A stretch of 39,880 nucleotides of DNA, taken from NCBI GenBank assembly GCA_001577025.1, contig LSCF01000005.1:1-39880 (forward strand), read 5' to 3'. The position numbers and the translations under genes are program-made. The notes under the pieces were generated by a model. That model saw nothing but the letters and a program-made list of their open reading frames with translations, was not told the DNA's origin and did no database searches. Of the stretch, positions 1 through 39,880 are shown piece after piece (the first letter of the stretch is position 1; every line of letters begins with the position of its first letter). This DNA comes from Fidelibacterota bacterium TCS55. Lineage in GTDB: Bacteria > Fidelibacterota > Marinisomatia > Marinisomatales > TCS55.

Positions 1-573
1 GGATTGTCCATAGACGCCAATCGTAGCTGAAGGCACGCTCAATACGTTCGCCTGTGGAGCCTTCAAAGTGTATGTGGCAAGCCATTCGGCTATGGATTGG
101 GTCGAACTCGTCCTGGTCCCAGAGGTAATGGAAACCATCATGGATGGTTGTTTCCTCGACGAGTTCCTGAGCTTCAGGTCCGCCGTATATATCCAAGATG
201 AATAATCCTTCGTGTTTAAGATTGCTGTGCGCGGCTTCGAAGTAACGAAGTAACTCAGCACGCGTTTTAAACGAGTAATAAGAGAAGTTGAACGCGACCA
301 AGACATCCACCGTGTCAGAGCTGCAGTCAACAACGTCGCCTTGGTGCAGGGTCAAATGCTGGGCCTGAACCTCACTTAAATGCTTAGCATTTGTTGCCAT
401 TCCCCAGGAAATCGATTCTGGGTCTAGGTCTACCCCGATGGCACGGTTGGCCGGATCGTGTTTGACCCATTCGCAAGCTAAATACGCGGTTCCACAAAAG
501 TCCTCCCGGAGGAAGTGTGGTTTTCGTCCAAATCGATCCTTGAAAATTTCGTCAATGAATTGAATATCGGATC
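1..573 (-). other. Class I SAM-dependent methyltransferase module within the fused frame
   Basis: The translated segment carries LREDFCGTA (from residue 174 of the fused frame), the glycine-rich SAM-binding strand of a class I methyltransferase family in which this exact motif recurs. GVDLDP at 199-204 is the acidic motif II that binds the SAM ribose. A motif-IV-like strand, VDVLVAFNFSYYS, follows. Family members normally have about 25 more residues before IQFIDEIF. Here that part is replaced by propeller sequence, so the module looks N-terminally truncated. It continues past position 1. The substrate cannot be inferred. Confidence 0.75.
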
Positions 574-1030
574 GGCCGTAAAAATCGCGATAATAGATTT
601 TATCATTGGCATGGATGAATTCCATAATTCCCCATTCACCATCATTCTTTACAGCGCCATAGACCATATCATTATAAGTACTAATTCCAGATACAGCTTC
701 CATATCCAATTGAAACCAAGCACGAATAGATTGGGCTTTTGGATCCCAAATTTGAATGCCCAGGTTACTGCCCATCCACACCAAGCCTTTGGGACCCACA
801 TGAACTGTCTGCAGGTCCGTATCCGCCAATCCATGATCTTTTGTATAAACGGTATAGTCACCGGTATTTGAGTTATAATTCACCAATCCCCCACCAGTGG
901 CCATAAAAACATTGTTACCGGCCAAATCCAAATCCTTCACATTTAAGGTGGATGTAATGGACCGCATATCCCCAATCCGAACTTGTGCGGATAGAGAAAT
1001 ACAACATATTAAAATGAGGATTTTTCTCAT
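1..1030 (-). CDS. PorZ-like beta-propeller protein fused in frame to a methyltransferase (3' end off window)
   Basis: An open frame of 343 codons runs from an ATG at 1030 to the window edge without a stop. Residues 1-16 are a signal peptide ending near LSAQ. Residues 17 to about 145 resemble the first blades of a two-component-regulator or PorZ-type beta-propeller, with repeats such as VFMATGGGLVNYN and LVWMGSNLGIQIWD. From about residue 154 the sequence becomes a cytoplasmic-type class I SAM methyltransferase. The start overlaps the stop of the M50 protease upstream (ATGA), which suggests coupling. A secreted propeller joined to a methyltransferase lacking its usual N-terminus makes little biological sense. 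GC content (hand count) steps from about 42% over 601-1020 to about 50% over 1-540. The frame is certain, but whether it is one natural gene is doubtful. Confidence 0.7.
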   Translation of the reverse strand, partial: MRKILILICCISLSAQVRIGDMRSITSTLNVKDLDLAGNNVFMATGGGLVNYNSNTGDYTVYTKDHGLADTDLQTVHVGPKGLVWMGSNLGIQIWDPKAQSIRAWFQLDMEAVSGISTYNDMVYGAVKNDGEWGIMEFIHANDKIYYRDFYGRSDIQFIDEIFKDRFGRKPHFLREDFCGTAYLACEWVKHDPANRAIGVDLDPESISWGMATNAKHLSEVQAQHLTLHQGDVVDCSSDTVDVLVAFNFSYYSFKTRAELLRYFEAAHSNLKHEGLFILDIYGGPEAQELVEETTIHDGFHYLWDQDEFDPIHSRMACHIHFEGSTGERIERAFSYDWRLWTI

Positions 1031-2106
1031 GAGAATTGGAATGGTGCGGGGATAAAACAAAATATAAAAATGGCCAGACATATATAGCCAATCTGTTTGT
1101 TCTCTTTAGAAAGTGGAATATTTATATCTTGAATCGGTGGATGTTTTGCAGATCGCATAAGGACCATAATGAGTACACCCCACACTAGCCAGTTTAATGA
1201 TAAAAAACTCAATGGAATTAATGATAATAAGGATGCTTTTGCGATTATATCATGCTTTCGGCCTAACATAGCATATGCCACGTGTCCTCCATCCAATTGG
1301 CCAATGGGCAATAAGTTGAGCATTGTAACGAGCAATCCTATCCATCCGGCAAATGCCATGGGATGGAGCATAATGTCATGCGTCTCAGGGAGCCCCGGAT
1401 GGGTAACCCAGGTTAATATTTTCATGAGTATAGAATCGCCCAACATGAGTGCACCCTGAATATCGGCTTTTTCAACCACATCAGAAAGGAGGAGTCCGAT
1501 AATTAACGCCGGAACAGCAACCAAAAACCCTGCGATAGGGCCGGCTGCACCAATCTGGAGCAATGCATCCTTCCTATAAATTGGAGATTTCATTTTGATA
1601 AATGCGCCGAATGTGCCGATTAAAAACAGAAACGGCGGTGCAGGTATAAAATAAGGCAGCGTGGCATCAACTTTATGTTTTTGGGCATAATAATAATGGC
1701 CGAATTCGTGGGTGCCTAAAATCAGCATGAGTGTTAAGGAGAATGGAATGCCTTTTAAAATCTCTAGGGGATTCTCCCAAATACGCGCTCCTTCCATCAT
1801 GGCCCCAGCCATGAGTGTGGTTAAGATGGTAAGAAAAAATAATATCCAGTGGATTCTGGGAATACTTGGAATCCTTAAAATGACCGGCGCTTTGGCTTCT
1901 TTAATTCGGATATAAACTTGATCAATTTGTGATCTCACATTGAATTCGCAAGATTCATTTTTTAGAATAGCAATTAAATCGGCTTCGCTTGCATCATTGG
2001 TAAAATGGCCTACAGCTAGCCATTCATCTTTGCTTGAGCCCACTTGGGTGGGTCGGAAATGGCCATCCAGTTTTTTGAGTATGTTGCGAAATTCTGTTTC
2101 AGTCAT
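1027..2106 (-). CDS. Site-2-protease-like M50 family membrane metalloprotease
   Basis: A 359-aa multi-pass membrane protein. HEFGH at residues 133-137 supplies the zinc ligands and catalytic glutamate of peptidase family M50. The second conserved site, NLLPIGQLDGGH (LDGGH at 271-275), supplies the third zinc ligand. An N-terminal soluble region of about 80 residues precedes the first membrane helix, and no PDZ domain is apparent between the motifs. The arrangement is closer to the plant EGY / archaeal-type S2P group than to RseP. The likely role is intramembrane cleavage of a membrane-anchored regulator; the substrate is unknown. Its stop overlaps the start of the next gene by four bases (ATGA). 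Confidence 0.88.
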   Translation of the reverse strand: MTETEFRNILKKLDGHFRPTQVGSSKDEWLAVGHFTNDASEADLIAILKNESCEFNVRSQIDQVYIRIKEAKAPVILRIPSIPRIHWILFFLTILTTLMAGAMMEGARIWENPLEILKGIPFSLTLMLILGTHEFGHYYYAQKHKVDATLPYFIPAPPFLFLIGTFGAFIKMKSPIYRKDALLQIGAAGPIAGFLVAVPALIIGLLLSDVVEKADIQGALMLGDSILMKILTWVTHPGLPETHDIMLHPMAFAGWIGLLVTMLNLLPIGQLDGGHVAYAMLGRKHDIIAKASLLSLIPLSFLSLNWLVWGVLIMVLMRSAKHPPIQDINIPLSKENKQIGYICLAIFIFCFIPAPFQFS

Positions 2107-2155
2107 GATTCATGAATAAAAAGTGAATTATAAATTACAACAATCGAGGGGGGAT

Positions 2156-2659
2156 TCAGTTTTGTTTTATATGTCTCTTCTGCTTCTCTTTCAATAATTC
2201 ATGCATTCCCCTGCTCTCCATATCCAAGGTCAATTGATTGATCCATCGTTTGGTTTCATCTACGTATCGATCCACAATTCGCTTTGGTACTTGCTCTACC
2301 TGCATGTGTACAATAATCACTGCGGACACTACCGGTACATAATCCATAAGGGGATCCTTGTAAAATCGATCCAGTTGGCGAATCGTTTCCCGGCGCGTCA
2401 TGTAATCAACCCGATCCCCATATAAACTGTCAGCGAAAGCCTGTCCTTCTCCCCATGCTTTCAGGTAATAATACAATCGACCATCCAACACACCACTAAG
2501 ATAGGATGACTTAATTCGGTAGGTCATTTCAGGATCTTGATTTACCTGCTTTTGAATATTATCCCAATCGGTCCCATCCCAAAGAAGCTTATTTTGCTTT
2601 TCCAGAATTTGGCCGGATAAACCGGAATACGTAAGCATGATTGCCAATAATATTTTCAT
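2156..2659 (-). CDS. Exported protein of unknown function
   Basis: 167 aa. The N-terminus (MKILLAIMLTYSGLSGQ) is a short signal peptide, so the mature protein is probably periplasmic. The rest is mostly helical and charged, and a YLSGVLDGRLYYY segment is reminiscent of small periplasmic helical proteins. I do not recognise the family. The start ATG overlaps the stop of the aldehyde dehydrogenase (ATGA), so the two are likely translated together. About 50 bases separate it from the M50 protease downstream. Confidence 0.7.
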   Translation of the reverse strand: MKILLAIMLTYSGLSGQILEKQNKLLWDGTDWDNIQKQVNQDPEMTYRIKSSYLSGVLDGRLYYYLKAWGEGQAFADSLYGDRVDYMTRRETIRQLDRFYKDPLMDYVPVVSAVIIVHMQVEQVPKRIVDRYVDETKRWINQLTLDMESRGMHELLKEKQKRHIKQN

Positions 2660-4029
2660 CGAATATAGATAGTTTTAATATTTACAAACTCTAATATACC
2701 ATAAGGAGATAGTTCATTTCCATATCCCGATTCTTTTACGCCACCAAAAGGTAAACGAGGATCGGAACGCACAAAATCGTTCACAAAACCAGCCCCTGCT
2801 TCCAATTTGGATTCTACAATAATTCTACCCTTTTCCATATCAGATGTAAACACAGCAGCACCTAATCCAAATGGTGTTTGATTGGCTAACGCCAAAGCTT
2901 CTTCTTCATCCTTGGCTGAAATGATGGATGCCACCGGACCAAATAATTCTTGGTCAAAGGCAGGCATGCCCGGCTTTACATCGGTTAAAACAATGATGGG
3001 ATGATAAGCGCCCTGATCTGTGTCAGGGATTTTGCTTTTGTATAATAATCGTGCACCACTATTTAAACTGGATTCCACCTGCCCCGCTAACTCATCCTTA
3101 GCGACATGGTTTACCATAGGTCCAACTGTAGATGAATCTTCAAAAGGATTACCTACAATTTCTTTTTCCATGGCTTTTACAATTTTTTCCTCAAATTCGG
3201 ATTGAATGGATTCATCCACTATAAACCGTTTAGCAGCGATACAACTTTGGCCGGAATTCAATAGTCGCCCTATAACGCATGCGGCCACGGCTTGATCTAA
3301 ATTTGCATCCTTCAATACCACATAAGGGTCGCTCCCGCCTAATTCCAATACCGTCTTTTTTAAAACAGATGCAGCAGTTCGCGCCACAGCTTTCCCTGCA
3401 GGTGTACTGCCTGTAAGTGTCACCGCTTTTACCATTGGGTTCTCGATAACTTCTGCCACTTTGGATGAACCAATGGTGAGATTTCTAAAAACATTTTGTG
3501 GATAGCCCGCTTCAAGAAATAAACCCTCTATGGCGTCAGCACACCCTTGTACATTAGGAGCATGTTTTAATACGGCTACATTCCCTGCAATCATGGCTGG
3601 GGCTGCAAAACGAAATACCTGCCAAAATGGAAAATTCCACGGCATTACGGCCAACACCACACCGAGAGGCTGGAAAGATATATAGCTTTCTGTCGCATCC
3701 GTTTCGATATGCTTTTCTTTTAAAAATTCGGGACCATTTTCCGCATAATATTCACATCCCATTGCAGATTTTTCTATTTCTGCTTTCCCCTGCGCCAAGG
3801 GTTTTCCCATCTCTAATGCCATGAGCCTTGCAAATTCATTTTGCCTGGCCCTAAGCACTTCTGCCATTTGTCGGAAAAATTGACATCGTTCTGAAATATC
3901 CAATTGGCGCCATGGGTCATACGCCTCTTGAACAGTGGATATTATGGATGCAAATTCTGAAGAATTCAGATCAGGATAAGACCCAACAGTCTCTCCATTG
4001 GCTGGATTAATCGAAATTAAATCAGGCAT
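2656..4029 (-). CDS. NAD(P)-dependent aldehyde dehydrogenase, succinate-semialdehyde dehydrogenase type
   Basis: 457 aa, the usual length for the short SSADH subgroup of the aldehyde dehydrogenase superfamily. Visible landmarks are PWNFPFWQ (130-137, substrate/cofactor channel), LELGGSDPY with the general base Glu229, and GQSCIAAKR with the catalytic Cys263. The GSTPAGKAV stretch near 207 corresponds to the cofactor-binding loop. The probable reaction is oxidation of succinate semialdehyde to succinate, but related aldehydes are possible and the sequence alone does not fix the substrate. No transaminase of a GABA shunt is adjacent. Its 5' end overlaps the preceding membrane-protein gene by eight bases. 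Confidence 0.88.
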   Translation of the reverse strand: MPDLISINPANGETVGSYPDLNSSEFASIISTVQEAYDPWRQLDISERCQFFRQMAEVLRARQNEFARLMALEMGKPLAQGKAEIEKSAMGCEYYAENGPEFLKEKHIETDATESYISFQPLGVVLAVMPWNFPFWQVFRFAAPAMIAGNVAVLKHAPNVQGCADAIEGLFLEAGYPQNVFRNLTIGSSKVAEVIENPMVKAVTLTGSTPAGKAVARTAASVLKKTVLELGGSDPYVVLKDANLDQAVAACVIGRLLNSGQSCIAAKRFIVDESIQSEFEEKIVKAMEKEIVGNPFEDSSTVGPMVNHVAKDELAGQVESSLNSGARLLYKSKIPDTDQGAYHPIIVLTDVKPGMPAFDQELFGPVASIISAKDEEEALALANQTPFGLGAAVFTSDMEKGRIIVESKLEAGAGFVNDFVRSDPRLPFGGVKESGYGNELSPYGILEFVNIKTIYIR

Positions 4030-4750
4030 TTTTTAGTTTTCGTTTCATGAATAGGTAGATCAAATAGGCTAGCCCAAAATGGGCTAAAGCCACAAATTGT
4101 CCAGTCAAAATATACCAAGGCCAAGGCCCCATAAAATCCAATAATGATCCTGTGGGCGGTTTACCCATAATCCAGAAATAGTTGGCATCCATGGATAGAT
4201 TCACAACAAATGATAATAGCAGAAATAGGTTCAATGCAATAAAGGCATTCTTTAGTCCAACTAAAGTCGGTTTCAAATCGTACACAACTACGGCATAGAT
4301 GAGTGCAACCACCATCAAATTATGGCCAATAAAAAAGCGAAAATAATGGAAATGTGGAAAATCTTGAAGAATATCCGGAGAGACCATCCCTTGGAACATA
4401 CCGGACAATCCCCAAAAATAGAGGATTTGAAATACGAATTCATTTCGTTTAATTAATACAAAGGGAATCATTAAGTTGGCAAACCGGCATAGATGAAACG
4501 GAAGGTGGAGTTTTATATCGAATGATCCACCCATGATTTCCAATAAAACCCAAATGGGATAATTGATAAAAATCAGGACACACAAGATACGGCCCACCCA
4601 TTCTTGTTGGGTGGGGCTGAGTCGTTTTTTACCATACCACGGTAGCCAAAATACGAGAAATATAAATAAAAAAATGGCCGCCCAATGGGACGGCCCGAAT
4701 AGTGAAAAATGTTCGTAAGTATTTAAATAATCAGATACAGCTGACCGCAT
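4022..4750 (-). CDS. YwaF / TIGR02206 family integral membrane protein
   Basis: A 242-aa protein with about six to seven hydrophobic helices. It has the sequence features I associate with the TIGR02206 (Bacillus YwaF, eukaryotic TMEM164) family: HLPFHLCRFANLM near the middle, FHYFRFFIGHN, and NYFWIMGKPPTGSLLDFMGPWP before the last helix. Conserved His and Cys residues in membrane segments are typical of the family. TMEM164 has been described as a glycerophospholipid acyltransferase, but the bacterial function is not settled. It lies within a tightly packed minus-strand operon. Confidence 0.8.
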   Translation of the reverse strand: MRSAVSDYLNTYEHFSLFGPSHWAAIFLFIFLVFWLPWYGKKRLSPTQQEWVGRILCVLIFINYPIWVLLEIMGGSFDIKLHLPFHLCRFANLMIPFVLIKRNEFVFQILYFWGLSGMFQGMVSPDILQDFPHFHYFRFFIGHNLMVVALIYAVVVYDLKPTLVGLKNAFIALNLFLLLSFVVNLSMDANYFWIMGKPPTGSLLDFMGPWPWYILTGQFVALAHFGLAYLIYLFMKRKLKNA

Positions 4751-4755
4751 TGTCC

Positions 4756-4971
4756 CTACGATTCATTCTTCCCCCGATTATGTTTTTGACCACCAATTTT
4801 TTGCAAGTGGACTGAAGCACCGAAAAGCATGACTACAGCCAGCATCCATAATTGATTGAAATCCTCTCCATTGGATCGCTCAATCCACCCATAGATAAAT
4901 GTACCGACGGCTCCAGCAATGAGTACGATGCCTAATGCCAAGCGGCTTTTATCATTTAAGAACCCACTCAT
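4756..4971 (-). CDS. Small two-helix membrane protein, unknown function
   Basis: 71 aa. Two hydrophobic segments (about residues 11-28 and 41-55) are joined by a short polar turn and followed by a basic tail (KIGGQKHNRGKNES). Its start ATG overlaps the stop of the Lys/Ala-rich protein upstream (ATGA), and the YwaF-like gene follows after five bases. This supports it being a real operon member. No family recognised. Confidence 0.65.
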   Translation of the reverse strand: MSGFLNDKSRLALGIVLIAGAVGTFIYGWIERSNGEDFNQLWMLAVVMLFGASVHLQKIGGQKHNRGKNES

Positions 4972-5234
4972 GCGTCAGCTTTTTTTGCTGTAGCTTTCTT
5001 AGTAGTCTTTTTCACTGCAGGTTTTTTCTTCGCTGCAGTGGCTTTTTTAGCTGCGGGCTTTTTGGTTGCTGTTTTCTTAGCGGCTGCTTTTTTGGGTGCT
5101 ACTTTTGTTCCAGATTTCGGCGCTGCTTTGTCTGCTTTTTTTGTACCAACAGCGATTGAAGCCTGCTTTAATGCTTTTAACCTTTCTTTATTTCGACGAT
5201 GTTTCTTCGCGACTACCTTCTGTTTCTTATTCAT
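4968..5234 (-). CDS. Lys/Ala-rich histone-H1-like basic protein
   Basis: 88 aa from the ATG at 5234. About a third of the residues are Lys and a quarter Ala. The N-terminal 26 residues (MNKKQKVVAKKHRRNKERLK...) form a basic helix. The rest is a low-complexity AAKK/TKK tail like those of bacterial histone-H1 homologues, so DNA or RNA binding is likely. The open frame continues upstream to 5345, but that extension is the antisense-free body of the tRNA-Sec gene and cannot be coding. The start at 5234 is therefore preferred. Its stop overlaps the next start by four bases. Confidence 0.72.
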   Translation of the reverse strand: MNKKQKVVAKKHRRNKERLKALKQASIAVGTKKADKAAPKSGTKVAPKKAAAKKTATKKPAAKKATAAKKKPAVKKTTKKATAKKADA

Positions 5235-5264
5235 TTTTTTTCCTTTTAAATGTTTAATATTTTG

Positions 5265-5357
5265 CGGGAACGAGTGAGAATCGAACTCACCTCCCCGCTT
5301 ATCACGGGGACAACGGGGTTGAAGACCGCGAGAGGCACCAGCCACCTAAGCATTCCC
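5265..5357 (-). tRNA. selC: tRNA-Sec (anticodon UCA), selC
   Basis: A 93-nt class II tRNA. The 5' end GGGAATG pairs with CGTTCCC at the 3' end (one G-U pair). The D region is TAGGTGGCTGGTGCCTCT. The anticodon loop is CTTCAAC, with anticodon TCA at plus-strand positions 5320-5322. A strong variable-arm hairpin, CCCCG-TGATAAG-CGGGG, and a T arm, GTGAG-TTCGATT-CTCAC, follow. The discriminator is G, and CCA is not fully encoded. A UCA anticodon together with a long variable arm indicates selenocysteine rather than serine, which would need UGA. Two oddities are a T-C mismatch at the base of the anticodon stem and C at position 38. The genome therefore probably reads UGA as Sec in some genes, although none is seen in this window. 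Confidence 0.85.
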
Positions 5358-5425
5358 AATTATTTATGCCGCTAAGTCCATTAAAACTATTTGCAGTTCT
5401 TTGTGTTCTTGGCGGCTAAACCCAG
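5358..5425. other. Spacer between the TPR-SPOR gene and tRNA-Sec
   Basis: 68 bases without coding potential. On the minus strand it contains TTTAGCCGCCAAGAACAC..., a phrase resembling short interspersed intergenic sequences seen in many environmental genomes. GCCGC near one end and GCGGC near the other could pair. No promoter for the tRNA is recognisable, so selC may be processed from the operon transcript. Confidence 0.35.
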
Positions 5426-6271
5426 TTATTCGGGGTTATTTATGACCCGGAAATCTAACCCAAATTTCTTTTTGAGTTTCTTGCCAATTTTATCTGCTGC
5501 TTCTTTTGTTTCGTAGCGAACAATTCGAACGGCATGTAACCGTTTTCCATTGGAATTCACCGTATGTATTTCTGTGCCATATCCATGGCCTTGGAGTTGT
5601 TTCTTTAATCGATCGGCATTCTCATATTTTCCAAATGCACCCACTTGAATCACCCATGGTTTTGGAATGGGCCTTGGGATGGTAATTGTTTTTGATGATT
5701 TTCGCGCTTTAATTTTTCCACTGGTTACATTTGGATCTAATCGAACCAGCCTTGCTTCTCGACTTGAATTATCCATCCCCTCGAAACCATAATGATCAAA
5801 TTTTAAACTAGGATACAATTGCTTCATGGTTTTCAGGGCTACGCGGGCAGAATCACTTTCTCCCGTGGCCATATAACTGTTCACCATTAAATCCATTGCC
5901 CTTTGATGATGCTGACTATTAGGGTATTTGTATATGGTACTTTTGAATTGAACACTGGATTGAGAATACAATCCACGAGCGAATAAATATTCACCAATTT
6001 TCATTTCAGATTCTGCAGCAAATTCCGATTGGGGGAACTTTTTAATAATCCCTCGAAATTGTTCTAATGAACTATCGCCATCATCATTGACCAAGGCTTG
6101 TAAGTAGTAAACACCCGCTTCGTCAGGGTATCGATCCAGGAGTTCGGGTAAATTATCCTTTACTTCCTTGATCCGGCCTTTTTCAATTAGGGTTAAATAA
6201 AGACCAATATTTTGAGCGATTAGGCTTTGGCTCATAAATAAAATAAAAATCGTAATCCAACGCACCATCAT
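5426..6271 (-). CDS. Exported TPR-like protein with C-terminal SPOR domain
   Basis: 281 aa. Residues 1-20 form a signal peptide (MMVRWITIFILFMSQSLIAQ). Residues 30-155 are tetratricopeptide-like helical pairs of the YbgF/BamD type. After a basic linker, residues 204-279 form a SPOR domain (WVIQVGAFGKYENADRLKKQL and a second strand HAVRIVRY). SPOR domains bind denuded glycan strands at division sites, so a periplasmic role in septal peptidoglycan is likely. The start overlaps the stop of the LapB-like gene (ATGA). The context of M23 peptidase, LapA/B and SPOR genes points to envelope biogenesis. Confidence 0.88.
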   Translation of the reverse strand: MMVRWITIFILFMSQSLIAQNIGLYLTLIEKGRIKEVKDNLPELLDRYPDEAGVYYLQALVNDDGDSSLEQFRGIIKKFPQSEFAAESEMKIGEYLFARGLYSQSSVQFKSTIYKYPNSQHHQRAMDLMVNSYMATGESDSARVALKTMKQLYPSLKFDHYGFEGMDNSSREARLVRLDPNVTSGKIKARKSSKTITIPRPIPKPWVIQVGAFGKYENADRLKKQLQGHGYGTEIHTVNSNGKRLHAVRIVRYETKEAADKIGKKLKKKFGLDFRVINNPE

Positions 6272-7320
6272 TCTTCTATTGGTTTATTTAAAAGTTGAAT
6301 AATGTCATCAATTTGATTGGATAATTCATGGGGTTTAGACACATGAAGCGATAATTTTAATTTCATTAAATGGGCATAAACAGATGATTCATTTTTAGAG
6401 AGAGCATCCTCAACAAGAGAAATGGCATTGTTATGCTCACCTTTTTCTTCCAATACATTGGCTAACTTGGCCAAGGCACTCAAGTTAGATTCATCTTTTT
6501 CTAAAATTCGTTCGTAAAATTTTTCAACTTCACTAAACCGCCCTAAATCAAATAATGCCGATTCTATTTTTGTATACACGCGGCGGCCTTCTTCTGGATT
6601 CAATAATGCAAATTTTTCCCAATTTTCGATAGCCTTTACTAAGTCCCTAGTTTCTGCATACAAGTCACCTAACCGCAAATAGGGCAATCCAAAATCCGGG
6701 GCAGTTCTTAATGCTTTTTGGAAAATAGAAATGGCTTCATTGTGCTGACCTTTGTCTAGTTTATCCATCCCTTGATAAACCAAAAATCTTGCAATTTGAT
6801 TGGGGTCTTTAGACTGCTTGATTTTTTGAATGGTTTTGGATGTTTGCGTGGCTTTTTCCCAATCCCGCTGTTGTTCAAAAATGGTGAGTAAAAATTCATT
6901 GGCCCAGAGATTCTTTTTATCCAGTTTTATAACGATCTCTGCTTCTCGTTTTGCTTTGGCAAATTGTCCTAACTGTTCAAAGTTCAATGCCAGAGATTTA
7001 TGAATATTACGTTTTATATCTGTAGAAAGATTTGGTCTAACAGTGAGGGATTGATGAATTTTTATGGCTGCCTGGGCATTCCCCTCCTCTCGCAAAATAT
7101 CCCCCATTTGCAAATAGGCATCGATGTGGTTCGTATCCTGTTTGACCACATCTCTGAGATTATTTAGAGCCGTTCGCGAATCACCCCGCACCATTGCATT
7201 GAGGGCATGGGTATATATGGATTCTGTCCGTGCCTGTTTTTTAGGACGGTAATAATAAAATATAAATCCGCCAGCACCCAAGAGAACCAACGCAATCCAT
7301 AAAATCCAATCCAAGGTCAA
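6268..7320 (-). CDS. LapB (YciM)-like membrane-anchored TPR protein
   Basis: 350 aa from a TTG at 7320 that overlaps the lapA-like stop (TTGA). The next in-frame ATG is 42 codons in and would remove the membrane anchor. Residues 3-24 are a transmembrane helix followed by YYYRPKK, then about eight TPR units fill the rest. The arrangement matches Escherichia coli LapB, which controls LpxC turnover and LPS assembly and is encoded next to lapA. The C-terminal rubredoxin-like CxxC metal domain of LapB is absent here: the last 60 residues contain no Cys. Orthology is therefore supported mainly by synteny and topology. Confidence 0.75.
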   Translation of the reverse strand: MTLDWILWIALVLLGAGGFIFYYYRPKKQARTESIYTHALNAMVRGDSRTALNNLRDVVKQDTNHIDAYLQMGDILREEGNAQAAIKIHQSLTVRPNLSTDIKRNIHKSLALNFEQLGQFAKAKREAEIVIKLDKKNLWANEFLLTIFEQQRDWEKATQTSKTIQKIKQSKDPNQIARFLVYQGMDKLDKGQHNEAISIFQKALRTAPDFGLPYLRLGDLYAETRDLVKAIENWEKFALLNPEEGRRVYTKIESALFDLGRFSEVEKFYERILEKDESNLSALAKLANVLEEKGEHNNAISLVEDALSKNESSVYAHLMKLKLSLHVSKPHELSNQIDDIIQLLNKPIEE

Positions 7321-7634
7321 TCAACTCCATCTTCTGAATCATAGATGCCTTCATCTATGGCAACATTTCGTAAATCATTTAATTCATCAGACAACCGTTT
7401 ATTTTTGGTACGTAAAGAACGCAACTCTGATTTTCCTGATAGAATATTGGTCACAGCAACACCATATCCTATCATCATACCAAGCGCCAATGCACCTAAC
7501 ATGACTACTGCAACCTGAACGTTTTCATATTGTGCAAATACAAGGTCAACCGAAACCATATTCGTATTTCGCATCAAAAAGAATAGCACCAAAATCATTA
7601 TAACCAATCCGCCAAAAATTTTTACCAATTTCAT
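7317..7634 (-). CDS. LapA-domain (DUF1049) membrane protein
   Basis: 105 aa from the ATG at 7634; a TTG one codon upstream is possible. Two membrane helices (about 4-21 and 43-63) flank a short loop with FAQYENVQV, the LapA/DUF1049 layout, followed by a coiled coil (KSELRSLRTKNKRLSDELNDLR) and an acidic tail. In proteobacteria LapA is encoded with LapB and linked to lipopolysaccharide assembly. Here it sits between miaB and the LapB-like gene. It overlaps the miaB stop as TGATG and the downstream gene as TTGA. Confidence 0.82.
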   Translation of the reverse strand: MKLVKIFGGLVIMILVLFFLMRNTNMVSVDLVFAQYENVQVAVVMLGALALGMMIGYGVAVTNILSGKSELRSLRTKNKRLSDELNDLRNVAIDEGIYDSEDGVD

Positions 7635-8962
7635 CAAGCTGCCTCCATTTCTTGAACTTGAACTATTTCACCACGCAATGTAATCCCTTTTGCATCGTTA
7701 ATTTTCACGGGAATCAAATCACGGATTTGCGCACATTCTTTATCAAAAATAACCCATTTATTTGAATCGGTTCTTCCGGCCCACTGGGCTGCTGATCGTT
7801 TACTCTCTTTCTCCACAAGCACCATTTCGACTTGCCCCACTCTCTTTTGGTTCTGTATCAAGGTATGCTGCTTTTGCAATTCAATAACCCGTTCTAAGCG
7901 ATCTTGTTTCTCTGCTTCAGTAACATGATCCTCATATTCAGCCGCTTTCGTACCGGGTCGGGAAGAATACTTAAAGGTATAGGCGGAATCAAATTGGACT
8001 GCTTTCATCACATCCAATGTTTCCAAAAATTCTGCTTCATTTTCACCCGGGAATCCAACAATTATATCTGTAGAAATACCGACGCCGGGAAGTGTTTCAC
8101 GAATTTGATTTGCCAATGCCTTGAATTCAGCTTGAGTATAGGTACGGTTCATCCGTTTCAATACGCGGTCATTACCGGCTTGAAGCGGTAAATGAACATA
8201 GTTACAAATGGTATCATGTTTTGCCATCACATCTAATACTTCTTGGGTCATATCCTGAGGATGGGGTGAAGTATAACGTACACGTCTTATGCCGGGGATT
8301 TGTGCCACTGCATCCAGTAATTCGTGGAATTCTTGTCCGTCATGGTGGTATGAATTTACATTTTGACCGAGAAGTGTAATTTCTAAAAACCCATCATTTA
8401 CGGCATGAGTTGCTTCAGCGACTATACCTTCTATACTCCTAGAGCGTTCACGACCTCGAGTGAAGGGCACGATGCAAAAAGTACAAAATTTATCGCAGCC
8501 ACGCATAATGGAAATCCATGCATTGATGCCTTCATTTCGGCTGGGGAACATATCGTCATAAACTTCAAATCTTGATAGTTTTGTATCCACCAAATGAGCA
8601 GAGTCTCCAGACCTCTCTCTAATCATATTAGGCAAGCTACGATATGAATCCGGCCCCAAAACGATATCTACATAAGGTTTTGATTCCAGGATATCTTCCT
8701 TCAAATTTTGGGCCATACAGCCAAGAACACCAATAATGGTACCGGGTTTTTTCCGTTTAATCTGGTGATAAAAACCAAGACGAGAATGAACTTTATCTTC
8801 GGCATGCTCTCGAATAGCGCAGGTATTTACAAATATGGCATCCGCATTATGGATATCATCCGTTTGACAATATCCCTCCTGCGTTAATAACCCGGAAACC
8901 AATTCCGAATCGGCCACATTCATCTGGCAGCCATATGTCTCTATGAAATAAGATTTATGCAT
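7634..8962 (-). CDS. miaB: tRNA-2-methylthio-N6-dimethylallyladenosine synthase MiaB
   Basis: A 442-aa radical-SAM methylthiotransferase. The N-terminal UPF0004 domain ligates one Fe4S4 cluster through Cys12 (YGCQMNVADSE), Cys48 (VNTCAIREHAEDK) and Cys82 (LGCMAQ). The radical-SAM motif MRGCDKFCTFCIVPFTRGRERSR places the CxxxCxxC cysteines at 156, 160 and 163. A C-terminal TRAM domain follows from about residue 375. The enzyme adds the methylthio group to i6A37 of tRNAs reading UNN codons. YGCQMN and the full-length TRAM domain distinguish it from RimO and MtaB. The start ATG has a 46-base gap to the M23 gene upstream. Confidence 0.96.
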   Translation of the reverse strand: MHKSYFIETYGCQMNVADSELVSGLLTQEGYCQTDDIHNADAIFVNTCAIREHAEDKVHSRLGFYHQIKRKKPGTIIGVLGCMAQNLKEDILESKPYVDIVLGPDSYRSLPNMIRERSGDSAHLVDTKLSRFEVYDDMFPSRNEGINAWISIMRGCDKFCTFCIVPFTRGRERSRSIEGIVAEATHAVNDGFLEITLLGQNVNSYHHDGQEFHELLDAVAQIPGIRRVRYTSPHPQDMTQEVLDVMAKHDTICNYVHLPLQAGNDRVLKRMNRTYTQAEFKALANQIRETLPGVGISTDIIVGFPGENEAEFLETLDVMKAVQFDSAYTFKYSSRPGTKAAEYEDHVTEAEKQDRLERVIELQKQHTLIQNQKRVGQVEMVLVEKESKRSAAQWAGRTDSNKWVIFDKECAQIRDLIPVKINDAKGITLRGEIVQVQEMEAA

Positions 8963-9008
8963 TGGTTGAACTTGAAAATTACTGAGAGAGAAGTAGAGGA
9001 AAAAAGGC

Positions 9009-9947
9009 TTACTTCAAATAGCCTGAGAAAAAATAATCCAATGGATTTTGAGGCGCACCGTATTGATGGACTTCATAATGAAGGTGGGGACCAGCCGATC
9101 GGCCAGTGTTCCCTGAGATGGCAATGAGATCGCCTCGCTGTACTTTTGCACCATATTTCACCTTAATTTTAGATAAGTGAGCATAGATGGTTCTAAAGCC
9201 ATTACCGTGATCAATTTTTACCACGTTTCCAAATCCACCCTGATTTTGGGCAAATTTGACTTTACCATCAGCAGGTGCGTATATCTTTGTACCGGTGTTT
9301 ACAGCAAAATCCTGACCATAATGGAAACGGACTTTACCGGTAAACGGGTCAGCACGATAGCCAAACCCTGAACCTAAATACCCCTCTCTAACCGGTCGAA
9401 TAGATGGAATTACTTTTAATTTATCTGAATGGTTTCTCACTTGATCTGCCAATGATTTATAACTGCTTAATTCCAATTTGACTTTACGGGAAAGGGCATC
9501 CACATTCATTTCGATTTCAGAAATTTTATTTACAACATTTTCAGGGACACCTGCATATTTTTTGACATTATCGTAGGTCCCACCTACACCCAATTGCCGC
9601 ACATCTTGATCAATTTGAGGCAATCCAGCATAGGTTCGGATAGCTTGATCCTTTTCTTCAATATGACCCATCTGAGTAGATACATCCTCTAACTGGGTCT
9701 GTAAGGATACCAATGTTTCCGTTAGATGCTCATAATTGGTTTGAAGATCTTTCATCTTCGCTTTATATAGCAGACCGGTAATGGCATCGGCGCTGAAAAA
9801 TAAGACACCGGATATAACGACAACAGCTACACCTGTCACCGCCAACAATCGTCGACGTGAGAAGTGCAGGTGTTTCGCACCTGTATCCCGTTCGGATACA
9901 ATGATATAGTTATGATATTGGTTTGTATTTTTTTTACGTCGGAACAT
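9009..9947 (-). CDS. Membrane-anchored M23 (LytM-type) peptidoglycan endopeptidase
   Basis: 312 aa with a type II anchor: a basic N-terminus (SRRRLLAV) then a helix at about 34-53. A coiled coil covers 65-100. The C-terminal M23 domain carries the zinc site His209-x3-Asp213 (HYGQD), His257 (YAHLSK) and HLH at 288-290. All active-site positions are present, so it should be catalytically competent rather than a degenerate EnvC/NlpD-type activator. It probably cleaves peptide cross-links during growth or division. The N-terminal SERDTGAKHLHFSRRR stretch is common in M23 proteins of this superphylum. Confidence 0.9.
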   Translation of the reverse strand: MFRRKKNTNQYHNYIIVSERDTGAKHLHFSRRRLLAVTGVAVVVISGVLFFSADAITGLLYKAKMKDLQTNYEHLTETLVSLQTQLEDVSTQMGHIEEKDQAIRTYAGLPQIDQDVRQLGVGGTYDNVKKYAGVPENVVNKISEIEMNVDALSRKVKLELSSYKSLADQVRNHSDKLKVIPSIRPVREGYLGSGFGYRADPFTGKVRFHYGQDFAVNTGTKIYAPADGKVKFAQNQGGFGNVVKIDHGNGFRTIYAHLSKIKVKYGAKVQRGDLIAISGNTGRSAGPHLHYEVHQYGAPQNPLDYFFSGYLK

Positions 9948-10006
9948 ATTTAGTCCCCAAAGATATCTTAGAATTTACTGATTAGATTCCCAATACCCCA
10001 AATAGA

Positions 10007-10846
10007 TCATTTGAGGTAAATTTTTAACAAATGAGAGCGTGTATTATGACGCAATCGTTGAAGGGCCTGATTTTTTATTTGCCGAATTCTTTCACCAGAT
10101 AATCTCATTTGTCTTCCAATTTCTTCCAAATTTTTTGGTTCTTCACCTGACAATCCAAAATAAAGTAATAATACATTTTTTTCACGATCTTCTAATTGAT
10201 CTAATACACCACGAATTTCCTGCTTTAAAGATTCAGAATAAATTTTTGCTTCTGGACGGTCGTCATCGGACTCTAGAAAATCAAGCCGGGTGGATTTAGA
10301 ATCTTCCATGGGCTCATCCAAAGAATAAGTACTGCTGTAGGATTGGATTAAACCTTCAATCCATGAAATGGTGGTATTGGAAATTTCAGCCATTTCTTCT
10401 GAAGAAGGCTCTCTTTCATTAGCCTGCTCCCATTCTAAGGATTGCCGGTACAGTTTACCCATTTGATCGGTGACATTGGATGGGAGTCGAATGGTCCGCC
10501 CTGTTTTATTGATAGCCTGACGTATGCTTTGAGAAATCCACCACACTGCATATGAAATAAATCGAAATCCCCGCGTTTCATCAAATCGTTGTACCGCTTT
10601 GATTAAACCCAAATTGCCTTCATTGATCAAATCTTCTAAGGGGATACCATATTTTTGAAATTTTTTCGCCACAGCTACGACAAATCGCAGGTTGTGAGTC
10701 ACCAATTCATTAATGGCATCCAAATCACCTGATTTAGCCAGCTGGGCAAGGCGGACTTCATCCGCATTGGAAAGAGGCTCCAGGTCTTTGATTTCCTGGA
10801 GATATTGAGTTAAAGCAGTGTAGGGTTTATTGGGTTTAGGCGAAAT
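10007..10846 (-). CDS. Primary-type sigma-70 factor (RpoD/SigA-like); non-canonical start
   Basis: Regions 1.2 to 4.2 are visible: YLQEIKDLEPLSNADE (1.2), NLRFVVAVAKKFQKYG and DLINEGNLGLIKAVQRFDETRGFRFISYAVWWISQSIRQ (2), a region 3 segment, and LEEIGRQMRLSGERIRQIKNQALQRLR (4.2, promoter -35 contact). Compared with Bacteroidota RpoD it is of short-form length (about 280 aa). No ATG, GTG or TTG lies in frame between the upstream stop (TGA at 10867) and a TTG at 10723. Starting at the TTG would delete region 1.2. I set the start at an ATT at 10846; an ATA at 10864, overlapping the previous stop, or a CTG are alternatives. The identity is sure, the start is not. Confidence 0.8.
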   Translation of the reverse strand: MSPKPNKPYTALTQYLQEIKDLEPLSNADEVRLAQLAKSGDLDAINELVTHNLRFVVAVAKKFQKYGIPLEDLINEGNLGLIKAVQRFDETRGFRFISYAVWWISQSIRQAINKTGRTIRLPSNVTDQMGKLYRQSLEWEQANEREPSSEEMAEISNTTISWIEGLIQSYSSTYSLDEPMEDSKSTRLDFLESDDDRPEAKIYSESLKQEIRGVLDQLEDREKNVLLLYFGLSGEEPKNLEEIGRQMRLSGERIRQIKNQALQRLRHNTRSHLLKIYLK

Positions 10847-10860
10847 ATATCCGGAATAGT

Positions 10861-11268
10861 TTATTCAGGCGTGGTCTTTTCTACAGTTTCGGGTTCGACT
10901 TCAACGACTTCACTTACTTCTTCTTCTTGAATATTATACTCTGTTTTAATGCGTTCTATTTCAGAAGATTTGGTCTGTATATTTTCTGTAATCGTATCAA
11001 TTTTTTCTATGTGACTAAAAAATTCTGCATTGCCCGTAAAATTAACCATATTCGTATCTTTTGCCTGTTTATAAGCAAGACGACCTAGTGCTTCCAGTTC
11101 TTTGCGGCGATCTCGCTGTAATTGGTGGATTTCCAATTTGATCTTGCTGATCTTGGTCAATTCTTCTGTTTTAGCGACTGCAACTTTGCTCACTTCTTCC
11201 GCTTTTTCAATGGCGGCGTTGCTCCAGTCTTTCATATTGTGTTTTAGGTCATCCCATAATTTTGACAT
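10861..11268 (-). CDS. Coiled-coil protein of unknown function
   Basis: 135 aa, cytoplasmic, with almost continuous charged helix and heptad character from residue 15 to 110 (AAIEKAEEVSKVAVAKTEEL, KLEIHQLQRDRRKELEALGRLAY). A strongly acidic tail follows (EEEVSEVVEVEPETVEKTTPE). The central LEIHQLQRDRRKELEALGRLAYKQAKD portion resembles small bacterial coiled-coil proteins found near sigma or envelope genes, but I cannot name a family. It immediately precedes the sigma-factor gene on the same strand, so coupling is likely. Confidence 0.65.
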   Translation of the reverse strand: MSKLWDDLKHNMKDWSNAAIEKAEEVSKVAVAKTEELTKISKIKLEIHQLQRDRRKELEALGRLAYKQAKDTNMVNFTGNAEFFSHIEKIDTITENIQTKSSEIERIKTEYNIQEEEVSEVVEVEPETVEKTTPE

Positions 11269-11312
11269 AGTCTCCTCGCTTTCGCGTAATAATTATATTG
11301 GAATTTGATGGA

Positions 11313-11477
11313 TTAATTTTTCTTCAACAACATATTTGCGATATAAAATATGCCCGATCCTATAATCAGAGCATTGAGCTCAAGCATCACATTATTATCA
11401 CGGATGCCCCAAATGAGACCCGATAATAAGATGACCATAGCCACAACCTGGATGCTTCTAAGTAGGACGTACTTCAT
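11313..11477 (-). CDS. 54-aa two-helix membrane protein (short gene)
   Basis: An ATG at 11477 opens a 54-codon frame, MKYVLLRSIQVVAMVILL..., ending in MLLKKN at a TAA. Residues 4-25 and 34-51 are hydrophobic and separated by GIRDNNVM, with a basic C-terminus. It overlaps the 3' end of the flavoprotein gene by 20 bases and fills what would otherwise be a 190-base gap in a compact operon. The hydrophobic pattern and position support a real gene, but no homologue family is recognised. Confidence 0.55.
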   Translation of the reverse strand: MKYVLLRSIQVVAMVILLSGLIWGIRDNNVMLELNALIIGSGIFYIANMLLKKN

Positions 11478-12531
11478 ATCGATTTTTCATACTTATCCAA
11501 CGCCGGATATTTTTAAAGTTCCATGCATAAGCACCGGATAAAATAGCCAACGGATTTGAAACTTCAGAAAGCTTTTTTGCAAATTCAGCCATTTGATGAT
11601 CGTTCAACCGTTCATAAAGCATCCGGTTTACAAAGGAAAGACGACGCTTTCGATTTAATCCTTTAAAAACTTGCTTGGCTTCTTTATGCTTACCGAGGAT
11701 GGACAAGGCCGCCCCTCGACCTGATGCCATGGACATTCTTATACCAAACCCAAATAAATAATCCTGAAAACCACCCGCCTCACCAATTTTATATGGATAC
11801 GTCATTCCACCGAAAGGAAGTGAAAAACTACCTCGGCTACCGAATGGCTTTCCTTCGGGAATGGTTATGCCATAATTATCAAAATAATCGACGCTATTTT
11901 TGAGAGGATCTATACCACTTTTCTTTGGTTTTTTATAAGCAGTGGCCAACGTACCCTCTCCATTAATAATGATAAGATAGGCATATCCTTTGGGTGCAAA
12001 TTCATGGCCCAATAATAAATGAACTTGATCCTGGAGCGATGTTGAAAAATTAATCCCACGAATATAGGCCGCAACATTGGCTGTACCTGTAGCACGGATA
12101 TCACAATCTTCAGGTGCTTTTTCACCCAACTGGATTTGAACACCGGCAGATTGACACTGACGATATAATTCTGTATCCAAATTGGAGGCGCCACTCCCTC
12201 GTTTTACCATATGAAAAAATGGTTGGTGATGATGAATCAAAAATGAAGGTACCGTGGCGGTGTGGACTCTAAAACGGTTGACTGGGATGGATGTAATCTG
12301 ACTATAATCAAAACCGGATTGCACAAAGAAATCAGTCATGGATTCATCAAATATCCAATTTTCGAGTCCTTCATAATCGCCATGGCGATTACCACCAATT
12401 TCCAACTCCTTTTCATACACGATAGGATTAAACCCGGCTTTTTTCAATTGGATTCCGGCTGTCATGCCCGCAATTCCGCCACCGGCAATTTTAATGGTTC
12501 TGGCAGAATCTCCCACTGGCTGTTTTAACAA
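11458..12531 (-). CDS. FAD-dependent oxidoreductase, geranylgeranyl-reductase-like
   Basis: 357 aa. The N-terminal Rossmann dinucleotide fold has IKIAGGGIAGMTAGIQLKKAG (glycines at 17-22) and the acidic residue after beta-2 (VYEKELEIGG). Later segments, HEFAPKGYAYLIIINGEGTLATAY and GSFSLPFGGMTYPYKIGEAGGFQDYLFGFGIRMSMASGRGAA, match the second FAD contact (the GDAAG-equivalent loop) of the geranylgeranyl reductase / p-hydroxybenzoate-hydroxylase superfamily. The substrate may be a polyprenyl or other lipid; this is inference. Its start overlaps the serA stop by seven bases. Confidence 0.72.
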   Translation of the reverse strand: MLKQPVGDSARTIKIAGGGIAGMTAGIQLKKAGFNPIVYEKELEIGGNRHGDYEGLENWIFDESMTDFFVQSGFDYSQITSIPVNRFRVHTATVPSFLIHHHQPFFHMVKRGSGASNLDTELYRQCQSAGVQIQLGEKAPEDCDIRATGTANVAAYIRGINFSTSLQDQVHLLLGHEFAPKGYAYLIIINGEGTLATAYKKPKKSGIDPLKNSVDYFDNYGITIPEGKPFGSRGSFSLPFGGMTYPYKIGEAGGFQDYLFGFGIRMSMASGRGAALSILGKHKEAKQVFKGLNRKRRLSFVNRMLYERLNDHQMAEFAKKLSEVSNPLAILSGAYAWNFKNIRRWISMKNRYEVRPT

Positions 12532-14099
12532 TGGAGTTGTTGGACAGAAACAATTTCAGGCAATCCCATTAATTGCGTAAGAACTGCTTCTGGGACAGCA
12601 TTATCTACACGCACCACAGCAAACGCTTCACCGTCATTCATTTCTCGACTTAAAAGGTATCCGCCAATATTAACTTTGGCTTGGCCCAGCATGGTCCCCA
12701 CTTGGCCAATTACACCAGGGACATCTTTATTTTTTGTAAATAACATGGTACCATAAGGGATTACATCCATTTCATATCCCAAGATATTAACCAATCGAAT
12801 TCGGTCCCCTTCAAATACACTGCCGGCAATACGCGTCGGTTCAGATTCTCCCTTAACACGTGTCCGTATCAAATTGGTATAAGAGCCACTATCATTGGTA
12901 TAACTATGCTCGATACTAATCCCCAATTCTACAGCCAGCGATTCTGCATTAATATAATTTACCCGATCTGGGACTCGATTTTTTAGTAATCCTTTTAAAA
13001 ATGCCAATGCTGCCGGTTTGGCTTCATCCATGGTACCAGAGCATTCTACTTGAACCCGTTTAATCACACCCGGATTTAGCTGTCCCTGAAGGTTGCCCAT
13101 AAGTTCCGCCAAATCCAAATTGATTTGAATTTCTTTCAACTTGGTCATATCGGAGATGGGCATATTAAGTGCATTGTTCAATTTTTCATGGAGGAGATAA
13201 TCCCGCACCTGTTCACAAACTGCCATACTCACCCCTTCTTTGGCTTCTTGGGTTGAAGCCCCAAGGTGAGGAGTTAAAACAATATTTGGTGCATTCAATA
13301 GTGGATTGGATTCATCCACAGGTTCTGCAGTAAATACATCTATGGCCGCACCGGCGATTTTTCCATGGATTAACGCCTTGGCTAAATCCGCTTCATTAAT
13401 GATACCGCCTCTAGCCACATTGACTATCCGGGCAGACCGTTTCATATCAGACAAACGCTCATAATCGAAAAGGTCACGGGTGGTGTCTGTCAATGGCACG
13501 TGGACCGTGATATAATCTGAATCAGCTGTCAGTTCGTCCAAATCCACAATTTTAACTTCTTCCGGATTGAACATATCCTGGTTCATATAGGGGTCGAAAC
13601 CAAGAATATTCATCCCAAAGGATCTGCATCGTGTCATGACTTCGCGGCCGATTTTCCCCATACCTACAATGCCTAAAGTTTTGTTTCGAAGCTCTGACCC
13701 CACTAATGCATGGCGATTCCATTCACCTTGTTTCATTCCTGAATCCCCAACAGCGATATTTCGAGATAAAGTGAGCATAATGGCCACGGTATGTTCGGCG
13801 GCAGATATGGTATTCACATCCGGTGTATTCATCACAACCACACCTTTGCGGGTGGCGGCAGGTATATCAATATTATCCACACCCACACCTGCTCGTCCGA
13901 TGACGCGAAGATTTTGGGCACCATCAATCATTTCTGCGGTCACTTTAGTGCCACTACGAATCACCCAGCCGTGGACGTCCTTGCACGCTTTAACTTTTTC
14001 TTCCGGTGTACCGTTGGGCAATTGAACAACATCAATATTGGCATCGGTTAGGACAGCCAATCCACTTTCGGTGATGGGGTCGGACACGAGGATTTTCAT
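12525..14099 (-). CDS. serA: D-3-phosphoglycerate dehydrogenase SerA (ACT-domain long form)
   Basis: 524 aa. Catalyses NAD-dependent oxidation of 3-phosphoglycerate to 3-phosphohydroxypyruvate, the first step of serine synthesis. The catalytic core has GRAGVGVDNID, the NAD-binding GMGKIG (146-151), and catalytic Arg230 (NVARGG), Glu259 and His278 (LTPHLGAST). An intervening ASB-type domain (about 320-450) and a C-terminal ACT domain (KNKDVPGVIGQVGTMLGQAKVNIGGYLLSR) make it the long, Mycobacterium-type form, usually subject to serine feedback. The aconitase gene lies just six bases upstream on the same strand. Confidence 0.96.
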   Translation of the reverse strand: MKILVSDPITESGLAVLTDANIDVVQLPNGTPEEKVKACKDVHGWVIRSGTKVTAEMIDGAQNLRVIGRAGVGVDNIDIPAATRKGVVVMNTPDVNTISAAEHTVAIMLTLSRNIAVGDSGMKQGEWNRHALVGSELRNKTLGIVGMGKIGREVMTRCRSFGMNILGFDPYMNQDMFNPEEVKIVDLDELTADSDYITVHVPLTDTTRDLFDYERLSDMKRSARIVNVARGGIINEADLAKALIHGKIAGAAIDVFTAEPVDESNPLLNAPNIVLTPHLGASTQEAKEGVSMAVCEQVRDYLLHEKLNNALNMPISDMTKLKEIQINLDLAELMGNLQGQLNPGVIKRVQVECSGTMDEAKPAALAFLKGLLKNRVPDRVNYINAESLAVELGISIEHSYTNDSGSYTNLIRTRVKGESEPTRIAGSVFEGDRIRLVNILGYEMDVIPYGTMLFTKNKDVPGVIGQVGTMLGQAKVNIGGYLLSREMNDGEAFAVVRVDNAVPEAVLTQLMGLPEIVSVQQLHC

Positions 14100-14105
14100 T
14101 AAAAA

Positions 14106-16367
14106 TTACCCTTGCTGTGTACGTATGAGGTTTAAGGCCGAACCGGCTTTAAACCATTCAATCTGTGCTTCATTATAGGTATGGTTACAGACGATTTTAT
14201 CAGATGAACCATCTTCGTGGTTAGCCACCAGAGTCAAAGGATTCCCTTTGGAGAATTGATCTAAATCCATAAAATCAAATGTGTCATTTTCTTGGATCTT
14301 ATCGTAATCACTTTTATCCGCGAATGTTAAGGCCAACATACCCTGTTTTTTCAAATTCGTTTCATGGATTCGGGCAAAAGAACGGACCAATACAGCACGG
14401 ACACCAAGAAATCGAGGCTCCATGGCCGCATGCTCTCTTGATGATCCTTCACCATAATTCTCATCTCCAACTACAAGTGTAGGCACTCCATTAAATTTAT
14501 AATCTCGCTGTACATCCGGAACCGGGCCATATTCACCATTAAGTTGATTCTTAACAGAATTAACTTCATCAGTATAAAAGTTCACAGCACCAGTGAGCAT
14601 ATTATTTGAAATGTTATCTAAATGTCCACGAAAGCGTAGCCAAGGACCCGCCATGGAAATATGATCAGTTGTACATTTCCCTTTTGCTTTGATAAGCAAT
14701 TTTGCCCCAGTGATATTTTGGCCATCCCAAGGTGCAAAGGGTTTTAAAACCTGCAGTCGCTCCGAATTGGCGTCAATAACAACTTCTACATCAGATCCAT
14801 CTTCTGCAGGGGCCTGATAGCCTAAATCTTCAACTTCAAATCCTTTTTCTGGGAGATCGTAGCCGGTTGGTGCTTCTAGCATGAAGGTTTTTCCATTTTC
14901 ATTGGTCAGTGTATCTGTGGCGGGGTTAAATGTTAAATCCCCTGCAATGGCGATAGCCGTAACCAATTCAGGCGACCCCACAAAAGCGTGGGTATTGGGG
15001 TTTCCATCCGCCCGTTTGGCAAAGTTTCGATTAAAAGAATGGACGATTGTATTTTTTTCTTCTTTTTCAGCACCGGTGCGAGACCATTGACCAATACACG
15101 GTCCGCATGCGTTGGCAAATACGCTGGCGCCCAATGCATCGAATGTATCAATAAAACCATCCCGTTCGATGGTGTATCGGACTTGTTCAGAACCGGGTGT
15201 AATGGTGAAATCTGCTTTTGTTTTTAATCCTTTATCCACGGCCTGTTGTGCGATTGAAGCAGAACGTGAAATATCCTCGTAAGAGGAATTGGTGCATGAT
15301 CCGATTAGGCCTACTTTTACATCGGTTGGCCAATCGTTTTCTTCAGCTGCTTTTGCCATTTCAGAAATGGGTGTGGCTCGATCCGGTGTAAAAGGTCCGT
15401 TCAAATGGGGTTCCAGTTCGGATAAATTGATTTCAATGACTTGATCAAAATATGATTCAGGATCGGAATACACTTCAGGATCCGCTTTCAAGTGTTCGGC
15501 AATATCATCGGCTAATTCTGCAACTTCTTTACGTCCTGTGGCTTTGAGATAATTCGCCATGTGTTCATCGTACCCAAACATGGATGTGGTGGCACCAATC
15601 TCCGCTCCCATGTTACAAATGGTTCCTTTGCCGGTGCAGGACATTTTATCTGCGCCTTCACCAAAGTATTCTACAATGGCGCCTGTCCCGCCTTTTACAG
15701 TAAGGATACCTGCCACTTTCAGAATCACATCTTTAGCAGATGTCCATTCGCTCATTTCACCAGTTAGTTTTACACCAATGAGTTTGGGGAATTTCAATTC
15801 CCATGGCATACCGGCCATAACGTCTACAGCATCTGCACCGCCAACACCAATAGCCACCATACCTAGACCACCAGCATTGACTGTATGGCTGTCGGTACCA
15901 ATCATCATTCCACCGGGAAAAGCATAATTTTCAAGGACAACCTGATGGATAATACCTGCACCGGGCTTCCAAAAACCAACTCCATATTTATTTGATACAG
16001 ATTCCAAGAAATCATAGACTTCGCTATTCACATCCTTGGCCACATCCAAATCTGAATCAGCGCTTATTTTAGCTTGAATAAGATGGTCGCAGTGAACTGT
16101 TGAAGGGACGGCCACTTTGTCTTTCCCCGCCATCATAAATTGGAGTAAAGCCATTTGTGCCGTGGCATCCTGCATGGCCACACGGTCCGGATCAAAATCC
16201 ACGTAAGATGCCCCGCGAACATGGGCCTCTGTGGCATCCCCTTGAGAAAGATGACTGTACAATACTTTTTCGGCGAGGGTTAATGGGCGACCGACAATCG
16301 ATCGGGCGGCAGCAATTCGGCCAGGCAAACGGTCATAAAGGGCTTTGATTATATTTAGGTCAAACAC
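14106..16367 (-). CDS. acn: Aconitate hydratase (mitochondrial-type)
   Basis: 753 aa. Interconverts citrate and isocitrate in the TCA cycle. The Fe4S4 ligands are Cys358 ([16 protein letters not shown]) and Cys421/Cys424 ([10 protein letters not shown]). The C-terminal swivel domain has the substrate-binding [17 protein letters not shown] loop. Length and motifs match the mitochondrial ACO2 / bacterial AcnA-like mitochondrial group rather than AcnB. Translation starts at GTG (16367) with an upstream AAGGA about seven bases before it. It is the first gene of the minus-strand run and faces the divergent sortase gene. Confidence 0.96.
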
Positions 16368-16551
16368 AAGAAATCCTTAATTTTAAAGCGTGGGTGCATA
16401 TCAACAGTTAAAATTCGTGATAAATTGAAGGTGAAATTAAGCTTTTTTGCCGTCGGAAACAATTTCAATACAGGTAAGAAATATGAAGTTGTAAAAAAAA
16501 AGATAAAAGGCATTCATCATCCATCCAATATATAGTCTAAATTTTATCCCC
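16368..16551. other. Divergent intergenic region
   Basis: 184 AT-rich bases between the aconitase (minus) and PorU-like (plus) genes, so it must hold two promoters. I see an A9 run near 16500 and no clear TAnnTTTG or well-spaced sigma-70 boxes. No RNA gene or terminator is recognisable. Confidence 0.5.
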
Positions 16552-19500
16552 ATGAGACGCGTCCAAATTCTTCTTCTCCTATTTATTTCATCTCAATTGA
16601 TGATGGCACAAACCCAGTGGAAAGTTATTTCCAATCGCGCCGATGAATTGGTAATTCATCTATCATCAAGTCCACGATCTCCTCATGATTTGTCACCCAT
16701 AAACCTCCTAATAGGATTACCAGATTCAAATCTGCCTGGTATCCAAATCAGAGAAAGTGCATCACAACCCCATCCATTCAATGACATCAGTTCTAACACA
16801 ACCAAATGGATTCATCAGCAAATGGTGAACGGACTTCATACGGGGACGCTGCAGATTAGTCCCACTACTGAAAATGGGACCTATATACAAGATCAATGGA
16901 TTACAATCCGGTTTGGAAATCCAAACAGAATAGAAAGCAAAATTTCAGCTCACCAACAGGAAATGCTATCTCCTAAAATCATCAATTGGAGCTGGGCAAA
17001 AAACTGGATTGGGCAGAAAAAACGAAGCCTTCATAAAATAAAAACTATTCCTGATGGCCATTGGATAAAAATGAACGTCAAGGTAGATGGAATGGTTAAA
17101 GTTTCAGGAGAGGAACTCCGCAAACATATTCCAACAAACAGTAATTTTGATCCCAGAAGTATCATGCTATTTACAGGCTCGGCATTTGGTCGAGATCGCA
17201 CATACGATCTCACCCAAAAATCCGTATCAAATACTACCATCCCTGATAACTTGATTGAACTCCCTATTTCAATCTCAGGTGAATCAGACGGAAATATGTC
17301 CGAATCCGATATTCTGTTTTTCTATGCCCAGGGCCCTAGCGGCTTTGACCAGCAATTGGATAAAATTAATTGGCATCAAAATCTATATTTTACTACATCG
17401 GTTTATTGGTTGCTCATTCCGGATGATACTGCACTACGCGGTAAAAGAATTGAAACGGGGAATATTGTTGCCGATGGCCCACTTAGTGTGGATTATGGTG
17501 TATCCTACCGCCATTTTGAGACAGACTTAGTCAATCCACATAAATCGGGATTGGCCTGGGGAAACACCATCATCCGCCAAGGTGGTACATTTGCACAATC
17601 ATTAAATCTTAATCATCCTGTCACTTCTACCACTGCCACAGGATCATTTGGTATGATTGGAAATGAAAATGTTCCGACACGATACAGTAATACCAAACAT
17701 AAAGCGACACTCTCATTAAGTGGGGCAGAATTGGCAGACATGGAATGGTCTCATTTGGGGTTGAAATCGAACGCATTTACTATTCCCGCGGGCCAGTTGA
17801 TTGATGGCGAACAATCATTTCAAATCACCAACAATTCGGACAATCCAAATTCGGAACCCTATTTTGATTTTTTCACACTGGCATATACAAGGAAGCTGAA
17901 CTACACCGCCCCTTTTGATTTTTTTAGTTCTGTTACTTCCAATGATATGACTTTTTCCATTACAGGAAATGGCCTGAATATTTGGAATATTACAAATACG
18001 GCCCATCCTGAAAATATCCCTGTTCGGACAGAGGGTGATCAAACCATCATGCGAGTATCTCTTCCAGCGGATACACTACAACGGTTTGTGGTCTTTAATT
18101 TAGATGATATACCCATACATACAAATATAATGCCCATTGGTCCAAGAACATGGAATCAATTGCGGAATACGTCCAATATTGCAAATCATATCATCATAGG
18201 GCCGAACGCTTTCTCCAATGCTGCACCACCATTGGCTGACCATCGACAAAATACTATATTTGCTAGTATCGAAGATATTTACAATGAGTTCTCAGGCGAA
18301 AATCAGGATCCCATTGCCATTCGCCATTTTCTGCAGTGGACACAAGAGAATTGGCCTCAAAAACCATTAACAGTTTTGTTTATGGGTGATGCGGATTATG
18401 ATTATCGAAATATCACTGGACAATCCAAAATACATGTGCCTACAATTGAAGTGGGCACCAACTATTCTCATGCGACAGATGACAGGCTAGTGGCATTTAA
18501 CGGCATTATCCCTGAAATGGCCACAGGACGGTATCCAGCCCGATCTGCAGAAGAAGTCACTGCATTTGTAGAGAAGATTTTGGCATTCGAGACTTCAATG
18601 CCGAAAGGACTTTGGAAACAACGGGTGACTCTAGTAGCCGATGACCCTGCCCGACCCGAAAAGGAGTCCTATGAATTGTATGTGGGGAAAAGCCATACCC
18701 TAAATTCAGAACGATTGGCAAAATCAATTCCAGATTTTATGGAAGTGAAAAAACTTTATATGGTGGAATACCCTGAAGAATACGATGGTTCTGTTTTTGG
18801 TGTCACCAAACCGGCAGCAACTCAAGCGCTATTTAATCAACTCTCCAGTGGCACAGCACTCATTAATTATATTGGCCATGGTAATCCCACACAATGGGCT
18901 CAGGAAAAACTGCTCATTATTAATGAATCCCGTAATGATCTTGAAAGCATAAAAACCCAAATGAAATTACCCATTTGGTTGGCGGGCACCTGTAATTGGG
19001 GCCAATTTGATGCTATTGACCGTGAATCATTCGCAGAAGAACTTATTCGAAAAGAAATGGATGGAGCATCGGCCGTCATTACCACCACTAGGGGGATAAC
19101 GGTGTCCAGCAATATTAATTATTTAGAATCTATATTTGGTCAAATTTTTGATGGAGATTCTGTGTCCCAATCCACCTTAGGCACACTGTTGCAATCCGTA
19201 AAAACCGGCGGTAGCGATGGGGAACTATTCCATTTATTTGGCGATCCAGCCATGCCATTGTCCATCCCATCTCAATTGGTTCGATCAGCTACAGTATCTC
19301 CGGATACATTGGCCACACTTGAGGTGGGTACTTTGTCAGCACAAACGCCATTTGATTCGGGTGAAGGATACCTCGTATTTAAGGACGGCGCCAATGATAA
19401 AACTGAAACATTTCAATTTGCATCCAAACAGGAGACCATGACTTATTTGGCGAATGGCCCCACCTTATTCAGAGGAACATTCACATTTTCTAACGGGAGC

Positions 19501-20283
19501 TTATCGCCGCAGTTTCGCGTCCCGAAAGATATAACTTATTCAAAAAATAATGCCAAATTGCGATTCAATATTTCTGACGGAAGTACTAACGAAGCACTGG
19601 GCGCTGTTGCTGATATTCCCCTTACCTTAGGCACACCATCTACAGATACAGAAGGGCCCATCATTACATTTGAAACTCAGGACGGGCGCATGCTTCGTTC
19701 CGGTGATCATATTCCTATTGATGAAATACTGGTGATTCGATTATCCGACCCTTTAGGAATAAACCTGACCGGAGAAAAAGGGCATGAATTAATGATTGTC
19801 GATCCTGTGACTGAATCAAAAACGAATGCTGTGGATCAATTTATTTATGATACCAATAGCTTAAATACAGGTACGATTCAATTCCCCATTGATTCGGAAG
19901 ACGATGCCATTTCTCTGGGTATCAGCGCATGGGATAATGCAAATAATCCAACTGAAATTCAGATTGAATTGTTTTTACTTAAATCCAAAAAACTGGATTT
20001 ACTCCATGTTCTGAATTTTCCCAATCCCTTTGCCAATGATACACAGTTTACCTTTGAAGTGACTGCATCCGCATCCGTTTCCATCGATGTATATACCCTT
20101 GAAGGCCGGCGGATTAAATCATTTTATCCAGAACAATTTGCCTTGGGGTACCACCGCATACCATGGGATGGTCGAGATGAATTTGGTAATCGTTTGGCCA
20201 ATGGCGTTTATTTATATAAAATGACCGCTGAAAATGACGGCCAAAAAATTAATCATATTGGGAGGCTCGCTATATATCGATGA
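16552..20283 (+). CDS. PorU-like C25 cysteine peptidase (T9SS sortase) with C-terminal sorting domain
   Basis: 1243 aa. Residues 1-19 are a signal peptide. The N-terminal half (about 30-540) is beta-rich. The gingipain-type C25 domain (about 550-930) has catalytic His776 in NYIGHGNPTQWA and Cys814 in LAGTCNWGQFD, followed by FAEELIRKEMDGASAVITTTR. A beta-rich region follows. The last about 90 residues are a FlgD-like sorting domain (NFPNPFANDTQF... to LANGVYLYKM). In Bacteroidota PorU removes C-terminal signals from T9SS cargo and attaches them to the cell surface; this protein probably does the same. A secreted C25 protease that is itself cargo is the alternative. It overlaps maf by four bases. 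Confidence 0.85.
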   Translation: MRRVQILLLLFISSQLMMAQTQWKVISNRADELVIHLSSSPRSPHDLSPINLLIGLPDSNLPGIQIRESASQPHPFNDISSNTTKWIHQQMVNGLHTGTLQISPTTENGTYIQDQWITIRFGNPNRIESKISAHQQEMLSPKIINWSWAKNWIGQKKRSLHKIKTIPDGHWIKMNVKVDGMVKVSGEELRKHIPTNSNFDPRSIMLFTGSAFGRDRTYDLTQKSVSNTTIPDNLIELPISISGESDGNMSESDILFFYAQGPSGFDQQLDKINWHQNLYFTTSVYWLLIPDDTALRGKRIETGNIVADGPLSVDYGVSYRHFETDLVNPHKSGLAWGNTIIRQGGTFAQSLNLNHPVTSTTATGSFGMIGNENVPTRYSNTKHKATLSLSGAELADMEWSHLGLKSNAFTIPAGQLIDGEQSFQITNNSDNPNSEPYFDFFTLAYTRKLNYTAPFDFFSSVTSNDMTFSITGNGLNIWNITNTAHPENIPVRTEGDQTIMRVSLPADTLQRFVVFNLDDIPIHTNIMPIGPRTWNQLRNTSNIANHIIIGPNAFSNAAPPLADHRQNTIFASIEDIYNEFSGENQDPIAIRHFLQWTQENWPQKPLTVLFMGDADYDYRNITGQSKIHVPTIEVGTNYSHATDDRLVAFNGIIPEMATGRYPARSAEEVTAFVEKILAFETSMPKGLWKQRVTLVADDPARPEKESYELYVGKSHTLNSERLAKSIPDFMEVKKLYMVEYPEEYDGSVFGVTKPAATQALFNQLSSGTALINYIGHGNPTQWAQEKLLIINESRNDLESIKTQMKLPIWLAGTCNWGQFDAIDRESFAEELIRKEMDGASAVITTTRGITVSSNINYLESIFGQIFDGDSVSQSTLGTLLQSVKTGGSDGELFHLFGDPAMPLSIPSQLVRSATVSPDTLATLEVGTLSAQTPFDSGEGYLVFKDGANDKTETFQFASKQETMTYLANGPTLFRGTFTFSNGSLSPQFRVPKDITYSKNNAKLRFNISDGSTNEALGAVADIPLTLGTPSTDTEGPIITFETQDGRMLRSGDHIPIDEILVIRLSDPLGINLTGEKGHELMIVDPVTESKTNAVDQFIYDTNSLNTGTIQFPIDSEDDAISLGISAWDNANNPTEIQIELFLLKSKKLDLLHVLNFPNPFANDTQFTFEVTASASVSIDVYTLEGRRIKSFYPEQFALGYHRIPWDGRDEFGNRLANGVYLYKMTAENDGQKINHIGRLAIYR

Positions 20284-20849
20284 ATAATTCTATCATACTT
20301 GCATCCGGTTCGCCTCGCCGGAAACAATTATTAGAACAAATTGATTTTTCTTTTCAAGTGGTACCAAGCCAAGTGAATGAAGATTTTTCTATTGGGCTCA
20401 ATCCCCCTGGTTTTGTAGAACACTATGCAAAAGCCAAAGCGCTGGATGTAGCAAAAGGCTATCCGGATCAATTTGTGGTTGGGGCAGATACAGTGGTGGT
20501 TTTTGATGGAAATATCTTAGGAAAACCCAAAGACAGAGATGACAGTTTTCGGATGCTTTCTTCTCTATCTGGTCAAACCCATTCTGTATACACGGGCGTA
20601 TCAATTCAATGCCTATCATCTGGAGTTGACGATACCTTCCATGGGAAAACTGATGTTACATTTAATACTTTATCTGATAATGATATATTTTATTATATCG
20701 ATACTTATCAACCTTTTGATAAAGCGGGAAGCTATGGAATTCAAGATTGGTTCTCTGTATGTGTCGATCGAATTGATGGCTGCTTTTACAACGTAATGGG
20801 CTTCCCTCTATCATTATTTTATCGACACTTTTCTGCTCATATAAAATAA
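20280..20849 (+). CDS. maf: Maf-family nucleoside triphosphate pyrophosphatase
   Basis: 189 aa. Begins with the family signature LASGSPRRKQLLEQI (residues 7-21) and continues with VVGADTVVVFDGNILGKPKD and GQTHSVYTGV, then YDTYQPFDKAGSYGIQ-type C-terminal motifs (IDTYQPFDKAGSYGIQ). Maf enzymes hydrolyse dTTP, UTP or modified nucleotides to monophosphates and are linked to septum control; YhdE and YceF subgroups differ in substrate. Its ATG overlaps the preceding stop (ATGA). Confidence 0.93.
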   Translation: MNNSIILASGSPRRKQLLEQIDFSFQVVPSQVNEDFSIGLNPPGFVEHYAKAKALDVAKGYPDQFVVGADTVVVFDGNILGKPKDRDDSFRMLSSLSGQTHSVYTGVSIQCLSSGVDDTFHGKTDVTFNTLSDNDIFYYIDTYQPFDKAGSYGIQDWFSVCVDRIDGCFYNVMGFPLSLFYRHFSAHIK

Positions 20850-20912
20850 TTGAATTGGAGTTGATAAAAGGGTTTTACTCATGGAAATCATTCATGTAAC
20901 TTTTCCGCCCTT

Positions 20913-21743
20913 ATGTCTGAGTTTTATACAGAATTAAAAGCACTCCGGGAAGAACGGGGTATTGATCTCGAAGAGATTCACCATCGCACGAAGATTAGTT
21001 TTGCCTCACTTAATGCAATTGAAAATGGTCAATTCAGCCAGCTGCCCCACACTTATATGCGGTTATTTGTAAAAGCATATGCTACTGAAATTGGAGCTGA
21101 TGCAGAAGAAACATTAAGCCAACTAGAGACCTTCCTAGGCAATAAACCTGCTCCCCCAACACCAATAAAAGAGGAAGACCAGGAAACACCTGAATCGCCT
21201 CCATTGACGGAGTCTGAATCTGCAGATCTCTCAGCCCCAAACCGATCCGCAAAAAATATGCGTAAGGATATGGTTACTGGCATCATATTGGTGGCTATTT
21301 CCATTTTTGCCATTTATATCATTCGCGTCATTAATGCTGAAGAAGCGGCAAAGGCCCCTATGGAATATCCTAGCGAATTTGAGGAAGAAGGCCCCATCAC
21401 CGATCAAATGCTTCAAAATGATTATGATGTTTTAACCCAATCCACTCAAATTATGGAAGCAGAAGCGCCATACACTTTGAAGTTGGCGACGGCAGAGCGA
21501 GTGTGGTATCGCTCTCAATCAGATACCCTTTCACCAGCCGAAGCAGTCCTCCCGATCGGAGACAACCGTCTCATCGAATTCGGGGATTCTCTTGAAATCC
21601 TTTTTAAGCATACAAAAGGTTTAAACCTCTACTTGAATGGATTAACCCTAAACTCCTTTGATTCATCCCAAAATCCAGTCAAAATATCTCTTTCGACTGT
21701 AGACAAAACAGTCACAATTCAGCACTTCACTCCGAAGATCTAA
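20913..21743 (+). CDS. RodZ-like helix-turn-helix membrane protein
   Basis: 276 aa. Residues 5-72 form an XRE-type helix-turn-helix (LREERGIDLEEIHHRTKISFASLNAIENGQFSQLP). A Pro/Glu-rich linker is followed by a single membrane helix (120-140). After a spacer the C-terminal domain (about 185-276) is a beta-rich DUF4115-like domain, as in RodZ. RodZ ties MreB filaments to the elongation machinery and sets rod shape. Its location directly before the dcw cluster fits that role. In this family the HTH binds MreB rather than DNA. Confidence 0.83.
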   Translation: MSEFYTELKALREERGIDLEEIHHRTKISFASLNAIENGQFSQLPHTYMRLFVKAYATEIGADAEETLSQLETFLGNKPAPPTPIKEEDQETPESPPLTESESADLSAPNRSAKNMRKDMVTGIILVAISIFAIYIIRVINAEEAAKAPMEYPSEFEEEGPITDQMLQNDYDVLTQSTQIMEAEAPYTLKLATAERVWYRSQSDTLSPAEAVLPIGDNRLIEFGDSLEILFKHTKGLNLYLNGLTLNSFDSSQNPVKISLSTVDKTVTIQHFTPKI

Positions 21744-21776
21744 CCCCAAACTTTAAAGTCATTCTTTAGTCAAACG

Positions 21777-21808
21777 CCCCATCTACAGTGGGGAACATAT
21801 ATTTTTTT
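21777..21808 (+). terminator. Possible weak terminator after the rodZ-like gene
   Basis: A five-base-pair stem CCCCA-TCTACAG-TGGGG (21777-21793) is followed eight bases later by a run of seven T. The gap before the T tract makes it a poor intrinsic terminator; it may only attenuate read-through into mraZ. Confidence 0.3.
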
Positions 21809-21819
21809 CATAAAATATA

Positions 21820-21849
21820 TTGACACCTGTGGGGGATAAGGGATACATT
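21820..21849 (+). promoter_or_regulatory. Sigma-70-type promoter of the dcw operon
   Basis: TTGACA (perfect -35 match) at 21820-21825, then 18 bases and TACATT (four of six -10 matches) at 21844-21849. Transcription would begin about 37 bases before the mraZ ATG and within the TGGG repeats, which suits repression by MraZ. Confidence 0.55.
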
Positions 21850-21866
21850 GTGGGTAGTTGTGGGTA
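21828..21866 (+). promoter_or_regulatory. MraZ-type operator repeats
   Basis: TGGG occurs at 21830, 21851 and 21861, with a degenerate AGGG at 21839. The unit is thus repeated at about ten-base (one helical turn) spacing directly upstream of mraZ. In E. coli and mollicutes MraZ binds direct TGGGN or GTGGG repeats in the mra promoter and autoregulates. The repeats overlap the -10 element proposed here. Confidence 0.6.
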
Positions 21867-21886
21867 ATAATCCCTAACATTTGGGC

Positions 21887-22351
21887 ATGACTTTAAATCA
21901 AAATACATTTACTGGCGAATTTTCTTATTCATTGGATGCGAAGGGCCGCGTCAATATTCCGGCTAAATTTCGGAACGGGCTCACCGATGATAATGAGCAA
22001 TCCTTCGTGATAACACGAGGGATGGATCCATGTATTTGGGTTTACCCCGTCATCATTTGGCAGGCCATTGAAGATGAATTAAGAAAACTCTCTTCCCTCT
22101 CCCGTTTAAATCGATCGTTTGTAAGAAGTACGGTTCGATATGCGTCCACGGTACAATATGACAAACAAGGCCGCATCGCCCTCACCTCTAACTTAATTGA
22201 CTATGCTGAATTGGGCAAAGAAGCCTTGATTATCGGCATGGTAAACAAAATTGAAATTTGGAACCCCACATTACTAGATGCAGCTGATCAAGCATCCAAA
22301 GAAATTGAATCCTCTGAATTTGATGAATTGGCAAACCAAATTATTCTCTGA
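21887..22351 (+). CDS. mraZ: Transcriptional regulator MraZ
   Basis: 154 aa from the ATG at 21887; a TTG two codons upstream is in frame but unnecessary. Two AbrB-like SpoVT-fold repeats are visible, each with a DxKGRV-type signature: SLDAKGRVNIPAKFRN near residue 16 and QYDKQGRIALTSNLIDYAEL in the second half. MraZ is the conserved first gene of the dcw cluster and represses its own promoter. The upstream TGGG repeats are the expected binding site. Confidence 0.95.
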   Translation: MTLNQNTFTGEFSYSLDAKGRVNIPAKFRNGLTDDNEQSFVITRGMDPCIWVYPVIIWQAIEDELRKLSSLSRLNRSFVRSTVRYASTVQYDKQGRIALTSNLIDYAELGKEALIIGMVNKIEIWNPTLLDAADQASKEIESSEFDELANQIIL

Positions 22352-22356
22352 ATCAT

Positions 22357-23250
22357 ATGACGATGCCACAGGATTACAACCAACCTCATATTCCTGTGAT
22401 GCTATCGGAAGTGACCCAATACTTAAACCTGCAGCGCGATGGCGTGTATCTCGATGGTACCGTTGGCGCTGGCGGGCACGCCACACAGATCCTAAACCAC
22501 CTTTCTTCTCATGGAAGGCTAATAGGACTTGATCGGGATGCGGAGGCACTGGACATTTGCAACGACCGTTTTGGTGCCTCCGCACGTCCCATCTCTACGC
22601 ACCAGAAATCTTACCACCAATTTCCTGAAGTCATCCAAGAGTTGGGCGTACCTGAGGTGAATGGCATCCTCCTTGACCTTGGCCTTTCTTCCATGCAGTT
22701 GGATTCAGATATGCGTGGGTTTGCATTCGAATCTGAAGGAAATCTGGATATGCGGTTTAACGGCGATACTGGAAAAACTGCATCCGATCTGATATCTCAG
22801 TTATCTGAGAAAGAATTGACTGAAATTATTTTTCAATATGGCGAGGAACGGCATTCGCGGAAAATTGCACGATCCATCAAAGCCATGAAATCCATGACCA
22901 CAGTTGCGGACCTCAAAGAGGCCATCCGCCGGTCTACCCCTCCACAACAACGACACAAATCCCTGGCGCGCGTATTTCAAGCCTTACGCATTGCCGTAAA
23001 TGGTGAGCTAGATAAACTAAAATCCTTTCTCGATTCATTCGTGGATTATTTATCCATAAATGGTCGAGTGGTGATCATGTCTTATCACTCTCTAGAAGAT
23101 CGGATGGTTAAGCACACCTTTCGCGCATTAAAGCAGGCAGGGAAATTGAATGTGTTGACCAAAAAACCCATCATCCCTTCAGCGGATGAGCAAGCCCAAA
23201 ACAGCCGGTCCCGCAGTGCCAAACTGCGGGCAGCAGAAAGGATTGCCTAA
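22357..23250 (+). CDS. rsmH: 16S rRNA (cytosine1402-N4)-methyltransferase RsmH
   Basis: 297 aa. HIPVMLSEVTQYL at the N-terminus and DGTVGAGGHA (33-42, SAM-binding motif I) are diagnostic, as are GILLDLGLSSMQLDSDMRGFAF and SYHSLEDRMVKHTFR near the C-terminus. It methylates the exocyclic amine of C1402 in the decoding centre of 16S rRNA. Located in its standard place between mraZ and ftsL, five bases after mraZ. Its last base is the first base of ftsL. Confidence 0.97.
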   Translation: MTMPQDYNQPHIPVMLSEVTQYLNLQRDGVYLDGTVGAGGHATQILNHLSSHGRLIGLDRDAEALDICNDRFGASARPISTHQKSYHQFPEVIQELGVPEVNGILLDLGLSSMQLDSDMRGFAFESEGNLDMRFNGDTGKTASDLISQLSEKELTEIIFQYGEERHSRKIARSIKAMKSMTTVADLKEAIRRSTPPQQRHKSLARVFQALRIAVNGELDKLKSFLDSFVDYLSINGRVVIMSYHSLEDRMVKHTFRALKQAGKLNVLTKKPIIPSADEQAQNSRSRSAKLRAAERIA

Positions 23251-23585
23251 TGCCGGTAAAAAGACGGAAACGGCGTTCAAAAAAGAATCGGGAATTTTTA
23301 CAAACCCTCCTATTCTTCTCCACCACTATCCTCTCCATAGCAGGGCTAATCGTTTACCTTTGGGTCTATACAGAGGTAGATGAAACCATGCTGGCTATTG
23401 AGGTGCAAAATCAGGTTTCTAAAGAATTAGAGAATTCTGTGAAGGAACTCAAAATGGATATTGCCCAACTTTCTAGGGGCGATCGCATATCTTATGTTGC
23501 GCGGACTGAATTAAATATGGTACCTGCCGAACCTGAAACATTGATGATTTACATTGATGAAAATGCTTTCCCGGATTCACATTGA
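23250..23585 (+). CDS. ftsL: Cell division protein FtsL
   Basis: 111 aa with a basic N-terminus (PVKRRKRRSKKNRE), one membrane helix (about 19-40) and a periplasmic coiled coil (LAIEVQNQVSKELENSVKELKMDIAQL). Sequence conservation in FtsL is low; the assignment rests on topology, size and position between rsmH and ftsI. FtsL bridges FtsQ/FtsB to the FtsW-FtsI synthase. The stop overlaps the TTG start of ftsI. Confidence 0.82.
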   Translation: MPVKRRKRRSKKNREFLQTLLFFSTTILSIAGLIVYLWVYTEVDETMLAIEVQNQVSKELENSVKELKMDIAQLSRGDRISYVARTELNMVPAEPETLMIYIDENAFPDSH

Positions 23586-25549
23586 CTAAAACTTATCTGA
23601 AATTTCGATCGCGGGTAACCGTTCTATCATGCTTCCTGATTTTTGCATGGGTAGGCCTTACTGCCCGTCTTTTTCAGATAATGGTGATTGATAGTGCGGC
23701 TTACCGGGAACAGGGATTCAGTCAAAGTCAAAAAAATGAAAAGTTGCTGGCTGTCCGTGGGAATATTTACGATCGTCATGACCGCCCCCTCACTCGGAAC
23801 ATTATCCATTATTCTCTGGGGGCCCATCCATCAAAAATAAAAAATAAGCAATCCTTCTCCGAATTGATTGCTAAAGCTACTGGCAGAGAAGCAGAAAATT
23901 ATATTGGTAAATTAGAATCAAAATCTGATTTTGTTTATTTAGATCGAAACCTTCGGCGAGATAAAGTGGAATCCATCCTTGGTACGCGAATTGCCGGTCT
24001 TGTGATTGAACGCAAATCCAGAAGATCCTATCCCCATAGCAATGTGGCCGCACAAATTGTTGGTTTTACAGATGTAGATGACGAAGGTCTTGTCGGGATC
24101 GAAAAAGAATTCAATACCCTGCTATCCGGAACGCCGGGATGGGTCGTAAAGCAGGTGAATGGTGAAGGTCGATCTCAAATCAAAACCAGTTTTCCTATGA
24201 TGCCTCCGGTGGATGGTGCCAATATTCAACTCACTATTGATCTGGAGTATCAAAGCATTCTTCAAGAAGAATTGGCACGCCGTGTAAATGAATCCAATGC
24301 TAAAGGCGCCATGGGGGTACTCATGGATCCTCAAACAGGCGCCATTCTCGCCATGGCCTCTCTACCGGACTATGATCCCAACCGGCCTGGCGCCTCTCCT
24401 ACTGAGAACCAAAAAAATAAAGCCATTACAGATCAGTTTGAACCGGGCTCTACTTATAAAGTTGTTGCTGCCACGGCTGCAGTGGCTACCCAAACCGTAT
24501 CCCTTTTTGACGAATTTTATTGTGAAGATGGTCAATTCACCGTCGCAGGGAAGACAATTACCGATCATGAAAAATTTGGCCTACTCACCTTTCCCCAAAT
24601 CATCGCCCATTCCAGCAATGTAGGCACCATTAAAATAGCCCAAGAATTGGGACGAAATCCGCTTTATCAATATTCACGAGATTTTGGATTTGGAACATTA
24701 ACAGGCATCCGATTCCCCGGTGAAACGCAAGGGACGTTAAGGCAGATTAAAGACTGGAGTGAAATATCTCTGGCTGAAGTATCAATTGGATATGAGGTGG
24801 GCGTAACCGCCCTTCAAATGGTTTCAGCCTATGCAGCCATCGCCAATGGCGGGTTTTTGCTCAAACCAAGATTGGTGGAACAAATCCTTGGCCAAAATGG
24901 AAATGTAGTTTACGCTGAAAAGCCTGAAGTCATTCGAAAAGTTGCCGACCCTGAAATCATGGCTACTGTGAAAGATATGCTTGTAGAAGTGGTCAAAACA
25001 GGCACAGGTAGCAAAGCCCGCATCCAAGGGTGGTCCGTTGCAGGAAAAACGGGGACAGCTCATAAATTTATGGATGGAAGCTATTCTGATAAATATATCT
25101 CCAATTTTGCCGGATTTTTCCCGGCTGAAAATCCCCAGGTGGTGGGCATTATTATTTTAGATGAACCCAAATATGGACTCCATTGGGGCGGCTATGGTGC
25201 GGCACCTGTATTTCGTCGTGTGGCCCAGCGTATTATCAATATGGATGATTCTATTCAATATCATAAACCAAAGACCAAACGGTTTAACACTATGATTGCC
25301 GATAATCAAAATGTGGCAGTGCCTACTTCTATCCCTGCACTGAATACCGTAAGCCCATATCCCGCTTATCAGGATGGTTACACTATCGTCCCTGATGTGC
25401 GCGGCATGAGTATCCGTAAGGCAAAACAAATTTTAATTGCAGCCAATTTGCGAGCTGATTTTACTGGATCTGGCCATGTGGTTTGGCAAAGTCCAAAGCC
25501 GGGAACAAAAAAGTTGCCTGGGTCTATATGCACCATGGGATTGAATTAA
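23582..25549 (+). CDS. ftsI: Septal peptidoglycan transpeptidase FtsI (PBP3) with PASTA domain
   Basis: 655 aa, a class B penicillin-binding protein. A TTG start at 23582 keeps the N-terminal membrane anchor (VLSCFLIFAWVGLTARLFQ); the next ATG lies after it. A dimerisation domain precedes the transpeptidase with Ser290-x-x-Lys (STYK), Ser344-Ser-Asn and KTG at 489-491. The last about 60 residues (IVPDVRGMSIRKAKQILIAANL) form a single PASTA domain, absent from E. coli FtsI. It cross-links septal peptidoglycan together with FtsW. Confidence 0.95.
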   Translation: MTKTYLKFRSRVTVLSCFLIFAWVGLTARLFQIMVIDSAAYREQGFSQSQKNEKLLAVRGNIYDRHDRPLTRNIIHYSLGAHPSKIKNKQSFSELIAKATGREAENYIGKLESKSDFVYLDRNLRRDKVESILGTRIAGLVIERKSRRSYPHSNVAAQIVGFTDVDDEGLVGIEKEFNTLLSGTPGWVVKQVNGEGRSQIKTSFPMMPPVDGANIQLTIDLEYQSILQEELARRVNESNAKGAMGVLMDPQTGAILAMASLPDYDPNRPGASPTENQKNKAITDQFEPGSTYKVVAATAAVATQTVSLFDEFYCEDGQFTVAGKTITDHEKFGLLTFPQIIAHSSNVGTIKIAQELGRNPLYQYSRDFGFGTLTGIRFPGETQGTLRQIKDWSEISLAEVSIGYEVGVTALQMVSAYAAIANGGFLLKPRLVEQILGQNGNVVYAEKPEVIRKVADPEIMATVKDMLVEVVKTGTGSKARIQGWSVAGKTGTAHKFMDGSYSDKYISNFAGFFPAENPQVVGIIILDEPKYGLHWGGYGAAPVFRRVAQRIINMDDSIQYHKPKTKRFNTMIADNQNVAVPTSIPALNTVSPYPAYQDGYTIVPDVRGMSIRKAKQILIAANLRADFTGSGHVVWQSPKPGTKKLPGSICTMGLN

Positions 25550-25550
25550 C

Positions 25551-27002
25551 ATGGAATTAAAGCAATTAGTACAGAATATTGTTCAGGATGGGTTTACCAT
25601 ACCATTAGTGGATATTTCCCATCTTTGCACCCATTCGGAAGAAGCGACGAATGGAAGTTTATTTGTGGCCGTATATGGATCCTCATTTGATGGGCATGAC
25701 TTTATTAATCAAGCCATAGACAATGGTGCATCTGCCGTCATCTCAAATGGCCGCGATATGGGCAACCTTACTGTACCCAACATTAAAGTAGCTAATCCCC
25801 GATTGGCCGTAAGTCGTGTGGCTGCAACCTATTATGCCAACCCAACCAAAGAATTGACAGTAATCGGTATCACCGGTACAAATGGTAAAACCACGACCGC
25901 ATCTATCGTCCAATCTATTTTTAAAGCCAATGGCATGAATTCGGCACAATTGGGTACGCTGGGCATCATTGCTGATGGATTTACATCAGAAAAGTCATTA
26001 ACCACGCCTGATCCCATAAGTCTTCAAAAAATATTTAGAGACTTTGTAGATCAGGGCATCACCCATGTGGTTATGGAAGTTTCTTCCCACGCATTGGATC
26101 AATTGCGCGTGGCGGATGTGGAGTTTGATATTGCCGTATTCACCAATTTATCTCCAGACCATTTGGATTATCACCATACCATGGATGATTATTTCCATGC
26201 TAAATCAAAATTATTTCACGCTCTCCCTATTACCGGAACGGCCATCATCAATTTTGATGATCCTCGGGGTGAAGCCATGGCTAAGGAATCCCAAGCGCCT
26301 GTGGTTAAACTATCAAAAAATGGCGACGCCGATATTTATTTCTCAGAATTGTCTCAATCCATCCATGGTATCCAAGGCGTGATTAAAGCAGGAGAGAATG
26401 AAGTAAAAATCAATTCATCTATGGTGGGCGAATTCAATGTGGAAAATATACTCTCTGCAGTGAGTGTTGGCATTTCTTTGGGAATCAAACCAGATATCAT
26501 TCATTCCGGTGTATCTGCTTGTGATTTCGTTGAAGGACGAATGGAAGTTTTTAATTTAGAAAATGGCGCCACAGTTATTGTGGATTATGCCCATACGCCC
26601 GATGCATACGAAAAAGTTTTATCCACCATATCTGGAATGAAATCCTCATCAGGTAAACTCCATGTTTTATTTGGCTGTGGCGGAGATCGCGATACAACCA
26701 AACGCCCAGAAATGGGACGAATTGCAGAACACTATTCAGATTTATTATGGATTACACCTGACAATCCCCGGTCAGAATCTATCGCAGAAATAAATGCAGA
26801 AATTCTAAACGGATTATCCACAGATCAATTTTGCATTTTTGATGATCGTGGAAAAGGATTGCAAAAAGCCATTTCTCAACTCGAATCATCGGATATTCTT
26901 GTGGTTCTAGGAAAAGGTCGGGAAAATGGCCAAGAGATTGATGGGCAGACCCACCCTTACTCCGACATTGAAATTATTGAAAAGGCAGTCCATGCGAATT
27001 GA
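25551..27002 (+). CDS. murE: UDP-MurNAc-L-Ala-D-Glu:meso-diaminopimelate ligase MurE
   Basis: 483 aa. ATP loop GITGTNGKTTT (107-117). The third-residue specificity motif is DNPR at 404-407, which indicates meso-diaminopimelate rather than lysine (DNPA-type) as the added amino acid. MEVSSHALDQLRV and FTNLSPDHLDYH carry the carbamylated-Lys and metal-binding regions. It starts two bases after ftsI. This supports a Gram-negative-type A1-gamma peptidoglycan. Confidence 0.96.
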   Translation: MELKQLVQNIVQDGFTIPLVDISHLCTHSEEATNGSLFVAVYGSSFDGHDFINQAIDNGASAVISNGRDMGNLTVPNIKVANPRLAVSRVAATYYANPTKELTVIGITGTNGKTTTASIVQSIFKANGMNSAQLGTLGIIADGFTSEKSLTTPDPISLQKIFRDFVDQGITHVVMEVSSHALDQLRVADVEFDIAVFTNLSPDHLDYHHTMDDYFHAKSKLFHALPITGTAIINFDDPRGEAMAKESQAPVVKLSKNGDADIYFSELSQSIHGIQGVIKAGENEVKINSSMVGEFNVENILSAVSVGISLGIKPDIIHSGVSACDFVEGRMEVFNLENGATVIVDYAHTPDAYEKVLSTISGMKSSSGKLHVLFGCGGDRDTTKRPEMGRIAEHYSDLLWITPDNPRSESIAEINAEILNGLSTDQFCIFDDRGKGLQKAISQLESSDILVVLGKGRENGQEIDGQTHPYSDIEIIEKAVHAN

Positions 27003-28332
27003 TCTGCCAAACTCTACTCAATTTTCAAAAATATTTGAAAGGGCTTTGAGCCGACCGATTTATAGTGAAGTGACCGGTGTGGTTACCGATAGCCGCGAAG
27101 TGCAAAAAGGTGATCTTTATATTGCCATTCCCGGCGAACGTGTGGATGGTCACTCGTTCCTTAAAAATAGTTTTGAAGCAGGAGCCGCTGCTGCCTTAGT
27201 CAATAGGGTGAATGATGATTTAAAAGGTGAACAAATCCTCGTGAATGATCCGGTGAAAGCCATTGGTGAGGTATCCACGGCATGGCGTGATCAGTTTGAT
27301 CTGCCTGTGATTGGCATCACTGGATCCAATGGAAAAACATCTACAAAAGAATTGTTAAAGCATATTTTATCGGCCAAGTTTGATATCCATGCCACAGAGG
27401 GGAATTTCAATACATCTATTGGTCTCCCTCTCACCCTGCTTCAGCTTACATCCTTTCATGGCGCCTCTATATTAGAAATGGGAGCAAATCAGCCAGGCGA
27501 TATAGAAGAATTATGCCAAATTGGAAAACCTACTCATGGACTGATTACCAATATTGCACCCGCTCACTTAGAAGGATTTGGCACCATTGAAGCGGTGGCC
27601 AAAACCAAAGGTGCAATGTTTGAATGCTTATCCAAGGGCGTTGCCTTTGTGAATACTGCTGATCAACGTGTCATGGAGCTACCCATCAAAGGCGATTCTA
27701 TAAGGTTTGGACTTTCGCCCGATTGCGACTATCCTGCTGACATTCATCATGAAGATGATGGCACCATCACTCTCACTATTGATTCTGTAGAAGTGCCTAC
27801 AAATTCGGTGAACTTATCCTTCGCAAAAAATGTAATTGCCTGTTCGGCTATTGCCAGAGAGTTGGGATTAGCATGGGAAGCCATCATTGACCGCATTACC
27901 ACATTTCAGCCCCCAAAGGGTCGATGCGAAGTGAAAAACAATGGATCCATTATCATTATAGATGATACCTATAATGCCAATTTGGAATCAGCAATCGCTG
28001 CCATTGATTATTTAAAAGCCTTCAGTGGAAACGGCCAACGTATCTTTGTATTTGGGGATATGTTTGAATTAGGTGATTCCTCCATCGATCAGCATAAGGC
28101 CGTGGGTGAAAAATGTAATGAAGCAGCTTTATCTGCTGTGTACACTGTGGGCACAGAAACCATCGCCACTAATGGCGCAATCCTCGACGTAGCCTATAAT
28201 GAGCATTTTGATAATAAAGACGCACTAGTTGATACCTTGAAAGACAATATTCAAGATGGAGATAAGGTGTTGGTCAAAGGGTCCCGGGGTATGCAGATGG
28301 AAACGATTGTAGAGGCATTGTTGGCTAACTGA
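26992..28332 (+). CDS. murF: UDP-MurNAc-tripeptide:D-Ala-D-Ala ligase MurF
   Basis: 446 aa starting at ATG 26992, overlapping murE by 11 bases. The frame extends 22 codons further upstream inside murE, but those residues are not MurF-like. ATP loop GITGSNGKTST (108-118), EMGANQPGDIEEL and TNIAPAHLEGFG are typical, followed by DDTYNANLESAIAAI and a C-terminal domain with FGDMFELG. Adds D-Ala-D-Ala to the UDP-muramoyl tripeptide. No ddl gene for the dipeptide is present in this cluster. Confidence 0.95.
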   Translation: MRIDLPNSTQFSKIFERALSRPIYSEVTGVVTDSREVQKGDLYIAIPGERVDGHSFLKNSFEAGAAAALVNRVNDDLKGEQILVNDPVKAIGEVSTAWRDQFDLPVIGITGSNGKTSTKELLKHILSAKFDIHATEGNFNTSIGLPLTLLQLTSFHGASILEMGANQPGDIEELCQIGKPTHGLITNIAPAHLEGFGTIEAVAKTKGAMFECLSKGVAFVNTADQRVMELPIKGDSIRFGLSPDCDYPADIHHEDDGTITLTIDSVEVPTNSVNLSFAKNVIACSAIARELGLAWEAIIDRITTFQPPKGRCEVKNNGSIIIIDDTYNANLESAIAAIDYLKAFSGNGQRIFVFGDMFELGDSSIDQHKAVGEKCNEAALSAVYTVGTETIATNGAILDVAYNEHFDNKDALVDTLKDNIQDGDKVLVKGSRGMQMETIVEALLAN

Positions 28333-29435
28333 TGCTGTATCACCTATTATATCCGCTACGAGAAATGTTTTCACCATTCAATGTGTTTCAATACATCACA
28401 TTTAGAAGTGCCAGCGCTGCAATCCTGGCTCTGTTAATCAGTTTCATCCTCGGACCGGCCATTATTCGAAAACTTCGCCAATTTCAAATTGGTGAAGAAA
28501 TTCGTGAACATGGCCCGGCGAGCCATCATAAGAAAAAAGGCACGCCTACAATGGGGGGGATAATTATACTCATCGCCATTATCCTCCCCACCCTTCTTTT
28601 GGCTGACCTTACCAATCCATTTGTACAGATTCTACTCATATCAACGGTATGGATGGGATTAATCGGTTTTATTGATGACTACCTGAAAACCATTAAAAAA
28701 ATGAAAAAGGGATTGGTAGCTCGCTATAAACTGGCAGGACAAATACTCTTGGGTGTCATCATCACGTTTTGGATTTACAATACTCCTGCATGGGACAATT
28801 TTAGAACGGTCACATCTCTCCCATTCTTTAAAGATACAGTGGTGGATTTTGGCATGCTCTATCCACTAATGATTGTAATGGTAGTAACCGGCACATCCAA
28901 TGCGGTTAATCTCACCGACGGCTTGGATGGTCTCGCCGCAGGATTATTGGCCATTTCATTCACAGTATTTGCCTTTATTGCTTATATCAGTGGCCGTGTG
29001 GATTTTTCAGATTACCTCAATATCATTTACCTACCCGGTGCTGGTGAATTGACCATTTTCACTGCTGCCTGCGTGGGGGCTTGCATTGGGTATTTATGGT
29101 ATAATGCTGCACCGGCAGAAATATTTATGGGTGATGTAGGGTCTCTCTCCACCGGAGCCGCATTGGGTACCCTGGCCATTTTATTGAAAAAGGAGTTTTT
29201 ATTGGTCATCATTGGCGGTGTATTCGTGGCTGAAGCCATATCGGTCATCCTTCAAGTGGGATATTTTCGATACACTAAAAAGAAATATGGCGAACCAAAA
29301 AAATTATTCCGCATGGCGCCATTTCACCATCATTTTGAATTAAAAGGATGGCCCGAATCCAGAGTGGTTATCCGATTTTGGATTATAGGATTACTACTGG
29401 CACTTCTCACATTAAGTACGTTTAAAATTCGCTAA
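28332..29435 (+). CDS. mraY: Phospho-MurNAc-pentapeptide translocase MraY
   Basis: A 367-aa protein with about ten membrane helices. Cytoplasmic motifs include HHKKKGTPTMGG, IGFIDDYLK, NLTDGLDGLAAG (N193 with D196 and D199), and MGDVGSLSTGAALG. The C-terminal PFHHHFELKGWPESRVVIRFWI carries the conserved histidines. It transfers phospho-MurNAc-pentapeptide to undecaprenyl phosphate to make lipid I. The start overlaps the murF stop by one base. Confidence 0.97.
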   Translation: MLYHLLYPLREMFSPFNVFQYITFRSASAAILALLISFILGPAIIRKLRQFQIGEEIREHGPASHHKKKGTPTMGGIIILIAIILPTLLLADLTNPFVQILLISTVWMGLIGFIDDYLKTIKKMKKGLVARYKLAGQILLGVIITFWIYNTPAWDNFRTVTSLPFFKDTVVDFGMLYPLMIVMVVTGTSNAVNLTDGLDGLAAGLLAISFTVFAFIAYISGRVDFSDYLNIIYLPGAGELTIFTAACVGACIGYLWYNAAPAEIFMGDVGSLSTGAALGTLAILLKKEFLLVIIGGVFVAEAISVILQVGYFRYTKKKYGEPKKLFRMAPFHHHFELKGWPESRVVIRFWIIGLLLALLTLSTFKIR

Positions 29436-30814
29436 TGGATATTTCTAACAAAAATTCTATCAATATTCAAGATGCCAAGACTACCGTCATTGGCTTTGGA
29501 CGTAGCGGTGAAGGTGCATCTCGATTGGCCCAACATTTTGGCGCTAGTGTTTTCATAAGCGATGGCAAAACGGATACCAAAATGAAATCTCGAGCGCAGC
29601 AATTGGAAGCAGAAGGGATCGATGTTGAATTAGGCGGACACAGCGATCAAATTTATGACGCAGAACTGTGGATTATTTCTCCCGGGATAGCCCAGGATTC
29701 CCCGATTGTGATTGAAGCAAAATCCAAACATATTCCTGTGGTTAGCGAAATTGAATTTGCCAGTTGGTTCACCCAAGCACCCATAATTGGCGTAACAGGA
29801 TCCAATGGTAAAACCACCACCGTCAATATTTTATATGAAATGTGTAAAACAGATCGCCTTTCCCCTGCATTGGCCGGGAATGTGGGCACTGCATTTTCCG
29901 ACACCGTTTTGAACGATGTGATTAATCCACCATCAAATCGGGTTTATGTATTGGAAATTTCCAGCTTCCAAATGGAGCAGATTATTCACTTCAAACCATT
30001 CATTTCTGTCTTTTTAAATATTACACCTGACCATTTAGACCGTTACCCTACCTTGGATGAATATATCCAGGCAAAGCTCAATATGATTAATAATCAGGAT
30101 GAAAATGATCATATCATTTATAATGAAGATGACCCGATTTTATGCAAAAAATTTAACGTCGTTTTACCCGATAGACATGCCTTCAGTTTGGCCGGAACCG
30201 GCGAAACCATGTTTACGATGAACGCCACCAAAATCTACGATGAAGCGCACGCCACGCTGATTCAATTGGATCAACTCGCTCTACCCGGGCGGCATAATCT
30301 GGCGAATGCCCTTGCCGCTGCTACTGCAGCAAGACTCATGGGTGTTCCCAATTCACGAATAACTCAAGCCATGTCATCCTTCACCGGTGTTCCGCATCGA
30401 TTGGAACGCGTTATGGAATTGAATGGCGTCACCTATTATAATGACTCAAAAGCCACAAATGTGGATGCGGTCAAGGTTGCGCTGGACAGTTTCGAAAACG
30501 ACATTCACCTCATCCTCGGTGGTAAGGATAAAGGCGGGGAATTCTCACAACTCCTTCCACATGCCCAAAATAAAGTGAAGGAAATTGTTGCCTATGGACA
30601 AGCGGCTGAAATGATCTCAACTGCACTCGGAGATGCGGTAAAACTGGAATGCGTTTCCAGTTTAAGAGATGCAATTGAGATCTGTCATCTGCGCGCAGTT
30701 TCCGGTGATATTGTTTTACTATCGCCGGGCTGCGCCAGTTTCGATCAATTCAACAATTTTGAAGAACGAGGAGACACTTTTAAATCCATTCTAACAGAAA
30801 TGGTCGCCTCATGA
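29435..30814 (+). CDS. murD: UDP-MurNAc-L-alanine:D-glutamate ligase MurD
   Basis: 459 aa. N-terminal Rossmann domain (VIGFGRSGEGASRLAQHFG), ATP loop GVTGSNGKTTT (119-129), LEISSFQMEQI, LNITPDHLDRY and C-terminal YYNDSKATNVDAVKVAL and LGGKDKGGEF are all characteristic. Adds D-Glu to UDP-MurNAc-L-Ala. It shares one base with the mraY stop, and its own stop overlaps ftsW as ATGA. Confidence 0.96.
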   Translation: MDISNKNSINIQDAKTTVIGFGRSGEGASRLAQHFGASVFISDGKTDTKMKSRAQQLEAEGIDVELGGHSDQIYDAELWIISPGIAQDSPIVIEAKSKHIPVVSEIEFASWFTQAPIIGVTGSNGKTTTVNILYEMCKTDRLSPALAGNVGTAFSDTVLNDVINPPSNRVYVLEISSFQMEQIIHFKPFISVFLNITPDHLDRYPTLDEYIQAKLNMINNQDENDHIIYNEDDPILCKKFNVVLPDRHAFSLAGTGETMFTMNATKIYDEAHATLIQLDQLALPGRHNLANALAAATAARLMGVPNSRITQAMSSFTGVPHRLERVMELNGVTYYNDSKATNVDAVKVALDSFENDIHLILGGKDKGGEFSQLLPHAQNKVKEIVAYGQAAEMISTALGDAVKLECVSSLRDAIEICHLRAVSGDIVLLSPGCASFDQFNNFEERGDTFKSILTEMVAS

Positions 30815-31983
30815 AGCATATAGATATTATTACCAAAAAATATGACCAAATTCTTTTGGTCCTCATTATCCTTCTTTGTGTGGTGGGAACAGTTATGCTC
30901 TATAGTGCCAGTTCTTCCCTATCACTCAATGAGACTAGTGGTGTGACGGATACATTCTTTTTGCGTTCCCATTTAAAAAGATTGATTGTGGGGATGGTGG
31001 CCATGTTTTTCTTTATTTTCATGGATTATCGCAAACTAAAATCAGTAGCACCTTATCTGATGATTGGGTCAATTATTTTATTACTCGCCACTAAGATCAC
31101 CTATATGGCAAAAGGAATCAGCTTCCCCGCACGGTGGCTGGATCTGGGAATTTTAACAGTCCAAACCTCTGATATTGCTCGTTTTTCACTCATCGTTTAT
31201 CTTGCATACTATATTGATAAAAAACGGGACAAATTAAAAGATTTCTACGAAGGGTTTTTCCCGCCCATTGTACTCATGGCTGCCATTTTAGGGACCATTG
31301 TCATTCAACCGGACTTTAGTACAGCAGCAGTAATTGGATTTATTGGATTTGCCATGTTATTTATCGGTGGCGCACGATTACCCCATATTATGGCCACCAG
31401 CGTAGTGGCAGTGGTGGTGATGATCCCGGTGATGCTCATGCGATCCTATCGGATGAAACGGGTTCTTTATTGGCTGGGTTCGGTTTTTGGCTTTTCCGGC
31501 GGCGCCGACCAAGATGTGGTTGGCTATCAAGCACAACAATCTCTTATCAGTCTTGGTAATGGCGGTTTTTGGGGATTGGGCCTAGGGAATAGTTTAGAAA
31601 AAAACCTCTTCCTTCCCACGCCCCATACGGATTTTATTTTTGCTATTATTGGTGAAGAGTTAGGTCTCTTGGGCGCATTGTTTGTTATCACTCTCTTTTT
31701 ATTCATTTTTCAGCGGGGTATTAAAATTGCGAAAGAAACCACCGACCCATTTGGTGTCATGCTCACCGTAGGCATCTCTTTCAGTATCATTATTTATGCT
31801 TTTATCAATGTGGCTGTAGTGACAGGGATATTTCCTGTGACTGGATTGCCCATGCCACTGATTAGTCATGGCGGCAGCAGCTTGGTAATGAATTTGGCAT
31901 GTTTAGGCATTCTACTCAATATTAGTCAAGCCAAGCGCAGTGTGAGTCACAGCGAGGGGTGGAGACCTATTTTAAATGGCTAG
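30811..31983 (+). CDS. ftsW: Septal peptidoglycan glycosyltransferase FtsW
   Basis: A 390-aa SEDS-family polytopic protein. Family motifs include MLYSASS in the first helix, IQPDFSTAAVIGFIG, YQAQQSLISLGNGGFWGLGLG, LPTPHTDFIFAIIGEELGLLG and a final GLPMPLISHGGSSL. It polymerises lipid II with FtsI at the septum. The position between murD and murG identifies FtsW rather than RodA. Confidence 0.95.
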   Translation: MKHIDIITKKYDQILLVLIILLCVVGTVMLYSASSSLSLNETSGVTDTFFLRSHLKRLIVGMVAMFFFIFMDYRKLKSVAPYLMIGSIILLLATKITYMAKGISFPARWLDLGILTVQTSDIARFSLIVYLAYYIDKKRDKLKDFYEGFFPPIVLMAAILGTIVIQPDFSTAAVIGFIGFAMLFIGGARLPHIMATSVVAVVVMIPVMLMRSYRMKRVLYWLGSVFGFSGGADQDVVGYQAQQSLISLGNGGFWGLGLGNSLEKNLFLPTPHTDFIFAIIGEELGLLGALFVITLFLFIFQRGIKIAKETTDPFGVMLTVGISFSIIIYAFINVAVVTGIFPVTGLPMPLISHGGSSLVMNLACLGILLNISQAKRSVSHSEGWRPILNG

Positions 31984-33073
31984 CCCGATGCAAATCATCA
32001 TTACGGGAGGAGGTACTGGAGGGCATCTCTTCCCTGCGCTGGCCATTGGTGATGAAATCATGGAGCGGCATCCCAACGCTTTGGTCCATTATGTGGGTTC
32101 AACCTTTGGGATTGAAAAAGATGTATTACCGGTAAAAAATGTGGCCCATTCATTACTACCGATTCGTGGACTTCAACGAAGCCTTAATTTCAGTGCTATG
32201 GGAAAAAATCTCCTTTTACCAGGGCGGCTTCTTTCATCCATCAGCAAGGTCAAATCCCTCCTTAATGATATAAATCCTAATTTGGTAATTGGTACAGGCG
32301 GCTATGCCTCTGCCCTCCCATTGAGAGAAGGTATCCGGCGGGGTATACCCACGTTGATTCAGGAACAAAACTCATACCCCGGTGTCACCACAAGATGGTT
32401 TGCTGAAAAAGCAAATCGGGTATGCATCGCATTTGAGGAAGCTCAATCATTTATAAAAAAAAAATGTGTTTTGGCCGGTAATCCAGTAAGAAAAGAAATT
32501 AATATGGGCGATCGATTACAAGGACTATCTCAATATGGATTTAATGTTAATAAAAATACATTATTTCTCTTTGGAGGAAGTCAAGGGTCATTGGCGCTAA
32601 ATCAGGCCATGGATAAAATGATATCCCATTTCTCCATTGCTAACATTCAGGTTATCTGGCAAACGGGGAAAAACCTCCATGAGGTGTATCGTCACCATGA
32701 AAATGAATTAACTCGGGTTGTCCCATTTATTAATGATATGGCCAACGCCTATGCAGCCAGCGATTTGGTATTGTGCCGATCCGGAGCCATTACCTGTTCT
32801 GAATTGACTGTATGTGGAAAACCATCCATATTAGTTCCCTTCCCTGACGCGGCAGCAGATCATCAAACCAAAAATGCAGATGCATTGGCAAAACATGGTG
32901 CAGCTGCCCTAGTACACGAACAAGAATTAATTCCCGAAAAATTGGCCGCTATGATTCAAGGATTATTGGATAATGCTAGTCAATTAGATAAAATGGCTTC
33001 TGCCAGTCTAACATTAGGCAAACCGGACGCTACGGCATCAATCGTCAATCAAGCCATGGAACTCATCTCATGA
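31976..33073 (+). CDS. murG: UDP-GlcNAc:lipid I N-acetylglucosaminyltransferase MurG
   Basis: A 365-aa GT28 enzyme. The glycine-rich IIITGGGTGGHLFPALAIG (11-17 for GGGTGGH) binds lipid I. LVIGTGGYAS, EQNSYPGVTTRW, LFGGSQGS and the C-terminal CRSGAITCSELTVCGKPSILVPFPDAAADHQTKNA form the UDP-GlcNAc site. It produces lipid II on the cytoplasmic face. Starts inside the ftsW end (8-base overlap) and overlaps murC by four bases. Confidence 0.96.
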   Translation: MASPMQIIITGGGTGGHLFPALAIGDEIMERHPNALVHYVGSTFGIEKDVLPVKNVAHSLLPIRGLQRSLNFSAMGKNLLLPGRLLSSISKVKSLLNDINPNLVIGTGGYASALPLREGIRRGIPTLIQEQNSYPGVTTRWFAEKANRVCIAFEEAQSFIKKKCVLAGNPVRKEINMGDRLQGLSQYGFNVNKNTLFLFGGSQGSLALNQAMDKMISHFSIANIQVIWQTGKNLHEVYRHHENELTRVVPFINDMANAYAASDLVLCRSGAITCSELTVCGKPSILVPFPDAAADHQTKNADALAKHGAAALVHEQELIPEKLAAMIQGLLDNASQLDKMASASLTLGKPDATASIVNQAMELIS

Positions 33074-34461
33074 TGTTTCGAAAAGTCAATAAAGTGCATT
33101 TTGTTGGTATTGGTGGTATTGGCATGAGCGGGATTGCAGAATTACTCATAAATCTTGGATTTATGGTCAGCGGGTCAGATTTAAATGATTCAGAAATCAT
33201 CCAAAGTTTAAAGGATAAAGGGGCCACTATTTTTGAAGGGCATGAGGCAAGCCATGTGAGCGATTGTGAGGTATTGGTTTATTCAAGCGCTGTATCTAAG
33301 GATAATCCAGAACTAGCGGCAGCACATGAAAAAAATATACCCATCATTAAACGCGCTGAAATGCTGGGTGAATTGATTGCCCTCAAGCAAACCAGTATAG
33401 GTGTGGGCGGTACCCATGGCAAAACATCAACATCATCCATGGTGGGTGCATTGCTATCTTACGCCAAATTAGATCCCACTCTGGTTGTGGGCGGATTGGT
33501 CCAAAATCTGGATACCAATTCACAACTGGGTTCAGGCGACCTCATCGTGGTGGAGGCAGATGAATATGATAAAAGTTTTCTTCAATTAAAACCGACCATT
33601 TCTGTCATTACCAATATAGAAAAAGAGCACATGGATTGCTATAATGATTTGGAAGATCTCCATAATTCATTCGCTCAATTTGCCAATTCAGTCCCCTTTT
33701 ATGGTGCCTTGGTTGCCTGCTTAGATTCCGCCGGTGTTCAGAAAATTTTACCCCAAGTAAAAAGGCCGGTCATCACTTATGGTCTTTCTTCTCAAGCTGA
33801 GATTAGTGCAAAAAATATTCGATCCAATAAAATGGATACCACCTATTCCCTTTATCGCCATAATCAAAAATGTGGCGACGTTACTGTACACGTACCCGGC
33901 ATACATAATGTATTGAATTCTTTGGCAGCTGCAGCCATCGGTTTTGAAATGGGTTTGGACGCAGAGACCGTTAGCAATGGGATCAGCAGTTATGGTGGTG
34001 TTCGACGTCGATTTGAACTCAAAGGGGTTGCCAAAGATATCATGGTTGTGGATGATTATGCCCATCACCCCACTGAAGTTGCTGCAACATTACAGGCGGC
34101 CAGAGATGGTTGGGATCGGCGCATTGTGGCTGTTTTTCAACCCCATTTATTTTCCCGAACGCAATCCTTTTATAAAGAATTTGCCGCAGCGTTCATGGAC
34201 AGCGATGTGCTGGTTGTTACGGATATATATCCGGCTCGAGAAAAACCCATCAAAGGGGTAACCGGTGAATTGGTGTTTGATGCTGCACGATCTATGGGAC
34301 ATAAACATGCCCATTATATTCCAAGTCTGGATGATCTTCAGGATCGCCTTGATGAAATTGTGAATGAAAATGATATGGTTATTACTATTGGCGCAGGCAC
34401 AATCTGGAGATACGGAAAATCTTATTTTGATCATTTGAACAGCCAGGAGGCGGCCGCCTAA
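33070..34461 (+). CDS. murC: UDP-MurNAc:L-alanine ligase MurC
   Basis: 463 aa. HFVGIGGIGMSGIAELL (N-terminal nucleotide-sugar domain), GVGGTHGKTSTSS (P-loop, about 111-122), VVEADEYDKSF, TNIEKEHMDCY and C-terminal VDDYAHHPTEV with FQPHLFSRT are diagnostic. It joins L-Ala to UDP-MurNAc, the first peptide step. Followed directly by murB, the enzyme that makes its substrate. Confidence 0.97.
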   Translation: MMFRKVNKVHFVGIGGIGMSGIAELLINLGFMVSGSDLNDSEIIQSLKDKGATIFEGHEASHVSDCEVLVYSSAVSKDNPELAAAHEKNIPIIKRAEMLGELIALKQTSIGVGGTHGKTSTSSMVGALLSYAKLDPTLVVGGLVQNLDTNSQLGSGDLIVVEADEYDKSFLQLKPTISVITNIEKEHMDCYNDLEDLHNSFAQFANSVPFYGALVACLDSAGVQKILPQVKRPVITYGLSSQAEISAKNIRSNKMDTTYSLYRHNQKCGDVTVHVPGIHNVLNSLAAAAIGFEMGLDAETVSNGISSYGGVRRRFELKGVAKDIMVVDDYAHHPTEVAATLQAARDGWDRRIVAVFQPHLFSRTQSFYKEFAAAFMDSDVLVVTDIYPAREKPIKGVTGELVFDAARSMGHKHAHYIPSLDDLQDRLDEIVNENDMVITIGAGTIWRYGKSYFDHLNSQEAAA

Positions 34462-34462
34462 G

Positions 34463-35380
34463 GTGGATCTGATGGATACATTAAACAACATGGTAACAGG
34501 CTCAATGTTGAGAGATGAGGCCATGACGCGACATACCTCCTATGGGATTGGCGGTCCGGCAAAAGCGTATATCACACCAAAGGATAAGGATGACTTGGCT
34601 CAAATTTTGCAATTTGCCAACCAACATAATTTACCCACTTATTTCGTAGGCTCTGGATCCAATCTATTGGTGGCAGACGAAGGAATTGATGGCTTGGTGA
34701 TTACACTGGGGAAATCATTCAATCATCTCGATATCAATGGTGAAACCGTATTTGCTGAATCGGGTGTAATGCTGGGCAAAATGGTGAAAGAATGCATCCG
34801 GCGACACCTGTCCGGCGTGGAGAGTTTAATCGGTGTGCCCGGAACTTTGGGTGGCGCATTGGTCATGAATGCAGGTGCATTTGGGGGTGAAATATCCAAT
34901 TATTTGAAACATGTGACCGTCATGACCATGGCAGGAGATGAAAAACAATATGTGCCCGGAGAAATCGAATTTAGTTATCGTCATTCTACCTTCCCTTCTG
35001 ACGAAATTGTTGTCAGTGCAGAGTTCAAACTTATCCAAAGCGATGAAGCAACCGTAATGGAAAGACGGGCTGTGGCCAGTGCCGGACGAAAAACCACTCA
35101 GCCATTAAAATTCCGATCGGCTGGTAGTGTATTTAAGAATCCAAAAGAAGGGGCAGCCGGATATTATATTGACCAAGCCGGTCTCAAGGGCACAAAAGTT
35201 GGAGATGCAGAAATTTCAGATCACCACGCGAATTTTTTTGTGAACCATGGTCAAGCAAAAGCAGAAGATATTGTATCCTTAATCAAATTATCAAGGCAAC
35301 GGGTATATGAAAAATTTGGGATCATGCTTGAATTAGAAGTAAAAACATTAGGGTTTAGTCCCGGGATATTTGACATATGA
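34463..35380 (+). CDS. murB: UDP-N-acetylenolpyruvoylglucosamine reductase MurB
   Basis: 305 aa from a GTG at 34463, one base after murC; an ATG at 34472 is an equally good start. The FAD-binding region shows TSYGIGGPAKAY, GSGSNLLVADEGIDGLVI and GVPGTLGGALVMNAGAFGGEI. EIEFSYRHSTFP and RSAGSVFKNPKEGAAGYYIDQAG, with the proton-donor Ser at about 222, complete the site. It reduces enolpyruvyl-UDP-GlcNAc to UDP-MurNAc. The stop overlaps ftsQ by four bases. Confidence 0.96.
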   Translation: MDLMDTLNNMVTGSMLRDEAMTRHTSYGIGGPAKAYITPKDKDDLAQILQFANQHNLPTYFVGSGSNLLVADEGIDGLVITLGKSFNHLDINGETVFAESGVMLGKMVKECIRRHLSGVESLIGVPGTLGGALVMNAGAFGGEISNYLKHVTVMTMAGDEKQYVPGEIEFSYRHSTFPSDEIVVSAEFKLIQSDEATVMERRAVASAGRKTTQPLKFRSAGSVFKNPKEGAAGYYIDQAGLKGTKVGDAEISDHHANFFVNHGQAKAEDIVSLIKLSRQRVYEKFGIMLELEVKTLGFSPGIFDI

Positions 35381-36138
35381 GTAAAAAGAAGAAACAAAAA
35401 CTATCATTGAGATCCATTATAGGGATTGGTTTATCCATTCTCTTTATTATCACTTTGATTGGCGCAATAAAATGGGCGAACTACCGACAATCTTTTGAGG
35501 TTAGTAATATTGCAATATCTGGAAACAAAATTTTAGAAAAATCCACATATGAAGCTATTGTCAGCGCTTTTGAGGTAACATCCATCAATCGAGCCGATTT
35601 ACGAAAAATGGCACAAGCCATTGAGGAGAATCCATTTGTTAAAGCGGCGCAAGTGAGTCGTCATTTCCCAAACAAAATGACCATTAATATTGTTGAAAGA
35701 GATCCATTGGCCATCATCAATCTTGCTGATAAATTAATGATAGATGGCGAGGGTGTGGTCTTACCCAATCATGCTTACAGCAACGAAGCGTTGATTCCTA
35801 TTTTATCCGGATTCAATCCATCCACCGATTTATATCCCCATGGTGAGCAGACCTTTTCAGTAAAAGTCAAGGAGGCCGTAGCCATCTTAAAGCAACTCTC
35901 GAATGGCTATCCTGAATTATATGAAAATATATCTGAACTCACTTTAAATAATGATGAAGAATATGTCATTATTTTATCAGATCGTCCGACTCGGGTCGTC
36001 CTCGGGAAAGATGATATTATTACCAAATTAAATATTTTGAAAAATTTTGATACAGCTTTAGGACAACGTCAGTTAACCGATTTCCGGTTGCTGGATATGC
36101 GGTATAAAAAACAGCTGGTAGCGCGGGAGTGGACATGA
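35377..36138 (+). CDS. ftsQ: Cell division protein FtsQ/DivIB
   Basis: 253 aa with a basic cytoplasmic N-terminus (SKKKKQKLSLR), one membrane helix (about 14-31) and a POTRA domain starting FEVSNIAISGNKIL. A FtsQ-type beta domain (NPFVKAAQVSRHFPNKMTINIVERDPLAIIN, then VVLPNHAYSNEALIPILSG) follows. It links the early divisome to FtsL/FtsB. Position between murB and ftsA is standard. The stop overlaps ftsA (ATGA). Confidence 0.92.
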   Translation: MSKKKKQKLSLRSIIGIGLSILFIITLIGAIKWANYRQSFEVSNIAISGNKILEKSTYEAIVSAFEVTSINRADLRKMAQAIEENPFVKAAQVSRHFPNKMTINIVERDPLAIINLADKLMIDGEGVVLPNHAYSNEALIPILSGFNPSTDLYPHGEQTFSVKVKEAVAILKQLSNGYPELYENISELTLNNDEEYVIILSDRPTRVVLGKDDIITKLNILKNFDTALGQRQLTDFRLLDMRYKKQLVAREWT

Positions 36139-37403
36139 TTCGCCCAAACCGTAACCAAGACAAGTACATACAGACCGGATTGGATGTGGGGTCCGATAAA
36201 ATCTGTTGCGCAATTGTTGAAATCGACCCCAATGCAGATACAATTAAATTATTGGGCATCGGCACATCCCCCGCTACCGGTATTAAAAAAGGTTCCATTA
36301 CCCATCGAGATCAACTCATCGATGAAATGGATCATGCCCTGCAAGAAGCACAATTGATGGCCGATATCACCGTTCAGAGCCTATCTCTTGGTATTTCCGG
36401 GGATCACATTCGAGGAATCAATACCCAAGGGGCTATCGCCATAGGCGGCAATAATGGATCAAATGTGCCAGTACAGCATGAAATCACTAATTCAGATGTG
36501 AATAGTGTTTTAGAATTGGCCAAGGCCATCTCCCTTCCTGTGGATAGAGACATCCTTCATGTCCTTCCTCAGGAATTCGTAATTGATACTATGGATTCCA
36601 TAAAAGATCCTGTGGGGTTGACCGGTCGGCGATTAGAAGCCCGTGTACATTTGATAACCGTAGCCACCACAGCTGCCACCAATTTAGCCAGTTGTGCAGA
36701 AGAATTGGGCGTCACAGTGGATTGCATTGTTTATCAAGGACTGGCATCCAGTGTGGCGACCTTGGTTGAAGATGAAAAGAATTTAGGCGTTGCCTGTGTG
36801 GATATTGGTGCCACCACCACAGATATTGTTGTCTATTTTGACGGTGGTATTCGCCACACGGCTACATTGGGCATCGGGGCTGCCAGTATTACCAATGATA
36901 TTGCTGTCATGCTCCAAGTGGGCATTGATGAAGCTGAAAAAATTAAAAAGACCTATGGGTCTGCAAAAGCATCCATGTCCTCTCCGGATTTGGATTTTGA
37001 ACTCCCGGCGCAAAATGGAGGTCTTAAGCGGAAAGTATCAGAGCATGAATTGTCCCGTTATGTTGAGGCCCGAATGGTTGAAATATTACAATTGGTTATG
37101 CGGGAAGTATCCAGAGCGGATATCAAAGAAAAATTGACTTATGGAATGGTTATTACCGGCGGTGGATCCGAGCTAAAAAATCTTCCTGGATTGGCACAGG
37201 AAACCATCAATATGCCCGTACGGATTGGTAAACCCAATAATGTAAGCGGTGCCATTGATGTGGCATCGGGGCCATCTTATGCCAGTGCCATCGGTCTCGC
37301 CCAATGGAAAAATTTTGGAGAAGATTTAAATAAATTTAAACCAGTGGAATCCCTCAGAGGTACATTGGATAAAGTGAAAAAACTGATAAAAGAATTCTTT
37401 TAA
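36135..37403 (+). CDS. ftsA: Cell division protein FtsA
   Basis: 422 aa from the ATG at 36135, which overlaps the ftsQ stop; a GTG two codons upstream is less likely. Actin-fold motifs are GLDVGSDKICCAIVE (phosphate 1), a 1C subdomain (about 90-165), VDIGATTTDIVVYFDGGI (phosphate 2) and VITGGGSELKNLPG (adenosine). The C-terminal KVKKLIKEFF is the amphipathic membrane-targeting helix. It tethers FtsZ filaments to the membrane. Confidence 0.96.
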   Translation: MIRPNRNQDKYIQTGLDVGSDKICCAIVEIDPNADTIKLLGIGTSPATGIKKGSITHRDQLIDEMDHALQEAQLMADITVQSLSLGISGDHIRGINTQGAIAIGGNNGSNVPVQHEITNSDVNSVLELAKAISLPVDRDILHVLPQEFVIDTMDSIKDPVGLTGRRLEARVHLITVATTAATNLASCAEELGVTVDCIVYQGLASSVATLVEDEKNLGVACVDIGATTTDIVVYFDGGIRHTATLGIGAASITNDIAVMLQVGIDEAEKIKKTYGSAKASMSSPDLDFELPAQNGGLKRKVSEHELSRYVEARMVEILQLVMREVSRADIKEKLTYGMVITGGGSELKNLPGLAQETINMPVRIGKPNNVSGAIDVASGPSYASAIGLAQWKNFGEDLNKFKPVESLRGTLDKVKKLIKEFF

Positions 37404-37440
37404 AAAGAGAATGAATACACATACCAAGGAAACAAGAAAA

Positions 37441-37444
37441 GGAG
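37441..37444 (+). promoter_or_regulatory. ftsZ: Shine-Dalgarno site of ftsZ
   Basis: GGAG (in AAAAGGAG) lies seven bases before the ftsZ ATG. It is one of the clearest ribosome-binding sites in the window, fitting the high FtsZ demand; most other dcw genes rely on stop/start overlap. Confidence 0.55.
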
Positions 37445-37451
37445 ACTCACT

Positions 37452-38654
37452 ATGCTATTTGAATTCGATAGTTTAGCTGAACAAAAAGCAAATCTTAAAA
37501 TGATAGGCGTTGGCGGTGCTGGCGGAAATGCAGTCAATCGCATGATCCAAGCGGGCATGAGCGGCGTTGATTTTATTGTTATTAATACCGATGCGCAAGA
37601 TTTAGACAACAATGCAGCGGAAAATAAAATCCAGATTGGTAAAAACCTCACCAAAGGATTAGGTGCAGGTGCTAGGTCCGAAATTGGTAAAGATGCCATG
37701 GAAGCCGATCGTGAAGTGGTAAAATCCATGCTGGAAGGATCGGATATGGTATTTATCACTGCGGGTATGGGCGGCGGCACCGGAACTGGCGCAGCGCCTG
37801 TGGTGGCTCAAATGGCCAGAGAAATGGGTATTTTAACCGTTGGAATTGTTACCCTCCCATTTAATTTTGAAGGCCCCAAACGAATGAATCGCGGACTGGC
37901 AGGTGTTACTGAATTACGTAAAGCCTGCGATACGGTCATCAACATTCCGAATCAAAAGCTTATGTCCATCGTGGATAAAAGCACAACTGTAGTTGAAGCG
38001 TTTAAGCTTGCTGATTCAATTTTACATCATGCATCTAAAGGTATATCGGACCTAATCAACGTTCACGGCTTAATTAATCTGGACTTTGCCGATGTTGAAA
38101 CAATTATGAAGAACATGGGTGAAGCGGTCATGGGTACCGGTACTGCCAATGGCGAAGAACGTGCTGTATTGGCCGCACAACAGGCCATATCCAGCCCATT
38201 ATTGGATAATGCCACTATTTCCGGTGCTCAGGGCGTTCTTGTCAACATTACCGGCGGTGCTGACCTTACCTTAATGGAAGTAGACGAAGCCACATCCATT
38301 ATTTTTGAAGAAGCAGGAAAGGATGCCAATATCATATTCGGTGCCGTTATTGATCCGGTCATGAATGACGAAATAATGGTCACCGTCATTGCCACAGGAT
38401 TTAATCGTAAAACCATGGTCGAGGATGCTCCGGTCACACGATCTGAACCCAAAGAAGTGACACCGACGCAAACAAGAATCCTGGCAGAAAAAGAAAATGT
38501 GCCCCTGCACCAACAACCAAAACAAGAGGAACTCATTCCACAGGAACCAGTGGTAGAAATGCCCAAAGCAACCAAGTTCTTTGATGATACCAATCCACCT
38601 ATCTATGGAAATGATTTGGATGTACCGGCGTTTATTCGTCGTCAACACGACTGA
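37452..38654 (+). CDS. ftsZ: Cell division GTPase FtsZ
   Basis: 400 aa. Tubulin-like GTP-binding motifs are [24 protein letters not shown] and the signature GGGTGTG at 107-113. The T7 loop ([11 protein letters not shown]) supplies the catalytic acidic residues for the next subunit. After a variable linker the conserved C-terminal peptide DVPAFIRR binds FtsA and other partners. It is the last gene of the dcw run and is followed by tandem terminators. Confidence 0.98.
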
Positions 38655-38665
38655 TTCGCAATACA

Positions 38666-38684
38666 GTTAGGTCAAAGACCTAAC
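38666..38684. repeat. Perfect 8-bp inverted repeat after ftsZ
   Basis: GTTAGGTC-AAA-GACCTAAC begins twelve bases after the ftsZ stop. There is no T run after it, so it is not an intrinsic terminator by itself. It could be an mRNA 3'-end stabiliser or protein site. Confidence 0.6.
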
Positions 38685-38698
38685 ACGCCTGTTTTCTT

Positions 38699-38728
38699 GG
38701 TGGGTGGGGTTCAACCCCTCCTTTTTTT
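38699..38728 (+). terminator. Intrinsic terminator 1 of the dcw operon
   Basis: A stem of GGGTGGGG and CCCCTCC (one T-T mismatch) around the loop TTCAA is followed immediately by seven T. Confidence 0.75.
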
Positions 38729-38770
38729 AAGTCCCCCAGTCTGGTGATACCGGTCAGGGGGACTTTTTTT
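38729..38770 (+). terminator. Intrinsic terminator 2 of the dcw operon
   Basis: AAGTCCCCC (38729-38737) pairs with GGGGGACTT (38757-38765). An inner CTGGT/ACCGG stem is present, and a T run follows. A strong second terminator directly after the first. Confidence 0.85.
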
Positions 38771-38792
38771 GGTCACCATACCGTTTATAAAC

Positions 38793-38826
38793 AAAAAAAC
38801 CTCCTGCCCGAAGACAGAAGGTTTTT
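38793..38826 (-). terminator. Intrinsic terminator of rpmB
   Basis: Read on the minus strand, AAAACCTTCTG and CAGGAGGTTTT form a stem with a TCTTCGGG loop, followed by a T run. It lies 36 bases after the rpmB stop and faces the ftsZ terminators. Confidence 0.82.
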
Positions 38827-38861
38827 ACCAAAGGAGGATCTTTCGATCGTATAATATAAAG

Positions 38862-39098
38862 CTAAACTTTTTTCCCCTCGGCTCTCATTTTATTCAGCAC
38901 TTTACGGATACCAATTTTATCAATCAGTCGTAAGCCCTGTGTGGAGACATTCAGGGTAATCCAGCGGTTTTCATCCGCTAGCCAAAATCTTTTCTTTTGC
39001 AGATTAATATCAAACCGACGACGAGATTTATTGTGGGCATGGCTCACATTGTTCCCGTACATGGGTCTTCTGCCTGTTACGTCGCAAACTCTACTCAT
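38862..39098 (-). CDS. rpmB: Large ribosomal subunit protein bL28
   Basis: 78 aa, the usual length. [32 protein letters not shown] is the family N-terminus, and the C-terminal half ([18 protein letters not shown]) matches bL28. Only one Cys is present, so this is the zinc-free form lacking CxxC pairs. It is monocistronic here, with its own terminator and a well-formed promoter. Confidence 0.97.
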
Positions 39099-39135
39099 AA
39101 TTCTTTAAAATCAGTTTTTAGTCCAAAAAAGCCAG

Positions 39136-39167
39136 CAAATTTAAAAGTATAAATCACGACTAACAAA
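39136..39167 (-). promoter_or_regulatory. Bacteroidota-type promoter of rpmB
   Basis: On the minus strand TTTG (39164-39167) is followed by 20 bases and TAAATTTG (39136-39143). This exactly matches the TTTG-N19-21-TAnnTTTG consensus of the primary sigma factor of Bacteroidota. It sits 37 bases before the rpmB ATG. Confidence 0.7.
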
Positions 39168-39185
39168 TAATAATCTATGTTTTAT

Positions 39186-39880
39186 CTACTTTAATAAAAC
39201 CATCTTTTTGGTTTTAATAAACTCAGCTGTTTGGATTTGATAAAAATAAATCCCAGCAGCCAATGGATGTCCTTCCCTATTGCGACTATTCCAAGTAACC
39301 GAGTGATAACTTGCTGGTAGTTGAGTGTTTATTAATTCAATGACTTCCCGACCCAATAGGTCATAAACTACAAGTCTAACGTGGGCGTCTTTTGGCAAAT
39401 CAAAATTAATCTTTGTTATTGGATTAAATGGATTCGGATAGTTTTGTGACAATGCGAATGAATTAGGAATTGGCTTTAATTCCAATGATGATTGGCCGGC
39501 ACTTAGTACCCCATTATCCCCAACAAACTGGTAAGATAAATGAATGGTTAGATCATCCTTGCCCAAATAATCTGTATTTATTATTAAAGTTTTTTCGTTC
39601 AATGAGAAATATCCTGCCTGAAAAATCGAGTGGCCAATAAGTGTATCCACATTTGATAAAACGATCACCTCACCTTCTTTACTCATAGATGGAAATGATA
39701 ACCGAATATCATTCGCAGGATAGTCAAAATCTAATTGGAGGGCCCGTGTTCCTTTTGGTGGATGAATAATAAAATGATCATTTTTTACCACTAAATTGAG
39801 TGTTTCACCTTCTGTATCAATTAATGATGCCGATGAAGCAATCACATTTTTCTTACTCCAATGCCACATACGTGTAAATG
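39186..39880 (-). CDS. Surface/secreted protein with T9SS-type C-terminal sorting domain (5' end off window)
   Basis: At least 231 codons; the frame is open beyond the window edge, and the ATG at 39869 is probably internal. The visible part is beta-rich (a cohesin- or Ig-like repeat is possible). It ends with the sorting domain: SQNYPNPFNPITKINFDLP, RLVVYDLLGREV, then HSVTWNSRNREGHPLAAGIYFYQI and a basic KTKKMVLLK end. This domain directs type IX secretion, and the PorU-like sortase in this window would be its processing enzyme. The function of the exported part is unknown. Confidence 0.8.
   Translation of the reverse strand, partial: FTRMWHWSKKNVIASSASLIDTEGETLNLVVKNDHFIIHPPKGTRALQLDFDYPANDIRLSFPSMSKEGEVIVLSNVDTLIGHSIFQAGYFSLNEKTLIINTDYLGKDDLTIHLSYQFVGDNGVLSAGQSSLELKPIPNSFALSQNYPNPFNPITKINFDLPKDAHVRLVVYDLLGREVIELINTQLPASYHSVTWNSRNREGHPLAAGIYFYQIQTAEFIKTKKMVLLK

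Follow-up and report, generated by a model that had tools for sequence, protein, structure and literature searches.

A propeller-methyltransferase fusion frame at the edge of a metagenome-assembled contig is very probably a chimera between genomes

Does a secreted propeller protein really continue, in one reading frame, into a methyltransferase? The window analysed here covers contig C45 from end to end (39,880 bp); the genome to which it belongs is fragmented, with 98 contigs totalling 1.72 Mb. An uninterrupted minus-strand frame runs from position 1081 to position 2 and is still open at the contig edge. Its probable start is the ATG at 1030 (MRKILILICCISLSAQ...), followed by what looks, by eye, like a putative signal peptide. 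The original prediction described this as a single frame joining a secreted propeller to a truncated methyltransferase, the switch being placed near codon 154 and accompanied by a GC step from ~42% to ~50%, and it proposed two explanations, a chimera at the contig edge or a recombination event. The joined frame was indeed found, on the minus strand from ~1030 to 2. Using blastn and a column comparison, the switch from the PorZ-like propeller to the methyltransferase was located inside positions 541-570, which codon 154 (571-569) adjoins. The GC step is real as well: the propeller part has a GC content of 41.3% and the methyltransferase part of 50.3%, with GC3 values of 40% and 54%, respectively.

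The two halves of the frame were examined separately. The first 153 residues, which are a fragment, match the T9SS PorZ model NF052228 with an E-value of 1.3e-6, and the chimeric frame scores 24.6 bits against this model. Searched alone at E up to 1e-3, the propeller half has matches in 51 of the order's 61 genomes; in 10 of the 12 congeners these are strong, with 51-74% amino acid identity. Full-length frames in the congeners are ~745-775 aa long (769 aa in G005, the closest congener), full-length copies span ~745-830 aa, and most matching frames across the order measure 740-900 aa. Among these matching frames, searched in the genus and in the order, none had a methyltransferase attached to the propeller gene. 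The full-length congener protein aligns with the PorZ model almost from end to end (residues 21-768 on model positions 9-757, E 1.1e-48), but its 166 bits fall short of the 260 bits set as the curated equivalog cut-off, so the gene is called PorZ-like here rather than a confirmed PorZ.

The C-terminal part of the frame matches class I SAM-dependent methyltransferase models of Pfam, the best E-value being 4.4e-6 and most matches falling just under the curated cut-offs. The models Methyltransf_12, Methyltransf_25 and Methyltransf_11 are matched by the tail and by its Acidobacteria relatives, with the difference that the window holds only a fragment of such an enzyme. None of the 60 relatives searched has this methyltransferase. 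When GTDB species genomes were scanned, a gene 85% identical at the amino acid level was found in the Acidobacteria MAG PCAP01000052.1; the other matches were in a second Acidobacteria MAG, JADFNY010000147.1 (69%), and in a Lysobacterales MAG (46%). Within the family of PCAP01000052.1, 3 of the 5 genomes searched have the gene. The DNA match to PCAP01000052.1 begins at window position 570 and reaches 87% identity over 565 bp. Comparing the taxonomy of matches half by half, as had been proposed with the original prediction, thus gave discordant sources, congeners for one side and Acidobacteria MAGs for the other. That the two halves come from different phyla supports the chimera option.

The methyltransferase does lack its N-terminus, although the loss is larger than the ~25 residues first proposed: ~33 residues are missing when counted from the first ATG of the relative, and 49 if the count begins at the TTG that opens the listed reading frame. 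At the other extremity, ~55 residues are cut off by the contig end. An ordinary gene gained by horizontal transfer, with its own start, was rejected, as the methyltransferase has no N-terminus and is joined inside the propeller frame. The single open frame, with its signal peptide-like start, would also suit a real fused gene, in which domain fusion had placed a secreted methyltransferase domain behind a propeller. We give this explanation practically no chance. Compared with its relatives, the methyltransferase is short of its N-terminus; an old fusion would be expected to show far less than the 87% DNA identity seen here to a gene from another phylum; and the remainder of the propeller is present on another contig (see below). 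Since no homologue in the 13 genomes of the genus or the 61 of the order has the same architecture, a real propeller-methyltransferase fusion family was rejected.

The remainder of the propeller was found when the full-length G005 protein was used as a query against this genome: residues 214-769 are encoded on contig C4 (G000:C4:25721-27388), with 81% identity. On C4, the join retains three quarters of the PorZ-like gene, on the C-terminal side. In G005, a single contig, C42, runs unbroken through the propeller gene, and both of our contigs are colinear with it. From 541 to 36,904, C45 follows G005 C42 from 36464 down to 1, where C42 ends, and C4, read from 27,390 down to 3,469, follows C42 from 36561 up to 66,420. 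This colinearity means that C45 and C4 abut at the propeller gene in the native order, with ~97 bp missing. The missing ~97 bp were not found elsewhere in the assembly, the search giving only the C45 copy and chance matches.

On C4, the propeller remainder lies within a frame of 1214 aa, the first ~655 residues of which are an M6-like, T9SS-associated protease. Outward from this protease come a PorV-like gene and then a DctM gene. At the DNA level, the block shares 76% identity with a genome from another family in this order; in amino acids, the protease is 71% identical to that of G049, a genome of a different family, and the tail is colinear with G049. An intact native M6 orthologue, 48% identical to the C4 copy, lies on contig C12, where the neighbouring genes are kept too. 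C4 would be a second chimeric contig, with an in-frame protease-PorZ-like join (G000:C4:27369-31358; locus L037, local ~12370-16359). The chimera option is strengthened in that the propeller gene is unbroken in congeners, and the half of it that C45 lacks is carried by C4, beside a foreign tail different from that of C45.

A short similarity was found at both joins. On C45, the G005 match runs to 541 and the match to locus L023 starts at 570, and the ~30 bp between them resemble both the congener propeller gene and the Acidobacteria methyltransferase gene; on C4, a stretch of ~20-30 bp is likewise similar to both parents; these similarities were judged on relatives, the best being 82% and 87% identical in nucleotides, from which the shared words are estimated. 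The coordinates on C45 are collected in Table 1.

Table 1. Segments of the joined frame at the edge of contig C45 (window positions)
Segment	Position	Strand	Evidence
Native PorZ-like propeller, N-terminal part (~153 aa), putative signal peptide first	571..1030	-	Amino acid identity to congeners, colinearity with G005:C42, PorZ model
Probable false-join zone (~30 bp)	541..570	-	blastn and column comparison to G005 and L023
Foreign tail, internal fragment of an Acidobacteria-type class I SAM-dependent methyltransferase	2..540	-	Amino acid and nucleotide identity, Pfam matches

Illegitimate recombination also shows short similarity at joins. Foreign DNA might have been inserted by such an event into the PorZ-like gene, replacing ~97 bp, in which case the tails of C45 and C4 would be the edges of the insert. 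Two observations speak for this and against a chimera: the two tails are oriented as they would be after a single large insertion into the gene, and both frames remain open across the join, which by chance happens only part of the time. We nevertheless regard a real insertion as very improbable. The tails come from different lineages, one of them another phylum, and their GC contents are 50% (C45) versus 37% (C4), so that two donors would be needed, along with in-frame joins on both sides. Moreover, the C4 tail keeps the gene order of a donor and duplicates a block already present on C12, and no trace of an insertion was seen in any congener. No more Acidobacteria-like DNA was found in the assembly, where further parts of the 12.6 kb Acidobacteria locus were looked for, and each foreign tail terminates soon after its join, at a contig end. 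Were such a recent insertion real, its products would be two in-frame hybrids, a secreted propeller-methyltransferase at one edge and a protease-propeller at the other, and we give this pair of products the same slight chance as the event itself.

We conclude that the propeller-methyltransferase fusion is, with very high probability, an inter-genome metagenome assembly chimera, given that the propeller's other half was recovered from a different contig of this genome, where it too is joined to a foreign tail. Of the two options offered by the original prediction, recombination being the other, the chimera at the contig edge is now strongly supported. The locus presents two foreign tails of differing sources, a split native gene and conserved flanking synteny. 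The PorZ-like gene of the source organism most likely continues unbroken, as it does in congeners. The assembly would have broken at the ~97 bp stretch within this gene, and each broken end would then have been extended into the DNA of another community member via the ~20-30 bp of similarity: the C45 end into an Acidobacteria-like methyltransferase gene, and the C4 end into the M6 protease, PorV and DctM block of a genome that belongs to a different family within the order. The joins were presumably made by the assembler or by a merging step, through a k-mer or an overlap. Such a pattern would be expected if an assembler extends a low-coverage or ambiguous stretch both ways into the wrong genome.

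The metaMIC paper (PMC9661791) reports inter-genome translocation as the commonest kind of error in the CAMI benchmark metagenomes that it examined, and the present case resembles these translocations in that fragments of two genomes are joined at one breakpoint. It differs from them in that both sides of one gene carry different foreign tails, the two contigs documenting each other. A further difference is that metaMIC relies on read evidence, whereas here the chimera is deduced from sequence comparison.

Foreign tails were present at both of the broken ends examined, those of C45 and C4, and other contig ends may have them. The right end of C45 (39186-39880) cuts a secreted-type protein ending in a sorting-like C-terminal domain, with an NYPNPFNP... 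motif; this region lies past window position 36904, where G005:C42 ends and the colinear part with it.

What the locus delivers is a quality warning only: in this MAG, the foreign tails of C45 and C4 give rise to false in-frame fusion proteins. An automatic annotation would present these as novel domain architectures and as gene acquisitions from other lineages. Neither bases 1-570 of the window nor the part of C4 from ~27,370 onward to the contig end should be assigned to the source organism.
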